The notes under the pieces were generated by a model. It saw only the letters and a program-made list of their open reading frames with translations. It was not told the DNA's origin and did not search any database. A stretch of 64,000 nucleotides of DNA from Desulfotignum sp. (lineage in GTDB: Bacteria; Desulfobacterota; Desulfobacteria; Desulfobacterales; Desulfobacteraceae): the NCBI GenBank assembly GCA_011390635.1, contig JAABSA010000019.1:1-64000 (forward strand). Reading direction: 5' to 3'. Below are positions 1 to 64,000 of the stretch, one piece after another (position 1 is the stretch's first letter; each line of letters opens with the position of its first letter). The position numbers and the translations under genes are program-made.

Positions 1-560
1 CTGTAAATGTAGTTCCCGTTGGGTGGGCTATATGATTGTTGGATTTGATTTTGAGTATCAATACTGTATAAAAACGATTCTCCAGAATGATTATTAGAAT
101 GATCATCCAACACCAGTGCATAATTCCAAATTGTTGTCTCAACAGAAGACATGTTATCATCATTATATGGCGCAACACCTATGGGATTCCAACCGTTTGT
201 ACTGATAAACAAATCACCAAGCCCCGTTTCATATAGTCCGATATTGTTCACAAAATTGGTATAAATCTTTACGTTCAATAGTGATGAACCGATATCCACA
301 ACCATTCTATCAATTTGAAATTCATTGTTTTCGGCTATCTGATCAGCATCGTCAAAACCTTGCCCATCAGGTGTAACAGTGCCCCCAACATATTCATCAA
401 TAATTGTAAAACTTTGTATCGTATCCGCCTGAACATTCACCGAGGCCAATAAGAGCACCAAAATTGCCAATAAAAAAATTTTCCATCGGGCTTTAGATTT
501 TCCGCTATTGGTTGTGATGTTTTTTTCTGATTCGTTACCAGGGAAATGTGTCTGATTCAT
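1..560 (-). CDS. Secreted protein of unknown function, 3' end outside the window
   Basis: An open frame runs from an ATG at 558-560 to the window edge with no stop (186 codons visible). A ribosome site (CAGGAG) lies 8 bases before the ATG. After about 24 polar residues comes a hydrophobic stretch (IFLLAILVLLLASV) ending in VQA-D, which reads as a signal peptide. The mature part is rich in Asn, Asp, Thr and Ile and looks like a beta-sandwich surface or exported protein. The carboxyl end, where a sorting signal such as PEP-CTERM or an anchor would sit, is missing. Base composition is much more AT-rich than the neighbouring genes, which hints at a different origin. I do not recognise the family. 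Confidence 0.7.
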   Translation of the reverse strand, partial: MNQTHFPGNESEKNITTNSGKSKARWKIFLLAILVLLLASVNVQADTIQSFTIIDEYVGGTVTPDGQGFDDADQIAENNEFQIDRMVVDIGSSLLNVKIYTNFVNNIGLYETGLGDLFISTNGWNPIGVAPYNDDNMSSVETTIWNYALVLDDHSNNHSGESFLYSIDTQNQIQQSYSPPNGNYIY

Positions 561-949
561 TCTTTGGCTCCTGATTGATTGTCAAAACCGTTGTATGTTT
601 GTTTTTTTATCATCTGTTTTGGTCAGTGTCAGGGACTATAAAAGCAAAAGATGGACCAATGAAGCCAAAAGAGAGCCAAAATGATGCAATTCGTACATAA
701 ATTACTGAATTTAAATGATAAATAAAATATTTTTTTATGGTACCAAAATTTTTTCCGGAGGGATTCTGAAAAAAAAGAAAGAAAGGTAAATTTATTCCAT
801 AGTCATTCTGGAAAACAATTACATAGAAACTATTACTTTTTTTTCACAATTCAAAAGAATAGAGGTTCAGGGTTTCGGATTGTCACATTCCACATTAGCG
901 CAGCTTATAATTTTACCGCCTTTTTCCAGGAAGAGATACCGGCCCAATT
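561..949. other. AT-rich intergenic region
   Basis: This 389-base gap lies between the start of the secreted protein gene and the end of the REC-kinase gene. It is AT-rich with poly-A/T tracts around 730-850. It should hold the promoter of the leftward secreted protein gene, but I see no clean sigma-70 pair, RNA gene or strong hairpin. Confidence 0.5.
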
Positions 950-2077
950 TTACATGACCGGCAGATATATCCGAAAGACACTGCCTGATCCGGGCTGGCT
1001 GTCCATGGTAATGCATCCGCCGTGGGCTTTGACAATGCCCATCACCACAGACAGACCCAGTCCCCGGCCCATGAATTTTGTGGTAAAAAAAGGATCAAAC
1101 AGTTTTTCAATATCCCCGGCAGGTATCCCGCAGCCGGTATCCGACACCTCCAGGCAGGCATGGGCGATATGCCGCGGCTGCCAGTCGATGGGGACGCGCC
1201 GGGAAGGTATGTCTTCATGGGAAACTGCCTTGATAGACAGGGCAATGCCGCCCCGGGTATCGGAAATGGACTCCCAGGCATTGGTGATCAAATGGGTCAG
1301 CACCTGCTGGATCTGAATCGGGTCGGCATGGATGACCGGCCCGGAATCGGGAAAATCAACCGTAAGTATCATGCCCTTGGGGACTGCGGCCTGGAAAAGG
1401 GCCAGGGTTTTCCGGCAGGACGCAGAAAGATCCGTGGGCCTGTTTCTTCCGGGCGTATGACCAAGATACAGGAGCATCTGTCTGCTCACTGATGTTGCTT
1501 TATGGGCGGCCATCATGGCCTGGAACAGATTTTTCCGGTACCCGGCATCAACAGGCACATCATCCAGGGCAATTTCCAGGTTGCCCATCACCGCACTGAG
1601 CTGGTTGTTGAAATGGTGGGCAATGGATCCGGCCATGCGGCCCAGGCTCTCAAGTTTCCGGCGCTCGGCAGATTGCGATTCTGCAGCTTTGCGCTTTTTT
1701 TCCAATGCCCTCTGGTTGAGAATGTTTTTTACGGATGAAAACATTTCCCGGGTTTCAAACGGTTTTTTCAAATAATCGATGGCGCCCATCCGCAGGGCTT
1801 TGACAGCAGTGTCTGATGACGACCTGCCGGTCATGATAATAACCGGGGTATCAATTTTCCGGCTGATTTTGTTTTCAATGACCTGAAAACCATCCATATC
1901 CTCCATGAATACGTCCAGCAGAACAAGATCAAATGTTTCGTCCGTTAAAAACTGCAGGGCATCACTGCCATTGAAACATGTTTTTACGTCATAATCCCGG
2001 GAGGATAACAGGGTTTTCATGCTGTGGCAGAATCGTGGTTCATCATCCACTACGAGAATTTTCGGATTTACGACCAT
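950..2077 (-). CDS. Response regulator-histidine kinase hybrid (REC-HisKA-HATPase)
   Basis: A 375-residue cytoplasmic signalling protein. Residues ~5-120 form a receiver domain with the acidic pair (VVDDE), the phospho-acceptor Asp in FDLVLLDVF and the Lys in YLKKPF. A short coiled linker leads to a dimerisation/phosphotransfer segment around AHHFNNQLSAVMGNLE, where the HxFNN form is typical of soluble kinases. The ATPase domain follows, with an N box (LITNAWES), G1 (DTGCGIP) and G2 (GRGLGLSVV). No membrane segment or PAS domain is present, so the input must arrive by phosphotransfer or from a partner. It is transcribed in the same direction as the downstream secreted gene and the upstream chemoreceptor, but 250-390 bases separate each pair, so co-transcription is uncertain. 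No cognate output regulator is adjacent. Confidence 0.88.
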   Translation of the reverse strand: MVVNPKILVVDDEPRFCHSMKTLLSSRDYDVKTCFNGSDALQFLTDETFDLVLLDVFMEDMDGFQVIENKISRKIDTPVIIMTGRSSSDTAVKALRMGAIDYLKKPFETREMFSSVKNILNQRALEKKRKAAESQSAERRKLESLGRMAGSIAHHFNNQLSAVMGNLEIALDDVPVDAGYRKNLFQAMMAAHKATSVSRQMLLYLGHTPGRNRPTDLSASCRKTLALFQAAVPKGMILTVDFPDSGPVIHADPIQIQQVLTHLITNAWESISDTRGGIALSIKAVSHEDIPSRRVPIDWQPRHIAHACLEVSDTGCGIPAGDIEKLFDPFFTTKFMGRGLGLSVVMGIVKAHGGCITMDSQPGSGSVFRIYLPVM

Positions 2078-2172
2078 TGCTGCCTTTGATTACAGATTTT
2101 TTTACGGCATTTGCATCTATTTTCAATGATCATCTTCATATCCTATCTGACCAGAAGAGTAAAGTATGTTTT

Positions 2173-2334
2173 TTATATCATGCTTTGCGTCCGGCCGGTT
2201 CCGGTCACTGCCGCATCAAGCCAGGGATCGAAACTCCGCCCGAATACCGGGGCAAAACGCTCCAAATCATCTGAATCAACAATCCCATCGGCAGTCACAT
2301 CCGGGCCGGGATTCGATGAACCACAAGAGGCCCA
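2173..2334 (-). pseudogene. Dockerin-like remnant in frame after the MCP stop codon
   Basis: Immediately after the TAA stop of the chemoreceptor gene, the same frame stays open for 53 codons to a TAA at 2173-2175. The translation begins WASCGSSNPGPD and contains a calcium-loop-like segment (DVTADGIVDSDDL followed by ERFAPVFGR), the pattern of a type I dockerin or EF-hand repeat. It has no start codon of its own near the 5' end. It could be a lost C-terminal tail of the receptor, the end of a decayed secreted protein gene, or a chance match. The Ca-loop spacing makes pure chance less likely. Confidence 0.4.
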
Positions 2335-5163
2335 TTAGACACCTTTTTCCTTTAAGAACGGCACATAGGCCTTATCCACTTCCAGGATGTGATGCCGCAG
2401 CCAGTCGGTGAGAAATTCCATCAATTCCATGGACAGGCCGGCTTTTCCCGCATCGAACTGTGTTTTAAAGGCAGTGACCTTTTCCACCAGATCTTTGTGG
2501 ATCTTTTCGTGATTTTCCCGGTCCGGATAATCATGGGCGGCAAACAGTTTTTCTTCATGGGCAAAATGGGAGACAGTGTAGCCGGCCAGCTCCGCAAGGA
2601 TCCTGCCGGATTCTTTGGCGCCGGTTCTGGATTTCAGGGCCCGGTGCAGGTGATTGACCATGCGGACCAGTTCCTTGTGCTGTTCATCAATACTGTCAAT
2701 GCCCAGTTTGAAATCATCCCCCCAGGGCATCAGGTCCCGGATGTCTGCCTGGTCTTCCCGGCCCTGTTCCGGGGCTGTGTCAGATGCCGACACCTTGAAT
2801 ACCCCGATCATGCTTCTGAGTTTGGCGGACAGGTCTGCCAGATCTTTGGCATTGGTTTTCATGCGGTCGCTGCGATGGGCCATTTCTTCGGATACATGGT
2901 GCACCTGGGAGATATCAGTGGCAATTTCCGATGACACCCGGGAACTCTGGGCCACATTTTCATTCACTTCGCCGATGCCGGCAGCGGCCTGTTCGATGTT
3001 TTCCGCCACTTCCGTGGCAGCGGAAGACTGCTCTTCAATGGCCGCGGCAATGGCTGCCACGATATCGGTCACCTCGCCGATCACCGCCGTTATGGCCTCC
3101 ACATCCTGAACCGTTGCCCGGGTGGAATCCTGGATACCCTTGATTTTTTCCTGGATATTCAGGGTGGCATCTGCTGTCTGGGCGGCCAGACCTTTGATTT
3201 CTCCTGCCACCACGGCAAACCCTTTGCCGGCTTCACCGGCCCGGGCCGCTTCAATGGTTGCGTTCAGGGCCAGCAGGTTGGTCTGGGCTGCAATGTCGGT
3301 GATGGTTTCCGTGACCTGGTTGATATCTCGGGCCGAGGTGCCCAGATCAGTCACCCGGGTGGATGCAGCCCTGACCGTGTCTGCGGCTTTTTCAGACACG
3401 GTTCTGGCCTTGTCGCAGTTCCGGGCCACCTCGGCAATGGTGTGCCGCATCTGGCCGGCGGCCTGGGCGACACTTTCCAGGTTTGTGGCAGCCTGCTCAC
3501 TGGCGGCTGCCACGGAATTCATGGAGGTACTCATCTCTTCGGCTGCCGTGGCAACGGAATTGGAGCGGCCGGATAGTTCATTGGCATCTTTGGTAATATG
3601 ATCTGCGGTCACCAGCAGTTCTCCGGAGGAGGCGGTCACGGTTTCCGAGTTGGCACTGATATCCACAACAATGGTGTTGAGCCGCGCGACAAATGCATTG
3701 AACCATTTTGCCAGGTCACCGATCTCGTCTGCAGTATGCACCTCAATGCGCCGGGTCAGATCCCCTTCCCCCCGGGCAATGTCTTTTAAGGCCGCCACCA
3801 CGGTATGCAGAGGCCGGATAATGATTCTGGCCAGATACAGTGCGATCAGAATACCCAAAACCAGGGCGGCAATGCTGATTCCCGTGAGAAATGCGGTGGA
3901 TCCGGTGATCTGGGACTGCATCTGCCGGTGCATGGCATCCCGGGCTGCAAGACTGACGGACTGGATACCGGCGGCCGTGGTTTCCATCCTGTCCCGGGCA
4001 GCCTGCTGGCTGGCCATGAGTTCGGCATAGCTTTTGAACGCCGTGATATAGGCGCTCACCCCTTCCTGTATCCCTTCCAGGGGAGCGGTTTTTTCTTCAT
4101 CATCAATGGTTTCTCTGGTCTGTGCAATGGCCGTGTCAATACGGCTGATATTTTCAACAATGGTATCAAACAATACGTCATCCCGGGTCCGGATATATTC
4201 CTTTTCCAGAATGCGGGTGCGCAGCAGTTGTTTGGCGATCTCGTCCGCGCCGGACGACAATGCCATCATCTGGGTGGAAAACATCCGGACATCTTCATCG
4301 TAGAATTCCAGCAGTTCCTGCATCTCCTGCTGAAAAATTTTGGCGGCCCGCTGCATGTCATTGATGGCCTGGATGAGTTTCTGGTTGTTTTCAAAGGTGG
4401 TTCGGCCAAAATAGGTTTCAGCCGCATCGGCTGCCGCAGCATGGGCCGCAGAAAGTTTTTCATGGCGCACTTTGGCCGCATCTTCGTCCATAAAAGAAGC
4501 GCTCTCTGTCAAGGACCGCTGGATATTGTTCATATGCCCTTTCCACTGGGTGATCATGGAGATGTTTTCCTGTTCAGATGCGGAAATCACCAGGTAATAC
4601 CCTTTGGCCTGGAGCAGATCTTCCTGGATCCGGTCGGCATAGGCCACCCTGGTACGCATCCGGCTGATGCGGGTTTCGCTTTCAGCCATCAGGTTGTCAT
4701 ACAGCGCTTTCTGGTCATCGCGTATCCGGGTGGTTATTTCCAGGGCATTGCTGGCTTTGGTATTCATGTCTCCCATCAGGGCATCGCGCTCTGCGGCCAG
4801 GTCCACATAGGTGCCAAAGGCCTGGGCATAGGCTTGTGTTTCGCTGAGAATTTTCTGTGCCTGGTTACGGATATCCGGGTCTGTTCCGTCCTTTGCAATC
4901 CTGCCGGCACTGGTTTTCAATGCCTGAATCTCTTTTTCCACCACTGCCGCAACCGCTGGATCACTGGTAAGAATAAACTGTTTTTCATTCTGCCGGGCAT
5001 CCAGTATCCAGGCCGCCATGACCTGGAACTGGTCAGCCCGGTCCACCTGGGTGACCACCCGCGTCAATCCCATACGGCCGGCTATGGCCAGCACCACCAG
5101 CAATACCAGAATCACCACAAATCCACCTGCAATTTTTTTGGCCAGACTCACATTTTTAAGCAT
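2335..5163 (-). CDS. Methyl-accepting chemotaxis protein with C-terminal hemerythrin
   Basis: An inner-membrane chemoreceptor of 942 residues. The ATG at 5161-5163 is preferred because GAGAGG lies five bases ahead of it; upstream in-frame starts overlap the HIT gene. TM1 is near residues 10-30. A long helical periplasmic region (about 390 residues, HBM-like) is followed by TM2 near 420-440 ([17 protein letters not shown]), a HAMP domain and a full MCP signalling hairpin (core around [20 protein letters not shown]). The last ~130 residues are a bacteriohemerythrin domain with the di-iron ligand pattern: IDEQH, SHFAHEE, NHEKIH and RHHILEVD. The hemerythrin is expected to bind O2, so this is a probable oxygen or redox receptor for an anaerobe. 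No adjacent che genes are visible. Confidence 0.93.
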
Positions 5164-5183
5164 CATATCCTCTCTGTTTTTTT

Positions 5184-5516
5184 TTAACGCCGCCATCCGC
5201 CGATCAGGTGCAGGTGCAGGTGAAAAATCACCTGGCCCCCGCCCTTTTCCACATTGAACAACAGTTTATACCCGGACTGGTCAATCTTTTGTTCTCTGGC
5301 CATTTCACCGGCCAGGAAAAACAATCCCCCCACCACGGATGTATGCGCCGGCGCAAGGTCGTTGATACTCCTGATATGCATTTTAGGCACCAGCAGAAGA
5401 TGCACCGGTGCTGCCGGTTTGATATCCTTGAACACCACATAGGTGTCGTCTTCATATAAAAACCGGGTATCGGTCTGTTTGTTGACAATGTTACAAAAAA
5501 GGCAATTATCGGGCAT
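5184..5516 (-). CDS. HIT family nucleotide hydrolase (HINT-like)
   Basis: A 110-residue protein of normal HINT length. It has the N-terminal CxxC (CLFC) seen in zinc-bearing bacterial HINT proteins, the HIRSINDL segment, and the catalytic histidine triad near the C-terminus ([10 protein letters not shown]). Family members hydrolyse purine nucleoside phosphoramidates or AMP-lysine; the substrate here cannot be read from sequence. It follows the sirtuin gene by 30 bases on the same strand, so both may share a transcript. Its stop lies 20 bases before the start of the chemoreceptor gene. Confidence 0.93.
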
Positions 5517-5546
5517 TGGAATCTCCTATAATGATTCTGTTGGTTA

Positions 5547-6296
5547 TCATCGCGGATGGTCATCCCGGCGGTCCATTTCTTCCATCAGGTTTTCCATGGC
5601 TTCGGTGGCCCGGGCCTGGAGAAAAAGATCTGTAATCCGGGAGGTATATTCTGACGGGACAGGATTTATTTCGATGATAACGGCGCCGTTGGATTTGGCG
5701 GCAGCCGGGATCAGATTGGCCGGTGCCACGGTGCCGGTGGTGCCGATGAGGAGAAAACAGTCCGCCTGCCGGGTTTCTGCAAAAGACAGGGTATGGGCAG
5801 GTTCAGGAATGGGTTCCCCGAAAAAAATCACGTCCGGTTTCAAAATCCCCTGACACCGGGTACATGCAGGCGGCACAAGCGCCAGGTCGATGGTTGATAT
5901 GGGATAATGGCTGCGGCAGGACAGACAGACCAGTTTTTTCAAAGAGCCGTGAAATTCATGTACCACCCTGGAGCCGGCATCGTGGTGCAGGTTGTCCACA
6001 TTCTGGGTGATGACACTTTTCACCAGACCCGCAGCCTCAAGCTCGGCCAGGGCATAATGGGCTGCATTGGGCAGCACCTTTCCAAACAGGTCATAAAAAA
6101 TTTCCCTGATGGCTGTCCAGGATTCTTTGGTGTGCGCGTGAAAATACCCGATGTCAAAGGTGGTGGGATCATACCTGTTCCACAACCCGTTTTCGCCCCT
6201 GAAAGGCGGTATTCCGCTTTCCACGGAAATGCCGGCACCGGTAAATGCCACACACCGCCTGGCTTTTTTGATGATATCAGCAGCTTTTGCATACAT
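5547..6296 (-). CDS. cobB: NAD-dependent protein deacylase, sirtuin family
   Basis: A Sir2-family enzyme of 249 residues that removes acyl groups from lysines while consuming NAD+. Visible motifs are GAGIS and the PPFRG segment (NAD pocket), TQNVDNLH, the catalytic His in EFHGS, a zinc site made of two CxxC pairs (CLSC and CTRC), the FFGEPIP loop, and the GTTGTVAPA and EINP nucleotide-binding segments. The second ATG of the frame (6294-6296) is favoured because AAAGGGA is 8 bases upstream; the first ATG, three codons earlier, has no spacing from that site. The gene sits between the ThiF-like gene and the HIT gene in a leftward group. The substrate class (acetyl versus longer acyl) is not determined. 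Confidence 0.93.
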   Translation of the reverse strand: MYAKAADIIKKARRCVAFTGAGISVESGIPPFRGENGLWNRYDPTTFDIGYFHAHTKESWTAIREIFYDLFGKVLPNAAHYALAELEAAGLVKSVITQNVDNLHHDAGSRVVHEFHGSLKKLVCLSCRSHYPISTIDLALVPPACTRCQGILKPDVIFFGEPIPEPAHTLSFAETRQADCFLLIGTTGTVAPANLIPAAAKSNGAVIIEINPVPSEYTSRITDLFLQARATEAMENLMEEMDRRDDHPR

Positions 6297-6326
6297 ACCG
6301 CACATCCCTTTGGTTTTTTATTTACT

Positions 6327-7037
6327 TCAGGCCAGGTCCATAACCTCGAACGTATTGGACCATAATTCCATGATCAGCAGTTTGTTGCGCAGGACATCTC
6401 CCCGTCCCAGCAGCACCTTGATGCTTTCAGATGCCTGGATGGCAGCCACCAGCAGGGCGCAGTAGGAGATGTTGCCGGTGCGGGATTCAATGCCCCGGGC
6501 CGGCAGTTTGTCCCTGGCGCCGTATATCAGATCATACCCTTTGTCTTCGGGGAAAAACACCGTCACCTGACCGGACACCCCGGCAATGGCTCCGGCCACC
6601 ACGGGGATCTGTGCTTTTCCGGCAGCATCCTGGAGCATGAACCGGGCATGGATGGAATCCAGGCAGTCCACCACCAGGTCGGATTCTTTTATCATGTCAT
6701 ACAGGTTGGTCTTGTCTGCATATGCTGCCACCGGGGTCACCGTAACCTGTGAATTCACGGCACGGATCCGATCTTCGGCAGCCCGGGCCTTGGGTGTACC
6801 CACAAGGGCTTCTGTGCACAAAAGCTGCCGGTTCAGATTACTGGCTTCAAACACATCCCCGTCAATAAGGGTCAGATGGCCCACCCCGGTTCTGGCCAGC
6901 ATTTCACACACCCCGCCCCCCAGTCCTCCCAGGCCCAGCACAGACACATGTGCTGATGCCAGCCGGGACTGTTCCTTCGGGGTCAATGTCTCAAAATTGC
7001 GTTCATACCGCTGTTCTCCAATGCCCATGGCTGTCAT
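6327..7037 (-). CDS. ThiF/MoeB/HesA family adenylyltransferase
   Basis: A 236-residue E1-like enzyme that would adenylate the C-terminal Gly-Gly of a ubiquitin-fold sulfur carrier. It has the ATP-binding GLGGLGGGV motif, LIDGD, the SNLNRQ segment, and DCLDSIHAR (the conserved Asp region). The zinc CxxC pairs and rhodanese domain of larger MoeB-type proteins are absent. The gene overlaps the end of the MoaD-like gene by four bases, so the two are surely co-translated and form a pair. In anaerobes such pairs usually serve molybdo- or tungstopterin synthesis, which would fit the tungsten aldehyde oxidoreductase at 39.9 kb. A role in thiamine synthesis cannot be excluded. Confidence 0.9.
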   Translation of the reverse strand: MTAMGIGEQRYERNFETLTPKEQSRLASAHVSVLGLGGLGGGVCEMLARTGVGHLTLIDGDVFEASNLNRQLLCTEALVGTPKARAAEDRIRAVNSQVTVTPVAAYADKTNLYDMIKESDLVVDCLDSIHARFMLQDAAGKAQIPVVAGAIAGVSGQVTVFFPEDKGYDLIYGARDKLPARGIESRTGNISYCALLVAAIQASESIKVLLGRGDVLRNKLLIMELWSNTFEVMDLA

Positions 7038-7270
7038 CCTCCTCCCACCGGGGGAAACAGCCCCAGCCGGTCCCCGTGTTTGAGCACATAGGTGCTGTCA
7101 TGTTTTTTACCATTGACAAAAATCAATTTCACGGCATCCAGCGGTATGTTAAGGTCCTTCATGACCATTTCCACCGTCGTACCTTCATTGATGGTGAAGT
7201 TGTCTGCATTTTCCGGCAAAAATGCTGCCAGGGTGACAAACAGTTTTAGCACAATTTTTATCGCTGCCAA
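7034..7270 (-). CDS. MoaD/ThiS-family sulfur carrier protein
   Basis: A 78-residue beta-grasp protein ending in PPVGGG, the diglycine tail that the neighbouring ThiF-like enzyme would adenylate and that would then be thiocarboxylated. The start is a TTG at 7268-7270 with AGAGGT about six bases upstream; no better ATG lies near. The hydrophobic core pattern (IKIVLKLFVTLAAFLP, LIFVNGK, GDRLGLFPP) fits MoaD/ThiS. It leads a leftward operon with the ThiF-like gene and probably the sirtuin and HIT genes. Confidence 0.88.
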   Translation of the reverse strand: MAAIKIVLKLFVTLAAFLPENADNFTINEGTTVEMVMKDLNIPLDAVKLIFVNGKKHDSTYVLKHGDRLGLFPPVGGG

Positions 7271-7361
7271 AATTTACCTCTTTGCATTCTGGATATTTAC
7301 ACTACAATGGTGTACTATATTACACAATTGATATTTTTTGTATACCCTAAAGGGAGTACTT

Positions 7362-7904
7362 ATGACCGCACCGGAAACACACATCCTTACTGTACCGGAA
7401 ATCGCCCGGAACCTTGCCGCTTTTGCCATTGACAGGGCAGATCTCAAGGAGATCCTGGCAGCGCTGCCAAAGGAAACCCAGCTGAATCTGACAACCATTG
7501 AATATGAACTGGGAATTCTCAAGATTCTGAGCGTGGGATGGGGGATTTCCTTTTTCATGGCTGCCGGCGACAAAAACAAAACACCCCTGTCAGAATCCTT
7601 CTGGCATATGATCAAAGAGATATCAGAAAACATTTCCACCCTCACTGAAACCACCACCGGCCACCAGATTGACTACTTCAAGATACTCAAGGAGCGGCTG
7701 GACGTCTATCTTGAGCATCTGCAGGCCAACCCGCAGGGCGCCACAGATCCGGCTGCCGTCATGGGTCCGGCATTTGCCAGGGCCTGCGGATGCCCGGACA
7801 ATGCCATTGCTGTTCTCACCGGATCAAAAATGTTTTCTTTGACCCTGGGAGCAGTGAAAGAATACCTGGATGCCGTGACCGTAAAAGATATCCCGGCCAG
7901 CTGA
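7362..7904 (+). CDS. Conserved hypothetical cytoplasmic protein
   Basis: A 180-residue soluble protein with no recognised domain. The ATG at 7362 is chosen because AAGGGAG lies seven bases upstream. The protein is mostly helical with amphipathic stretches (ARNLAAFAIDRADLKEILAAL) and no signal peptide or membrane span. It starts a run of rightward genes that leads through a lipoprotein and a rhomboid to the Pfa/Ole lipid locus. It is divergent from the MoaD-like gene, with about 90 bases between them. A role in the lipid locus is possible only by position. Confidence 0.75.
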   Translation: MTAPETHILTVPEIARNLAAFAIDRADLKEILAALPKETQLNLTTIEYELGILKILSVGWGISFFMAAGDKNKTPLSESFWHMIKEISENISTLTETTTGHQIDYFKILKERLDVYLEHLQANPQGATDPAAVMGPAFARACGCPDNAIAVLTGSKMFSLTLGAVKEYLDAVTVKDIPAS

Positions 7905-7935
7905 TTTTACTGTTTGCAAAAGGAGTTTATATCTT

Positions 7936-8583
7936 ATGAAATCGTTTCCCAAAAGGTGCTGCACGGTGCCTTCATCCGGCATAATATCTTTCATTTTTCT
8001 GACCATGATCCTGGCGGTTTTGTCCGGATGTGCCTCTCCCGGTCCCAAGTACCTGAACCTGGCCTATCCTTCCATCCATCCGGCCGGAGAGCGGCAGCAG
8101 TCTGCAGGTCTCAGCCGGTTTACCGACAAGCGGACCGATACCCCGAAAGGATATGTGGGGTTCCGGCAGCTGCTGGGCGGCAAAGAGGAAATTTTTGTGG
8201 TGACAGGCCAGGATCTGTCTGCTTCATTGACTCGGGTCACCCGCAGTTTTCTGGAACATAAGGGATTTTCAGTCACCCTTGTGCCGCCCTGGCCCCTCAC
8301 GGCCCGGGGTGTCTCTCAGATGCCCGAAGCATTTCATCGTGTCGTGGCAGCAGACATCAACCAGTTCGAATGCCAGGCTGAAAAAACCGGTGCCACCACC
8401 CATATGACTCTGGTCATTGACCTGACGTTTTACCTGGGCACACCGGACAAAAACCAGATCACAACCATCCCGGTTGCCCTGACACTTGAACGTACCGAAC
8501 TTGTCTTTTCACGTAAAAAACTGGAAACCTTTATCAATGATGCCATGGAAGAAATTCTTGTAAAGGCGTTTTTCCTTTTATAA
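7936..8583 (+). CDS. Predicted outer-membrane lipoprotein of unknown function
   Basis: A 215-residue exported lipoprotein. After a Lys/Arg-containing start, a hydrophobic stretch ends in the lipobox LSGC (SIFLTMILAVLSGCASPG region), so Cys ~32 would be lipidated. The mature part contains alternating strands (GYVGFRQLL, EEIFVVTGQDLSASL, MTLVIDLTFYL) similar in layout to YajG/ABC-auxiliary type lipoproteins, but I cannot assign a family. The gene begins 31 bases after the preceding hypothetical gene and ends 33 bases before the rhomboid gene, so these three probably share a transcript. Confidence 0.8.
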   Translation: MKSFPKRCCTVPSSGIISFIFLTMILAVLSGCASPGPKYLNLAYPSIHPAGERQQSAGLSRFTDKRTDTPKGYVGFRQLLGGKEEIFVVTGQDLSASLTRVTRSFLEHKGFSVTLVPPWPLTARGVSQMPEAFHRVVAADINQFECQAEKTGATTHMTLVIDLTFYLGTPDKNQITTIPVALTLERTELVFSRKKLETFINDAMEEILVKAFFLL

Positions 8584-8616
8584 CATCACCCTACTAATCT
8601 CAGGTATTGACCCGCC

Positions 8617-9351
8617 ATGCATTTTTTGACCCCATATACATCTGCCTTCTCTCCGTCACGGGTACTTAAAACCATTTTGTACACCAACGTGGTTTTGTAC
8701 ATCATAAGCCTTTTTTTCAGCGGTAAAGCCATGCACACCAGCTTCAATCCGTTTCATGCCCTGAGCCCCTCCATTGACGCCCTGATTTTTCTGGGTGCAT
8801 CCGGCCGGCTGCCCATTGAGACCTACCAGGCATGGGGATCACTGATCACTGCCAACTGGCTGCACGGCAGCCTTTTGCACATCCTTTTCAACATGATGGC
8901 CCTGAAGACGGTTGCCCCTCTGGTCATGGCGGAATATGGTGTGTTCCGGATGTTTTCCATCTATACCATTTCAGGGGCCGCGGGTTTTCTGCTGTCTATT
9001 CTGGGAAATGTTCCTTTGACCATCGGTGCTTCCTCGGGACTCTGCGGTCTGATCGGGGCGTTGCTTTATTTTGGCAAATCCCGGGGTGGCCCATGGGGAC
9101 AGCGTGTTTTTCAGCAGACATCCGGGTGGATCGTCAGTCTGGCACTCATTGGATTTCTGCTGCCCAACATCAACAACTGGGGCCATGGCGGCGGTCTTGT
9201 GGGAGGCATGGCCCTGGGTTGGCTCCTGCGGTACAATGACCAGCGTCAGGAAAGCACCCCGGACCAGATCCTGTCCGTATGTCTGATGGGCATCACCGCC
9301 CTGCTGCTGATCCGGCCGGTACTGCAGGGACTGATTCTCATGTTACCCTGA
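8617..9351 (+). CDS. Rhomboid family intramembrane serine protease
   Basis: A 244-residue multi-span membrane protein of the six-helix rhomboid type. The signature elements are the WLHGSLLHILFNM segment (first-loop Trp and the His/Asn helix), the catalytic serine motif GASSGLCGLIGA, and the partner histidine in NWGHGGGLVGG. It should cleave single-span membrane proteins in the cytoplasmic membrane; the substrate is unknown. The upstream lipoprotein gene is close, and the Pfa-like megasynthase starts 96 bases downstream. Confidence 0.92.
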   Translation: MHFLTPYTSAFSPSRVLKTILYTNVVLYIISLFFSGKAMHTSFNPFHALSPSIDALIFLGASGRLPIETYQAWGSLITANWLHGSLLHILFNMMALKTVAPLVMAEYGVFRMFSIYTISGAAGFLLSILGNVPLTIGASSGLCGLIGALLYFGKSRGGPWGQRVFQQTSGWIVSLALIGFLLPNINNWGHGGGLVGGMALGWLLRYNDQRQESTPDQILSVCLMGITALLLIRPVLQGLILMLP

Positions 9352-9447
9352 TTTTTCCATTCACCCGGCCCATGGCCCCGGGCAATTTTACACAACTATT
9401 ACACTGCCGCCTTGAAATCACATGGTTTCTCGATTATATGACCCCCT

Positions 9448-12400
9448 ATGACATCCCATGCCCAGCATATTGCCGTGGTAGCCATGGCCGGTATTTTTCC
9501 GGGTGCAGCTGATACAGAACAGCTCATCCAAAATATTTTTGCAAAAAAAGAATCCATCATCCAGGTGCCGCAGCACCGCTGGGCAGCCCCTGTTGAAAAG
9601 ATGGTGAGCGGCAGGCCCCTGCCCGACCGAATCATACCGGACCGGGCGGTCTCGGACCGGGCCGGACTGATCACAGACGTTACCTTTGATGCGCATGATC
9701 TTCATCTGGAACCGGATATGGCAGCTGCCCTGGACCCGGTCCACCACCTGGTGCTGGGAGCCGGGAGAACCGCCTGCCAGTCCTGCTGCATGCCGGAGAA
9801 GGTGAGAAAGCGTACCGGCGTGATCCTGGCTGCCATTGCCCTTCCCACCGACAAAGCATCTGCCGTTTCCTGGGATATTCTGTGCACCAAAAAACCAAAA
9901 AAATACACTGCCATGGATGCTTTGGGTGCATCCATGGTGTCGGGCCCTGCGGCTGTTCTGGCCCAGGCCCTGGATCTTGGGGCCGGCAGTTTCACCCTGG
10001 ATGCTGCCTGTGCATCCTCTTTGTACGCCATCAAACTGGCCTGTGAGCACCTGAACCTGGGCAAAGCCGACGCGATGGTAACCGGCGGGGTATCCCGGCC
10101 GGATTCTCTGTACACCCAGATCGGATTCAGCCAGCTGTCCGCCTTGTCCCCGTCCGGGCGGTGCGCACCGTTCGACCGAAACGCAGACGGGCTTGTGGTG
10201 GGAGAAGGCTGCGGCATCATTGTGCTCAAGCGCCTGGCAGATGCTCTGGCCTGCCATGATCCCATCTTCGGTGTCATAAAGGGATGGGGAGTATCCAATG
10301 ACATTGAGGGCAACCTGGTGGCACCGGCATCCGAAGGCCAGATCCGGGCCATGGCAGGGGCCTGTGACATGGCAGGCCTTTTGCCTGACACCATCCAGTA
10401 CATGGAATGCCACGGATCAGGCACACCGGTGGGAGACAGGGTGGAACTTTCCAGCATCAGGGCCCATTTGGACAGATATGGATGTCCCGGCACCGCCCTG
10501 GCCATCGGATCGGTGAAGTCCAATATCGGACATCTGCTTACCGCTGCCGGTGCAGCCGGATTCATCAAAACACTGCTGGCCATGAACCGCAAAATTCTGC
10601 CGCCTTCCGTAAATTTCACCGCCCTGCCGGATAACAGCCCCCTGGACCGGACAAGGGTGCATGTGCAGACCAAAACGTCCCCATGGGACCCCGGGGCACC
10701 GGGAGTTCCCAGAAGAGCTGCCGTATCTGCATTCGGTTTTGGCGGCATCAATGCCCATATCCTGGTGGAAGAATTTTACCCTTCTGGTTCCCGGCATATC
10801 ATGCCCGGGATGGTACCACCCTCCCCTATTGATGCAAAAAAAAGCACCCTGTCCGGTTTTGCCGTCGTGGGCATGGGGAGCTTTACCCGGGACTGCCGGG
10901 ATCTGGATGCATTCACTGACCTGATACTGGGAAAAATCCAGGTTCGGCCGGCTCCGGCCGGCAACCGGTGGCGGCGTACGGACCATTTGTCAGACAGTTT
11001 GAAAGCCATGCCTGCCGGGTTTCTGGACACCATATCCATAGACATGAAAGAATTTCATATCCCCCCTGTCCAGATGACCGAAATCCTGCCCCAGCACCTG
11101 GTGCTGCTCAAGGCGGCAAAAAGTGCTCTGGCAGATGCCGGGATACAGCCCCGTCCGGGTGAGAATGATCCGCTGCGTACAAACATCGGCTGTGCCACGG
11201 GCATTGCATTCGACTTCGGGGCCACGGATTTTTCCCTGCGATGGAAAGCCCACGGCCTTGCTGACAACCTGCTGGACCAGCTGTCCCCGCCGTTGACTTT
11301 TACCCGTACCCTGGGGGCACTCGGCGGCATTGCGGCCTCCCGGGTGGCCAGGGAATTCAAGCTGGGAGGTCCCTGCTTCACGGTGTCAGCAGGTGCGGCT
11401 TCCGGCATCAAGGCCCTTGAAACCGGTATCCATTCTCTGGAAAACCGGGAAACCGACCTGTTTATCTGCGGATGTGTGGATATGGCCGGTGATATCAGAC
11501 AGTTTTCCCTGCACCATGGTGCAGATCCCTTCGGCCAGGCCCGACCGGCGGAAGGGGCCTGTGCCGTGGTCATCAAACGGCTGGAAGATGCACAAAAGGA
11601 CAATGACAGGATCTACGCTATCATTGAAGGTATCTCCGGCGGAAGTGCCGGCAGTATGGCGGCGGAAGCAGCATCTGATCCTGGTGCGGCGACCGAAACA
11701 ACCCCTGATAGATCCCCTGGCACCTCACCTGATGCGCCACCTGATGCTCCACCTGATGCTCCACCTGATGCTCCACCTGATGCTCCACCTGATGCTCCAC
11801 CTGATGCTCCACCTGATGCTCCATTTGATATCTCACCTGATACCTCCTTTGATACATCTTCTGCAATATCTTTTGACAAGGCACTTGACTCCTCTTACCG
11901 GGATGCGTTGCACCGGCTTCTGGCGGACAACCATATCCATTTTTCTGACATCTGCTTTATGGACACCCATTCCGGAGGTCATGGTACCTGGGCCGCAGCC
12001 GAAGCCCGGGCCCTTGACCAGACAGGTATTGCGGCAATTCATACAGATTGCGCCCTGGGATGGACCAGCGGCGTAGCCGGAGATACCCGGGGGACAGCCG
12101 GGTTGTTTTCCGTCATCAAAACAGCCCTGTGCCTGTTTCACCGCACCATCCCGGCATGCGCACTCGCTCCGGACTCCCTGTTTCATCCGTTGAAAAAAAA
12201 CGGATTCTCTATTCCCGGCACTGCAATGGACTGGAAAAAACCCAAATCCGGTCCCAGACGGGCTGTAACCGCAGCCATGACTGATGACGGATGTACGGCC
12301 TTCTGCCTGCTCCGGCAAGGGCCGGAGCAGATACCTGCCCCCGGCAGTAAAAGCCCCGCCCCCCTCTTTTCACTGGATAACGCTCCAGCCGAACCCATGC

Positions 12401-14058
12401 CCGGCACCAACCCAACCGGTAATTCCGGCGCATCAGCGAAACGTTCACATCCAAAACCATTGGTGATTTCCACAACCCTTCCCGCCCTGAGCGATGACCT
12501 GATGATCGCCCTGGAACAGGTGAACTGCCGGGAAAAAGCAAACATCCTGGAATCGTTATACTCCGTAGAACAGGAAAATACCATTGAACAGGGGAACCAG
12601 AAAACCTTTCCCATGGAACCACTCATGGACCCGGAACTGGTCATTGAAACCTCTGCCGCAACCGCCCGTGCCCATGAAACATTTTTGGCCTTTTCCCGGA
12701 CCAATATGCAGGAAATGCAAACCCAGCTTACAGCCCTGGCCGCAGCAGCTGCAACAGCGGCAAAAACAACTAAAACAACAACGACAGCAGCGGCACAGGC
12801 ACAAGGGACCGTACAACATACCGGCAATAGTACCCAACCCGATACGGTTCTGCCTGCTTTCACCCGGGACCAGTGTCTGGAATTTGCCGTGGGCAGGGCC
12901 GGCAGTGTTCTGGGGCCTGCATTTGCGGTTATCGACACCTATCCGGTGCGGGTGAGACTGCCGGATGAGCCCTTGATGCTGGTGGACCGGATCATGCACA
13001 TGGAAGGCACACCCGGTTCCTTAGGTCCGGGCAGAATCATCACCCAGCATGATGTTCTGCCCGGTGCCTGGTATCTGGACGGCGGGGTGGCACCGGTATC
13101 CATCTGTATTGAAGCAGGACAGGCTGACCTGTTTTTATGCGCCTGGCTGGGCATTGACCATCGGGTGAAAGGACAGCGCAGGTACCGGCTTTTAGATGCA
13201 AAAGTCACCTTTCACCGTTCCCTGCCCGTACCCGGTGAAACCATTGAATACCACATCTGTATTGACCGGTTTTTACGACAGGGGGATGTATATCTGTTCT
13301 TTTTTCATTACACGGGCTATATTGACAACCATCTGTTTATCTCCATGCGAGATGGGTGTGCCGGTTTTTTCACGGAAGAGGAAGTGAAAAACTCAGGCGG
13401 CATTGTCCTGAAAAAAGAAGATGTTTTACCTGCACAGCCTTCCGCATCTTTCCAGCCCCTGGTTCGGGTGTATCCCACGGCGTTTGATGATCAGCAGGTC
13501 GACAGCCTGCGCAAAGGCGATCTGGAAGCTGCATTCGGCCCGGAATTTGCCGGTATTTTTCCGGGAAAAGCACAGCACCTGCCCGGCGGCCGCATGCATC
13601 TCATCGACAGGGTGCTGTCCTTTGATCCAAAAGGCGGCAGATTCGGTATGGGTCTCATTGTTGCCGAAGCAGATATTGATCCGGATGCCTGGTTTCTCAC
13701 CTGTCACTTTATTGATGATCCGGTCATGCCGGGCACCCTGATGTATGAATGCTGCGCCCATGCCCTGCGCATATTTGTCCAGCGCATGGGATGGATCAGT
13801 CTGGATAACCGGGTGCATTTTACGGTACTGCCTGATAATGAAAGCGATCTAAAGTGCCGCGGACCGGTGACCCCGGCCACCAAAAAAGCCAGGTATGAGA
13901 TTGAAATAAAACAGATGGGCTGCAATCCGGCCCCCTATGTTGTTGCAGATGCACATATGTTTGCCGATGACCTGCGCATCGTTTTGTATAAGAACATGGG
14001 CATGACCCTGTCCGGTCTGACCCGGGATGCGCTCAACCAATTCTGGAGACTTGAATGA
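9448..14058 (+). CDS. PfaC-type polyketide/PUFA synthase: KS-CLF-DH-DH
   Basis: A 1536-residue megasynthase with the PfaC domain order. The ketosynthase (about 1-440) has a complete triad: Cys188 in DAACASS, His322 in ECHGSG and His362 in NIGH. The second KS-like domain (about 470-960) is a chain-length-factor type: the Cys position is Ala650, His841 is kept, and the last His is replaced by Trp872. A (PDAP)8 repeat is inserted in it at residues 761-792. A low-complexity Ala/Thr/Gln linker leads to two FabA-type hot-dog dehydratases: DH1 begins near LPDEPLMLVDR (~1140-1300), and DH2 (~1330-1520) keeps its catalytic His1420 in CHFIDDPVMPG. It would condense and dehydrate acyl-ACP chains to make polyunsaturated chains. 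No ACP, AT, KR or ER is in the window, so those must come from elsewhere. It overlaps oleA by four bases. Confidence 0.93.
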   Translation: MTSHAQHIAVVAMAGIFPGAADTEQLIQNIFAKKESIIQVPQHRWAAPVEKMVSGRPLPDRIIPDRAVSDRAGLITDVTFDAHDLHLEPDMAAALDPVHHLVLGAGRTACQSCCMPEKVRKRTGVILAAIALPTDKASAVSWDILCTKKPKKYTAMDALGASMVSGPAAVLAQALDLGAGSFTLDAACASSLYAIKLACEHLNLGKADAMVTGGVSRPDSLYTQIGFSQLSALSPSGRCAPFDRNADGLVVGEGCGIIVLKRLADALACHDPIFGVIKGWGVSNDIEGNLVAPASEGQIRAMAGACDMAGLLPDTIQYMECHGSGTPVGDRVELSSIRAHLDRYGCPGTALAIGSVKSNIGHLLTAAGAAGFIKTLLAMNRKILPPSVNFTALPDNSPLDRTRVHVQTKTSPWDPGAPGVPRRAAVSAFGFGGINAHILVEEFYPSGSRHIMPGMVPPSPIDAKKSTLSGFAVVGMGSFTRDCRDLDAFTDLILGKIQVRPAPAGNRWRRTDHLSDSLKAMPAGFLDTISIDMKEFHIPPVQMTEILPQHLVLLKAAKSALADAGIQPRPGENDPLRTNIGCATGIAFDFGATDFSLRWKAHGLADNLLDQLSPPLTFTRTLGALGGIAASRVAREFKLGGPCFTVSAGAASGIKALETGIHSLENRETDLFICGCVDMAGDIRQFSLHHGADPFGQARPAEGACAVVIKRLEDAQKDNDRIYAIIEGISGGSAGSMAAEAASDPGAATETTPDRSPGTSPDAPPDAPPDAPPDAPPDAPPDAPPDAPPDAPFDISPDTSFDTSSAISFDKALDSSYRDALHRLLADNHIHFSDICFMDTHSGGHGTWAAAEARALDQTGIAAIHTDCALGWTSGVAGDTRGTAGLFSVIKTALCLFHRTIPACALAPDSLFHPLKKNGFSIPGTAMDWKKPKSGPRRAVTAAMTDDGCTAFCLLRQGPEQIPAPGSKSPAPLFSLDNAPAEPMPGTNPTGNSGASAKRSHPKPLVISTTLPALSDDLMIALEQVNCREKANILESLYSVEQENTIEQGNQKTFPMEPLMDPELVIETSAATARAHETFLAFSRTNMQEMQTQLTALAAAAATAAKTTKTTTTAAAQAQGTVQHTGNSTQPDTVLPAFTRDQCLEFAVGRAGSVLGPAFAVIDTYPVRVRLPDEPLMLVDRIMHMEGTPGSLGPGRIITQHDVLPGAWYLDGGVAPVSICIEAGQADLFLCAWLGIDHRVKGQRRYRLLDAKVTFHRSLPVPGETIEYHICIDRFLRQGDVYLFFFHYTGYIDNHLFISMRDGCAGFFTEEEVKNSGGIVLKKEDVLPAQPSASFQPLVRVYPTAFDDQQVDSLRKGDLEAAFGPEFAGIFPGKAQHLPGGRMHLIDRVLSFDPKGGRFGMGLIVAEADIDPDAWFLTCHFIDDPVMPGTLMYECCAHALRIFVQRMGWISLDNRVHFTVLPDNESDLKCRGPVTPATKKARYEIEIKQMGCNPAPYVVADAHMFADDLRIVLYKNMGMTLSGLTRDALNQFWRLE
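11728..11823 (+). repeat. Eight tandem 12-bp units coding (Pro-Asp-Ala-Pro)8
   Basis: Eight units of cctgatgctcca, with only the first differing by one base (gcg for gct). They lie in the CLF domain coding region. The flanks (GTSPD before, PFDISPDTSFD after) look like decayed copies of the same unit. Because the unit is 12 bases, copy changes stay in frame. Confidence 0.97.
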
Positions 14059-15107
14059 AATATTCAAAGGTCTATATCACCTCTTTTGGATATGAACTGC
14101 CCGCCCACATCATCACCACCGCTCAGATAGAGGCAAAGCTCAAGCCGTTTTTCGATACAGTGGGATTTGCACCCGGCCAGCTGGAAGCTCTCACCGGCAT
14201 CCGGGAACGGCGGTACTGGGAAAAAGACCATACCCTGGCGGAACATGCAGCCGTGGCCGGACAGCGGGCCATTGATGAGGCCGGCATCCACCCCCATGAC
14301 ATCGGTGCCCTGGTGTATTGCGGGGTGTGCCAGGACGGGTTTGAACCTGCCACATCCTGTGCGGTTGCCCACCGGCTCGACATCGGGACCAGCGCCCATG
14401 TGTATGATGTCAAATCCGCCTGCCTGGGAATGGTCACCGGCATGGTCCAGGTGGCCAATGAAATCCAGCTGGGCAATATCAAAGCCGGTCTTGTGGTTTC
14501 CTGTGAAACCGCCAGACAGATTGTAGATGCCACCATCCGGGACATCAATACCCATAAAACCCTTGATTTTTACAAAGAGGCCCTGGCCACCATGACAGGT
14601 GGTTCCGGTGCTGCCGCTGTCCTGCTCACCGACGGCTCCCTTGGGGATGCATCCATCAAACACCATGCACTCAAGGGCGGGGTGGTCAAAAACGCGGTCC
14701 AGCACCATGATCTCTGCTTTTGGGGGTTTGAACAAAAAGGCATGCCCACTGATGCCAAAGTCATCATGCGCACCCGGGCAAACCAGGTCCTGGAAAACGG
14801 CCTTGTCCTGGCCACCCGGACATTCCAGGCCCTGAAAAAAGAATTCAACCTGCCGGATGACAAGCCGGACAAGGTCATCGGCCACCAGGTGGGAGCCATC
14901 CACCACCAGCGGTTCTATGCCGCACTCGGCCTGGACATGGCAAAGGATTTTTCCACCTTCCCGTTTCTGGGAAATGTGGGCAGTGTTTCTCTGCCCATTA
15001 CAGCCGCCATTGCCGATGAGCGGGGATTTTTACAGCCCGGTGATTTTGTTGCTTTCATGGGGGTAGGCTCCGGACTCAACTGCTATGTGCTGGGTGTGGA
15101 ATGGTAA
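14055..15107 (+). CDS. oleA: OleA: acyl-CoA/ACP head-to-head condensing thiolase
   Basis: A 350-residue FabH-fold enzyme that joins two activated fatty acyl chains to a 2-alkyl-3-oxoacid. Nucleophile Cys123 is in VKSACLGM, His277 in GHQVGAIHH, the Asn in GNVGSVSLP, and the OleA-type Glu97 in CQDGFEPATSC marks it off from ordinary FabH. Long stretches match OleA from memory (MKYSKVYI start, SCETARQIVDATI, MTGGSGAAAVLLTDGSL, GVGSGLNC near the end). It is translationally coupled to the PfaC-like gene upstream (ATGA-type overlap) and to oleB downstream (7-base overlap), so the polyene chain made by the megasynthase is a natural candidate substrate. Confidence 0.92.
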   Translation: MKYSKVYITSFGYELPAHIITTAQIEAKLKPFFDTVGFAPGQLEALTGIRERRYWEKDHTLAEHAAVAGQRAIDEAGIHPHDIGALVYCGVCQDGFEPATSCAVAHRLDIGTSAHVYDVKSACLGMVTGMVQVANEIQLGNIKAGLVVSCETARQIVDATIRDINTHKTLDFYKEALATMTGGSGAAAVLLTDGSLGDASIKHHALKGGVVKNAVQHHDLCFWGFEQKGMPTDAKVIMRTRANQVLENGLVLATRTFQALKKEFNLPDDKPDKVIGHQVGAIHHQRFYAALGLDMAKDFSTFPFLGNVGSVSLPITAAIADERGFLQPGDFVAFMGVGSGLNCYVLGVEW

Positions 15108-16018
15108 CACAACGGCGCATCAACCAAAAGATGCTTTCCACAAAAGGATTTGAAACCGTGTATCCTTTTACACCCCATTATCTGGATATCAACGGGCACA
15201 TGCTCCACTATCTGGATGAGGGGTCAGGATCTCCGGTACTCATGGTCCACGGCAACCCCACCTGGTCTTTTTATTTCCGCAATCTTGTAAACGGTCTGTC
15301 AAAAAAACACAGAATCCTGGTGCCGGATCACATGGGATGCGGTTTTTCAGACAAACCGGATCCAGCCGCCTATGACTATACCCTGGCTTCCCGGGTCAGG
15401 GATCTGGATGCTTTGGTATCCCGCACCGTGCCTGACGGGAAAATCAGCCTCATTGTCCATGACTGGGGCGGCATGATCGGACTTGCCTGGGCCCTGGACC
15501 ATCTGGATCGTGTGGACAAGCTGGTCATAACCAACACTGCCGGATTTTTTCTGCCCAAAGAAAAACAGTTTCCAGTTGTTTTGTGGATGATCAAATATCT
15601 GAACTGGTTTGCCGTGCCCGCCATTCTGGGCCTGAACCTGTTTTCGTATGGTGCTCTTTTTTTCGGGGCACAAACCTCTCTTTGCACTGAAACCAAAAAA
15701 GGACTGACCGCCCCCTACAACAGCTGGAAAAACCGGATCGCCACCTTGAAATTTGTCCAGGACATCCCATTGAACACAACAGACAAAAGCTGGCCCGTGG
15801 TGAACCATGTGGACCGTCACCTTGCCCGCATCCGTCCGGACCAGGTGTTGCTGCTGTGGGGGGCAAAGGATTTTGTGTTTGACACAACTTTTTTACATGA
15901 ATTTCTGCGCAGACTGCCGGGAGCCCGGGCACACATTTTTGCCGATGCCGGTCATTATCTGTTCGAGGATAAACCAGAGGAAACCAGTGATCTTATATAC
16001 CGGTTTTTACACCCATAA
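15101..16018 (+). CDS. oleB: OleB: alpha/beta hydrolase, beta-lactone decarboxylase
   Basis: A 305-residue alpha/beta-hydrolase of the haloalkane-dehalogenase-like type. Oxyanion segment HGNPTWSFYFRN, nucleophile Asp121 in VHDWGGMIG and general base His285 in DAGHYLF are all present. The Asp nucleophile and NPTW motif are those of OleB, which splits the beta-lactone made by OleC into a cis-olefin and CO2. It overlaps the end of oleA by seven bases. A structured repeat element follows before the next gene. Confidence 0.9.
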   Translation: MVTQRRINQKMLSTKGFETVYPFTPHYLDINGHMLHYLDEGSGSPVLMVHGNPTWSFYFRNLVNGLSKKHRILVPDHMGCGFSDKPDPAAYDYTLASRVRDLDALVSRTVPDGKISLIVHDWGGMIGLAWALDHLDRVDKLVITNTAGFFLPKEKQFPVVLWMIKYLNWFAVPAILGLNLFSYGALFFGAQTSLCTETKKGLTAPYNSWKNRIATLKFVQDIPLNTTDKSWPVVNHVDRHLARIRPDQVLLLWGAKDFVFDTTFLHEFLRRLPGARAHIFADAGHYLFEDKPEETSDLIYRFLHP

Positions 16019-16382
16019 CCCTTTTTCCCGGGTGCACGCAATCCACAGCAGCAAATATTGACTTGCCTGCCTGGATATTTGCTATAGTAGCGTGTGCTCT
16101 ATGGGGAGCCCCTGGAGGTGTCCTGTGAACGGACCGTCAGAGCCGGAGGGGGCATGGTAAGATATACCGGGATGGTTTTTAACCAGAAGGCGGGTTACCG
16201 CACATCATTGTTCTTATGCAAACATGCCCCCGCAGGATCTCGGGCCGGGCACAGGACACCTCCAGGGGCGGATCCCGGGACAAAGCTGCACAGAACGATC
16301 GAAAATCTGGCCTGCGTCTGGCAAATATCCAGTTGCCTGCAACAGGTTTTGACATTTTTATATTGCCGGGGTAAACATAGAT
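16019..16382. repeat. Intergenic structured element with nested inverted repeats
   Basis: No ORF is supported here. Nested complementary arms are visible. A 12-base pair is CTGGATATTTGC at 16071-16082 with GCAAATATCCAG at 16321-16332. A perfect 19-base pair is CCCCTGGAGGTGTCCTGTG at 16109-16127 with its complement at 16250-16268. A 9-base pair is at 16148-16156 with 16223-16231, and a small hairpin TGGTT-AACCA lies inside. Imperfect direct repeats of 20 bases (16/20 identical) at 16051-16070 and 16321-16340 flank the element. The left part recurs at 62296-62344 (44 of 49 bases identical) and part of it at 53076-53102. It could be a MITE-like element or a structured RNA. Confidence 0.75.
16059..16088 (+). 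promoter_or_regulatory. Predicted sigma-70 promoter in front of the structured element
   Basis: TTGACT (16059-16064), an 18-base spacer, then TATAGT (16083-16088). Transcription would start near 16095, at the left side of the inverted-repeat element, and continue to the gene at 16383. It may therefore drive the element as an RNA, the downstream genes, or both. Confidence 0.55.
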
Positions 16383-17123
16383 ATGCGTAAATTTTGGAAA
16401 AAAAACAAAGAACCTGAAGAACCGACCCGGGACCGGGAGGAAATGGATACTGCTGCCTCTGAATCCCGCGGCCAGACAGGAAAAAAGCAGGCGGATAATC
16501 AGCTGCCTGTTGACGATGTCCCCGCTGCTTCCCCCGTGAAAACAAAAAAAATTACCCCCAGACGTCTGCTGTTGTTTCTGGTGCTGCCGGCAGTGATTGC
16601 AGCCACCGCATGGGTGGGATATTCCTGGTTTTTTGCAGACCGGGAACCCCGAAAACCTGTGTACAAAAATATCCAGCTCGCCCATGTTTCCCTGCCGGAA
16701 GAGATGCGGCGATTCTGTTTTGAACAGATGCCGGATCTGTACAATGCCTTTGTTGCATACAACGAAATAATGGTATTGTTTGCCCATGAAATCGCCCGGA
16801 TTGACGTCATCGGTCAAAAATATCCGGAACAGCAGAAAATTGCAGCAGCTGAAAAAAAAGTGTGGGAAAGGGCAGAAAACAATTTGTCAAAGGCGTTTTT
16901 AAAAACAGAAGAAGATATCAGGCAGTTGTATGTATTGTACCAGGTCAACCAGGAAGAAGGGCTGGCCATGATACAGGAAAAACGCAATGATCTGACACAA
17001 ACAGCACAAACAGCTTTGACCGATGCCCGAACCCGGAGCGAAAAAATCATTCATCCGCCATCCCGGGAACCTGAGGGGTTTATCCGGGGAATGTTTTATA
17101 ACCTGAAAAAGAAATTTTTATGA
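16383..17123 (+). CDS. Single-span membrane/coiled-coil protein in the ole cluster
   Basis: A 246-residue protein not known as an Ole component. Residues 1-60 are charged and disordered-looking. One membrane span follows (LLLFLVLPAVIAATAWVGYSWFF, about 62-84), then a helical, Lys/Glu/Gln-rich C-terminal domain with a likely coiled coil (about 150-225). It would be anchored in the inner membrane with the C-terminal domain outside, or inside if the basic N-terminus dictates otherwise. It overlaps the oleC start by four bases, so it is co-translated with oleC. Because OleB, OleC and OleD form large assemblies in other bacteria, a scaffold or membrane tether is a reasonable guess but unproven. 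Confidence 0.8.
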   Translation: MRKFWKKNKEPEEPTRDREEMDTAASESRGQTGKKQADNQLPVDDVPAASPVKTKKITPRRLLLFLVLPAVIAATAWVGYSWFFADREPRKPVYKNIQLAHVSLPEEMRRFCFEQMPDLYNAFVAYNEIMVLFAHEIARIDVIGQKYPEQQKIAAAEKKVWERAENNLSKAFLKTEEDIRQLYVLYQVNQEEGLAMIQEKRNDLTQTAQTALTDARTRSEKIIHPPSREPEGFIRGMFYNLKKKFL

Positions 17124-18778
17124 CAACCTACAGCAATATTGCAACCAGTTTGAAAAAAACCGCCGAATCCTTTCCCTATAAACGGGCGGTGGTCTATCCC
17201 GCAGGCCGGGACAAAAACAACCGGGTTCTTTACAGCCAGCTTACCTTCAGACAGCTGGACCAGTTATCAGACCGCCTGGCATTCGGCCTGGAAGGTATCG
17301 GCATTGTCCGGGGGATGCGGACCATTCTCATGGTGCCCCCGGGCATGGACTTTTTCATCATTATTTTTGCCATGTTCAAGGTGGGTGCAGTGCCTGTGGT
17401 GGTGGATCCGGGAATGGGCATCAACCGGATGCTGCAATGTCTGCAGCAGGGCCGCCCGAAAGCCTTTATCGGCATTGAAAAAGCCCATGTACTGCGGGTG
17501 CTCAAACCCCGATATTTTACCAATGTGACCCATTGGGTAACGGTGGGAAGGAGATGGTTCTGGGGCGGCCATACCATAAAACAGCTTTTGACCGACAAAA
17601 GACAGGCTTTTCCCCAGGCAAGAACCACCGCAGATGAAACCGCAGCCATTGCATTTACCACCGGCTCCACAGGCCCGGCCAAGGGAGTGGTGTATACCCA
17701 TGGCAATTTTGAAGCCCAGATAAAACAGATCCAGGCCCATTTCACCATCGGACAAGATGAAATCGATCTGCCCACATTCCCGTTGTTTGCCCTGTTTGAT
17801 CCGGCCCTGGGCATGACGGCCGTAATACCGGACATGGACCCCACCCAGCCGGCCAAAGCAGATCCCAAAAAAATCATTGAAGCCATTGAAAACCACGGGA
17901 TCACCAATATGTTTGCATCCCCTGCCCTGCTGAACCGGCTGGGAAAATACGGAAAAGAAAACGCCATCACACTGCCTTCTCTGCGCAGAGTAATTTCTGC
18001 AGGCGCCCCTGTATCACCAGCCAATATTGCACAGTTTTCCGCCCTGGTTTCAGAAAACACCCAGATCCACACGCCCTATGGTGCAACAGAAGCTGTACCG
18101 GTCATCTCCATCGGCTCCCATGAAATTCTATCGGAAACCAGACACATGACCGAAAAAGGATTCGGCCTGTGCATCGGCCGGCCCATTGACAGCACCCAAG
18201 TGCGTATAATCAAAATCACTGACGAGCCCATTACCCAGATCAGAGAGAACCTGATACTGCCGGAAAAGCAGGTGGGAGAGATTATCGTAAAAGCAGACCT
18301 TGTCACACAACAGTATTTTGACAACCCGCAAGCAGATATGCTGGCCAAGATCCAGGATCCGGACGGCAGGGTCTGGCACCGCATGGGGGACCTGGGATGG
18401 ATGGACTCCAAAGGACGGGTCTGGTTCTGCGGGCGCAAAAGCCACCGGGTGATTACAAAAAAAGAAACCCTGTTCACCATTCCTGTGGAAGCTATCTTCA
18501 ACACCCATGAAAAGGTGTACCGAAGTGCGCTGACAGGGGTCGGACCGTTTAACCAGCAGATACCGGTGATCTTTGTGGAGCCCAACTGCAAAATCTCACA
18601 TAAACGCCAATTTATTGCAGAACTGCTGGAACTGGCGCGCACAACTCCTTTGACGGCAGATATCCAGCATATTTTTATCGAAAAGAGTTTTCCCGTGGAT
18701 ATCAGGCATAATGCCAAAATTTTCCGGGAAAAACTGGCGGCCAGGGCCCGGGAAAAAATTACGCACCAGGATTTTTAA
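17120..18778 (+). CDS. oleC: OleC: ANL-superfamily beta-lactone synthetase
   Basis: A 552-residue AMP-ligase-fold enzyme. The P-loop motif is AFTTGSTGPAKGVVYTH, with the later signature YGATEAVPV and the GDLGWMD aspartate region. In Ole pathways this enzyme activates the 2-alkyl-3-hydroxyacid with ATP and closes it to a beta-lactone instead of making a CoA thioester. Assignment as OleC rather than another acyl-AMP ligase rests on the FTTGSTGPAKGV motif form, the length and the position after oleA and oleB. The C-terminus overlaps the stop codon of the opposing DHH gene. The expected reductase OleD does not follow. Confidence 0.88.
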   Translation: MTTYSNIATSLKKTAESFPYKRAVVYPAGRDKNNRVLYSQLTFRQLDQLSDRLAFGLEGIGIVRGMRTILMVPPGMDFFIIIFAMFKVGAVPVVVDPGMGINRMLQCLQQGRPKAFIGIEKAHVLRVLKPRYFTNVTHWVTVGRRWFWGGHTIKQLLTDKRQAFPQARTTADETAAIAFTTGSTGPAKGVVYTHGNFEAQIKQIQAHFTIGQDEIDLPTFPLFALFDPALGMTAVIPDMDPTQPAKADPKKIIEAIENHGITNMFASPALLNRLGKYGKENAITLPSLRRVISAGAPVSPANIAQFSALVSENTQIHTPYGATEAVPVISIGSHEILSETRHMTEKGFGLCIGRPIDSTQVRIIKITDEPITQIRENLILPEKQVGEIIVKADLVTQQYFDNPQADMLAKIQDPDGRVWHRMGDLGWMDSKGRVWFCGRKSHRVITKKETLFTIPVEAIFNTHEKVYRSALTGVGPFNQQIPVIFVEPNCKISHKRQFIAELLELARTTPLTADIQHIFIEKSFPVDIRHNAKIFREKLAARAREKITHQDF

Positions 18779-20076
18779 TCCGGTATCATATCATAAAAAT
18801 ACATCATCACATCAGACCGGGTAATGATGCCGATGATTTTGTCATCCTTGATCACCGGAACCCTGCCGATGTCATGCTTGATCATCAGCTTGGCCACCTC
18901 TATTGCACTGCGGTCATGGGAAATGGTGACGACATTTCTTGTCATAAAGGCTTTGATGGGAGCAGACATCTGTTTGGATTTGCGTACTTTTTTTAAATCC
19001 CGCCTGGACACCACTCCCACGATGGCATCATTATCATCCACCACCGGCATCCCGGTGCATCCCAGCTCCCGCAGGATCATGACAACCTTTTCCACCGGTG
19101 TGTCTTCATGTACCTTGACCACCGGGTAGGACATGATATCCGATAACATGACAGAGGACTGCTGGTTTCCGCTCACCAGCTCCACGATCATTTCCTGAAT
19201 CACATCCGGATTTGCAGCCTTGATCAAAGCCGACCCGGCCCCGGGATGTCCGCCGCCTCCCAGGCTCCGCATGATCAGACTGAGATCGATTTCATCCACA
19301 CCGCTTCGGCCGATCACCATGCATTTGTTCTGTTCCAGATCCCTGAAAATACCGAACGCAGCATCCGCGTTAACGATCTCCCTGTACATCTGCACCACCA
19401 TGGCCAGGTTCTGGACACGGCCCTGGATATCAAGCTTTGAAAATGATACCAGAAAGCCGGACAGTTTTATTGTTTCGCTTTTCTGGATCATGTCATAGAG
19501 GATGTCCTTGTGTTGTCTGGCATAGGCTTGTTTTAGAAAAGTACCCAGAATGTTCAGGTCTGCTTTGCGGTCTAAAAGAAACCCGGCAGCATGGGCATCC
19601 TGTGCCAAAGTGGAGGGAAATGTCAGATTTCCGGTGTCTTCATACAGGCCCAAGAGAAACAGGGTCGCCTGGATCGGGGTAATCAACAATCTTTTGGCTT
19701 GGATTTCCTGTACAAGCTGGGTCACATTTGCACCCGTCTCTGCGATATGCGCCTTAGAAACCGCCATATCCCCTTCCAGATGGTGGTCCCAGGCAATGAT
19801 ATGCAGATCGGCCTTTTCTTTTAAAACAGCCAGACGATTATCCAGACGTCCCCAGGAATGGGTGTCCACCACAATCAGGGTGTCCACAAGATCCAGGTTG
19901 ATTTCTCCAGGGGCATAAAAAGTAAACAAATCCTTGTGAATGGCCAGAAACGGCTTCAGGTTTTGATTGATATTACCGGGAAGCACCGGTTTGGCATCCG
20001 GATAAATAAGGGTTGCTGCAAACAGACTTGCAAGTCCATCAAAATCTGTGCCTTTGTGCGTTGTTATAATTTTCAT
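18775..20076 (-). CDS. DHH-DHHA1 phosphoesterase with two CBS domains
   Basis: A 433-residue cytoplasmic protein. The DHH domain (about 1-170) has the metal-binding patterns THKGTDFDGLAS, VVDTHSW and AWDHH. The DHHA1 domain (about 180-310) contains SLGGGGHPGAGSALI. A pair of CBS motifs (about 315-433) should bind an adenine nucleotide. The same order forms the front half of some long tRNA nucleotidyltransferases, but here the polymerase domain is absent, so the protein is either a free-standing phosphodiesterase (oligoribonucleotide or cyclic dinucleotide class) or a truncated relative. The gene converges on oleC with overlapping stop codons. Confidence 0.87.
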   Translation of the reverse strand: MKIITTHKGTDFDGLASLFAATLIYPDAKPVLPGNINQNLKPFLAIHKDLFTFYAPGEINLDLVDTLIVVDTHSWGRLDNRLAVLKEKADLHIIAWDHHLEGDMAVSKAHIAETGANVTQLVQEIQAKRLLITPIQATLFLLGLYEDTGNLTFPSTLAQDAHAAGFLLDRKADLNILGTFLKQAYARQHKDILYDMIQKSETIKLSGFLVSFSKLDIQGRVQNLAMVVQMYREIVNADAAFGIFRDLEQNKCMVIGRSGVDEIDLSLIMRSLGGGGHPGAGSALIKAANPDVIQEMIVELVSGNQQSSVMLSDIMSYPVVKVHEDTPVEKVVMILRELGCTGMPVVDDNDAIVGVVSRRDLKKVRKSKQMSAPIKAFMTRNVVTISHDRSAIEVAKLMIKHDIGRVPVIKDDKIIGIITRSDVMMYFYDMIPD

Positions 20077-20146
20077 AAGAGATCATTTTGGTTTTTTTAC
20101 GGTTTTGAAACCAATATGCGCATCCATATTTGTACAATGGACATGC

Positions 20147-20175
20147 TTGTATTTTCTGCCTCAATATCTTATATG
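20147..20175 (+). promoter_or_regulatory. Candidate promoter of the NlpC/P60-like gene
   Basis: TTGTAT (20147-20152), 17-base spacer, TATATG (20170-20175), about 32 bases before the ribosome site of the gene at 20208. Matches are moderate. Confidence 0.4.
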
Positions 20176-20207
20176 ATGTATTACGTTTTCAAATACAAGG
20201 AAAAACC

Positions 20208-20765
20208 ATGAAAAATATCATTCTCATTCTGGTGCTGGTCCTTTTTAATGCTGTCTTCGCATGGGGGGTGCAGTTTGAGAAAGATGATCTCACCATCCGG
20301 CCTGAAGGGGTCATTCCGGGTGCGGCCCGGGATGTTTTCATCCAAAACATTTCATCTGCAGCCCGGCAGTTCATCGGAACGCCTTATGAATACGGGGGCA
20401 ATCCGCTGACCACCGGAACCTCTGACAATTCCTACCTTTTTTTTGGCATCTACTCCAAGGCCGCCCAGAAAGCCGGATTACAATACCATGGGTACCTGCC
20501 CATGAAAAATCTGCTGCAGCACACAAAAAAAGTCGATGAAAACCTGCTTCAACCTGGTGATCTCATGGTGCTGGACAACAAACATGCTGCCATGATTTAT
20601 GACATTGAAGAAACCACGGGACGGCTGCAACTCATCTATGCTTCTGAAAAACGCCGGCAGGTCATCTCTTTTAACAGCGACAACATTGTATTTTACGCCT
20701 ATTGGATGGAAAACCTCATGGGATTTTACCGGCTGGCCGACAATATGCTCCGGCCTGAAAATTGA
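20208..20765 (+). CDS. Exported NlpC/P60-like protein lacking the catalytic Cys
   Basis: A 185-residue protein starting at the ATG preceded by AAGGAA. It has a clear signal peptide (NIILILVLVLFNAVFA-WG). The mature part follows the NlpC/P60 plan: ARQFIGTPYEYGG, then the helix that normally begins DCSG, here SDNSYLFF, so Asn replaces the nucleophilic Cys. The later His-containing strand is kept (LMVLDNKHAAMIYD), preceded by LQPGDL. It therefore probably binds peptidoglycan or a peptide without cleaving it. It is divergent from the DHH gene and followed by a convergent gene. Confidence 0.75.
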   Translation: MKNIILILVLVLFNAVFAWGVQFEKDDLTIRPEGVIPGAARDVFIQNISSAARQFIGTPYEYGGNPLTTGTSDNSYLFFGIYSKAAQKAGLQYHGYLPMKNLLQHTKKVDENLLQPGDLMVLDNKHAAMIYDIEETTGRLQLIYASEKRRQVISFNSDNIVFYAYWMENLMGFYRLADNMLRPEN

Positions 20766-20834
20766 ACCGGTGCCGCGACAATACCGTTATCTGATTTCAC
20801 AAAAACACCAGAATGGTTGTCCGTATTCAGTCGG

Positions 20835-21674
20835 TTATCCGGTACTATCTGCTTCTTTGAATATCTCAGCCAGAACCATATACCGTCTGCACCGGGTTCT
20901 GTAAGTGAAAAGAGAGGCAGGTGCAAGCGCCGGCAGACCTGTTTCCGGTGACGGCACTACCGGCCGGATGTAAAACGGGTGTTTTTTGCTGCCCGTGGCT
21001 CTTTCAACCAATGCAGCCGCCCGGGCTGCCTCTTCCGGTGTCACAGAAACGGTGCGGTCATCTGATTGTGCCACGGGACGAACCGGCAGAATAATTTTGT
21101 ATGCAGGTATGCAATTGAGCAATGACAGGCTTCTTTCCAAATCTGTGTCGTCAAGGGCAAGGCCCGTGAGCTCGGCATATCGGTCCCCGGGCCCGTTGAG
21201 TGTAAATATCAGCCGGTCAATGGCATTTTCAGCTGCCAGGGTTTCCAACAAATGGGGATTTCTCCCGTTTGTATCCAGTTGAATTTTCAACCCTTTTTTC
21301 TTCATGAACCGAACGACTGCCAGAAAATCGGCGCCATCCAAAAGCGCTGCATCCGACAGATCCAGTCCACTGATCCAGCCATGGGTCAGCAGGCTTGGTT
21401 TCACCCATTTGTCCAGAAGATCTCCTGCCTGTAAAAAGGCAAGCACCCTGCCCACTCCCTGGACAACCTTCTGGCCAGTGAAAAGAATGGGAAATTCAAC
21501 ACCTTCTGGTCCTCGAAAGATGGCAGACCGGTTCTCCCGGTAAAAGGTTTTAAAGACCTCTTTTCCCCGGGCATGGATATCTTGTTTATCATATGAAATA
21601 CCATGGTCATCCATATAAGACGCTGCAATGCTGCAGCGCATGCAGCCTGTGGCAGTAAACAGTATATAAGACAT
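20835..21674 (-). CDS. Glutaredoxin-like domain fused to a radical-SAM-like barrel
   Basis: The ATG at 21672-21674 is preferred (GGGAG upstream), giving 279 residues; a longer frame runs into the upstream gene. Residues 1-75 resemble a glutaredoxin/thioredoxin-fold domain with a CxxC (ATGCMRC). The rest resembles the second half of a radical-SAM activase barrel (LSDAALLDGADFLAVVRFMKKK, IQLDTNGRNP, LIFTLNGPGDRYAELTG) but contains no CxxxCxxC cluster motif, so it is unlikely to cleave SAM. It lies 19 bases after the arylsulfotransferase-like gene in the same direction and probably shares its transcript. Confidence 0.65.
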   Translation of the reverse strand: MSYILFTATGCMRCSIAASYMDDHGISYDKQDIHARGKEVFKTFYRENRSAIFRGPEGVEFPILFTGQKVVQGVGRVLAFLQAGDLLDKWVKPSLLTHGWISGLDLSDAALLDGADFLAVVRFMKKKGLKIQLDTNGRNPHLLETLAAENAIDRLIFTLNGPGDRYAELTGLALDDTDLERSLSLLNCIPAYKIILPVRPVAQSDDRTVSVTPEEAARAAALVERATGSKKHPFYIRPVVPSPETGLPALAPASLFTYRTRCRRYMVLAEIFKEADSTG

Positions 21675-21693
21675 CAAAAATTTCTCCCCCGGA

Positions 21694-23127
21694 TTATTTA
21701 TCCGTATCAGATACCACACATAACGCGGAAGAACTCTGGAACGGAAGCACCCCTTCCACAGACACCTCGGATTCTGCACCTTTGGCCCTGGCATTGGGTA
21801 CCCTGAAAGAGGTGACATCCATGGGTGCAATGGCAATTTCATCCGGCGGATTTTCTTGGGGAATGTAATCATAGGGGTACCGGTAGGCCCGATACACCAT
21901 GTTCATCTTAAAATGGTTGCCCCAGTAAGGGGAGATATATTCCCATACCAGTTCATGGCCGGCTGTCAATTCAATGATTCTGCCGCCGCTGCCTTCGGTG
22001 ATCAGGGTGTTGCCGTTGGGAAGGCGTTGTGCGGAACTGATGAACGGACTGTAAAACCGGTTGCTGTCGGTGGGGTGAACCAGCCCGGCCTCATGGGGGG
22101 TATACTGCCAGACAATTTTCAGTGTCACTGGATCAAATTCAAGGACCCGGGAATAATCGCGCAGGGCATTTTTGGTTCCGGTGGGACTTCCCGGATTGCA
22201 GGCCCCGTACCCTGCCCATCCGCCATTGTCAAACACCAGGATATTGCCTTCTCCGGGCAATCCTCTTGGAATCATATGGGCATGGTGCTGGCCGATGATC
22301 CAACCCAGTTTGCTTTCCGGTGTGTAATCATAATACGGCCCCACCTTCCATACCACCTCACCGGTCTGTCTGCTGATGATAAAGATAATGTTGGTCTCCC
22401 GGCCGTCTGCAATGATGTTATCGGGATGAAACCGCTGATCGCCTTTGTCATACCATCTGTTAGGCCCCAGAAGCGACATGGCGTTCAGATGCATCCAGTC
22501 CCCCATGCCACCGCCGCAGGGCCGCATGTTGGGATCACGGCACAGAATGTTTTTAGCGTCTTCCCTGAAACCGAATTCCTCAAAATGGTCACTGCACACC
22601 CATTCCCAGAGGATGTCACCATCCCAGGAAGTTTCATAAATAACATCATCCAGCAGCGGTTTGTCCGATATCTGTGGACACACCAGGTTTTTATGGCCCA
22701 GAATCATGGTGCTGCCCTGATCGGTTTTCGCCTCCATGCCCGGCACATAATATCCCACAGGATTTCCTTCCCGCTGGTAATCATGATGGGCCCGGGCCAT
22801 CCACTGGGGCTCTTCTCCCGGGTCTTCTATGTACTCATACGCATTGAATTTCCATACAATACTGCCTTCCCAGTCCACCTGCACCAGATCCCGGTAATCC
22901 TGCATGCTGTATTTTGTGGACCGCTCTCCTGTATGGCCGATCACATATCCGCCTTTGAGCATTTTATTTGGAAATCCATGCAGTCCTTTCCACAGTTTGA
23001 TTTCACCGCCATTCATATCAATCACCAGGGCACCCAGCTCCTTGGCCTGAAATACGGTATATCCATTGAAGGCCTTGTCGGGATCATATACCGTGGTTCC
23101 GGTCGGGTATATCGTGGGATAGCTCAT
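21694..23127 (-). CDS. Arylsulfotransferase (ASST)-family protein, no signal peptide
   Basis: A 477-residue beta-propeller-type protein. Repeated Trp/Asp-rich blades (VDWEGSIVWKFNA, TSWDGDILWEWV, ISRQTGEVVWKVGP, ELTAGHELVWEYISPY) and histidines in ARAHHDYQREGNP, GQHHAHMIP and MHLNAMS match the ASST family, where His carries the sulfate between phenolic donor and acceptor. The usual export signal is missing: the protein starts MSYPTIYPTG and has no hydrophobic stretch, so a cytoplasmic location is likely. It lies directly downstream of tctABC, behind a terminator-like hairpin, which suggests a role in using the imported aromatic or sulfated acid. Confidence 0.85.
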   Translation of the reverse strand: MSYPTIYPTGTTVYDPDKAFNGYTVFQAKELGALVIDMNGGEIKLWKGLHGFPNKMLKGGYVIGHTGERSTKYSMQDYRDLVQVDWEGSIVWKFNAYEYIEDPGEEPQWMARAHHDYQREGNPVGYYVPGMEAKTDQGSTMILGHKNLVCPQISDKPLLDDVIYETSWDGDILWEWVCSDHFEEFGFREDAKNILCRDPNMRPCGGGMGDWMHLNAMSLLGPNRWYDKGDQRFHPDNIIADGRETNIIFIISRQTGEVVWKVGPYYDYTPESKLGWIIGQHHAHMIPRGLPGEGNILVFDNGGWAGYGACNPGSPTGTKNALRDYSRVLEFDPVTLKIVWQYTPHEAGLVHPTDSNRFYSPFISSAQRLPNGNTLITEGSGGRIIELTAGHELVWEYISPYWGNHFKMNMVYRAYRYPYDYIPQENPPDEIAIAPMDVTSFRVPNARAKGAESEVSVEGVLPFQSSSALCVVSDTDK

Positions 23128-23190
23128 TTTTTACTCCTTGCAGAAATTTTCTGGATATTGTTTGTCTTCATATGTTTCAGATGTTTTTTT

Positions 23191-23224
23191 AAACGGCATC
23201 AGGGATTGGTCCCTGATGCCGTTT
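23191..23224. terminator. Strong hairpin overlapping the end of tctA
   Basis: A perfect 15-base stem (AAACGGCATCAGGGA with TCCCTGATGCCGTTT, loop TTGG). On the plus strand it ends in a T run. On the minus strand, the direction of transcription, the T run is short (TTT then A's), so it may only attenuate read-through from tctA to the ASST-like gene. The tctA stop codon lies inside the stem. Confidence 0.65.
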
Positions 23225-24713
23225 TTGACCCCTGTCGTGATTTTTTTGCATCCATGATCATGGGCACCACAATGGTCAGCAGGGTTAACAGAATCAGGAA
23301 AATGCATATGGGCCGCTCAAACAATATGAGAAAACTTCCGTCTCCAAGGCTTAGGGTTTCCCGCAGGCGATTTTCCATGATTTCCCCCAGCACCACCCCC
23401 ATGACCAGGGTGACCACCGGCCACCCCAGCCGCAAAAGTATATATCCCAGAACACCCATGGCAATGGCCACACCCGCATCAAACAAACGGGTATTGACCG
23501 CATAGATGCCCACCATGGATATCACCATGATCACAACCGCCAAAAGGCGTCCCGGCACTTTCACAATCATGGCAAAGGGCCGCAGCCAGAGCATCAGCAT
23601 ACAAAAGGCAGCCACATTAATCAGCAGCATGGAAAAATACAGGGTGGAAATAAGTACCGGCTCTTTGATCAGCAGCAACGGTCCCGGATAAATGCCATTA
23701 ATGGTAAAAACCCCCAGCAGTACAGCACTCAGTGCATCACCCGGAATACCAAGGGTTAAAAGCGGGATCATGGCACCGGCAGGTACGGCATTGTTGCCGG
23801 CTTCCGAAGCAATACAGCCTTCGGGGGTGCCATGTCCGAATTTTTCCTTTTCCGGTGACAGGCGTTTTGCCGCATCATAGGACAGAAAAGAAGCCAGAAT
23901 GGAGCCGGTGCCGGGCAGCAGTCCCACAAAGGTGCCGATCACACCGGACCGGATCAGGGTTTTCCAGTATTTCAAGGCCTTCCAGAGCTCGGAAAAATCC
24001 AGGGTGGACCGGCTCAAATGGATGTGGTCTGTTTTCATGATATTTTGTTCCACCAGGATCAATGTCTGACCGATGCCAAACAACCCCAGGCAGACAGGCA
24101 CAATGTCCAGGCCGTTCTGCATGGAAAGCGTCCCGAAACTGAACCGTTCACTCAAGGTGGTACCGTCAATCCCCACTGTGGAAAACCAGAATCCCAGCCC
24201 CAGAAGCATAATCCCCCGGCCAAGCTGGGACCTGAATGCCATTACCACCAGGACCACACCGAACAGCGCCACGGTGAAATATTCAGGAGGGCCGAAACTG
24301 GCAGCCACATGGGCAAGGGCCGGTGCCAGAAACATGAGGATCAGAACACTGATAATACCCCCGCCAAAAGAACCCAGCAATGCGGCGGACAGAGCGGTCT
24401 GGGCCTGTCCTTTCCGGGTCAATGGATAGCCGTCAAAACTGGTCACGATGGACGATGGAACACCCGGGGTCCGCAGCAGCACAGCTGGAATACCGCCGCC
24501 GAAATATCCGCCGCAGAAAACCCCCAGCAGCAGGGACAGGGCAATATCCGGTGGGAATGAGAAACTGAAGGGAAGCAAAACCACCATCCCCACCATGGGA
24601 CCAAGACCCGGCAATACCCCCACCACAATCCCCACAAAGGAACCGAAAACAAGCGCCGCAAGATTGGCAATGGAAAAGGCTGCTTCAAACCCGGCTGCCA
24701 TATGTTCAAACAT
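23199..24713 (-). CDS. tctA: Tripartite tricarboxylate transporter, large permease TctA
   Basis: A 504-residue inner-membrane protein with about 11-12 hydrophobic spans. It has the typical TctA glycine-rich loops (VGVLPGLGPMVGMVVLLP near the N-terminus and VGLLPGTGSILASFLSYD in the middle) and the second-half segment NAVPAGAMIPLLTLGIPGD. It forms the channel of a sodium- or proton-driven uptake system with TctB and the binding protein TctC. The start is four bases after tctB. The last codons overlap a hairpin. Confidence 0.95.
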   Translation of the reverse strand: MFEHMAAGFEAAFSIANLAALVFGSFVGIVVGVLPGLGPMVGMVVLLPFSFSFPPDIALSLLLGVFCGGYFGGGIPAVLLRTPGVPSSIVTSFDGYPLTRKGQAQTALSAALLGSFGGGIISVLILMFLAPALAHVAASFGPPEYFTVALFGVVLVVMAFRSQLGRGIMLLGLGFWFSTVGIDGTTLSERFSFGTLSMQNGLDIVPVCLGLFGIGQTLILVEQNIMKTDHIHLSRSTLDFSELWKALKYWKTLIRSGVIGTFVGLLPGTGSILASFLSYDAAKRLSPEKEKFGHGTPEGCIASEAGNNAVPAGAMIPLLTLGIPGDALSAVLLGVFTINGIYPGPLLLIKEPVLISTLYFSMLLINVAAFCMLMLWLRPFAMIVKVPGRLLAVVIMVISMVGIYAVNTRLFDAGVAIAMGVLGYILLRLGWPVVTLVMGVVLGEIMENRLRETLSLGDGSFLILFERPICIFLILLTLLTIVVPMIMDAKKSRQGSKTASGTNP

Positions 24714-24716
24714 GGG

Positions 24717-25205
24717 TTACTCCATAAAAAACTGCATCACCAGCGGTTCTGGAAACCAGATGGCCAGAAAATACTTGAATATCACCACCAGAATTACCGT
24801 CACCAGCAGCGGTATCACAGACAATTTAACCAGGGTATCCTGGCCCACCAGTTTCAGGGCAGCCAGCAGAAACACGAAGGTTGCTATTTCCAGACCAGCG
24901 AATATCAGACCGCCAAGATAAAGGATCAGACATCCCAGAACCCTGGCGGCGCGAAACGGTTTGCCATGGCCATCAAGATACCATTGTGTCGTGCCGGGCC
25001 GTACCATCCGGATAATGGATGGCACGGATCCGGCCAGCATCAGACATAAGGTGATCAAAGGAAACAGCAAAGGCCCTTTGTAAAAAGGGTCCGGACCGGA
25101 CCTGTCCACCTGCCATGGTGAGAGAAGCAGCATGACCAGTGCAAACACGCCCAGAGCTGACCCTAACAGATCATGGACCCTGCTGGATGAAGATTTTTCT
25201 CTCAT
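24717..25205 (-). CDS. tctB: Tripartite tricarboxylate transporter, small permease TctB
   Basis: A 162-residue protein with four hydrophobic spans (LLGSALGVFALVMLLLSPW, GPLLFPLITLCLMLAGSVP, VLGCLILYLGGLIFAGL, VIPLLVTVILVVIFKYFLA), the usual TctB layout. It overlaps the end of tctC by four bases and is followed after three bases by tctA. It should sit beside TctA in the cytoplasmic membrane. Confidence 0.9.
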   Translation of the reverse strand: MREKSSSSRVHDLLGSALGVFALVMLLLSPWQVDRSGPDPFYKGPLLFPLITLCLMLAGSVPSIIRMVRPGTTQWYLDGHGKPFRAARVLGCLILYLGGLIFAGLEIATFVFLLAALKLVGQDTLVKLSVIPLLVTVILVVIFKYFLAIWFPEPLVMQFFME

Positions 25206-26155
25206 TCAATAATACCAAGATCCTTCATAATCGCACCAAAATTGGCCAGCTCACTGTCCATCTGTTTTCTGGCTTTCTCCGGACCGGTGGGATGGGGAAT
25301 GACACCCACATTTTTAATGACTGTCTGAATCTGCGGCATTGCCATGACCTTGAAAAATGTCCGGCTCAACTGATCGGCAATGTCATCCGGGGTTTGTGCC
25401 GGTACAAATGCCCCGAACCATATGGAATAGGCATCCCCGAATCCCTGTTCCGCCACGGTTGGCACATCCGGGTAATCTTCCAGGCGCTGGGGCAGCATGC
25501 AGGCCAGAATCTTCATCTGTCCGGATTCCACATAATCTCTGATGCCCGGTGTTGAAAAAGTGATCACATCGGCATCACCCTTCACCACCAGCAGCGGGTT
25601 TAATTGTTTATATGCCGTTTCCTGCCATTGGAATCCCCCGATTTTTGCGGCATTCATGGCAATCAGGGTCGGAACCGCCCCCAGGCCCCAGTGGGCCAGT
25701 TTCAACTGATGGGTCCTGCCGTATTCAGCCAGCTCCGCCAGGTTGTTATAGGGGGCATCCGCACGGCAGGCAAGAGTGAACGGAGAAGACCACACCAGGC
25801 CCAAAGGTTTGAGGTCCTGGTTCTGGTAGGGAGTTTTTCCCCTTAGTACCTGGGTGATCATGGGGCCGATGGAAATCAGGCCCATGGTATACCCGTCCGG
25901 GCGGCTGTTTTTCAATTCATTGGTTGCCAGAACCGCGCCTCCCCCGGGCTTGTTGACAACCTTGACCGGCACCCCCAGCTCATCTGACATCAACGGCGCC
26001 ATGGCGGTTGCGACCATGGTGGAAGGATCGTTACCCGCAGGCCAGGGAATCATGATCATGACGGGTTTTTTGGGCCAGGAAGCCACGCTCAGTCCCGGTA
26101 ATGCCAGTGCAGCGAAAACACCCAGTAACACCAAGCTTACAATAATTTTTTTCAT
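25202..26155 (-). CDS. tctC: TctC/Bug-family periplasmic substrate-binding protein
   Basis: A 317-residue exported binding protein. The signal peptide is at residues ~1-26 (VSLVLLGVFAALALPGLSVAS). The Bug-family motifs are present: MIPWPAGNDPSTMVAT, VKVVNKPGGGAVLATNEL and RPDGYTMGLIS near the N-terminal ligand loop, and the C-terminal PDDIADQLSRTF segment. Family members bind carboxylates; the exact ligand is unknown. It is the first structural gene after the GntR regulator and is overlapped by tctB. Confidence 0.93.
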   Translation of the reverse strand: MKKIIVSLVLLGVFAALALPGLSVASWPKKPVMIMIPWPAGNDPSTMVATAMAPLMSDELGVPVKVVNKPGGGAVLATNELKNSRPDGYTMGLISIGPMITQVLRGKTPYQNQDLKPLGLVWSSPFTLACRADAPYNNLAELAEYGRTHQLKLAHWGLGAVPTLIAMNAAKIGGFQWQETAYKQLNPLLVVKGDADVITFSTPGIRDYVESGQMKILACMLPQRLEDYPDVPTVAEQGFGDAYSIWFGAFVPAQTPDDIADQLSRTFFKVMAMPQIQTVIKNVGVIPHPTGPEKARKQMDSELANFGAIMKDLGIIE

Positions 26156-26224
26156 AATGCCTCATCCTTATGTGTAGATGGTTAAAAAAAACCAGGTTAT
26201 CAAGCAGGAATTAACTGTAATGCA

Positions 26225-26941
26225 TTACCTGCCTGCTCTTTCTTTTTTAATGATATCATCCAGTGTATCAAAATGGGCTGCCATTGCTTTTTGGGCCTTT
26301 TTTTTATCCCTGTCCCGGATACATTCATAAAACAACTGGTTATACGCCAGGTCCTGTTTTGCTGTCTCAATGTCCGGTGTTTTCGCCAATACCTGTTGAA
26401 ACACATTGACCAGGGCTTCCATCAGGGCACTTATGAAAGGATTATGACAGGCATCCGCAATCAGCCGGTGAAACCCGATGGCACGGGTCTGATCAGGTGC
26501 ACCGCTATCGATGGATTGCGCCACCTGACTGATACAGTCTGCCATGGCGGCAAGATCTTCATCGGTTCGTCTTTCCGCTGCCAGACCTGCAAGGCCGGGT
26601 TCCAGGATACGCCTGAGTTCCGCCAGATCAAAAGCGGTTATGCTGCCGAACAAATAAGAGTTGATCACCACATCCACCATTTTTTCCGGTCCTGGGGCTG
26701 CCACAAAGCTGCCGCCAAACACCCCCCGTTTTTTCTGGATCAGCCCTTCAGACTCCATTTCCCGCAAAGCCTCCCGTGCCGATGTCTTGCTCACCTGGTA
26801 TTTTTGGGCAATGTCAACTTCCGGTGGAAATTTATCACCGGGTTTGAACTGTCCATTTAAAATGGCCTGTTTTAAAATGGATTTTAGCTGATCTGAAACC
26901 CGTTCTTTGCGAATCACAGCATCCTGAAGGGTGTGTAGCAT
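26225..26941 (-). CDS. GntR/FadR-subfamily transcriptional regulator
   Basis: A 238-residue DNA-binding protein. The winged helix (about 15-85) has the GntR pattern LNGQFKPGDKFPPEVDIAQKYQVSKTSAREALREMESEGLI. The rest is an all-helical FCD-type ligand domain with the metal-binding-type His residues (GFHRLIADACHNP). FadR-type regulators of transport operons usually respond to the imported acid. The gene lies just upstream of tctCBA in the same direction. A perfect 20-base inverted repeat immediately before it is a natural autoregulatory operator. Confidence 0.92.
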   Translation of the reverse strand: MLHTLQDAVIRKERVSDQLKSILKQAILNGQFKPGDKFPPEVDIAQKYQVSKTSAREALREMESEGLIQKKRGVFGGSFVAAPGPEKMVDVVINSYLFGSITAFDLAELRRILEPGLAGLAAERRTDEDLAAMADCISQVAQSIDSGAPDQTRAIGFHRLIADACHNPFISALMEALVNVFQQVLAKTPDIETAKQDLAYNQLFYECIRDRDKKKAQKAMAAHFDTLDDIIKKERAGR

Positions 26942-26960
26942 TGAATTGCCCTATATGACT

Positions 26961-27005
26961 AAAAGTCAGTTTTTTAAAAGTATGTCTTTTAAAAAACTGA
27001 CTTTT
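26961..27005. promoter_or_regulatory. Perfect 20-bp inverted repeat upstream of the GntR gene
   Basis: AAAAGTCAGTTTTTTAAAAG at 26961-26980, loop TATGT, and its exact complement at 26986-27005. It lies 20 bases upstream of the GntR start codon and 57 bases past the aminotransferase stop. It can be the GntR operator, or an AT-rich terminator of the upstream gene. The GACTAAAAGTC half-palindrome at its left edge supports protein binding. Confidence 0.6.
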
Positions 27006-27062
27006 CACAAACCTGCGCCATTGTCAAGAAAAAAATTTCAAGATACATAGAAGTGGTCAATA

Positions 27063-27980
27063 TTATTGGACCGGAAAAAGCCAGGAACTGAACTGGCTGC
27101 TCCGGCCTGAAGTCACCTCTGCCATAAAATCGGCAAGCTGCCGGGTCACAGGACCAGGGAATGGTGAAAGAGGCCGTTTTTCACACATTTTTACAGGCAG
27201 AACCTTCATGGGCGTACAGGTAAAAAAGATTTCATCTGCTTTTTCCAGCAAATCCGTGGAAAGCCGGTCTTCGACAACAGGAATACCCAGGTTTTTCGCC
27301 AGGGTTATCACACAATTTCGTGTAATACTGTTCAAGATCGTTCCCCGGACCGGAGTCATGAGCCGGCCGTCCATTACCAGAAATATGGATTCGGTTCCCC
27401 CTTCGGCAAGAAATCCCTGGGTATCCATCATAACAGCCATATCGCATCCTTGTTTCTGTGCATCTTTTCGGGCCAGCATACCATTGAGGTAATTGGCTGC
27501 TGCTTTGGCCTCAACAGGAACGGTCCGGGGATCAAGCTTGCACCATCTGGAAACACACAAATTGACCCCATTGACAGCCGGAACCATTCTTTTGCCAAGA
27601 TCCTGGGCGGGATCAATCGCAAACACAGCAATATCCAAGTTGTTTGTGGACGGAAGAATATCAAAAGCAATCTCAGGATTATACCCCATGATTTTCACCG
27701 CACCCTGCAGGATCGCATTTTTTTTAACCGTCGCAAAAACACCTGCCTGAATCTCGTTTTCTGTAAGACGGGGAACCATATCCAGCAAAGATGCGCTGTG
27801 GAACAGCCGTTTGACATGATCATCGAGTTTAAAAATACAGGGCCCCATATCTGTGTTGTGAACACTCAAGACCTCAAAAATAGCAGATCCCCTGGAAAAA
27901 CTGTGGCTCATCATGTGTATGTTTGCCTGTTCCCAGTGAATGAACGTGTCATTCACAAGGACCATTCGCTCTGAAATCAT
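27063..27980 (-). CDS. Class IV pyridoxal-phosphate aminotransferase (BCAT/DAAT/ADCL type)
   Basis: A PLP enzyme of 305 residues. The ATG at 27978-27980 is preferred because GGAG lies nine bases upstream; an ATG five codons earlier overlaps that site. Fold-type IV markers are FSRGSAIFEVL (N-terminal), the catalytic Lys in VEAKAAANYLNGMLA, the Glu in LAEGGTESIFLVMDGRLMTP, and the cofactor loop GTILNSITRN. The sequence resembles branched-chain aminotransferases most, but the family is hard to split by eye, so D-amino acid aminotransferase or aminodeoxychorismate lyase remain possible. It stands alone, upstream of the GntR gene. Confidence 0.85.
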   Translation of the reverse strand: MISERMVLVNDTFIHWEQANIHMMSHSFSRGSAIFEVLSVHNTDMGPCIFKLDDHVKRLFHSASLLDMVPRLTENEIQAGVFATVKKNAILQGAVKIMGYNPEIAFDILPSTNNLDIAVFAIDPAQDLGKRMVPAVNGVNLCVSRWCKLDPRTVPVEAKAAANYLNGMLARKDAQKQGCDMAVMMDTQGFLAEGGTESIFLVMDGRLMTPVRGTILNSITRNCVITLAKNLGIPVVEDRLSTDLLEKADEIFFTCTPMKVLPVKMCEKRPLSPFPGPVTRQLADFMAEVTSGRSSQFSSWLFPVQ

Positions 27981-28135
27981 ATCACCATTCTCCATTTATC
28001 GTAATTTTGTAACATCCGATTATACTGCATTATAAAGGGGATACAACCCTGAAATCAGTTTTGTTCAGGGATTGTGTTGAAACCGGGAAAAAAGCAGCGG
28101 GAAAAAGGCTGGGCAGAAAAAACAGATCAAAATCA

Positions 28136-28168
28136 CAAAAAGGGGCAGCGCCGAACGCTGAACCCCTT
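28136..28168 (-). terminator. Rho-independent terminator of the tRNA gene
   Basis: Read on the minus strand: AAGGGG-TTCAGCG, loop TTCG, GCGCTG-CCCC followed by TTTTT. It begins about ten bases past the CCA end of the initiator tRNA. Confidence 0.8.
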
Positions 28169-28176
28169 AGTTTCTT

Positions 28177-28253
<77 letters not shown>

Positions 28254-28332
28254 TCAATTCGGTTAATATAGATCAAAGGTTTATAAAGGTCAAGACTTTT
28301 ATAATTTTTTTTATTGGGACACTGCCCATATT

Positions 28333-28935
28333 TCAGTGAAGCAGTGATTCTATCATGGTTTTGAGTTCGTCATAGTTTTGGGTAACAGGGATGTCCGGGA
28401 AATCGGTAACAACGGATGCAGGGGGTTTGAAGAAAAATCCCTGGTGGGCCTCCTGTATCATGGCGATGTCATTGTATGAATCACCAAAAGCAGTGACCTG
28501 GTAATGCAGCCCTTTAAGCGCCTCCACCGCTTTTTGTTTCTGGTTTTCGATGCGCAGGTTGTAGTCTGTGATATTGCCCCGGGCATCAATGGTCAGGCTG
28601 TGGCACAGCAGAGTGGGAAATCCCAGTTTGGCCATCAATGGTTTGGCAAATTCCTCAAAGGTATCTGATAGTATGATAATTTGAAACCGTGCCCGTATCC
28701 AGTCCAGGGTATCTTTCGCACCGGGAAGGGGATCCAGTGTCTGGATGACATCCTGGATATCCTGGATCGTGAGCTTGTTTTCTTTTAAAAGTGAAAGGCG
28801 CCTGGTCATCAGAACATTATAGTCACTGATATCTCTGGTGGTGAGTTTCAGTTCTTCAATGCCTGTTTTCAGGGCCACATTAATCCAGATTTCCGGAAGA
28901 AAAACCCCTTCCAGGTCAGCCACAAGTATGTGCAT
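28333..28935 (-). CDS. thrH: ThrH: phosphoserine phosphatase/homoserine phosphotransferase
   Basis: A 200-residue HAD-superfamily enzyme. The nucleophile motif is DLEGVFLPE, motif II is ILSDTFEEF, the Lys region precedes LKGLHYQV, and the acidic motif is GDSYNDIAM. The start matches ThrH closely (LEGVxxPEIWI, TTRDISDYNVLM). ThrH can transfer phosphate to homoserine, giving O-phosphohomoserine for threonine synthase, or act as serB. Its start codon overlaps the hom stop by one base (TAATG), which supports the threonine role. Confidence 0.92.
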   Translation of the reverse strand: MHILVADLEGVFLPEIWINVALKTGIEELKLTTRDISDYNVLMTRRLSLLKENKLTIQDIQDVIQTLDPLPGAKDTLDWIRARFQIIILSDTFEEFAKPLMAKLGFPTLLCHSLTIDARGNITDYNLRIENQKQKAVEALKGLHYQVTAFGDSYNDIAMIQEAHQGFFFKPPASVVTDFPDIPVTQNYDELKTMIESLLH

Positions 28936-30245
28936 TATGCCACCTCATCTTCAATGCGGATCACCATGGGATCTTTCACCACACAATCGGTGGCTGATAT
29001 CCGGGACAGAGCGGTCTGGACCCATTCTTCTTTGGCTGTATGGGTAATCATCACCACCGGGACATTGCCGTTGGTTTTGCGCCCTTTCTGGTGCACGGAT
29101 GCAATGCTGATCTTATTTTCCCCCAAAATTCCGGAGATTGTCGCCAGAACCCCTGGATGATCCTGGGCCTCAAACCGCAGGTAATACCGGGTCATTAATT
29201 CTTTCATGGACAGGATGGGAATTTTGCGGATATTGTCCTCGGGATACCCCATGATGGGAACCCTGCGTTTGGTCCCTGAGATAATATTTCTGGCAATGTC
29301 AGCAATATCACTGAGGACAGCGGATGCGGTGGGCATCATACCGGCCCCGCGGCCATACAGCATGGTTTTGCCGGTGGCGTCCGCATCAATGGCAATGGCA
29401 TTCATGGAATGGTCCACATGGGACAAAGGGTTGGCGTTGTCGATCATGGTGGGATGCACCCGGGCCTCCACATGGTCCCCATGCATTTTACCGATGGCCA
29501 GCAATTTGATGGTGTACCCGAATGATCCGGCAAATGCAATATCCGTTGGGGTGATGTGCCGAATCCCCTCCACATGTATGTCTGCAAGGTTGATCTCCAT
29601 ACCATGGGCCAGGGCATTGAGGATGGCCAGTTTGTGGGCCGTGTCATGGCCGTCAATATCCAGGGATGGTTCCGCTTCTGCAAATCCCAGTTCCTGTGCC
29701 TTTTTCAGGGCCTCTTCAAACGAACACCCTTCCTGGGAAATTTTGGTGAGGATGTAGTTACAGGTCCCGTTCAAAATACCGGACATGGATGTGATATCAT
29801 TTGCAATCAGCGATTCCCGCAGGGTTTTGATGATGGGCATGCATCCCCCGCAACTGGCTTCAAATGCCAGATCCACCTGGTTTTTCCGGGCGGTTTTCAC
29901 CAGGTCATTGCCACATCCAGCCAGAAGGGCCTTATTGGCGGTGACCACATGTTTTTTGTTTTCCAGGGCCGCATGGATAAACTGTCTGGCCACGGTTTCT
30001 CCGCCGATAAGTTCCACAACAATATCAATATCCGGATCAGTCAGTACGGCCATGGCATCGGATACCAGGGTGGTGGTGCCAAGATCTATCCCCCGGTCAG
30101 TGTCAGTATCGATGTCGGCAATGGTTTTCAGGTTTAAATGGGCACCGGTTCTGGATTTCAGCAGGTGTTTTTTCTGGGTCAGCAGTTTTGCCACCCCTGT
30201 TCCCACAACACCAAACCCCAAAATGCCTATGTGGATTGTTTTCAT
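28935..30245 (-). CDS. hom: Homoserine dehydrogenase with ACT domain
   Basis: A 436-residue enzyme that reduces aspartate semialdehyde to homoserine. The Rossmann motif is GILGFGVVGTGVAKLL. The catalytic domain contains VTANKALLAG, AFEASCGGCMPII, SGILNGTCNYILTK and the DIDGHDTAHKLAIL metal/substrate segment. The C-terminal ACT domain (about 350-436: YLRFEAQDHPGVLATISGILGE) gives threonine feedback control in relatives. The start codon follows GGAG at good spacing. It is followed in an overlapping arrangement by thrH and is divergent from purM. Confidence 0.96.
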   Translation of the reverse strand: MKTIHIGILGFGVVGTGVAKLLTQKKHLLKSRTGAHLNLKTIADIDTDTDRGIDLGTTTLVSDAMAVLTDPDIDIVVELIGGETVARQFIHAALENKKHVVTANKALLAGCGNDLVKTARKNQVDLAFEASCGGCMPIIKTLRESLIANDITSMSGILNGTCNYILTKISQEGCSFEEALKKAQELGFAEAEPSLDIDGHDTAHKLAILNALAHGMEINLADIHVEGIRHITPTDIAFAGSFGYTIKLLAIGKMHGDHVEARVHPTMIDNANPLSHVDHSMNAIAIDADATGKTMLYGRGAGMMPTASAVLSDIADIARNIISGTKRRVPIMGYPEDNIRKIPILSMKELMTRYYLRFEAQDHPGVLATISGILGENKISIASVHQKGRKTNGNVPVVMITHTAKEEWVQTALSRISATDCVVKDPMVIRIEDEVA

Positions 30246-30341
30246 GTCTTTCTTTTCTCCGAAAAGTAACTTTGCTAAACAATAAATAACAAGTTAAAAG
30301 TAAGATAGATACAATATAAAAACGGCCATGTCAAAAAGCTT

Positions 30342-30370
30342 TTGACTTTTAGTGTCCATATGGTTATCAT
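30342..30370 (+). promoter_or_regulatory. Predicted sigma-70 promoter of purM-tsaD
   Basis: TTGACT (30342-30347), 17-base spacer, TATCAT (30365-30370). The start codon of purM is 46 bases downstream. Confidence 0.65.
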
Positions 30371-30415
30371 TGCAGGGTTTTATAGGGATTCAACCATCCA
30401 GACAAGGTGATTTTC

Positions 30416-31462
30416 ATGACTGATTCATTGACATATGCAGATTCCGGTGTTGACATCGACAAAGCCAACCGATTGGTGGACCGAATCAAAGATATTGCCA
30501 AATCCACCCCCAGATCCGGCGTCATGGGTGAAATCGGGGGCTTTGGGGGATTATACTCCCTTAATCTGGCCAACATTTCAAACCCGGTTCTGGTCAGCTC
30601 CACAGACGGGGTGGGAACCAAGTTGAAAATTGCATTTCAAATGGATAAGCATGACACCATCGGCATTGACCTTGTTGCCATGTGCGTCAATGATATCATT
30701 GTCCAGGGAGCCAAGCCCCTTTTCTTTCTGGATTACCTGGCCATGGGCACACTGGACAATGCAGTGGCGGAACAGATTCTTCTGGGCATCGCCAATGGAT
30801 GTACCCAGGCAGGTTGTGCACTTATCGGTGGAGAAACAGCGGAAATGCCCGGTCTTTATCAGGCAGGGGAATATGATCTTTCCGGATTCGCCGTAGGCAT
30901 CGTGGACAATACCAAAATTATTGACGGATCCTATATCAGGCCGGGACACAAACTCATCGGCCTTGCATCCAATGGTATTCATTCCAATGGTTTTTCCCTG
31001 GTAAGAAGAATTTTCTTTGACCATTGCAAATATGAGGTCAGCACCCCGATACCGGAACTGGGCACCACGTTAGGCCAGGAACTGCTTCGGCCCACCACCA
31101 TATATGTATCCACCATACTGAGCCTGCTGCGGGATCTGCCCATCCATGGACTGGCCCATATTACGGGCGGCGGCATTGATGAAAATATCATCCGGGTGAT
31201 TCCTGATGTCTGCAAGGCGGTTATCATTAAAGATGCCTGGGAACGGCCGGCTATTTTCCGACTGCTCCAGAGCCTGGGCAATGTGGCTGATGCAGAAATG
31301 CAAAGAACATTCAACAACGGCATCGGCATGGTGCTGGTGGTACCGGAAAAGTCTGCCCAGGAAGTGATGGACCGACTGGGCGCCATGGATGAAAAAGCCT
31401 ATTTCATCGGTGAAATCACCTCCAGAAAAAACAGTGAAAAACAGATTCAATGGACGACCTGA
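30416..31462 (+). CDS. purM: Phosphoribosylformylglycinamidine cyclo-ligase (AIR synthetase)
   Basis: A 348-residue cytoplasmic enzyme of purine synthesis that closes FGAM to AIR with ATP. Start ATG 30416 is preferred because AAGGTGA (30404-30410) lies ahead of it. The PurM signatures are present: SSTDGVGTKLKIA, the DLVAMCVNDIIVQGAKPLFFLDY strand-loop, GGETAEMPG and GLASNGIHSNGFSLVR. Length is normal. It is followed after six bases by tsaD. Confidence 0.96.
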   Translation: MTDSLTYADSGVDIDKANRLVDRIKDIAKSTPRSGVMGEIGGFGGLYSLNLANISNPVLVSSTDGVGTKLKIAFQMDKHDTIGIDLVAMCVNDIIVQGAKPLFFLDYLAMGTLDNAVAEQILLGIANGCTQAGCALIGGETAEMPGLYQAGEYDLSGFAVGIVDNTKIIDGSYIRPGHKLIGLASNGIHSNGFSLVRRIFFDHCKYEVSTPIPELGTTLGQELLRPTTIYVSTILSLLRDLPIHGLAHITGGGIDENIIRVIPDVCKAVIIKDAWERPAIFRLLQSLGNVADAEMQRTFNNGIGMVLVVPEKSAQEVMDRLGAMDEKAYFIGEITSRKNSEKQIQWTT

Positions 31463-31468
31463 TCCAGC

Positions 31469-32467
31469 ATGATCGTTCTGGGTATTGAATCCTCGTGTGA
31501 TGAAACCGCAGCAGCGCTGGTAAAAAACCACAACCACATTCTGTCCTCTGTAATCGCTTCCCAGGTGGACGTCCACAAACAATATGGTGGAGTGGTGCCG
31601 GAACTGGCCTCCCGCATGCATATTGAGGCCATCACCCCGGTAGTGGAACAGGCAGTAGATCAGGCCGGTATTTCCATGAATGATATCCAGGGCGTGGCTG
31701 CCACCCGGGGACCCGGCCTTATCGGTGCCCTGCTGGTGGGATTCTGCTTTGCCAAGGCCTTTGCATGGGCCAGGGGACTGCCCCTGGCCGGGGTCAACCA
31801 TCTTGAAGCCCACATTCATTCCCTGTTTTTGACCGCTCCTGCACCTGCATTTCCCTTCATTTGCCTGGTGGTGTCAGGCGGGCACACCAACATCTACCAT
31901 GTGCAATCTGAAAACCAGTTTGAACGCATGGGCCAGACCAGGGATGATGCTGCAGGAGAAGCCTTTGACAAGGTATCCAAAATGCTGGATCTGGGATACC
32001 CGGGTGGCCCGGTGATCGAAGCTCTGGCCGGAACCCGGAATCCGGATCAGATTCGTTTTCCCAGATCCCTGCTGGAAAAAGACAGTTTTGATTTCAGTTT
32101 TTCAGGCCTTAAATCAGCGGTTGCCCGCTATATTCATGAAAACAGTGTAACCAGCATGGCAGACAAGGGCCGGGTAGCAGCCGCTTTCCAGGCGGCGGTC
32201 ATTGATGTGCTGTGTGAAAAACTTCTGGGAGCCGCCAGGTCAAAAAATTGCCGCCACATTGGTGTATCCGGCGGTGTTTCAGCCAACCAGACCTTTGTCG
32301 CCGCCCTGACCAGGCGCGCCGGCCGCAAAAACATCCAGGTCATTGCGCCGCCCGTATCCCTTTGTGGTGACAACGCCGCCATGGTGGCGGCAAGGGGGGC
32401 TGTCATGATCCGGGATGGCCAGATCTGCGGTCTGGACCATGATGTGTATTCCAGGGTTCTGCATTAA
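31469..32467 (+). CDS. tsaD: tRNA N6-threonylcarbamoyladenosine transferase
   Basis: A 332-residue ASKHA-fold enzyme that transfers threonylcarbamoyl to A37 of ANN-decoding tRNAs. Signatures are GIESSCDETAAALV, the metal-binding HLEAHIHS, VSGGHTN, and GVSGGVSAN near the C-terminus. Close spacing to purM suggests co-transcription. It ends against the convergent nagZ with a four-base overlap. Confidence 0.96.
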   Translation: MIVLGIESSCDETAAALVKNHNHILSSVIASQVDVHKQYGGVVPELASRMHIEAITPVVEQAVDQAGISMNDIQGVAATRGPGLIGALLVGFCFAKAFAWARGLPLAGVNHLEAHIHSLFLTAPAPAFPFICLVVSGGHTNIYHVQSENQFERMGQTRDDAAGEAFDKVSKMLDLGYPGGPVIEALAGTRNPDQIRFPRSLLEKDSFDFSFSGLKSAVARYIHENSVTSMADKGRVAAAFQAAVIDVLCEKLLGAARSKNCRHIGVSGGVSANQTFVAALTRRAGRKNIQVIAPPVSLCGDNAAMVAARGAVMIRDGQICGLDHDVYSRVLH

Positions 32468-33480
32468 GCTGTTTTATCCCCATCCCTGTTCCAGGCCAGA
32501 TATTTTTCCTTATACCGGTATATGCGCTCCAGAGATGTTTTTCCCCTGGCCAGAAGTTGTGTATCTGATGCCAGCAGTCCGGCCATGGAATCAAATGCTT
32601 TTTTGATATTGGGCCCCTGGTGACAGACCAGGGCAAGGTCAATGTCTGATAGCAGAATCTGTTTCATGCAGGTGGCCATATCATGCCCAATGGCCTTCAT
32701 ATCCAGATCATCGGTGAGCACCAGCCCCTGGAAACCCAATACGTTTCTGATCAGATCCTTTGCAATGGCCACAGAGAGGCTTGCCTGCCACTGGGAATCC
32801 AGCCGGGGATACATAATATGGGACAGCATGATTCCTGCGACATCAGCCTTTACGGCTGCTTCAAATGGAACCAGATCCGATGCCTCAAGGCTGGAAATAT
32901 CTGCGTCCATTACCGGAAGCTGGTGGTGAGAATCCAGCACGGTGCTGCCGATGCCGGGAAAATGCTTGGCAACAGCCATGACCCCGCATTTTTGAAGGGT
33001 TTTGATGACAGCAGTACCAAGCTCCGCCACGGTGCGGGCATCTCCAGCAAATGCCCGGTCCTGCATGATTGACGTTGATGATGTCCCGGGCACCACATCC
33101 AATACCGGCGCAAGATTCATGTTGATACCGGCACCTGCAAGTTCCTCGGCTGTGATCCGGGCAAATTCCTTGGCTTGTGTCCTGGATCTGATATGGGGAT
33201 TGCCAGCAAACTGGGTAAAAGGCTTCGGCAGCCTGGAAACCACCCCGCCTTCCTGGTCCACGGCAATGAACAGCGGCGGCTGGCCGCACGATTGTGCAAA
33301 GGCCCGGGCATCGGCACACAGCCGCGCCAGCTGATCCGGAGACGTAATATTGTACCGGAACAAAATAATTCCCCCGGCCTGGAATTTTTCAATGATTTCT
33401 TCCAGATCCGGGGTAAGGCTGGTACCTTCAAATCCCAGCATCAGCCGCTGGCCGGCCAGGTGTCGGATATACCTATCCAT
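32464..33480 (-). CDS. nagZ: Beta-N-acetylhexosaminidase (GH3)
   Basis: A 338-residue cytoplasmic GH3 enzyme of peptidoglycan recycling that removes N-acetylglucosamine from anhydro-muropeptides. The ATG at 33478-33480 (MDRYIRHLAGQR) fits family length; an upstream extension would overlap the His-rich gene. Signatures: GIILFRYN, IAVDQEGGVVSRL, the catalytic His region AVAKHFPGIGSTVLDSHH, MLSHIMYP and the nucleophile Asp in LVLTDDLDMKAI. It slightly overlaps the upstream His-rich gene (ATGGATAG). Confidence 0.94.
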   Translation of the reverse strand: MDRYIRHLAGQRLMLGFEGTSLTPDLEEIIEKFQAGGIILFRYNITSPDQLARLCADARAFAQSCGQPPLFIAVDQEGGVVSRLPKPFTQFAGNPHIRSRTQAKEFARITAEELAGAGINMNLAPVLDVVPGTSSTSIMQDRAFAGDARTVAELGTAVIKTLQKCGVMAVAKHFPGIGSTVLDSHHQLPVMDADISSLEASDLVPFEAAVKADVAGIMLSHIMYPRLDSQWQASLSVAIAKDLIRNVLGFQGLVLTDDLDMKAIGHDMATCMKQILLSDIDLALVCHQGPNIKKAFDSMAGLLASDTQLLARGKTSLERIYRYKEKYLAWNRDGDKTA

Positions 33481-33766
33481 GGAGAACTTTCTGTGCCTGC
33501 TGTAACTGCTGCGTAACAGTTTCAGACAGCGCCCCCGCCTGTTCCAGGTGTGCTGCAATCTCCTCAAAGCCGGCGTCTTTCGCCTTTTTGGCCCAGGAAA
33601 AAAAATTGTCCTTATGGCTGTCATTGTGGTCTACCCAATGTGACAGCAGAACAGTCAATTTTTCCTCCATGGCCATTTCTTTGCCATTTTCATGCTCGTG
33701 ATCATGATTGTGGTGACTGCCATGCTCGTGGTCGTGGGCATGGTCGTGTCCGTGGTCGTGGCTCAT
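33473..33766 (-). CDS. Small His-rich, metal-binding protein
   Basis: A 97-residue protein. Residues 2-27 alternate His with Asp/Glu (SHDHGHDHAHDHEHG...), a likely Ni/Zn/Co-binding tail. The remaining ~65 residues are helical (VLLSHWVDHNDSHKDNFFSWAKKAKDAGFEEIAAHLEQAG) and resemble a small domain seen at the end of His-rich anaerobe proteins. It may store or hand over metal. It overlaps the ends of both neighbours by a few bases, so it is translationally coupled to the DAC-like gene and nagZ. Confidence 0.8.
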   Translation of the reverse strand: MSHDHGHDHAHDHEHGSHHNHDHEHENGKEMAMEEKLTVLLSHWVDHNDSHKDNFFSWAKKAKDAGFEEIAAHLEQAGALSETVTQQLQQAQKVLHG

Positions 33767-35205
33767 AGCTGCACTCCGTTTAGATATTTTTCAAGTGTAA
33801 TGGGTTTCGGTGTATGCTGGCCTACGGGCCTCCAGTTTGAAAATGCACTGATTTCAATGCCGTTAAAAATAATGGATACCGGCCGATCGGCAGACACAAC
33901 CACCACAATAATCTTTGCATTATCTGCTGAAAACCGCAAAGCAGAATTATACCTGGCGCCCCTTGCCATGTTTTCCCAGCTGATGGTCCGCCCGTCCAGC
34001 AGACAGGCAAACCCATGGATACAACTGTCGGCTGTCAAATGGACGGCGCCGTCTATTTTGAGCAGCGAGCAGGTAAGATCAATATTCTGGGGTTCCACAA
34101 GGCTCAGGGGTGGATCCAGAATATGTCCGGACAACCGCACTGGCGGATCGTTGAGATCAATAACCAGGGTACAGCCGTGCCTGGCCCGTCCTGCACTGTG
34201 GACCAGATGGGATACTACCTGAAAAAGAATGGTGGATGTGGCTGTGTCCATATCTGTATCCAGAAGCAATTCTTCCAGCTCCACCAGTTTGGCTTCCCTG
34301 GTGGTGGAGTGGAAACTGCCGTCAAAAAAAGAAGCTATCCTGGTATCATTCAGGCCCAAAAAACCATAATCTCCCTTGAAATGGGCGCTTATGGCGTAAT
34401 CAGGCACAGGACCGCCGGTGATGCCTATAATGGTTTTTCCATCAGATACCAGTTTACGGTCAGATTCCTCCACAGCCAGAAGCAGTTTTCGGATATGCTT
34501 GATATTGGAAACCCGGGGACGTTCATGTTCTTGAATTCTGGTGATAAATTCGGTTTTGGCAATCTGCCGGGGATCACAGAAAAACAAAATCCCCTGGGGC
34601 CAGGATCCTTCTTCTTTGGTTTTGGAAATATCCAGAATGTTGTTGAGAATGGATGTCACCCGGATTTTGCTGTCATACCCGAAATTTTTGTCCCTTTCAT
34701 CCACGATATGATCAGCTATGGCCTGCAGGGCATAATTTTTCAACACATATTCAGAAGAATTGATGGCGGCCCTTCTGGAGTTGTAATCATGAACAAGCAG
34801 GGTGGCAGCTTGTTCCAGCCATCTTTCCGTGGGATGGATGGAACATAGATCCGGGTGGTGTTCCGTAAACCAGACCTGGTAAAAAAAATCACTGCAGATG
34901 CCTCCATAGGAAATCAGACCCGACAGGGCCAGGTCGTTTTCCGGAATAAGATACCCCGTGGGCTGACATTTTATCTTTTTATCCACCCGGGACCGCCAAT
35001 GGCCGTTTTCAGAAAAAAACATCTGACGGATTTTCACTTCATGTCCCTGGAGCAGATCCTGGGAATCCAGCACCAGCACCGGGTCATCCGGTCCAGCCGC
35101 AAACATCAGGGCCACCCGGCTGGGATGTGAAAATTTACAAAGACCCTCGATCACCCCGTTCATGATGTTGGTCACACATAATTTCTGATACAGCGTCTGA
35201 TTCAT
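33763..35205 (-). CDS. Protein with a DisA_N-like (diadenylate-cyclase-type) domain
   Basis: A 480-residue cytoplasmic protein. The last ~130 residues resemble the DisA_N/DAC fold: KIDGAVHLTADSCIHGF keeps the DGA motif, and MARGARYNSALRFSAD corresponds to the RHR segment but reads RYN. That change suggests a nucleotide-sensing or weakened cyclase domain rather than a normal c-di-AMP synthase. Residues 1-300 are not recognised; they hold a central helix-rich section and ITGGPVPDYAISAHFKGDYGFLGL. No membrane span is present. It overlaps the start of the His-rich gene by four bases. Confidence 0.65.
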   Translation of the reverse strand: MNQTLYQKLCVTNIMNGVIEGLCKFSHPSRVALMFAAGPDDPVLVLDSQDLLQGHEVKIRQMFFSENGHWRSRVDKKIKCQPTGYLIPENDLALSGLISYGGICSDFFYQVWFTEHHPDLCSIHPTERWLEQAATLLVHDYNSRRAAINSSEYVLKNYALQAIADHIVDERDKNFGYDSKIRVTSILNNILDISKTKEEGSWPQGILFFCDPRQIAKTEFITRIQEHERPRVSNIKHIRKLLLAVEESDRKLVSDGKTIIGITGGPVPDYAISAHFKGDYGFLGLNDTRIASFFDGSFHSTTREAKLVELEELLLDTDMDTATSTILFQVVSHLVHSAGRARHGCTLVIDLNDPPVRLSGHILDPPLSLVEPQNIDLTCSLLKIDGAVHLTADSCIHGFACLLDGRTISWENMARGARYNSALRFSADNAKIIVVVVSADRPVSIIFNGIEISAFSNWRPVGQHTPKPITLEKYLNGVQL

Positions 35206-35359
35206 GTTGCCTTATCCAGTCTGCTTTACAAAAACCGATAGTGTTTGATATCCTTGTTGCCGGTACTTTGGCAAGTTTTTTTTTATCTTGCCCTTTTTTG
35301 GCTATTGTAAAACATGACAAGGATTGTTATTGAAAACAAAACCTAAATGTGGAGGCAAC

Positions 35360-36082
35360 ATGCGCACTTTTTTCACCTTTGCTATGATTATGACCATTCT
35401 GTGGCTCGGGGTTTCAGCATATGCCCAAGCCCGGACCGGTTATGTCAGCGATATGCTTATTCTCACCTTCAGACAAGGGCCCGGGCCATCATACCAGGTA
35501 TTGAAAACCCTTGAAAGCAATACCCCACTGGAGATCCTTGATGAGGAAAACGGCTATTATCAGGTGCGGTTGTCATCTGGTGAAACCGGATGGGTGGACC
35601 AGCAGTTTGTGATGTTTGACACCCCCAAAGCACAGATTATTGCGCAACTGGAACAGGAAAAACAGGTTTTAGAAAAACAACTGCAGGAACTGACCGCTGC
35701 CCGTGACACCCTTACAAACCAGGCAGCATCCCGGACCGGTGCCGGACAAGAAGAGGCGGCAGCCCTGAAAGCGGCCCTGGAAAAAGCACAGGAACAAAAC
35801 AGTATCCTGACAGACCGACTGGCAGCAAGCCAAAAACAATATGAGACCCTGGAAGCAGCATCCAAAGATGTCACGGAGATAATGGAAAAAAACAAAACCC
35901 TGGAAGCACAAAACAAACAGCTTTCCAGGGATATTACCTTGTTGGAAAACGCATCCGGGCAGGTTCTTAAAACCGATATGATCAAATGGTTTCTGGCAGG
36001 CTTCGGGGTCATCTTTCTGGGATGGATTCTGGGGCAGAGTGTTTCTTCCAGCCGCCGGAAAAACAATTCTCTTTTGGGCTGA
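35360..36082 (+). CDS. Exported SH3-domain/coiled-coil membrane protein (TIGR04211/YgiM-like)
   Basis: A 240-residue protein; ATG 35360 is chosen for the GGAGG at 35351. A signal peptide (residues ~1-24, ending AYAQA) is followed by an SH3b domain (about 25-85: TFRQGPGPSYQVLKTLES...GETGWVDQQFV), a long coiled coil (about 90-195), and a C-terminal membrane span (WFLAGFGVIFLGWILGQSV) with a short basic tail. This is the YgiM/TIGR04211 layout: a periplasmic SH3 domain held at the inner membrane, probably near peptidoglycan. Confidence 0.88.
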   Translation: MRTFFTFAMIMTILWLGVSAYAQARTGYVSDMLILTFRQGPGPSYQVLKTLESNTPLEILDEENGYYQVRLSSGETGWVDQQFVMFDTPKAQIIAQLEQEKQVLEKQLQELTAARDTLTNQAASRTGAGQEEAAALKAALEKAQEQNSILTDRLAASQKQYETLEAASKDVTEIMEKNKTLEAQNKQLSRDITLLENASGQVLKTDMIKWFLAGFGVIFLGWILGQSVSSSRRKNNSLLG

Positions 36083-36228
36083 TTTTTAATTGCATTCAAA
36101 ACTGTAAACACTGTTTATTTATTTTATTTTTTTCTTGACACAACCCCTTTCTTTGTATTTATTCACATCACATATGTTTTTTACCATACGAATGTACAGA
36201 TAATCCAATATTCTGAAAGGAGCTGATC

Positions 36229-37911
36229 TTGACCGATCAAAGCGTTTATGCACAAAAAATCTGGTTAAAGTCCTATGAAGCCGGTATTGAGCCAACCATT
36301 GATTTCACCGATATGCTGGTTCCCCAGTACCTGACTGAATCGGCAAAACAGTTCCCGGATCATCCTGCCCTGATTTTCCAGGGCTATACCGTAACCTTCA
36401 GGGAACTGGATGAGATGGTGGGCAGGTTTGCCGCAGCCCTCAAGGATTACGGCATCAAAAAAGGTGACAGCGTGGCCATACTTTTGCCCAATGTGATTCC
36501 CTGTGTGGTTGCGTATTACGCAACCCTCAGAATCGGGGGCATCGTGGTGTTCAACAATCCCCTTTACTCGGACCGGGAACTGGAACATCAGTTCACCGAT
36601 TCCGGGTCCACATTCCTCATCACCTTAGATCTGCTGGCCGACCGGATGGTGAAACTGCGGGAAAAAACCAGTATCAAAACCATTGTCTACACCTCCATCG
36701 GGGATTATCTTCCCTTTGTCAAACGCCTGCTCTTTCCCCTGGTGGCCAAGAAAAAAGGCCTGACGGCAACTGTTTCCCAGGCAAATGATCTGTACACATT
36801 CAAGGATCTCATGGCCAAATATTCTCCGGATAACACCCAGGCAGATATTTCTATGGATGATGTGGCCATGTACCAGTATACCGGCGGCACCACAGGCGTG
36901 TCCAAAGGGGTAATGCTTACCCATAAAAACATTGCTTACCAGATCCAGCAGATCGAAGCATGGTTCCCTGAATTTGAGAAAGGTGCGGAAATCATGCTGG
37001 GCGCCCTGCCCTTTTTCCATGTTTTCGGCATGTCTGTTTCCATGAACCTTGCCGTGCGCATGGGATGGGCCAACGTTCTGGTGCCCAAACCCCAGCCAGA
37101 ACCCCTGCTGGAAGCGATTTCCAAATTCAAGGTCACCTTTGCCCCCCTGGTTCCCACCATGTATATCGGCATGCTGGACCATCCGGACATGGAACATACC
37201 GATCTGACCAGTATCAAAGGGTGTTTTTCCGGCAGCGCTCCCCTGCCCCTGGAGGTGATCAACAGATTCCAGGAAAAAACCGGCTCCATCATTGTGGAGG
37301 GGTTCGGCCTTACCGAATCCTCTCCGGTCACCCATGTCAATCCCTTTAACGGCAACAGAAAAGTCGGCAGCATCGGCATTCCCATCCCTGAAACCGAATG
37401 CAGGATCGTGGACCTGGAAGACAGCACAAAAGAGGTGCCTGTGGGGGAAGCGGGAGAACTGCTCATACGGGGTCCCCAGATCATGAAAGGGTATCTTAAC
37501 AAACCTGAGGAAACCGCGAAAACCCTTACCAAAGAGGGATACCTGTGCACCGGGGATGTGGCTAAAATGGATGAGGACGGCTATTTTTACATTGTTGACC
37601 GTATCAAGGACATGATCATTTCAGGCGGATACAATGTATATCCAAGAGATATCGATGAAGTGCTGTTTGAACACCCCAAAATCCTGGAGGCCTGCTGCAT
37701 AGGCATCCCTCATCCCAAACGCGGAGAGGCGGTCAAGGCATTTGTCGTACTCAAAGAAGGCCAGGACATGACACAGGAAGAGGTCATTGACTTTTGCAGC
37801 AAAAAACTGGCCAAATACAAGCTGCCCGTGTCAGTGGAATTCCGGTATGAACTGCCCAAGTCCAATGTGGGTAAAATCCTGCGGAAAGATCTGCGGGTCC
37901 AGCAGAAATAA
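36229..37911 (+). CDS. Long-chain acyl-CoA synthetase
   Basis: A 560-residue AMP-forming ligase that activates fatty acids to CoA thioesters. The start is a TTG with AAAGGAG 8-10 bases upstream. The P-loop motif is YQYTGGTTGVSKGVMLTH; further signatures are GFGLTESSP, TGDVAKMDEDGYFYIVDRIKDMIISGGYNVYP and the catalytic Lys in KSNVGKILRKDL. It resembles FadD-type enzymes. A TTGACA at 36135-36140 may be the -35 box of its promoter, but the -10 is poor. The malic enzyme gene follows after 184 bases. Confidence 0.92.
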   Translation: MTDQSVYAQKIWLKSYEAGIEPTIDFTDMLVPQYLTESAKQFPDHPALIFQGYTVTFRELDEMVGRFAAALKDYGIKKGDSVAILLPNVIPCVVAYYATLRIGGIVVFNNPLYSDRELEHQFTDSGSTFLITLDLLADRMVKLREKTSIKTIVYTSIGDYLPFVKRLLFPLVAKKKGLTATVSQANDLYTFKDLMAKYSPDNTQADISMDDVAMYQYTGGTTGVSKGVMLTHKNIAYQIQQIEAWFPEFEKGAEIMLGALPFFHVFGMSVSMNLAVRMGWANVLVPKPQPEPLLEAISKFKVTFAPLVPTMYIGMLDHPDMEHTDLTSIKGCFSGSAPLPLEVINRFQEKTGSIIVEGFGLTESSPVTHVNPFNGNRKVGSIGIPIPETECRIVDLEDSTKEVPVGEAGELLIRGPQIMKGYLNKPEETAKTLTKEGYLCTGDVAKMDEDGYFYIVDRIKDMIISGGYNVYPRDIDEVLFEHPKILEACCIGIPHPKRGEAVKAFVVLKEGQDMTQEEVIDFCSKKLAKYKLPVSVEFRYELPKSNVGKILRKDLRVQQK

Positions 37912-38095
37912 AAAGAATAACACTCCAAAAAAAGGGTCGGCTGCCGGTCAATCGAATGGCATTGATCTGGTTCCATGGGGTTGCCCGGCTTGTTGATCTT
38001 TTCAATTGTTTCATATGGTACAAATGTATGCTATAGTGCCTGCTGCAGTTTTTATGTGAACTTACCGGCATTAATGTAAAGGAAACATTTGTATC

Positions 38096-39820
38096 ATGGA
38101 AATCAATCATTATGAGTTTGCTTATGGTGACTATGGTGAAACCACCGGCGTCACCATCAATCTTCGGGGATACGATATCCTCCGTTTCAACAACATCAGC
38201 AAAGGAACCGCCTTTGATATTGCCGAGCGTATCCGGCTCAAAATGAGCGGTTTTCTTCCCCCCCGGGTCAAGACCCTGGAAGACCAGGTAAAAACCAGCC
38301 TGGATATTGTTGGAAAAAAAGAAAACGATATTGAAAAATTTATTTATATCAGAAGCCTTTATGACCGCAATGTAGTGCTTGCCCATGCGGTCATCGCCAG
38401 TGACATCACCCAGTTTCTTCCCATTATCTACACCCCCACCGTGGGTCTGGCCTGCCAGCAGTATTCCACCATGTTCAGGCGGGCCAACGGCATCCACCTG
38501 TTTCCGGACAATATAGAGTATGCAGAACAGATCCTGGGCAATTACACAGACCAGGATATCCGGGTGGCTGTGGTAACGGATAACCAGGGTATTTTGGGTA
38601 TTGGAGACCAGGGGGCCGGCGGTATCCCCATCTGCCTTGGCAAACTCATGCTTTATACCCAGGGGGCAGGTATTGCACCCTGGCACTGCCTGCCCATCTC
38701 CCTGGATGTGGGTACCGATAATCTGGAGTTGATCAATGATCCCAATTATCTGGGTTACCGCCACAAAAGACTCAAAGGAGATGATTATGATCTCTTTATC
38801 GAAAAATTTGTGACTGCATTTAAAAAGGTTTTCCCCAAGGCCCTGTGCCAGTGGGAAGATTTTTCAAAACAGGCGGCTTTTTCCGTACGCGACAAGTATC
38901 TTGATAAGGTCATATCATTTAACGACGATATCCAGGGAACAGGTGCCATTACCCTGGCCGGTATCCTGGCTGCCATGAAAACCAAAAACACATCCTTCTC
39001 AGACCAGGTTTTTCTGGTACACGGCGCCGGTGCCGGCGGCGTGGGAATTGCCGAGCAGATCATGACCGAACTGATGGAACAGGGCATGGATGAGATTACC
39101 GCAAAAACCAGGATTTTCACCCTGGATTCCAAAGGGGTGGTCACAACAGACCGGGATCTGGAACCCTATAAAACCAAATTTGCCAGGGACCCCAAAACCC
39201 TTTCCTGGATTAAAACCCCCAAAGACAATACCCTGGTCAATGTGATCATGCATGAAAAGATAACGGTTCTCATCGGCACATCAGGCCAGCCCGGATGTTT
39301 TACCCGTGACATTGTGGATGCAATGACCCGGAACACGGACCGGCCTGTGATCCTGCCTTTGAGCAACCCCACCACCAAGACCGAGGCACTGCCCCGTGAC
39401 CTGTACCAGTGGACTGATGGAAAGGCCCTGGTGGCAACAGGATCGCCCTTTGATCCGGTGCTGCACAACAACAAAAAATACCGCATCGGCCAGATGAACA
39501 ATGCCTTTATCTTTCCCGGGGTAGGCCTTGGCATTGTGGCATCCGGCGCCACCAGAGTACTGCCGGTCTTTTTTTCAGCCGCTGCCCATGCGGTGGCGGA
39601 ATTTATCACCGATCAAGATATAGAGGACGGCATTTTGTGTCCGCCGCTGGATCAGCTGCGGGAAGTGTCCGTTGCAGTGGCAAAACAGGTGGGGGCCGAG
39701 GCCATCAAAGCCGGGGTAGCAGAAAAAGGCTGCGCCTTTTCCCGGTTCAGGCACAACAATGACCCGGACCGTCTCAACACCCTTATTGATAAAATGATCT
39801 GGAACCCAGTATATTTTTGA
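38096..39820 (+). CDS. NAD(P)-dependent malic enzyme
   Basis: A 574-residue enzyme of the long (SfcA/eukaryotic-like) form that oxidatively decarboxylates malate to pyruvate. Recognisable parts are IIYTPTVGLACQQYS, VVTDNQGILGIGDQGAGGIPICLGKL, the metal site FNDDIQGTGAITLAGIL, the Rossmann loop VHGAGAGGVGIAEQ, and LPLSNPTTKTEALP. A TGC-TATAGT extended -10 at 38029-38037 may be part of its promoter. In a sulfate reducer it could supply pyruvate or NADPH. Confidence 0.95.
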   Translation: MEINHYEFAYGDYGETTGVTINLRGYDILRFNNISKGTAFDIAERIRLKMSGFLPPRVKTLEDQVKTSLDIVGKKENDIEKFIYIRSLYDRNVVLAHAVIASDITQFLPIIYTPTVGLACQQYSTMFRRANGIHLFPDNIEYAEQILGNYTDQDIRVAVVTDNQGILGIGDQGAGGIPICLGKLMLYTQGAGIAPWHCLPISLDVGTDNLELINDPNYLGYRHKRLKGDDYDLFIEKFVTAFKKVFPKALCQWEDFSKQAAFSVRDKYLDKVISFNDDIQGTGAITLAGILAAMKTKNTSFSDQVFLVHGAGAGGVGIAEQIMTELMEQGMDEITAKTRIFTLDSKGVVTTDRDLEPYKTKFARDPKTLSWIKTPKDNTLVNVIMHEKITVLIGTSGQPGCFTRDIVDAMTRNTDRPVILPLSNPTTKTEALPRDLYQWTDGKALVATGSPFDPVLHNNKKYRIGQMNNAFIFPGVGLGIVASGATRVLPVFFSAAAHAVAEFITDQDIEDGILCPPLDQLREVSVAVAKQVGAEAIKAGVAEKGCAFSRFRHNNDPDRLNTLIDKMIWNPVYF

Positions 39821-39889
39821 TGTCTGCCGGATGCTGACCACATAGGGAAAACCCCCAACCATTGAGCCATCAGAAAATGGAAACCGAAC

Positions 39890-41656
39890 ATGTACGGCTG
39901 GACCGGAAAAATTGCCCGTATAGACCTGACCCGGCAGAAAATTGAGATCCAGACCCTGTCCCCTGACACCTATGCCCGGTATCTGGGGGGCAGGGGTTTG
40001 GGCAGCCTGTTTCTGCAGCCCTGCACCGCTTTAAACTGGGATCATCCAGACATGCCGGTGTGCCTGTTCACAGGCCCGCTCACTGCCACCGCCGCCCCCA
40101 CCTCAGGACGTAGCCACATGGTATCCATGTCTCCTTTAACCGGGCTTATGGCAGATTCTTCCATGGGCGGAAAAATAGGGGTCCAGCTCAAAAGGGCCGG
40201 CTGGGACGGCATTGTCATCACAGGCAAAAGCGATCTCCCTGTGGGCATTGAAATTGCGGATGAGCGCATCACCCTGGTAGGGGCCAAAAACCTGTGGGGA
40301 ATGACCACTGATGCGGTTTACCAGCACCTGGCACCGAAAAAAGCCGGCCTTGCCTGTATCGGTCCGGCAGGTGAAAACAGGGTGCGCTTTGCCGCCGTGA
40401 TAACAGACCGGCACCATGCTGCCGGCCGCACCGGATTGGGGCTGTGCCTTGGTACCAAAAAGGTGAAATATATCCTGGTGTCCGGCACCGGCCGCACCCG
40501 GGTAAAAGACCCTGAACAACTCAAAAAAGCCAGAGAAGACATCTTCCGTCTGACTGCGGCATCCCCTGCCCTTATGGGCCAATACGGATTTTCCCGCATG
40601 GGGACCGGTGCCATGTATGATCTTATGGACAACCGGCACATGATGCCCACAGACAATTTTTGTGCCACCCGGTTTGCACCTGCCGGAAAGCTTAATGCCA
40701 ATGCCTATGCCCGGTTTTATTCTCCCCGAAAACATGGATGCAAAGGATGCCACATTCTGTGCAAAAAAATCAGCACCAACCATACTGCCGGCACCCCCAT
40801 GCCGGAATTTGAAACCATGTCCCATTTTACAGCCCTTCTGGGATTACAGGACATACAGCTTGTAACAGCCGCCAACCAGCGGTGCAACAGCCTTGGCATG
40901 GACACCATTTCCACTGCCGTCACCTTGTCCTGTTACCGGGAGATCATCAAGAAAGACTTTACACCAGTATCATTGCTGGGGATGCTGGAGGACATTGCCC
41001 TGGACCGCGGAGAAGGAAACGCCTTGAAACGAGGAGCAGCCGCCTATGCCCGCTCCATGGGAAAACCGGATGCTGCCATGGCGGTCAAGGGCCTGGAACT
41101 GCCGGCCTATGACCCCAGGGGTGCATACGGCATGGCATTGGGATTTGCGGTATCCACCAGGGGCGGCTGCCATTTGCGGGCCTATCCCATCTCCCATGAA
41201 ATTTTGAGAAAACCCGTGGCCACAGACCGGTTTTCTTTCAGCGGCAAGGCCAGGATCATCAAAATCGCCGAAGATCTCAATGCGGTGGTGGATTCTCTGA
41301 TCGCCTGCAAATTCATTTTTTTTGCAGCCGGTCTGGAAGAATATGCCCGGGTGTTTTCTGCTGTAACCGGCCTGGATGTCACTGCCCATGATCTTATGGC
41401 TGCAGGGGAAAAAATAGAGTATAATGAACGGATCATCAACAGTCTGAAAGGCTTTGATGCCCGGCACGATGACCTGCCCGCCCGGTTTTTTCTTCAGCCG
41501 GGAACCGGCTCCGGCCAGATCCGGGTGCCTCCCATTGACCGGGCGGCTTTTGTACAGGCAAAAAATGCCTATTATGCAGTGCGGGGGCTTTCCACAGACG
41601 GTCTGCCCACAAAAAGCAAAGCAAAACAACTGGGACTGCCGTGGAAAACCTGGTAA
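39890..41656 (+). CDS. aor: Aldehyde:ferredoxin oxidoreductase (tungsten enzyme)
   Basis: A 588-residue tungstopterin enzyme that oxidises aldehydes to acids with ferredoxin. The AOR N-domain begins YGWTGKIARIDL and has YLGGRGLGSLFL and SPLTGLMADSSMGG for pterin binding. The 4Fe-4S ligands are in GCKGCHILCKK (CxxCxxxC) and the later Cys in LIACKF. The C-terminal half has the LPAYDPRGAYGMALGFAVSTRGGCHLR segment. It overlaps the downstream aldolase-like gene by 16 bases, so the pair likely share a metabolite. The MoaD/ThiF pair at 6-7 kb could help make its cofactor. Confidence 0.94.
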   Translation: MYGWTGKIARIDLTRQKIEIQTLSPDTYARYLGGRGLGSLFLQPCTALNWDHPDMPVCLFTGPLTATAAPTSGRSHMVSMSPLTGLMADSSMGGKIGVQLKRAGWDGIVITGKSDLPVGIEIADERITLVGAKNLWGMTTDAVYQHLAPKKAGLACIGPAGENRVRFAAVITDRHHAAGRTGLGLCLGTKKVKYILVSGTGRTRVKDPEQLKKAREDIFRLTAASPALMGQYGFSRMGTGAMYDLMDNRHMMPTDNFCATRFAPAGKLNANAYARFYSPRKHGCKGCHILCKKISTNHTAGTPMPEFETMSHFTALLGLQDIQLVTAANQRCNSLGMDTISTAVTLSCYREIIKKDFTPVSLLGMLEDIALDRGEGNALKRGAAAYARSMGKPDAAMAVKGLELPAYDPRGAYGMALGFAVSTRGGCHLRAYPISHEILRKPVATDRFSFSGKARIIKIAEDLNAVVDSLIACKFIFFAAGLEEYARVFSAVTGLDVTAHDLMAAGEKIEYNERIINSLKGFDARHDDLPARFFLQPGTGSGQIRVPPIDRAAFVQAKNAYYAVRGLSTDGLPTKSKAKQLGLPWKTW

Positions 41657-42864
41657 AAAAATATGCCCGAAAACTTGTGGATGCAGGTCTTGCAGCATCT
41701 TCCGGCCCGGGCATTCCCCTGGTGGGAGGACTCGACCACGCCCTGGTGTGGAACACAACCGCCCCGGAAATACCGGTGCTGGAACAACTTTTCCAGCACC
41801 TGAATATCAATTGTCTGGTATTTTTACGGCCCAGCCCCCCCTATGACCGGATCATCAGATTTCTGGCCGGCCGTGCCCTGAAAGGCAGCGGCCGTATTCT
41901 GCCCCAGGACTGTGAAACCCGCACCTTTCTCCATGATCTGCCAGTGGTGGAACACTTTGATCTGCAGGCCATTGTCCAGGCACTGAAGCAGCGAAAAAGC
42001 GTTATTATCCAAGGTCTTGACAAAGAAAACCCCTGTTGGGGGCCCGTGGTGATCGCCCCGGGCAATGTCAGCCCGGAACAGGGGTTTGTGGGGGTCAGTT
42101 CGGTGTGCTTTGCCTGTTTTGTCACATTTTTCAGCGATTACCTGGCTTTATTGAAAACCGGCAATAAAGATCCGCACATGGACCGTGTTTTTGACCAGGT
42201 ACTGCCTTTTGTGCAGACCCAAAAATCCCCTCTGCCTGATTTGATGCACGGTCCTTTTTCCAAAGAGCAGGATGTGTATGCGGCCATGGTCCAGGCCGGG
42301 CAAAAAATTGTGGCCTGCGGGCTTGTGGATTCCTATTTCGGCAATATATCATATTGCTGGAACAATACCCTGTATATCAGCCAGACAGGCGCCAGCCTGG
42401 ATGAACTGACCGGATGCATTGATCCGGTGCCCCTGGACGGGTCCACATCCGCCGGGATCACCGCCTCCAGTGAACTGACCGCTCATCTGGATACCATAGG
42501 CCGCACCGGATGCCAGGCCATCCTCCATGGGCATCCGCGGTTTTGCGTGATTGTATCCATGGATTGTGATCCTGCACAAAAAGCAGCCTGCCCTTTTTCA
42601 GACAAATGCCATACCCACTGCCCCACCCCCCGGCACCTTGCTTCGGTGCCCATCGTGCCAGGAGAAGTAGGATCCGGTCCCTTCGGGCTGTGCAACACCC
42701 TGCCTGCAGCATTTGACACCTCAGACAGTGTGATTGTCTATGGCCACGGCCTGTTTGTCACGGGAAAAACCGATTTCACCCAGGCGTTTTCCACCCTGAC
42801 CGCCGTTGAAAATCTTTGCACAAACCGCTATCTCGAGCAGGTCCGTCACCTGAGACACGGCTGA
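41641..42864 (+). CDS. Two-part protein with C-terminal class II aldolase/adducin domain
   Basis: A 407-residue protein starting at a GTG inside the end of the AOR gene. Residues 1-~190 are a separate region with no motif I can name (GGLDHALVWNTTAPEIP, FLRPSPPYDRIIRFLAG). Residues ~205-400 form a class II aldolase fold: GNISYCWNNTLYISQTGASLDEL, the acidic residue and His in ASSELTAHLD, the zinc His pair in ILHGHPRF and a third His in VIVYGHGLFVTG. A Cys-rich loop (CPFSDKCHTHC) lies between. It may produce or consume the aldehyde used by the AOR, such as by cleaving a sugar phosphate or hydroxyacid. Confidence 0.8.
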   Translation: MENLVKKYARKLVDAGLAASSGPGIPLVGGLDHALVWNTTAPEIPVLEQLFQHLNINCLVFLRPSPPYDRIIRFLAGRALKGSGRILPQDCETRTFLHDLPVVEHFDLQAIVQALKQRKSVIIQGLDKENPCWGPVVIAPGNVSPEQGFVGVSSVCFACFVTFFSDYLALLKTGNKDPHMDRVFDQVLPFVQTQKSPLPDLMHGPFSKEQDVYAAMVQAGQKIVACGLVDSYFGNISYCWNNTLYISQTGASLDELTGCIDPVPLDGSTSAGITASSELTAHLDTIGRTGCQAILHGHPRFCVIVSMDCDPAQKAACPFSDKCHTHCPTPRHLASVPIVPGEVGSGPFGLCNTLPAAFDTSDSVIVYGHGLFVTGKTDFTQAFSTLTAVENLCTNRYLEQVRHLRHG

Positions 42865-42888
42865 CCGACACAGCCTGTCATATCCTTT

Positions 42889-42905
42889 GGTAGCACAAAT
42901 GCTAC
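42889..42905 (+). promoter_or_regulatory. Palindrome with sigma-54-like spacing upstream of the activator gene
   Basis: GTAGCA-CAAA-TGCTAC (42890-42905) is a perfect 6-base palindrome. The same bases give GG-N10-GC (42889-42902), the -24/-12 spacing of sigma-54 promoters, though the hexamers are only fair (TGGTAG, ATGCT). It could be a promoter, a site for the activator, or both. Confidence 0.4.
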
Positions 42906-42969
42906 TTTTATATAAAAGAACTTGACTACCAATTGAATTCTTTATCTATTTTGTTGTGCCCGGCAGGGC

Positions 42970-44400
42970 ATGGCCGTTATTCAAAGGTTGCATTTGTGCG
43001 CATTGTTCTGTATAAAAAACAAAAGTAAACAACCGCCATTGGACAATACCCCCATGATCCATAAAAAAAAAATATTCGGCCCCCTGACAAAGGAAACCAC
43101 CCAGGTTATCCTGGAATGCATTTCCGACGGGGTATTCACCATTGATTATAACTGGGAAATCACCTCCTTTAACCGGGCTGCCGAAGAGATCACCGGCATC
43201 TGTAGAAAAGACGCCATCGGCCGCCACTGCTGGGAGGTGTTTCGATCCAATATGTGCGAGGTGGACTGTGCCTTGAAAAAGACCATGGAAGAAGGCAAAC
43301 CCTATGTCTCCACCTCGGCTTACATCATAAACAACCTTCAGAAAAAAATCCCCATCTCCGTGTCCACTTCGCTTCTCATTGATAAAAACAATGATGTCAT
43401 CGGCGGTGTGGAAATTTTCAGGGATCACTCCCTTGTGGAAGAATTGCGCAAGGAATTAACCGCCAGTTTCCAGGTGGAAGACATTGTCAGCAACAGCAAT
43501 GCCATGAAAAAGATCTTTGCCATCCTGCCCCAGATATCAAGCTCGGATGCAACGGTTCTCATTGAAGGGGAAACCGGCACAGGCAAGGAACTGCTGGCCC
43601 GGGCCATCCACAATATGGGTCCCAGGAAAAACAAACCCTTTATTGCCATAAACTGCGGAGCCCTGCCTGACACCCTGCTGGAATCCGAGTTGTTCGGGTA
43701 TAAAAAAGGTGCATTTACCCATGCTGTGAAAGACAAGCCAGGACAGTTCGCACTGGCCAATGACGGTACCATTTTTTTAGATGAGATCGGGGATACCAGC
43801 CCCGCATTCCAGGTGAGCCTGCTCCGGGTGCTCCAGGATCATGAATATACCCCCCTGGGCGGCATTGAAAAGGAAAAAACCAATATCCGAATCATCGCTG
43901 CCACCAACAAGGATCTGTCCGAGCTTATGACAGCCGGACAATTCCGCCAGGATCTGTATTACCGGATCAATGTCGTTCGGCTCACCCTGCCGCCTTTAGG
44001 CCAGCGCATGGAAGATGTCCCTTTGCTGGTGGAGCGGTTTGTTTCAAAAATGAATCTGCGCCAGGGAAAATTTATCCAGGGAATCGACCAGGCGGTGCTG
44101 GCCACCCTCATGTCCCATACCTTTCCCGGCAATATACGGGAGCTGGAAAATATTATTGAACATGCCTTTGTTCTGTGCCCGGAAGGGACCATTACCTGTG
44201 ATCATCTGCCCCCGTTTCTGGCAAAAAAACCCGTAGCCTCCCAAAAAACCACGGATGATCCGGTAAAAGCCGCACAGATAAATCTGATATCCGATGCCCT
44301 GGCCAGAAACAATTACAACAGAAATGCCGCAGCAAAGGACTTAGGGGTCCATAAAAGCACCCTGTTTCGCCGCATTAAAAAACTGGGCATCAAATTATAA
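42970..44400 (+). CDS. PAS-AAA+-Fis sigma-54-dependent transcriptional activator
   Basis: A 476-residue enhancer-binding protein; the start is uncertain (other candidates at 43039 and 43054). A PAS domain (about 40-160) contains Cys residues (ITGICRKD, SNMCEVDC) that could sense redox or bind a cluster. The AAA+ domain has Walker A GETGTGKE, Walker B GTIFLDEIGD and the sigma-54 contact loop GAFTHA, where His replaces the usual Gly. A Fis-type helix-turn-helix ends the protein (NRNAAAKDLGVHKSTLFRRIKKLG). The strong sigma-54 promoter 150 bases downstream, before the NifX-like gene, is the obvious target. Confidence 0.92.
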   Translation: MAVIQRLHLCALFCIKNKSKQPPLDNTPMIHKKKIFGPLTKETTQVILECISDGVFTIDYNWEITSFNRAAEEITGICRKDAIGRHCWEVFRSNMCEVDCALKKTMEEGKPYVSTSAYIINNLQKKIPISVSTSLLIDKNNDVIGGVEIFRDHSLVEELRKELTASFQVEDIVSNSNAMKKIFAILPQISSSDATVLIEGETGTGKELLARAIHNMGPRKNKPFIAINCGALPDTLLESELFGYKKGAFTHAVKDKPGQFALANDGTIFLDEIGDTSPAFQVSLLRVLQDHEYTPLGGIEKEKTNIRIIAATNKDLSELMTAGQFRQDLYYRINVVRLTLPPLGQRMEDVPLLVERFVSKMNLRQGKFIQGIDQAVLATLMSHTFPGNIRELENIIEHAFVLCPEGTITCDHLPPFLAKKPVASQKTTDDPVKAAQINLISDALARNNYNRNAAAKDLGVHKSTLFRRIKKLGIKL

Positions 44401-44420
44401 ATGCAACCTGTGCCTGCCGG

Positions 44421-44455
44421 CAAGTCCTGTTTTTGCGACCCCAAAACAGGACTTG
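44421..44455. promoter_or_regulatory. 13-bp perfect inverted repeat between the activator and NifX-like genes
   Basis: CAAGTCCTGTTTT (44421-44433), nine-base loop, AAAACAGGACTTG (44443-44455). It starts about 20 bases past the activator stop and ends about 95 bases upstream of the sigma-54 promoter. No T run follows, so it is either a terminator without a tail or the upstream activating sequence for the enhancer-binding protein. Confidence 0.55.
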
Positions 44456-44550
44456 TCCAATGGTACACTATTTTTACAAACTGCCGGATTCTTTGCCGGA
44501 TAAGGAAATGGTCAGATTCCAATTGACTTCGACAGTTTTTGGTTTACTCA

Positions 44551-44564
44551 GGCACATGCTTTGC
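44551..44564 (+). promoter_or_regulatory. Sigma-54 promoter of the NifX-like gene
   Basis: GGCACATGCTTTGC: GG at 44551-44552, ten bases, GC at 44563-44564, with GGCAC and TTTGC matching both consensus elements. Transcription should start about 12 bases downstream, 45-50 bases before the GTG start at 44620. Confidence 0.8.
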
Positions 44565-44619
44565 ATTTGACCGGGACAGCACGACTATGGCACACCAACC
44601 CTGCGCATGGAGGCTTTTT

Positions 44620-44976
44620 GTGAAACTTGCTGTCACCATATGGGGAAACCGGATTTCACCTGTTTTCGATTCCGCCCACACCCTGCTGGTGGCTGAAATT
44701 GAAAACGGAACTATCCATAAACAGTTTTATACATCTTTTGACCCTGAATCGCCTGTCAACCTTCGCAACACATTGAAATCACTTCAAATTGATACGCTGG
44801 TCTGTGGCGCCATCTCCCAAAAGCCCGCAGATCTGATTTCAGAACAAAACATTCATCTCATCTCCTTTGTCACCGGCAATGTCCAACAGTTTCTGGACAG
44901 CTTTGCCGGGTGTCAGATTGTGGAAAAAAAGCATATGATGCCGGGATTCACCCAAAGGTATCAGAATGCATATTGA
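44620..44976 (+). CDS. NifX/NafY-type (dinitrogenase FeMo-cofactor family) small protein
   Basis: A 118-residue protein beginning at GTG 44620, six bases after GGAGG; a longer in-frame ATG upstream lies at the promoter. The domain has the RNase-H-like NifX pattern: KLAVTIWGNRISPVFDSAHTLLVAEIENG, then LKSLQIDTLVCGAISQKPADLI. These proteins bind iron-molybdenum or other clusters. No nif genes are near, so a general metal-cluster or regulatory role is likely. It is preceded by a sigma-54 promoter and the matching activator gene. Confidence 0.88.
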   Translation: MKLAVTIWGNRISPVFDSAHTLLVAEIENGTIHKQFYTSFDPESPVNLRNTLKSLQIDTLVCGAISQKPADLISEQNIHLISFVTGNVQQFLDSFAGCQIVEKKHMMPGFTQRYQNAY

Positions 44977-44984
44977 CATTGTCC

Positions 44985-45000
44985 TGTAAAAATTATTACA
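44985..45000. promoter_or_regulatory. Operator-like palindrome before the ZIP transporter
   Basis: TGTAA-AAATTA-TTACA, a TGTAA-N6-TTACA palindrome, follows TTGACA at 44973-44978 and so would overlap the spacer and -10 of that promoter. A metal-responsive repressor is a reasonable candidate, given the transporter downstream. Confidence 0.4.
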
Positions 45001-45109
45001 ACCGGTTCTGATACTTTTTTTAGGATATCACGATAGGACAGGCAGTGCAGACCAACTGCCGTCCAAATCCCGATATCCTGACACAATTTTTTTTGGAGAT
45101 GTGCTACAT

Positions 45110-45928
45110 ATGGCATATGATGCCGCTACGGTTATATTTGCATTTTCCCTCACCATTTTGGCCGGTCTGTCAACAGGGATCGGCAGCGCGCTGGCATTTT
45201 TTGCCAAAACCACCAACACCCGTTTCTTAACAGCATCCCTGGGGTTTTCCGCAGGGGTCATGATTTATGTTGCCCTGGTTGAAATCTTTGTCAAGGCCAG
45301 GGATTCTCTTGAGGCAGTACTGGGGCCGTTCCAGGGATATATGATGACCACCCTGGCCTTTTTCGCAGGTATCGCCCTGATCGCCATCATCGATTTCCTG
45401 GTTCCCGGCTTTGAAAATCCCCATGAAATAAGGAATGTTGAGGAAATACCGGATCATGACCTTTTGGTGCAAAAACAAAAATTAAAGCGCATGGGTATGT
45501 TTTCCGCTCTTGCTATTGGCATCCATAATTTTCCCGAAGGCATTGCCACCTTTGTGGGGGCTCTTTCAGATCCTGCACTGGGGGTGAGCATTGCCGTGGC
45601 CATTGCCATCCACAACATTCCGGAAGGTATTGCCGTATCTGTTCCCATCTATTATGCTACCGGCAGCCGGAAAAAAGCATTCGGCCTGTCTTTTTTGTCC
45701 GGCCTGGCCGAACCCGTGGGTGCGCTGCTGGGATATTTTATAATTCTCAGATATGCAACAGACACCCTGTTCGGCCTGCTGTTCGCCTCGGTGGCAGGTA
45801 TCATGGTATTTATTTCCCTGGATGAACTGCTGCCCACAGCGGAAAAATATGGAGAGCACCACATCGCCATGTACGGGGTTGTGGCCGGCATGGCTGTAAT
45901 GGCAGCCAGTCTGGTATTATTTGTCTAA
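45110..45928 (+). CDS. zupT: ZupT-like ZIP family metal transporter
   Basis: A 272-residue inner-membrane protein with eight predicted spans that should import zinc or other divalent metals. ATG 45110 is chosen over a GTG three codons upstream, which sits too close to the GGAG. The metal site is HNFPEGIATF in span 4 and HNIPEGIAVSVP in span 5, the two hallmark HNxPEG motifs. The third-fourth span loop carries HD and KQK residues. A palindromic operator-like site is upstream. The kinase gene starts 10 bases downstream. Confidence 0.94.
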   Translation: MAYDAATVIFAFSLTILAGLSTGIGSALAFFAKTTNTRFLTASLGFSAGVMIYVALVEIFVKARDSLEAVLGPFQGYMMTTLAFFAGIALIAIIDFLVPGFENPHEIRNVEEIPDHDLLVQKQKLKRMGMFSALAIGIHNFPEGIATFVGALSDPALGVSIAVAIAIHNIPEGIAVSVPIYYATGSRKKAFGLSFLSGLAEPVGALLGYFIILRYATDTLFGLLFASVAGIMVFISLDELLPTAEKYGEHHIAMYGVVAGMAVMAASLVLFV

Positions 45929-45938
45929 AAGGACACCC

Positions 45939-47855
45939 ATGAGTGAAAATGTAAATTATGACACACTGCGCCGACAGGTGACTGCGCTTGAAACCCGGCT
46001 TCGGGAACAGGAATCGCTGTGGGAAAAAGACAGGATTGCTGCGGATTATCACCGCAAGTTCCTGAAATTTATTCCCTACCCGGTACTGATCCGGGATGCC
46101 AAGGGCCTGATCACCTATCTGAACCCTGCCTTCACCCAGACATTCGGCTGGACCCAGGAGGAACTCAAGGGCACCCATGGCAAGGAATATATTCCGGTGC
46201 ACCTGCAGTCGCAACTGGCCAGAAAAATCAAATCACTGCCCCCGGGCAGAAGTGTTGTGAAACTGACCACCAAACGCCTGACCAAAACCGGACAGGCGTT
46301 GGATGTGGTGGTCCGGGTGGGCATCGACCGGGATGAAGACCTGAAACCCGCCGGCATGGTCATGGTATTCAGGGATGTGACCATGGAAAACCGCATTGAC
46401 CGGAACCAGAGCGCCATCAACCGCATCAGCCAGGCTTTGCCGCAGTATCCCCGGCTGCCGCAACTGCTCCAGTATGTGAGCGGTGAAATCAAGGAACTGC
46501 TGGGAACCCAGGGCGCCAATGTCATGCTTCTGGATAAGGATCGAAAGGAATTTTATTTTTTAAGCGCGGTGCATGATGACCCCACCACCCAGGAACGGGT
46601 CAAGAAAATCCGGTTCCCGGTGGATGAGCTATTGTCCGGCCAGGTGGTCAAAACAGGCAAGCCCCTTATCATGACATCTCTGCCAAAAGACCAGAAACTG
46701 CACAAAGACCGGGATGAAAAAATCGGATACCAGATAAAAAATGTGATGGTGGTGCCTTTGCAGACCACCACCCGGATCATCGGGGTTATCTCCGCTGACA
46801 ACAAAAAAGAGGGCATATTTGACCAGACCGACCTGGAAACCCTGAGCACCATTGCAGCAACAGTGGCGTTGTCCATTGAAAACGCCAGGGTTTCCGAAGA
46901 GTTAAAAAAAGCCAATGCAGAACTCCAAAGCCTGAATGCCGCCAAGGACAAAATGATCAGCCATCTGTCCCATGAACTCAAAACCCCGGTGGCCGTGCTG
47001 CTCAGTTCCATTAAAATATTATCCCGCAAACTGACGGATCTGCCCGAAGAAACCTGGCAGCCCACCCTGGAACGTATGCAGCGAAACCTCAAGCGCCTCA
47101 TCGGGATTGAAGATGAAATCTATGACATTGTGGAAAAAAAATCCTTTGCGCACAAACCGGTGTACTCCCTGATTTTTGACCAGTGCAAAGATACCATTGA
47201 AGCCTTGATCGCAGAAGAAACCGGAGAAACCGGTGTGGTCCAGAAAGTGCGGCAAACGCTGGATGATATTTTTTCCACCAGGGACCACGAAGAAAAACAG
47301 GTGCATCTGGACCGTTTTGTGGACCAGCGCATCACGGCCATCAGGCCATTGTTCCGTCACCGGGATGTGGACCTTTCAGCCGACCTTACCCCTGTCTCAC
47401 CCATCCGAATGCCCCTTGATCCTTTGCAGAAAGTAGTAGACGGCCTCATACGCAATGCCGTTGAAAACACCCCGGATGGCGGCAGCATCCAGGTCCTGGT
47501 AAAGGAAAGGGGCAAGGGGGTGGAATTTGTTGTCCAGGACCACGGCATCGGTCTCACCCCGGAAGCCCAAAAACGCATTTTTGAAGGGTTTTTTACCACC
47601 CAGGAAACCCTGCATTATTCTTCAAAGCAGCCCTTTGATTTCAATGCCGGCGGCAAAGGAGCGGATCTTTTGCGCATGAAAATATTTTCAGAACGATACC
47701 ATTTTAACATCTCCATGACCTCCAAGCGGTGCAGCCGCCTTCCCGGGGACACAGATATCTGCCCGGGCAGCAGGGAGGCATGCAGCAAACCAGCCGGCCC
47801 GCCATGTGACGGCAATACCAGAGTGACTGTATTGTTTGCTTTACCTGAAGCGTAA
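45939..47855 (+). CDS. PAS-GAF sensor histidine kinase
   Basis: A 638-residue cytoplasmic kinase; ATG 45939 has AAAGGA upstream. A short coiled coil (1-30) leads to a PAS domain (about 35-155: YPVLIRDAKGLITYLNPAFTQTFGWTQEEL), a GAF domain (about 175-320), a HisKA domain with the phospho-His in MISHLSHELKTPVA, and an HATPase domain (N box RNAVENTPDGG, G1 DHGIGL, F box FEGFFTT). The G2 box is loose (NAGGKGADLLRMK). The last ~40 residues carry four Cys (CSRLPGDTDIC...CSKPAGPPC), possibly a metal or redox site. No membrane span or receiver is present, and no partner regulator is adjacent. Confidence 0.9.
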   Translation: MSENVNYDTLRRQVTALETRLREQESLWEKDRIAADYHRKFLKFIPYPVLIRDAKGLITYLNPAFTQTFGWTQEELKGTHGKEYIPVHLQSQLARKIKSLPPGRSVVKLTTKRLTKTGQALDVVVRVGIDRDEDLKPAGMVMVFRDVTMENRIDRNQSAINRISQALPQYPRLPQLLQYVSGEIKELLGTQGANVMLLDKDRKEFYFLSAVHDDPTTQERVKKIRFPVDELLSGQVVKTGKPLIMTSLPKDQKLHKDRDEKIGYQIKNVMVVPLQTTTRIIGVISADNKKEGIFDQTDLETLSTIAATVALSIENARVSEELKKANAELQSLNAAKDKMISHLSHELKTPVAVLLSSIKILSRKLTDLPEETWQPTLERMQRNLKRLIGIEDEIYDIVEKKSFAHKPVYSLIFDQCKDTIEALIAEETGETGVVQKVRQTLDDIFSTRDHEEKQVHLDRFVDQRITAIRPLFRHRDVDLSADLTPVSPIRMPLDPLQKVVDGLIRNAVENTPDGGSIQVLVKERGKGVEFVVQDHGIGLTPEAQKRIFEGFFTTQETLHYSSKQPFDFNAGGKGADLLRMKIFSERYHFNISMTSKRCSRLPGDTDICPGSREACSKPAGPPCDGNTRVTVLFALPEA

Positions 47856-47872
47856 ATTTTTGGTGTATCACC

Positions 47873-47914
47873 CTTTGCACAGTTGTGTATCACACTGAAC
47901 AATTGTGCAAAGGC
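47873..47914. terminator. Convergent-gene hairpin, possible bidirectional terminator
   Basis: CCTTTGCACAGTTG (47873-47886) pairs with CAATTGTGCAAAGG (47901-47914), 13 of 14 bases, with a 14-base loop. No T run follows on either strand. Two short palindromes of the form GTGTATCAC lie at 47863-47871 and in the loop, so protein binding is also possible. Confidence 0.45.
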
Positions 47915-47941
47915 ACCCGCTTGTGGATGAGACGTCAGGTA

Positions 47942-48490
47942 TCAGATTTTCTGCTCATGTTTCTGAAAACAGGGAATGCACAGGTCTTTTTTCTCAAATC
48001 TGCGTATCCTGGATTCCATGACTTTTTCCCCGCACTCGTGGCAAATCATGCTCTCAAGAATCCGGGCCGGCCGTGCCGGAGGCGTATCCACGGGCTGAAC
48101 CTGGAACAGGTCATCGAGATCTGCAGCCATGATGGCCCGGGTCCTGTCTTCTCTGTCGGTAAATCCGCCGGGCGGCTCTTTTATGGCATCATCCAGGAAC
48201 AGGGCCCGGAACCCTTTTCCATTGTCCCGGTCAAAAAAAGTGAACCCGGATTTGCCATAATCTTTGTGAATCAGGTTCCCCTTGCCGAAGGTACACCCGG
48301 TCAGATACTGGATCCCGTCCACACCGCACATATCGGTTTCTGTCACACACACCATGTTGGCACCGGGCGCAAAGTCCAGGCGGTTCAACCCCAGTTCCGC
48401 AGCCCTGATCCCGATGGCCAGTCCCGGGCAGGAATGCCCGTGAAATGCGATGGTTTCTTCTATCTTTTTTTCATCTATCATGCAGGCCAT
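47942..48490 (-). CDS. FmdE-family protein with C-terminal zinc-ribbon-like Cys pairs
   Basis: A 182-residue cytoplasmic protein starting at the ATG preceded by GGAGG. The FmdE domain (about 10-125) has FHGHSCPGLAIGIRAAELGL and the VCVTETDMCGVDGIQYLTGCTFGKGNL segment, whose His and Cys residues hold a metal in relatives. A C-terminal four-Cys knuckle follows (MICHECGEKV...LCIPCFQKH), as in other FmdE proteins of non-methanogens. Such proteins occur with molybdo/tungsto-formylmethanofuran dehydrogenases or near molybdenum genes; the function here is unknown. It converges with the kinase gene. Confidence 0.87.
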   Translation of the reverse strand: MACMIDEKKIEETIAFHGHSCPGLAIGIRAAELGLNRLDFAPGANMVCVTETDMCGVDGIQYLTGCTFGKGNLIHKDYGKSGFTFFDRDNGKGFRALFLDDAIKEPPGGFTDREDRTRAIMAADLDDLFQVQPVDTPPARPARILESMICHECGEKVMESRIRRFEKKDLCIPCFQKHEQKI

Positions 48491-48694
48491 AAAGCCCTCC
48501 TTATAGTTTACCAAATGAGATTAATGTTACCACATCATGCAACACTTTGCAGACGATTTGCCAAATCATGTCCAGCGGTCGCAGGCAGCATCACACATGT
48601 CCTTGCTATAACCAGTAATTATAGGATAACATAACCATTCACCATTAAAACTCATAATTTTTTCCTCTTGGAATGTCAATAAAAAGGAGCTGAC

Positions 48695-49285
48695 ATGCTG
48701 GCAGATCTCATAAACAACCTTTCCCGGATCCACACCCGGAATATCTCCATGACCACCTTTCCCCATAACGACGGCCGGGTCATTGTGGCAGGAGAACTCA
48801 CCGACACCCGGTATGTGAAGATATTCGATATCACCGGCCGGGTCCTGGAACCCGGCACCATACACCACATCCGCCTGTACTGCCTGGTGGCCCCGGACCC
48901 GCTGCGCATTGTCGAGGCCGAAGCGGACATGCCAACCATTCCCATGGCAGAATGCCGCGCCACCCTGGACCGGGTCCCGCTCCTGGTAGGGCTGGAAATC
49001 AAACCCGGGTTCACCCGCAAAGTGGCCGGAATCATGGGGAGCATAAGAGGATGCACCCATCTTTGCACGCTGACCAAAGCCATGGCCCAGGAAATGGTCC
49101 ATGGCTGGCTCACCGAAAAGCGCAGGGAACCCATGCTTTTGCCGGACAGCATCGAAGATATCAAAGAAAGCGGATTTCTGGTGGATTCCTGCCGGATGTG
49201 GAAACAGGACGGACCCAAGATCCAGGCCCTGGCACAGGCCATACAGGAGGCACCGCATGACTCCAAAAAAACACGAAAATTTTGA
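48695..49285 (+). CDS. DUF2889 family protein
   Basis: A 196-residue soluble protein with AAGGAG before its ATG. The sequence matches the DUF2889 pattern from memory: IKIxFDITGRVLEPGTIHHIRL, the VAPDPLRIVEAEADM segment, and the conserved motif GIMGSIRGCTHLCTLTKAMAQ with Cys/His. Biochemical function is unknown. The 204-base region upstream separates it from the divergent FmdE gene, and the next gene converges on it. Confidence 0.85.
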   Translation: MLADLINNLSRIHTRNISMTTFPHNDGRVIVAGELTDTRYVKIFDITGRVLEPGTIHHIRLYCLVAPDPLRIVEAEADMPTIPMAECRATLDRVPLLVGLEIKPGFTRKVAGIMGSIRGCTHLCTLTKAMAQEMVHGWLTEKRREPMLLPDSIEDIKESGFLVDSCRMWKQDGPKIQALAQAIQEAPHDSKKTRKF

Positions 49286-49294
49286 CAGATGGTA

Positions 49295-50203
49295 TTACTG
49301 CCGGATGGCCAGGCGTTTTTCAAAAAATGATATGGACCGGGACAGAGAAAAAGTCAGAACAAAATACAAAAGAGTGATGGTGATCCAGATTTCAAAGGTG
49401 AGAAAAGTGGCCGCCATCAGTTCCATGCCCTGGAAGGTAAGCTCCTGGACAGAGATGACCGAAACAATGGCGGAATCCTTGATGGTGGAGATAAACTGGC
49501 CGGCCAGGGGAAAAGCGGCCCGCCGGAATGCCTGGGGCAGCACCACCAGCCGAAAAGTTTTGGACGGAGACAAACCGATGGACCAGGCTGCCTCCCACTG
49601 GCCCTTGGAAATACCGTTTATGCCGCCTCTGACGATTTCTGAAATATAGGCCCCTTCATAAATGGCCAGGGCAACCGCTGCTGAAACAAACGCATTGATC
49701 TGCCCGGGACCGGCCCCGAAAACCGCTATTGCCCGCTGGATGGTGTCTGATTGATTGCGAAGCCATACATCCAGTCCCAGGGCATCTAAAAACTGACTGG
49801 AAACAAAATAATAAAACAGGATCACCAGCACCAGAGAGGGAATGTTCCGGACGGTTTCCACATAAAACCGGCTTACCAGCCGGCTGAGAAACCCGCCCTT
49901 GGCACCCATGATCCCTGAAAGGGTTCCCAGGATAAATCCCATCACCATGGACCAGGTGCTCAGTTTAATGGTGGTAAAAAAACCCTGTAAAAGCATATTG
50001 GTTTTAAAATGGCCGGTGACCGGGTCCCTGAACAGAAAATAACCGGGAATAATATCCCATTCCCACTGGTAGTCAAGCACCCGGACCATGCGGACAAAAA
50101 AAAGAAAAATTGCAGCTGCTACAGCCAGGACCACTGCCAGATCAACCAGGGTCAAACGGCCGGCTGGTTTATTTAACAAGGTCTTCCCATTTTCTGGATT
50201 CAA
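49295..50203 (-). CDS. Polar amino acid ABC transporter, permease subunit
   Basis: A 302-residue inner-membrane protein (HisM/GlnP type). A long N-terminal tail and first span (LVDLAVVLAVAAAIFLFFV) precede the transport domain. The EAA-like loop for the ATPase reads AWSIGLSPSKTFRLVVLPQAFRRAAFP. The start is a TTG that overlaps the binding-protein gene by 35 bases; a second TTG eight codons later is also possible. No ATPase gene is next to this trio, so the energy subunit must be encoded elsewhere. Confidence 0.88.
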   Translation of the reverse strand: MNPENGKTLLNKPAGRLTLVDLAVVLAVAAAIFLFFVRMVRVLDYQWEWDIIPGYFLFRDPVTGHFKTNMLLQGFFTTIKLSTWSMVMGFILGTLSGIMGAKGGFLSRLVSRFYVETVRNIPSLVLVILFYYFVSSQFLDALGLDVWLRNQSDTIQRAIAVFGAGPGQINAFVSAAVALAIYEGAYISEIVRGGINGISKGQWEAAWSIGLSPSKTFRLVVLPQAFRRAAFPLAGQFISTIKDSAIVSVISVQELTFQGMELMAATFLTFEIWITITLLYFVLTFSLSRSISFFEKRLAIRQ

Positions 50204-50987
50204 ACCAGTATGCTTTTTTCTCTTTTAAAAACCCCTGGGCATGCATATTGAGGATCCAGTTGTTAAAATAATTAAGCGCATCATAGTCCCCTTTACGGAT
50301 GGCAAATCCAATGGGCTCTTTGGTAAAGTTCTCTTCCAGGGGGACAAATAATTTATCCGGGTATTTCAAGGCATGGAACACCGGCATGGGGGCAGAGGAG
50401 ACCACGGCATGGACCCTTCCCAGATTGAGCTCCTGCAGGGCCTGGCTTTCATTTTCAAACAGGCGCAGCCTGGCATTGGGTATGAATTTTCTGGCTGCCT
50501 GTTCCGCAGTGGTCCCCATGCGCACGGCGATATCCACTTCTTTTTTGTTAAAATCCGCCAGGGTGGAAAATCCTTCGGCTTTTTTCCTGTGGGCCACCAT
50601 GGACATACCTGAATAATCATAGGGCATGGTGAAATTCACTTTCAGGTTCCGCTCCGGGGTGATCCCCATGCCACCGATGATGACATCAAACTTGCCGGTC
50701 ATCAGGGCAGGGATAATGCCGGACCAGGCAGTGGGAACAAACTCAACTTCAACCCCCATATCCCGGGCCAGTTTTCTGGCCACATCAATTTCAAATCCGA
50801 TGAGTTTCCCCTGCTTGTCTTTCATGGCCCAGGGTACAAAAGTGGACATGCCCACCCGGATCACCTTGTTTTTCTGAATTTTTTCGATAACACTCTCTTT
50901 GGCCAGCTGGCTGCCCACTTCTGCGGCCGGACAGGTGGTAACCGATATGAGCAAAAACACCAGCACAGCAAATCCGATTTTTTTCAT
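50169..50987 (-). CDS. Polar amino acid ABC transporter, binding protein
   Basis: A 272-residue periplasmic protein with a signal peptide (MKKIGFAVLVFLLISVTTCPA). Residues after ~40 follow the family-3 solute-binding fold: VIRVGMSTFVPWAMKDKQGKLIGFEIDVARKLA, TGKFDVIIGGMGITPERNLKVNFTMPY and the AVVSSAPMPVFHALKYP hinge part. It would bind a polar amino acid; the exact one is not readable. The two permease genes flank it. Confidence 0.93.
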   Translation of the reverse strand: MKKIGFAVLVFLLISVTTCPAAEVGSQLAKESVIEKIQKNKVIRVGMSTFVPWAMKDKQGKLIGFEIDVARKLARDMGVEVEFVPTAWSGIIPALMTGKFDVIIGGMGITPERNLKVNFTMPYDYSGMSMVAHRKKAEGFSTLADFNKKEVDIAVRMGTTAEQAARKFIPNARLRLFENESQALQELNLGRVHAVVSSAPMPVFHALKYPDKLFVPLEENFTKEPIGFAIRKGDYDALNYFNNWILNMHAQGFLKEKKAYWFESRKWEDLVK

Positions 50988-51014
50988 GAAACCTCCCTTT
51001 GTCTTTATTACTGG

Positions 51015-51785
51015 TTAATGAATATATTTCATCCGGTTTTCAAATATCCGGATAATGAATGAAAGACTTGCTGTAATCCACAGATAACATAATGCCACAG
51101 CAAACCAGATTTCAAAAGTTAAAAATGTTTCCGATACGACTTTCTGGCCCTGCATGGTCAGATCATAAATGGATATGGTGCTGACCAGAGCGGAATCCTT
51201 TATCAGGGCCACGCTCTGGCCGGCCAGCATGGGCAGGGTCTGCCGCAGCATCTGGGGAAGGATCACCCGGTAATAGACTACCGTGGTCGGAAGACCGATA
51301 CTTTCAGCTGCTTCAAACTGCCCCCTGGGAATATTGACAATGCCGGAACGGATGATTTCCGAAGAATACGCCCCTTCAAAAAGACTCAGGGCCATAACTG
51401 CTGATACAAAAGCGGACAGGCCGAGAACCGGTGATATGACAAAATAGATCACAAAGATCTGAATCAGCAGCGGTGTGTTGCGGATGGTTTCCACATAACA
51501 CCAGGCCAGCACCCGCAGTGAAAGAAACGGCGACAGCCTGGCAAAGGCTGATACCATACCGATGACCAGAGCCAATACAAGGGAGATCAACGAAATCTTC
51601 AAGGTAACAAAAAGGCCCTGGAGCAATACCCCTGCCATAAACTGCCCGTTTTCAAAAGAAAAGAAATAGGGTCGGACACGGTACCATTGCCAGTTATAAG
51701 AAAGATTCTGGTATCCCATCACCACAACCAGGATTACCAGACCCAAAAATACTGCTGACGTTATGATTTTTTTTCTTTGTTTCAT
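51015..51785 (-). CDS. Polar amino acid ABC transporter, second permease subunit
   Basis: A 256-residue inner-membrane protein with about five spans. The first is at residues ~10-25 (SAVFLGLVILVVVMGY). The ATPase contact loop is ESIGLPTTVVYYRVILPQMLRQTLP. It resembles the other permease in this cluster, so the pair probably forms a heterodimer. It is the first gene of the leftward group; the binding protein starts 27 bases downstream. Confidence 0.93.
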   Translation of the reverse strand: MKQRKKIITSAVFLGLVILVVVMGYQNLSYNWQWYRVRPYFFSFENGQFMAGVLLQGLFVTLKISLISLVLALVIGMVSAFARLSPFLSLRVLAWCYVETIRNTPLLIQIFVIYFVISPVLGLSAFVSAVMALSLFEGAYSSEIIRSGIVNIPRGQFEAAESIGLPTTVVYYRVILPQMLRQTLPMLAGQSVALIKDSALVSTISIYDLTMQGQKVVSETFLTFEIWFAVALCYLWITASLSFIIRIFENRMKYIH

Positions 51786-51912
51786 TTCTTTGCCTTTTCA
51801 AATACCAAGCAAGTAAGATACCACAGCAAAAAAAAACCTGCCACCTTTTATCGGCCGGCAGATCCTGAGCCCGGCACCGGCATGAGTTGTCTCAAATCAA
51901 TAAGAGCCGCCC

Positions 51913-51941
51913 TTGTCTTTTGGTCAATTTTTTATTAAACT
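51913..51941 (+). promoter_or_regulatory. Candidate promoter of the HTH regulator
   Basis: TTGTCT (51913-51918), 17-base spacer, TAAACT (51936-51941). It is 55 bases upstream of the ATG at 51996, and matches are fair. Confidence 0.45.
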
Positions 51942-51995
51942 CTGAATTCAAATAAAAATAAACTGTATTCACTCATATAGGATTTGTTCAATACC

Positions 51996-53024
51996 ATGCG
52001 CAGTTTTCCAGATACTCTTGTTAGAATCATAAAAAAAAGCGATCTCAATATCAACCAGATCAGCAAAATATCCGGTATCTCCAACACCTATCTGACAAAA
52101 CTGCTCCGACACAAAATCAATCATCCGGGCAAAGACAAGATCGCTTCAGTCCTTTTGGCCCTGAATTTTCAAATCACGGAGATCAACGGGGTGCTGGCGG
52201 ACTATGATTACCAGCCACTGAACCACCATGATATCCCCGCAATTTTAAAAAACAACCGGAACCGCCGGTTTGAAGGACGGATCGTCCCGCATTTCGACTA
52301 CATCTATTTTGAGCTGGTCATGGCGGCCCTGGAAGCAGTGGGTGGCACCAAAATCATCATCAAAGAGCGGCCCAGCGGAATTTTCATTCCCATGGACCTG
52401 TACATGATGAAAGAGTTTCCCATTGAATCAGATGACCTGGCAGCCCGTTTTTTTATGACCTTTACCCATGATGTGGTGGCGGAGCGCAAAAAACTGTTTC
52501 TGGAAAACTGCCACAGGGGGTACCGGTTTGAAACCTATATCTGCCAGGGCTGCCTGGAAGAAAGTTTGAAAAACAACATTGGCACCCGGGCGCAAAAAGC
52601 CAACCCCCGTAAAGCAGAATTGTTTGCCCGGTATTTTGCCAATGCTGTGTCTGCTTTTTTAAAATTTCCGGATCAGCACCTGCACCGGGTGGTCAAACGC
52701 TGCACCTATTTTCAGTTCCAGATCCAGGATGCCCAGGGTAAGAACCCCAAGGTCAGCTTTACCTCGGACCGACGGCACTATTTTCACAACGAATGGGAGC
52801 AGCTCAGCATTGAAGGCTTTTTGTCCAATGCTCCGGGCATCACCGACCTGTTTTTCCATGAGGTGGAAAAATGCCGGATGGCGGCCCAAAAAACGCAGGA
52901 TATCTCTACCCCCCGGGGATTTCATGACTATATCCATTCGCTGTTCGCAGCCTACGGCATGGATAGGATATTTGAACAGGCCCTGTCTTCTCTAATGGAA
53001 ACCAGTGAATTGATGTTTCATTAG
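51996..53024 (+). CDS. HTH regulator with an unknown C-terminal domain
   Basis: A 342-residue protein. Residues ~8-60 form an XRE-like helix-turn-helix (LVRIIKKSDLNINQISKISGISNTYLTKLLRHK). The rest is unassigned, with conserved-looking HFDYIYFELVMAALEAVGG, a Cys pair in YICQGCLEESL, and a helical C-terminus. No membrane span is present. ATG 51996 is used; a TTG four codons earlier is also in frame, and the ribosome site (AGGA) is not decisive. It lies between the divergent amino acid transporter genes and the dipeptide operon, either of which it may control. Confidence 0.78.
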   Translation: MRSFPDTLVRIIKKSDLNINQISKISGISNTYLTKLLRHKINHPGKDKIASVLLALNFQITEINGVLADYDYQPLNHHDIPAILKNNRNRRFEGRIVPHFDYIYFELVMAALEAVGGTKIIIKERPSGIFIPMDLYMMKEFPIESDDLAARFFMTFTHDVVAERKKLFLENCHRGYRFETYICQGCLEESLKNNIGTRAQKANPRKAELFARYFANAVSAFLKFPDQHLHRVVKRCTYFQFQIQDAQGKNPKVSFTSDRRHYFHNEWEQLSIEGFLSNAPGITDLFFHEVEKCRMAAQKTQDISTPRGFHDYIHSLFAAYGMDRIFEQALSSLMETSELMFH

Positions 53025-53075
53025 AATTCTTCCGTGGATGCTTTCCGGGAATCCGCCTGATCCTGGTGCAAGCTT

Positions 53076-53102
53076 CTGGCGGTGTCCTGTGAACGGACCG
53101 TC
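53076..53102 (+). repeat. Partial copy of the structured element seen at 16.1 kb
   Basis: Bases 53076-53102 match 16112-16138 at 26 of 27 positions, around the core GTGTCCTGTGAACGGACCGT. The core can fold (GTCC/GGAC). No matching right arm follows here. Confidence 0.65.
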
Positions 53103-53142
53103 TGTGTCAGATAGTCTGGCTGGATATGCGGTCACCTGGAGA

Positions 53143-53167
53143 AAAGTTTAATTTTTTTTTAAACTTT
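53143..53167. terminator. AT-rich palindrome between the HTH gene and the dipeptide operon
   Basis: AAAGTTTAA (53143-53151), seven T's, TTAAACTTT (53159-53167). It can be a weak terminator for the HTH gene or an operator for the transport operon. A possible promoter follows (TTGACC at 53181, TAACCA at 53205). Confidence 0.4.
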
Positions 53168-53242
53168 ATAGAAATTTTTATTGACCCCTTCTCTATTTGT
53201 GTGCTAACCAAAAGGAAACTTTACCACCACCAAGGAACTGCC

Positions 53243-54250
53243 GTGGACCAAAAAACGCAGGCATCCATACTTTCCATACAGAATCTGAAAACCCATTTTT
53301 TTTCCAGAAAAGGAGTGGCCAGGGCTGTGGACGGGGTATCCTTTGATCTTATCCCGGGCCAGGTCCTGGGGATTGTGGGGGAATCCGGATGTGGAAAAAG
53401 CGTTACAGCCCAGTCTGTCATGGGTTTGGTGCCGAATCCGCCGGGAAAGGTTGTGGGCGGCAAAATTTTCTTCCACCACCGTGATCTGCTGACCCTTACC
53501 GTCCAGGAACTGCGCAAAATCAGAGGCGCGGGCATTGCCATGATTTTCCAGGAACCAATGACATCCCTGAATCCGGTGTATACCATCGGCAATCAGATTT
53601 CAGAAATGTTTCGACTCCACAAAAAGCTTGGCAAAAAACAGGCCCTTGCGGCTGCCATTGACATGCTGGAGCGGGTCCAGATCCCCTCCCCCCACAAACG
53701 GGTCCATGAATATCCCCACCAGCTGTCCGGGGGCATGCGCCAGCGGGCCATGATCGCCATGGCCATGTCCTGTAACCCGGAAATTTTGATTGCAGACGAG
53801 CCCACCACAGCCCTGGATGTGACTGTCCAGGCCCAGATACTGGATCTGATGCACCGGCTCAAAGAAGAATTTTCCACCGCCATCCAGTTGATCACCCATG
53901 ATCTGGGCGTGATTGCGGAAATGGCAGACCAGGTGGTGGTGATGTATGCAGGCCAGGTGGTGGAACAGGCCAGAACCGTAGAATTGTTCCAGCACACCCT
54001 GCATCCCTATACCCGGGGCCTTTTGGCCTCCATCCCGGTGCTGGGCCACCGCACCCTGGGAAAAGATGAGGACCTGGTGGAAATCAAGGGCATGATCCCC
54101 AGCCTGTATGACCTGCCGGCCGGATGCCGTTTCAGTAACCGATGCCCGAAGGTCATGGACATGTGTAAAAACCATCTCCCCGACCTGATTGATATGGGCG
54201 GCGGGCACCAGGTCCGCTGCTGGCTGCATACCCGGGAGATGATATCATGA
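53243..54250 (+). CDS. dppD: Dipeptide/oligopeptide ABC transporter ATPase (DppD)
   Basis: A 335-residue ATPase. The GTG at 53243 is preferred because AAGGA sits about 8 bases upstream; a longer frame begins at 53126 without family similarity. Walker A is GESGCGKS, signature LSGGMRQRAMIAMAM, Walker B ILIADEPTTALD, switch His ITHDLGV. The C-terminal OppD/F extension carries a four-Cys pattern (CRFSNRCPKVMDMC...CWL) thought to bind an Fe-S cluster. It is the first gene of the operon and overlaps dppF by four bases. Confidence 0.94.
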   Translation: MDQKTQASILSIQNLKTHFFSRKGVARAVDGVSFDLIPGQVLGIVGESGCGKSVTAQSVMGLVPNPPGKVVGGKIFFHHRDLLTLTVQELRKIRGAGIAMIFQEPMTSLNPVYTIGNQISEMFRLHKKLGKKQALAAAIDMLERVQIPSPHKRVHEYPHQLSGGMRQRAMIAMAMSCNPEILIADEPTTALDVTVQAQILDLMHRLKEEFSTAIQLITHDLGVIAEMADQVVVMYAGQVVEQARTVELFQHTLHPYTRGLLASIPVLGHRTLGKDEDLVEIKGMIPSLYDLPAGCRFSNRCPKVMDMCKNHLPDLIDMGGGHQVRCWLHTREMIS

Positions 54251-55269
54251 CATCCCCGCTGGTTACCGTCACAGACCTGAAAGTGCATTTTCCCATCAAA
54301 AAGGGAATCTTGGCAAAAACCGTCGGACATGTGTATGCGGTGGACGGCATCAGCTTTGATATCATGCCCGGAGAAACCATCGGCATCGTGGGAGAATCGG
54401 GCTGCGGCAAAACCACCGCCGGCATGGCCATGGTGCAGCTGACCCCCGTCACATCGGGTGCGGTCTTATGGAAAGGCCGGGACATGGCTGAAATGACAAG
54501 ATCTGAGTTGCGGGCCCTGCGCCGGGAAATGCAGCTGATTTTCCAGGACCCCTATTCATCTTTGAACCCGAGAATGACAGTGAGACAGATTCTGTCGGAT
54601 CCCATGGATGTCCATGGCCTGTTCACCGGCCACCAGCGCAAAGAACGCATCGATTTTCTTTTGGATACTGTGGGGCTTTCACCGGGCCAGGCAGATCTGT
54701 ACCCCCATGAATTTTCCGGAGGCCAGCGCCAGCGAATCGGTATTGCCAGGGCCCTGGCACTGGATCCCTGCCTGATTATCGGAGATGAACCGGTATCAGC
54801 CCTGGATGTCTCCATCCAGGCCCAGATCATCAACCTGCTCAAACGGCTCAAACGCGATTTCAACCTGTCGTTGATCATTATTTCCCATGACCTGGCTGTA
54901 GTGGAATATATCTGCGACCGGATTATTGTGATGTACCTTGGCAAAATCGTTGAAGCAGCGGACTATGCCTCTTTGTACAAAAATCCGAGACACCCCTATA
55001 CCAGAACACTTATGTCCGCCATCCCGGTTCCCGACCCTGCGCGCCGTACCCGCAGGATCATTTTAAAAGGGGATGTGCCCAGCCCCATCAGCCCGCCCGA
55101 CGGATGCCGGTTTCACACCCGCTGCCCGGACAGAATGGAAATCTGCCACAAACAGGAACCTGCCATGCGGCGGTTTGGTAATCGCCACACAGCAGCCTGC
55201 CACCTGTATACAGATGAACAAGCAGAACCTGTTGAAAATAAACCCAAAGCAAAGGAGAAAATTTCATGA
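54247..55269 (+). CDS. dppF: Dipeptide/oligopeptide ABC transporter ATPase (DppF)
   Basis: A 340-residue ATPase partner of DppD. Walker A GESGCGKT, Q-loop LIFQDPYSSLNPRM, signature FSGGQRQRIGIARAL, Walker B CLIIGDEPVSALD, switch His IISHDLAVV. The C-terminus also has the OppD/F Cys cluster (CRFHTRCPDRMEIC). It overlaps both neighbours by four bases. With DppD it powers the two permeases. Confidence 0.95.
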   Translation: MTSPLVTVTDLKVHFPIKKGILAKTVGHVYAVDGISFDIMPGETIGIVGESGCGKTTAGMAMVQLTPVTSGAVLWKGRDMAEMTRSELRALRREMQLIFQDPYSSLNPRMTVRQILSDPMDVHGLFTGHQRKERIDFLLDTVGLSPGQADLYPHEFSGGQRQRIGIARALALDPCLIIGDEPVSALDVSIQAQIINLLKRLKRDFNLSLIIISHDLAVVEYICDRIIVMYLGKIVEAADYASLYKNPRHPYTRTLMSAIPVPDPARRTRRIILKGDVPSPISPPDGCRFHTRCPDRMEICHKQEPAMRRFGNRHTAACHLYTDEQAEPVENKPKAKEKIS

Positions 55270-56786
55270 AACAAAAACTGATGACCCTGATGCTCATGGC
55301 AGTGCTGCTGGTGCTGCCCAGCCTGGCCCTGGCCAAGGCAGACCTGGTGATTGCCGTGGATTCCCCGCCCAAGAGCATGAATCCCCACAGTTACAATTCA
55401 GATGCCAACCTGTCCTACATGGCCAATTTTTTTGACGGCCTGCTCCAGAGACCCGCGCCGGAAGGCAAACTGGCACCGGCCCTGGCCACGGAATGGTCCC
55501 GCATCGATGCATTGACCTGGAAATTTACCCTCAGAAAAGAGGTAAAGTTCCACAACGGCAACCCGTTTACTGCCGAAGATGTCAAATTTACCTTTGAACG
55601 GATGAAAGACCCGGAATTCTCCAAATTTTTGAACATTGCCAATTCTATCGCATCCATTGAAACCCCGGATGACTACACCGTGATTTTCAAAACGGAAAAA
55701 CCCGTGCCCTGGTTTGCGGAAACCATGCACCAGAATTTCATTGTGGACAAGGAATCATCCCTTGACAGAGATTCAGGCGATTACAACACAAAACCCATCG
55801 GTACAGGGGCTTATAAATTTGTGGAATGGGTCAAAGGCTCCTACATCAAGATGGAAGCCAACCCGGATTACTGGGAAGGTGCCCCTACCTTTAAAACAGT
55901 TGAAATCAAACCCATTACAGAAGATGCCACCCGGTTTGCCGCCATTGCCACCCGCCAGGCTGATATTTTAAGCGGCGTGCCGGTTCCCATGATTGCCCAG
56001 ATCCAGAAAAACCCGGCCATTGAGGTGGTTTCCAGACCGGCCCGCCGGGCCATCTACATGGACATCGGCAACAAACCCGGGACCCCGTTTGCCGATGTAC
56101 GGGTCAGAAAAGCCATTGCCATGGCCATCAATGAAGATGAAATCGTCTCCACGGTGATGCGGGGCCAGGCCACTCCGGCGGCCCAGATACCGGATACCGC
56201 CACCATCGGGTATGACCCGGACCTCAAACGTCTGTCCTATGATCCGGAAAAAGCAAAAGCCCTGCTCAAGGAAGCCGGATATGAAAACGGATTCGAAATC
56301 ACCATTGCCGGCCCCAATGACCGGTATGTCAATGACAAGATGATCTGTGAGGCAGTTGCCAGATACCTTGCCAGAATAGGCCTCAAGGTGAACCTGGATG
56401 TGAAACCCAAATCCATTTTCTTTGATGAGCTGGCCTCCAACAAACACGACTTCTACCTCATCGGATGGATGGACGGGTCCTATGACTTCGGCCGGTCGGC
56501 CCAGCTGCTGCTGCACACCGTGGACCCGGACAAGGGCATGGGGGTTTACAACGGCGCCATGTATTCAGATCCACAACTGGATGAAATGATTACCGCCTCC
56601 AGCGCCATCCTGGACAGAGAAGAAAGAAGAAAAGCACTTCAGGCCATCAACAGAAAATCGGTCGAAGATATGGCCTGGATTCCTTTGCACTACCAGCAGG
56701 ATGTGTATGCCGTGTCCAAGGCTGCCAATGTCACCTTCACTCCCCGGCCGGACATGTGGATCGTGGCCAAGGAAATTACACGCTGA
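55266..56786 (+). CDS. dppA: Peptide-binding protein of the Dpp transporter (family 5)
   Basis: A 506-residue periplasmic protein with a signal peptide (LMTLMLMAVLLVLPSLALA-KA). The SBP_bac_5 pattern is clear: KSMNPHSYNSDANLSYMANFFDGLLQ, ATEWSRIDALTWKFTLRKEVKFHNG, FTAEDVKFTFERM, and the FADVRVRKAIAMAINEDEIV segment. It should bind di- or oligopeptides, or another ligand such as nickel-chelates; the M20 peptidase at the operon end favours peptides. A hairpin follows the stop. Confidence 0.95.
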   Translation: MKQKLMTLMLMAVLLVLPSLALAKADLVIAVDSPPKSMNPHSYNSDANLSYMANFFDGLLQRPAPEGKLAPALATEWSRIDALTWKFTLRKEVKFHNGNPFTAEDVKFTFERMKDPEFSKFLNIANSIASIETPDDYTVIFKTEKPVPWFAETMHQNFIVDKESSLDRDSGDYNTKPIGTGAYKFVEWVKGSYIKMEANPDYWEGAPTFKTVEIKPITEDATRFAAIATRQADILSGVPVPMIAQIQKNPAIEVVSRPARRAIYMDIGNKPGTPFADVRVRKAIAMAINEDEIVSTVMRGQATPAAQIPDTATIGYDPDLKRLSYDPEKAKALLKEAGYENGFEITIAGPNDRYVNDKMICEAVARYLARIGLKVNLDVKPKSIFFDELASNKHDFYLIGWMDGSYDFGRSAQLLLHTVDPDKGMGVYNGAMYSDPQLDEMITASSAILDREERRKALQAINRKSVEDMAWIPLHYQQDVYAVSKAANVTFTPRPDMWIVAKEITR

Positions 56787-56818
56787 TTTTTATTATTAAT
56801 TTCAACCATTTACAAAAA

Positions 56819-56851
56819 AGCGGGGCCCCTGGACACACCCGGGACCCCGCT
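56819..56851 (+). terminator. Intercistronic hairpin between dppA and dppB
   Basis: AGCGGGG (56819-56825) pairs with CCCCGCT (56845-56851), with further partial GC pairing inside. No T run follows. Such a hairpin usually protects the abundant binding-protein mRNA or reduces read-through to the permeases. Confidence 0.6.
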
Positions 56852-56865
56852 GAACCGGACATAGC

Positions 56866-57831
56866 GTGGGAAGATATATTGTTCAAAGAATATTCCAGGG
56901 AATTGTGGTCCTTCTGGCGGTATCTTTTATCTGCTTTCTGATTTTCAGGTTCACCGGGGACCCGGTGCTGATGCTGGCAGGCAAATACGCCACCCAGCAG
57001 GAACGCGAGCAGGTACGGGTCGCCTATGGCCTGGACCGTCCTTTTTATGTGCAGTATGCCAACTTTTTGGGCAATGCCCTCAAGGGAAATTTCGGCAAAT
57101 CCTATATCTCCCAGGTGGATGCTTTGGACACCATTTTAGAGCGGTTCCCGGCCACATTTGAACTGGCCCTCACCGCTATTTTCATTTCCCTTGCAGCAGG
57201 GGTGCTTCTTGGGGTGGTGGTGTCCATCAAACCCAACGGCATTGTTTCCCGGATCATCATGGCGGGTTCATTAGGCGGCATCTCCATCCCCACTTTTTTA
57301 ATGGGAATCCTATGGGTCATGCTTTTTGCGGTTTACCTGGAATGGCTGCCCCCCTTCGGACGGGGGGAAACCGTGCAGATCGGACCATGGCGCACCGGTT
57401 TTCTCACCTTTGATGGACTGGCACACATCATCATGCCGGCTCTGACCCTGTCCGGATACCAGCTGGCGGTCATCTTGCGCCTCACCCGGGCAGGCATGCG
57501 GGAAGTGTTGTCCGAAGAATACATCAAAACCGCCTGGTCCAAGGGATTGTCTCCGTTTACCGTCATTGTCAAACATGCCCTTCGAAACGTGCTCATTCCC
57601 GTGGTCACCATTGCGGGATTGAGCTTTGGAGAACTCATTGCCTTTTCCATTGTCACGGAATCCATTTTCCAGTGGCCGGGCATGGGCAACTTGCTGCTGG
57701 TCTCCATTTTTGAAACCGACCATCCGGTGATCGTCACCTATATCATGATGGCTGCCTGCATTATCTTGTTCATCAATATCATGGTGGACCTTTTATATGC
57801 CTGGCTGAACCCCAAAATTCAATACAACTAG
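56866..57831 (+). CDS. dppB: Dipeptide ABC transporter permease (DppB)
   Basis: A 321-residue inner-membrane protein with six spans, starting at GTG 56866 (GRYIVQRIFQGIVVLLAVSF). It has the DppB features FTGDPVLMLAG, GLDRPFYVQYANFL and the EAA loop REVLSEEYIKTAWSKGLSPFTVIVKHALRN. The ribosome site is weak, in line with lower expression than the binding protein. dppC starts seven bases after its stop. Confidence 0.94.
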   Translation: MGRYIVQRIFQGIVVLLAVSFICFLIFRFTGDPVLMLAGKYATQQEREQVRVAYGLDRPFYVQYANFLGNALKGNFGKSYISQVDALDTILERFPATFELALTAIFISLAAGVLLGVVVSIKPNGIVSRIIMAGSLGGISIPTFLMGILWVMLFAVYLEWLPPFGRGETVQIGPWRTGFLTFDGLAHIIMPALTLSGYQLAVILRLTRAGMREVLSEEYIKTAWSKGLSPFTVIVKHALRNVLIPVVTIAGLSFGELIAFSIVTESIFQWPGMGNLLLVSIFETDHPVIVTYIMMAACIILFINIMVDLLYAWLNPKIQYN

Positions 57832-57838
57832 GGATCCC

Positions 57839-58726
57839 ATGATCAACGCCATACGCAATTCAAACCTTGTTTACAGTTTTGTCAGGGACATCTCCGCCAT
57901 GGCCGGAGCGCTGCTGCTGGTAATTTTTATTTTCTGTGCTTTGTTTGCGCCGGTACTGGCCCCCATGGACCCCTATGACCTGATGACGGTGGAACTGTCC
58001 AACTCCCTGATGGCACCTGCATGGATGGATACCGGCAGTATATCCTTCCCTTTGGGCACGGACGACCAGGGCCGGGGGATTTTGTCTACCATATTGTTCG
58101 GGCTGCGCACCTCTTTGATGGTGGGATTTTCCGTGGTGGTGATATCCAGCATCCTGGGCATTGTTTTCGGCATGATCGGCGGGTATTACGGCGGCATCCT
58201 GGATGCCTTCATCATGCGGACCGCTGACACTGTGTTTGCCTTTTCCACCACCCTTCTGGCCATTCTGCTGCTGGGAATATTTCAAAGCCGCAATATCTGG
58301 ACCGTGGTGTTTGCCATCTGTATTGCCGGATGGGTGAAATATGCCAGAACCATCCGGGGATCGGTACTGGAGGTCAAAGAAAATGCCTATGTCACTGCGG
58401 CAAAAGCCTCGGGTGCGAAAGATTTTCGAATTTTGTTCAAACATGTGCTGCCCAATGCCCTGCCGCCAATTTTTGTGCTCATGGCAGTGGATCTTGCGGT
58501 TGTCATCATGCTGGAAGCCACGCTGAGCTTTCTGGGTGTTGGGGTTCCCATCACAGAACCCTCCCTGGGCATGATGATTGCCATCGGCAAAAACTATATC
58601 TATGCCGGCATGTGGTGGATGGTGCTGTTTCCCGGCATGACCCTGATCCTTTTGGTGGTGGCCATCAACCTGTTTTCCGACTGGCTCAGGGATGAAATGA
58701 ACCCCAGGCTGGCCCTGCGATCCTGA
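57839..58726 (+). CDS. dppC: Dipeptide ABC transporter permease (DppC)
   Basis: A 295-residue inner-membrane protein. The first span is GALLLVIFIFCALFAPVLAP. FPLGTDDQGRGILSTILFGLRTS is the usual DppC entry segment, and the ATPase contact loop reads ENAYVTAAKASGAKDFRILFKHVLPN. It pairs with DppB. The M20 peptidase gene follows after 58 bases. Confidence 0.95.
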   Translation: MINAIRNSNLVYSFVRDISAMAGALLLVIFIFCALFAPVLAPMDPYDLMTVELSNSLMAPAWMDTGSISFPLGTDDQGRGILSTILFGLRTSLMVGFSVVVISSILGIVFGMIGGYYGGILDAFIMRTADTVFAFSTTLLAILLLGIFQSRNIWTVVFAICIAGWVKYARTIRGSVLEVKENAYVTAAKASGAKDFRILFKHVLPNALPPIFVLMAVDLAVVIMLEATLSFLGVGVPITEPSLGMMIAIGKNYIYAGMWWMVLFPGMTLILLVVAINLFSDWLRDEMNPRLALRS

Positions 58727-58784
58727 TCCCGGTTACCGATTTTGCTGCTGCTGATTTTTACCACGAACACGAAGGTCACAAAGA

Positions 58785-59948
58785 ATGCCTACAAACAATT
58801 GTTGGAGCCAGGCGGATATACACTTTATGGAATTTACTGCAATTGATCGGTTTCTAAATGATTTTGAATATGTTGTAAATACTGACTCTGCTTCCGGAAA
58901 CAAGGCCGGCATCCTGAAAACGGCCCGTTTTTTCCGGGAGCGGTTTTCCCGACTGGGCATGGCCTGTGACATCATGCTGCCGGGAAACGGCAGGGTGCCC
59001 TGCCTCAAAGCCACCCTGGGATCACCACCCCATGACATCATGTTTCTGGGACACATGGACACGGTATTCCCGGAGGGCGAGGCAGCCGGACGGCCCTTTG
59101 CCATCCATGACAACCGGGCTTGGGGTCCCGGGGTATGTGACATGAAAGGCGGCCTTCTGGTTGCACTCCATGCCCTGGAAACCCTGAAAAAAAACGGTGC
59201 ACTGGACCGGATGTCTCTGTGTGTTCTGTTCAATGGAGATGAAGAAACCGGGTCTGCTGTCTCCAGAAGCCTGATCCTTGAAACAGCAAAGACCTGCCGC
59301 CGGGTGCTGGTGTTTGAGCCCTGCCGCCCGGATTATCACATGGTAACCCAGAGAAAAGGCGGGGGATGGTTTGACATAGAAGTCATCGGCAAAGAAGCCC
59401 ATGCCGGAGCAGATCCCCACAAAGGCACCAATGCGGTGGTGGAACTGGCCCACCTGATTCCCATCATCCAGAACCTCAATGATGAAACCCTGGGGACATC
59501 AGCCCAGGTAACGGTGATCAGGGGCGGGGACAAAATCAATATCATTCCCGCACGTGCCACCGCATCAGTGGATGTCAGAATTCTGGATCCCAATGAAAAA
59601 CAACGGGTGGAAACTTTTTTCTACAGCCTGTCCGGCAAGCGGCTGTTTGAGAAATCAACCATCCAGGTAACCGGCTGCATCGACCGCCCTCCCATGGCTG
59701 CCACCAAAAAAAGCCTGGCCATTCGGGATCTGATCATTTCCCGGGCCCGGGAAATGGGCATTACCATGGGAGCCATCACCACCGGGGGATGTTCCGACGG
59801 GAACCTCACCGCCTCTTTAGGCATTCCCACGGTTGACGGACTTGGCCTGGTAGGTGCCAATTCCCACAGAAACGACGAGTATGTGGAACTGGAAAGCATT
59901 CCGGTGATGGTCAACCTGATCTGCCGGGTCATCCCACAGTTGATCTGA
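58785..59948 (+). CDS. M20 family zinc metallopeptidase (carboxypeptidase G2-like)
   Basis: A 387-residue peptidase of the ArgE/DapE/CPG2 group. Metal ligands and acid/base are in LGHMDTVFP (His, Asp), RAWGPGVCDMKGG (Asp), GDEETGS (Glu-Glu), FEPCRPD and the C-terminal SHRNDEYVEL (His). The middle dimerisation domain contains EVIGKEAHAGADPHKGTNAV. No signal peptide, so it works in the cytoplasm on imported peptides. The start is uncertain: ATG 58785 or ATG 58827 (GGCGGA upstream). It ends the dipeptide operon. Confidence 0.9.
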   Translation: MPTNNCWSQADIHFMEFTAIDRFLNDFEYVVNTDSASGNKAGILKTARFFRERFSRLGMACDIMLPGNGRVPCLKATLGSPPHDIMFLGHMDTVFPEGEAAGRPFAIHDNRAWGPGVCDMKGGLLVALHALETLKKNGALDRMSLCVLFNGDEETGSAVSRSLILETAKTCRRVLVFEPCRPDYHMVTQRKGGGWFDIEVIGKEAHAGADPHKGTNAVVELAHLIPIIQNLNDETLGTSAQVTVIRGGDKINIIPARATASVDVRILDPNEKQRVETFFYSLSGKRLFEKSTIQVTGCIDRPPMAATKKSLAIRDLIISRAREMGITMGAITTGGCSDGNLTASLGIPTVDGLGLVGANSHRNDEYVELESIPVMVNLICRVIPQLI

Positions 59949-59974
59949 CAGCAATTGCCTGAAAAAAGGAACTG

Positions 59975-60310
59975 CTATGTAAAAAATCGGATCGTATCCA
60001 CCACAAAAGGGGTACTCTGGATGGCCACGCTCTTTTTTTTCACCCAGATCCGGGCCATGGAAACCGATTCCCCGTCAATATTGGTCATACTGGCCAGTTC
60101 TTCGGCAAACCCGATATCCGTTATTTTAAATTCATAATAAAAGGTGTTGGCTGTGAACGGATCCACGATCAGGATGATTTTTTCCGAATCCCAGGGATGT
60201 TTTTTGGGGGAACCGGAAAACGGGACATGGTCTTTCTTATCCATGTGACTGGATTTTTTATAGGTCTGAATCTCAAATTTATCAATGGCTTCCAGCACTG
60301 TGAGTGTCAT
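59975..60310 (-). CDS. Small conserved hypothetical protein
   Basis: A 111-residue soluble protein. It is rich in Lys and aromatic residues with alternating strands (KIILIVDPFTANTFYYEFKITDIGF) and the segment TNIDGESVSMARIWVKKKSVAIQ. I recognise no domain. No signal peptide or membrane span is present. The gene is alone on the minus strand, convergent with the M20 gene, with 112 bases between its start and the peptidase-like gene upstream. Confidence 0.65.
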   Translation of the reverse strand: MTLTVLEAIDKFEIQTYKKSSHMDKKDHVPFSGSPKKHPWDSEKIILIVDPFTANTFYYEFKITDIGFAEELASMTNIDGESVSMARIWVKKKSVAIQSTPFVVDTIRFFT

Positions 60311-60422
60311 GAATCTTCCCTCCGCACTAAAAAATCAAGAATTTTCACACGGCAACGATACTTCATTCCATTATACCGATTTCTTTAAAAAAACGAAGTT
60401 ATTTTTGCATCGCAGTTTTCCA

Positions 60423-61163
60423 TCACATCTGTCCAGATCCTGAAAACACGTTGATATACGCCTGATCAAGGGATTTTTTCAAAAAGGACCACCCCGGCAT
60501 CAGGCGGTCCATATGGGCATAAAACCGCTGGTTGTGGCACCTTTCCAGAAGATGAACCATTTCATGAACCAGAACATATTCCAGGTATTGAGAAGACAGG
60601 CGGATCAAGTCCAGGTTCAGCCAGATCCGCGCAGCGTTTATATTACAACTTCCCCATCTGGTTTTCATCTTTCTGACACGCACCTGGTTTACGGTAACCC
60701 CCACAACCGGTTCCCAATGATCACACATCCGGCCGGCAATACGCTGAAGGCAGTCTCGATACCAGTCTTGGAGAAGGGCCTTTCTTTTTTCAGGCCCAAT
60801 GCCGGATCTGACATACATTACCAGCTCATTTTCACCGGACACCCTCACCCGCTGGCGGCTTTGGGTCGGTTTTACCAATAATACACAGGGAGTTCCCCTG
60901 TACAGATGGATTTCTCCTGTCACATAGGAAAAAACCGGTTTTACCGGCAGTGACCGGGCCTGGTGCACCTGGCGATGGATCCAGTCTGTCTTGGACTGGA
61001 TGGCCTGGTCCACTGACCTGTTATCTGCTGCGACAGGACAGGAAATCACAATTTTTTTGTGTGCAGGCACCACCCTGAAATAAAAATGCCGGATCGGTTT
61101 TTTTATGATTTCCAGGACCCAGTCATCCGGTACATTCAATAAGGGGTAAAATCTGCTCATCAC
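60423..61163 (-). CDS. YgjP/DUF45-type zinc metallopeptidase
   Basis: A 246-residue protein of the M48-related YgjP (SprT-like) family. The zinc motif is VLVHEMVHLLERCHNQRFY (HExxH with the third ligand His in the same segment), preceded by MKTRWGSCNINAARIWLNLDLIRL, the family hallmark. The N-terminal half holds beta strands. Substrates are unknown. It overlaps the stop of the TPR gene upstream by four bases, so the two are co-translated. Confidence 0.92.
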   Translation of the reverse strand: MMSRFYPLLNVPDDWVLEIIKKPIRHFYFRVVPAHKKIVISCPVAADNRSVDQAIQSKTDWIHRQVHQARSLPVKPVFSYVTGEIHLYRGTPCVLLVKPTQSRQRVRVSGENELVMYVRSGIGPEKRKALLQDWYRDCLQRIAGRMCDHWEPVVGVTVNQVRVRKMKTRWGSCNINAARIWLNLDLIRLSSQYLEYVLVHEMVHLLERCHNQRFYAHMDRLMPGWSFLKKSLDQAYINVFSGSGQM

Positions 61164-61795
61164 TTCTGTTGTTGCATCCGGTCCACTATATTTGCCACTT
61201 TTTCACCATTCGGCGTGGTGGCATCAGGATTGATTTTCACCAGTGCTTCCCATGCAGCCAGAGCACCGGCCAGATCGTTCAGATCCGCCATAAGCACAAC
61301 ACCTTTGTTAAACAATGCTGTTTCAAAATTCGGAGACACAGCTACTGCCCGGTCAAAGGCTTCGATGGCTTTTTCAGGCTGCCCGCTGCGGCGGTACATC
61401 ACCCCCATATCGGTTATTACACCGGGATTTTCCGGTTCGAGTGCCAGTGATTTCTCATAGGCCTGGATGGCTTTATCAAACTGACTGCTGTCAAAAAAAT
61501 GATGTCCCAGTGTTGCCCATGCCGCTGCATCATTCGGATTTTGTGCCAGAAATTTTTCAAGTTCCATTATACGTGCATTTGTTTTCGTGTTCTGGGCAGT
61601 GGATCCAGGTGCAGATGATTGCGGCACCAGCCCGTTATTTGACTGAACCCTGCCTGCAGATGATTCATCCGCCAGTTTAAATGACGTATAGGCAGCCCCC
61701 AGAACAAACCCAATGGTAACAGAAACCAGTATGGCCATGTAAAGAAGCTGGCGGGTAACCATTCCGGTATTATCTTTTTTCATCTCTTTTTTCAT
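61160..61795 (-). CDS. Membrane-anchored TPR protein
   Basis: A 211-residue protein with an N-terminal membrane anchor (QLLYMAILVSVTIGFVLGAAYTSF), a short linker, and three or so TPR units (AAAWATLGHHFFDSSQFDKAIQAYEKSLAL, then the units beginning GVITDMGVMYRR and FETALFNKGVVL). The repeats face the periplasm and should bind a partner protein. The layout resembles NrfG/CcmH-type assembly factors, but no cytochrome genes are near. It is co-translated with the metallopeptidase. Confidence 0.88.
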   Translation of the reverse strand: MKKEMKKDNTGMVTRQLLYMAILVSVTIGFVLGAAYTSFKLADESSAGRVQSNNGLVPQSSAPGSTAQNTKTNARIMELEKFLAQNPNDAAAWATLGHHFFDSSQFDKAIQAYEKSLALEPENPGVITDMGVMYRRSGQPEKAIEAFDRAVAVSPNFETALFNKGVVLMADLNDLAGALAAWEALVKINPDATTPNGEKVANIVDRMQQQK

Positions 61796-61839
61796 GTGTG
61801 TTTTTTCCCATAAAACAACCAGACAGATCTGCCTGCTGC

Positions 61840-61877
61840 AAAAAGCCCCTGATCCGATTCCGGATCAGGGGCTTTTT
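61840..61877. terminator. Rho-independent terminator after the cold-shock gene
   Basis: A perfect 17-base stem (AAAAAGCCCCTGATCCG with CGGATCAGGGGCTTTTT) and a four-base loop, with T runs on both strands. It ends the leftward csp transcript and insulates the TPR gene. Confidence 0.92.
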
Positions 61878-61924
61878 ATTTTTTACGCCATGATATGGCT
61901 TTTTAGTACAAGTAAAATGGTCTG

Positions 61925-62125
61925 CTACTCTACAGTGACGTTTGTAGCAGCAGGACCTTTCTGACCTTGTTCAATGTCAAAGGTTACATGATCGCCTTCA
62001 TTCAGAGATCTGAACCCTGCACCACTGATTCCTGTGTGATGTACAAACACATCTTCTCCATTTTCCTGTTCAATAAATCCAAACCCTTTTGCGTCATTAA
62101 ACCACTTTACGATACCTTTGGCCAT
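61925..62125 (-). CDS. cspA: Cold-shock domain protein (CspA family)
   Basis: A 66-residue single-domain RNA/DNA-binding protein. Both RNP motifs are present: KGFGFIEQ and DVFVHHTGI. Start: ATG 62125 with AGGAG about 10 bases upstream; an extended frame upstream is not supported. It is transcribed from a sigma-70-like promoter through a long leader, typical for cold-shock genes, and ends at the strong terminator at 61.84-61.88 kb. Confidence 0.97.
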
Positions 62126-62276
62126 ATTGGCATTCTCCTGTATAAATAAAAAAATAAACATAACCGGCTTCCCTGCAAGGTCCCAACCATCTGGGAAAAA
62201 GCCTTGGGAAACCATCTATACCTGCATAACAGCAGCACAAACAAGTGCACTTTATCGCATAAAACACAAATGTCAA
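62126..62276 (-). promoter_or_regulatory. cspA promoter and structured 5' leader
   Basis: On the minus strand: TTGACA (62276-62271), 16-base spacer, TAAAGT (62254-62249), start near 62242. The ~115-base leader can fold (CAAGG/CCTTG, CCCA/TGGG, GGCTT/AAGCC around 62165-62210), as expected of a temperature-responsive cold-shock leader. Confidence 0.6.
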
Positions 62277-62295
62277 GCATAATATCCGGATCTGA

Positions 62296-62344
62296 ATATT
62301 TGTTATAATAGCGTGCGCTTTATGGGGAGCCCCTGGTGGTGTCC
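62296..62344 (+). repeat. Second copy of the left part of the 16.1-kb element
   Basis: 49 bases, 44 identical to 16075-16123, including the -10-like TATAAT (62304-62309) and the run TATGGGGAGCCCCTGG. The similarity stops at GGTGTCC, and no complementary right arm is found. The rest of the gap up to 62565 shows no feature. Confidence 0.7.
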
Positions 62345-62565
62345 GTATCTTTTGGTTGCATTTTTGATACCAGCAATGGGGTGACAGGTCGCAACTGTGC
62401 AATCATCATCGGGCATTGTAATGCGATCCACAGGCACGAACAATTGAAAAACCACATAGTACCGGGGCTGTTCTATTCCAAAGCCGGGCTGGCATGTATT
62501 GTGCTGTTCATCTACAGGATTGATACTGGATAACCAGAAATGCATACATGCAAGGAGAAGCAGAG

Positions 62566-62910
62566 ATGGAAAAAATTGCAGTCGTAGGGTGTGGTTCCTA
62601 CATGGACCAGGGATATGGATGCCCCGGAGAATGGCGCTGTCTCAAGGCCGCGGCCTTAGGGGAAGGCAAATTTGAACAACCGGCAGCAGTGGTGGCATTC
62701 GTCAAATGCGAATGCCCCGGTAGAACAGTGGTGCCAGCCCTGGGCATGGCTGCCAAAATCTCCGAGATCAAACCGGATAAGATCTATTTGAGTTCCTGCC
62801 TTGTGAATGCCAAACCCGGGTGTCCTTATACAGCCCCTGAAGATCTGGCAGCCCTGATTCAGGAAAAAACCGGGACCCAGGTAATCCTGGGGACCCATGA
62901 TTACCATTAA
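62566..62910 (+). CDS. Small Cys-rich CGGC-domain-like protein
   Basis: A 114-residue soluble protein starting at the ATG with AAGGAG upstream. Eight or so Cys lie in pairs (VVGCGSYMDQGYGCPGEWRC, VKCECPG, LSSCLVNAKPGCPY), as in CGGC-domain proteins that probably bind a metal or cluster. The strands between (KIAVVG, VVAFVKC, KIYLSSC) suggest a Rossmann-like fold. It precedes the HdrC/HdrD-like selenoprotein candidate, separated by a REP-like palindrome. Confidence 0.78.
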   Translation: MEKIAVVGCGSYMDQGYGCPGEWRCLKAAALGEGKFEQPAAVVAFVKCECPGRTVVPALGMAAKISEIKPDKIYLSSCLVNAKPGCPYTAPEDLAALIQEKTGTQVILGTHDYH

Positions 62911-62915
62911 TGTGA

Positions 62916-63005
62916 GGGGTCAGGCTTGCTTTATTGGCATTATCTGTGCCGTCATGGGGTCACAAAGGCTGTGGTAGATAACGCCAATAACACAAGCCTG
63001 ACCCC
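62916..63005. repeat. Large REP-like palindrome
   Basis: Left arm 62916-62945 begins GGGGTCAGGCTTG and ends GGCATTATCT; right arm 62976-63005 is its complement at 27 of 30 positions, with a 30-base loop. The GGGGTCAGGCTTG edge is similar, from memory, to REP sequences mobilised by REP-associated tyrosine transposases. It could also serve as a terminator for the CGGC-like gene. Confidence 0.75.
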
Positions 63006-63065
63006 CGTTTTTCAGAAACCATACACAAAATTTGTTGACCAGGATTATAAAGAAAGGAAGATTCC

Positions 63066-64000
63066 ATGGCAGAAGCTGTGATAAAACTTGGTAGAAAAAA
63101 GCAGAAAAGTTTGTTTATAGACAAGGTCAAAGAAATTCTACCGGAAGGTGGAAACCTGAATGCCTGTCTCACCTGCGGGGCATGTGCGTCAGGCTGCCCT
63201 GCCACAGGGCTCGCTGATATGGACCCGCGCAAATTCCTGCGCATGGCGGCCCTGGGCATGGATGAAGAAATTGCCGCCTCGGACTGGCCCTGGATGTGCA
63301 CCATGTGCATGCGCTGCATCTATGTATGCCCCATGAAAATCGACATTCCCCAGCTGATCTTCAATGCCCGGGCCATGCGGCCCAGAGAGGAAAGGCCCAA
63401 AGGAATCCTGGGTTCCTGTGACATGGCCTTGAAAAACGATACCACATCCGCTATGGGTACCACAGAAGAGGATTTTGAATTTGTTATAGAGGATGTACTG
63501 GAAGAATACAGAGAAGCCCAGCCGGAATTTGCAGACATGGAAGCACCCATTGACAAGCAGGGGGCCGAGTTTTTCCTGAACCAGAACTCCAGAGAACCTG
63601 TGACAGAACCGGATGAACTGGTGCCCTTATGGAAGATCCTGCACCTGGCCGGTGTGGACTGGACCTACGGCAGCAAAGGCTGGGCCGGGGAAAACTACTG
63701 CATGTTCCTGGCAGACGACGATGCCTGGAAACATATCACAAAAATGAGTGTCGACCAGGCCAACAAGCTGGGGTGTAAGACGTTCCTCAATACCGAGTGA
63801 GGGCACGTGACCTTCTCAGTCCGGGCCGGACTGAAAAAATTCAACCTGGAACATCAATTTGAAGTAAAAAATCTGTATGAATACTATGCCAAATGGATCC
63901 GTGAAGGAAAACTCAAGGTCAACTCCGACTGGAACAAAGACCTGAAGATCAAATTCACGGTACAGGATCCCTGCCAGATCGTGCGCAAAAGCTATGGAGA
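63066..64000 (+). CDS. HdrC/HdrD-like Fe-S oxidoreductase, probable selenoprotein (partial)
   Basis: An open frame from ATG 63066, interrupted only by TGA at 63798-63800 and then open to the window edge (more than 311 codons). Two 4Fe-4S motifs lie at the N-terminus (CLTCGACASGC and CTMCMRCIYVC), followed by a linker, as in HdrC-type domains. The TGA falls where relatives have the Cys of the ECGH motif: codons read NTE-TGA-GHVTFSVRAGLKKF, and the CCG-domain text continues in frame (FTVQDPCQIVRKSYGD). A hairpin starts 15 bases after the TGA. This points to selenocysteine rather than a stop or frameshift. The enzyme would pass electrons in a heterodisulfide-reductase-like complex. Confidence 0.8.
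63816..63834 (+). promoter_or_regulatory. SECIS-like hairpin after the in-frame TGA
   Basis: TCAGTCC-GGGCC-GGACTGA, a seven-base stem with a GC loop (which can zip one further pair), 15 bases downstream of the TGA at 63798. Distance and size fit bacterial selenocysteine insertion elements. Confidence 0.6.

Follow-up and report, generated by a model that had tools for sequence, protein, structure and literature searches.

We have analysed a window of 64,000 nucleotides of the sulfate-reducing bacterium Desulfotignum sp. (the whole stretch of DNA under study; contig JAABSA010000019.1, positions 1 to 64,000), in which a 262-bp element (16071-16332) lies between the end of a hydrolase gene and the start of an ORF of 246 aa. 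It contains no transposase gene. Its terminal inverted repeats (TIRs) are alike at 14 of 16 bases, an exact 8-bp target duplication, TTGCCTGC, abuts both of them, and between them lies a palindromic core. The parts of the element, and two fragments found elsewhere in the window, are as follows.

16063-16070, no strand: left target duplication TTGCCTGC, identical to 16333-16340
16071-16086, plus strand: left TIR CTGGATATTTGCTATA (consensus over 35 elements)
16083-16088: -10-like TATAGT, part of the left TIR and extending 2 bases beyond it
16104-16274, plus strand: palindromic core, the extent covered by covariance model R1 (192 bits, this copy belonging to R1's own training set)
16109-16127, plus strand: left arm of the 19-bp stem, CCCCTGGAGGTGTCCTGTG, with compensatory changes in other copies
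16130-16144, plus strand: conserved motif CGGACCGTCAGAGCC, left side of an asymmetric internal region
16137-16138: UC bulge inside the left conserved motif
16148-16156, plus strand: left arm of the 9-bp inner stem, GGGGGCATG
16157-16222, plus strand: variable loop
16223-16231, plus strand: right arm of the 9-bp inner stem, CATGCCCCC
16235-16247, plus strand: conserved motif GGATCTCGGGCCG, right side of the asymmetric internal region
16250-16268, plus strand: right arm of the 19-bp stem, CACAGGACACCTCCAGGGG, with compensatory changes in other copies
16317-16332, minus strand: right TIR, which reads CTGGATATTTGCCAGA on that strand
16333-16340, no strand: right target duplication TTGCCTGC, directly outside the right TIR
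53076-53102, plus strand: left-arm fragment with the start of the motif (96%, E 2.5e-5; weak R1 match, E 0.61)
62292-62344, plus strand: fragment with the left TIR and the beginning of the left arm (89%, E 1.2e-12; weak R1 match, E 1.2)

An earlier note on this DNA had described three nested pairs of complementary arms of 12, 19 and 9 bases, and all of them are present, those of 12 bases being CTGGATATTTGC and GCAAATATCCAG. The RNA fold of 16060-16340 has a predicted energy of -136.6 kcal/mol, compared with -100.7 (sd 5.22) for 200 dinucleotide shuffles, none of which folds as well (z -6.88 on the given strand; z -8.16 on the opposite strand). The parts that the note saw recurring at 53.08 and 62.30 kb are real, as the two fragments listed above, and its imperfect 20-base direct repeat includes the exact 8 bp that flank the TIRs.

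The note had further claimed a promoter, TTGACT-N18-TATAGT, that travels with the element. The two boxes (16058-16063 and 16083-16088) are 19 bases apart, not 18, and it is the -10-like half, as part of the TIR, that travels. Among the two-TIR elements that are at least 240 bp long and have been oriented (35), agreement with TATAAT reaches 5 or more of 6 positions at the left TIR of 24 and at the right TIR of 5; the hexamer of the left TIR points inward. A -35 box (at least 5/6 to TTGACA, spacing 16-19) was found in 1 of these 35 elements, compared with 2.2% of shuffled flanks. An own promoter was rejected, the TTGACT box being unconserved flanking DNA.

Elsewhere in the window, an ORF of 1536 aa (9448-14058) contains about nine PPDA-type tetrapeptide repeats in a run; from its look, we take it to be a large polyketide- or fatty-acid-synthase-like protein.

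Copies, short forms and taxonomic range

A search of the own genome (4.09 Mb, 98 contigs) with a 310-base query gave 55 alignments. After merging by hand, in which 10 rows matching an arm to the opposite arm and 5 second pieces of one copy were removed, about 40 distinct places remained, so the element does have the further copies that the earlier note proposed to look for. An alignment of 24 of them shows conserved arms, a highly variable loop and TIRs in the fuller copies, and in several the core is present but no TIR can be recognised. Model R1, built on 23 of the 24 (L024 was excluded), has matches in 14 of 86 family genomes, comprising all 13 Desulfotignum genomes and 1 of the 73 others. 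It also matches palindromes of about 84 bp with different stems, short forms in which the core is found outside these TIRs.

From 14 short forms a second model, R2, was built, whose sole match in the window is the reverse strand of the 16071-16332 element itself. R2 likewise matches 14 of 86 family genomes (13/13 of the genus, 1/73 others), and at the level of the order 13 of 389 (12/12 sampled members of the genus, 1/377 others); these large model searches were run with stricter filters, at which weak matches are lost. The own genome holds at least 28 R1 and at least 26 R2 matches (32 and 52 candidates were scored), and among the matches listed (27 for R1, 20 for R2) no place is common to both. 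The short forms fall, when sorted by eye, into subtypes with differing flanks. On subtype A, ends of the type GGGCAATCGCATG were seen by eye, a clear duplication being absent, and such ends are probably a second TIR frame that carries the core. When named genomes were searched for an exact pattern, the 22 stretches retrieved all came from MAGs with the label Desulfotignum or Desulfobacteraceae. A phage or plasmid origin was rejected, blastn having given no match.

A second structured repeat is likewise dispersed; it is about 200 nt long, has the apex GCGGGCAGGTATGTCCTCA and was observed at L242:1204-1401, L227:1264-1467 and L087:1249-1452 (all plus strand) and at other loci. It covaries in 22 of 65 predicted pairs (15 sequences), and it has no Rfam match at gathering score. 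In 7 of the 94 copies of the core with enough flank it lies upstream on the same strand, one of these cases (L071) being possibly due to chance, and in none does it lie downstream or on the opposite strand. In another genus of the family (genome G092), a palindrome at L079:1501-1689 has the same foot as the core and a loop that resembles the apex region of the second repeat (63 bases, 76%), as if loops had been exchanged between repeat families.

Target duplications and the insertion site in relatives

TIR pairs with at most 3 mismatches and 20-320 bp apart define, in the examined Desulfotignum DNA, 47 distinct elements, some of them being one site represented in each of two species. A target duplication of 7-9 bp at an identity of at least 0.85 accompanies 30 of them (the other 17 lack one at this threshold), whereas 200 rounds in which flanks of different elements were paired gave 0.27 on average and never more than 2; by a strict 8-bp rule (7 or 8 matching) there are 14 of 47 against 0.095 in the control. 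Target duplications are also carried by two elements of 48 bp and one of 46 bp that are nearly all TIR. Two 48-bp near-TIR-only elements with an exact 8-bp duplication, at G000:C39:74532-74579 and L222:238-285, apparently represent one site in two species.

At the gene junction of the window, the element is absent from five relatives (G001, G009, G010, G011 and G012). In them the hydrolase side aligns and the neighbouring ORF does not, so what they show, with regard to the empty sites that the earlier note had suggested looking for, is absence at the junction, short of a base-precise empty site. An element of 171 bp, oriented the other way and flanked by an exact duplication of its own, occupies the same position in G006; G003 has half a copy. 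The difference between the window and G006 is real, but an inversion was not retained as its explanation, since it could also be due to independent insertion; a second apparent inversion (L148, L163 and L018) was rejected, its insertion points being about 15-20 bp apart. At a further site, flanks and ends are common to G005 and G002, but the loop is cleanly absent from G002, where the junction falls between two CCGGAGG repeats. The 246-aa ORF next to the window copy (16383-17123) aligns at this junction in G003 and partly in G006, but not in the five relatives that lack the element.

The TIRs, the 8-bp target duplications, the roughly 40 places and the junction absence in five relatives bear out one of the two readings offered by the earlier note, that of a non-autonomous mobile element.

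Structure and strand preference of the core

Covariation in the arms, which the note had set as a check, was found in long and short copies. In alignment A1 (23 long copies, aligned without structure), two-sided changes affect 15 of 39 pairs and amount to 59 cells, where shuffles give 15.1 (sd 3.6); pairing holds in 96.1% of cells, compared with 34.7-47.7% under sliding. In A4 (32 short copies, whose selection by R2 brings some bias toward structure), they affect 19 of 27 pairs and 133 cells, compared with 36.5 (sd 4.9), and pairing is 94.1% against 35.7-54.6% when slid; kinship among the sequences can exceed such shuffle controls. That columns 28-67 show four pair types (GC, AU, CG and UA) speaks for repeated change. 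The plan within the stem, CGG-A-CYG-UC-RGA / UCY-CRG-G-CCG, is asymmetric and nearly constant, and its R/Y pairs covary; pairing is missing at columns 35-60 in 8 of 32 sequences. The stems differ widely yet remain paired around the near-constant UC bulge and purine mismatch.

Mispairs were used to ask which strand folds, in 132 distinct copies compared at 19 stem positions (2,508 pairs), with the sense strand fixed by the motif and the copies picked by the motif and at least 13/19 identity, a choice that is neutral between G-U and A-C. They comprise 84 G-U, 21 A-C and 44 others (p 4e-10), the G-U:A-C split being 34:7 in long and 50:14 in short copies. Counted once per cluster, position and type, the ratio is 69:21 (68 clusters), 59:21 (43) and 50:19 (21, p 2e-4), and the bias weakens to 36:16 (10) and 28:14 (4, p 0.04) with coarser clustering; counted once per position and type across all copies, it is 25:14. 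The test loses strength with coarser counting because the copies are related. Since a cruciform predicts equality, the excess of G-U argues that the fold of one strand, RNA or ssDNA, seems to be under selection. The other reading of the earlier note, a structured RNA, is partly upheld, by the strong covariation of the arms and the preferred fold of one strand, but ssDNA would account for the same signal.

Known systems, rival explanations and significance

By analogy, and as far as the available passages of the report go (PMC5896051), the closest precedent in plan is QMITE2 of Coxiella burnetii, a small MITE with TIRs, 7-11-bp duplications and dozens of copies, which also has small REP-like versions without TIRs or duplications and shows inversions between strains. 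The likeness, a MITE with TIRs and duplications plus REP-like short versions, is one of description. In those passages the palindrome is a GTAG REP and a target of IS1111, neither of which is seen in the Desulfotignum element, and strand-specific folding, which seems to have been selected in the Desulfotignum core, does not figure in them. With REPINs and RAYT-linked REPs, as portrayed in the parts of two reports compared here (PMC3116915, PMC2817692), the core shares two inverted conserved arms, a variable spacer, a hairpin, compensatory changes and an extragenic location. It differs from them in its longer stem, its TIR forms with target duplications and its absence near the tested Y1 loci, whereas RAYT genes are REP-flanked. 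CGTC-tagged REPs, in the excerpts at hand, are reported without a dedicated transposase (PMC3733652); none is known for the Desulfotignum motif either, which contains the letters CGTC or TGTC. In those REPs, however, the tag is terminal and unpaired, with an 8-9-bp stem, while here the letters lie inside, beneath a stem of some 19-24 bp, and the four common letters may be chance. For Desulfobacterium autotrophicum, 2,357 exact repeats of at least 50 bp were reported, and no such family is named in the sections compared (PMC2702500); among the papers that our searches of the open PMC literature listed, none describes the Desulfotignum family.

Searches for enzymes and known families bear on the rival explanations. 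Matches to Y1 transposases number two in the own genome and 45 in the genus, where 12 of 13 genomes have them, and none of 30 loci around Y1 genes, which cover part of the 45 matches, contains an R2 match. A 221-aa Y1 (RAYT-like) gene at L047:369-1034 (G000:C83) lies beside GGGGACACCATACTTAATT-type repeats, which represent another palindromic repeat that the own genome contains. Among 11 loci read, no transposase, DDE type included, was recognised with matching ends, and a candidate transposase fragment beside L130 was rejected, its protein search matching 2 of 13 genomes (the one that holds the fragment and, weakly, one other). The foot of the hairpin lacks a GTAG (GTRG) tag; in most of the aligned copies its sequence is GAGCC or AAGCC. 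At gathering score, a tRNA is the sole Rfam match in the window, and 12 loci have none; when 12 loci were scanned by E-value, two tRNAs exceeded the gathering score and the other matches were sub-threshold, including miRNA hairpin families at a short palindrome (L015 408-490) and at the second repeat (L022 319-508). A known RNA family was rejected, neither the element nor the core having an Rfam match at gathering score.

The core could be a REP or REPIN, whose hairpin a RAYT (Y1 tyrosine transposase) would mobilise as ssDNA, the TIR form being a secondary capture. Its abundance, hairpin, variable spacer and compensatory changes are those that the consulted portions of PMC3116915 describe for REPINs, one strand is preferred, short forms exist without these TIRs, and Y1 genes are widespread in the genus. 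RAYT-driven spread is nevertheless disfavoured by the absence of the core around the 30 Y1 loci, and with the different repeat beside the own genome's Y1 gene, the DDE-like target duplications of the TIR form and the untagged stem foot, we regard this explanation as unlikely. Alternatively, the core could be a structured non-coding RNA or mRNA element that is spread by transposition and kept for its function. The covariation, the strand-specific wobble and the inward -10-like hexamer are consistent with this possibility; we consider it a doubtful one, as the -35 is not conserved, no Rfam family matches and the core is almost wholly restricted to one genus. Gene context is relevant here: 25 of 62 long copies lie between divergent genes, 4 between convergent ones and 10 + 10 in tandem, and of 63 short copies 16 are divergent, 13 convergent and 8 + 8 tandem, the rest having one flank without a gene call (raw counts without a baseline, from an unvalidated codon-usage caller). 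A cis-acting RNA is unsupported because there is no orientation preference among tandem genes (10 vs 10 in long copies).

It could also be that double-stranded DNA alone matters, with a cruciform or a simple inverted repeat in which correction between the arms keeps them similar. Templated correction can change both arms together, and the loop loss in G002 is compatible with slippage at the base of the hairpin; however, G-U and A-C mispairs should then be equally frequent, and correction should erase the asymmetric motif that is nearly constant, which makes this reading improbable. The earlier note had also been reminded of retrons, msr-msd units copied by a reverse transcriptase. The closing stem and the variable loop are all that the element has in common with them, it has TIRs and target duplications, and the own genome (96.4% complete) has no RVT_1 match at E 0.001, a search that was positive in 3 of 14 control genomes; a retron-like origin is extremely improbable.

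The element represents a new family within the MITEs, a kind already known, and on sequence evidence a MITE with a REP-like palindromic core is the best explanation, which we regard as likely. On this reading it is a 262-bp non-autonomous DNA transposon with 16-bp imperfect TIRs, and its insertion duplicated 8 bp of target. We propose that it was moved in trans by a TIR-acting transposase, probably of the DDE type, that may have been lost; in an autonomous partner, the transposase gene would be bounded by ends of the type CTGGATATTTGCYATA. Its cargo is the REP-like core, which would be recognised as a folded single strand, either as an RNA hairpin or as ssDNA of the given strand, and such recognition could help copies to persist or multiply. 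What is unusual is the core: its stem drifts yet stays paired, its asymmetric motif hardly varies, and the fold of one strand seems to be preferred. More tentatively, and we think this rather unlikely, the core might be an independent multiplying unit, recognised as one folded strand and devoid of GTAG and CGTC tags, that spreads alone as well as inside at least one TIR frame and probably a second, that with GGGCAATCGCATG.

How small gene-less bacterial palindromes multiply, and whether they act as RNA or as DNA, is unsettled. The comparison of G-U with A-C mispairs addresses, from sequence alone, which strand was selected to fold, and it could be used on other repeat families, and here, across many copies and species, MITE and REP-like core appear as separable modules. 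If the core were indeed an independent unit, its class would be defined by the UC bulge and purine mismatch under a drifting, always-paired stem, and one hairpin would ride unrelated transposons inside a single genus.
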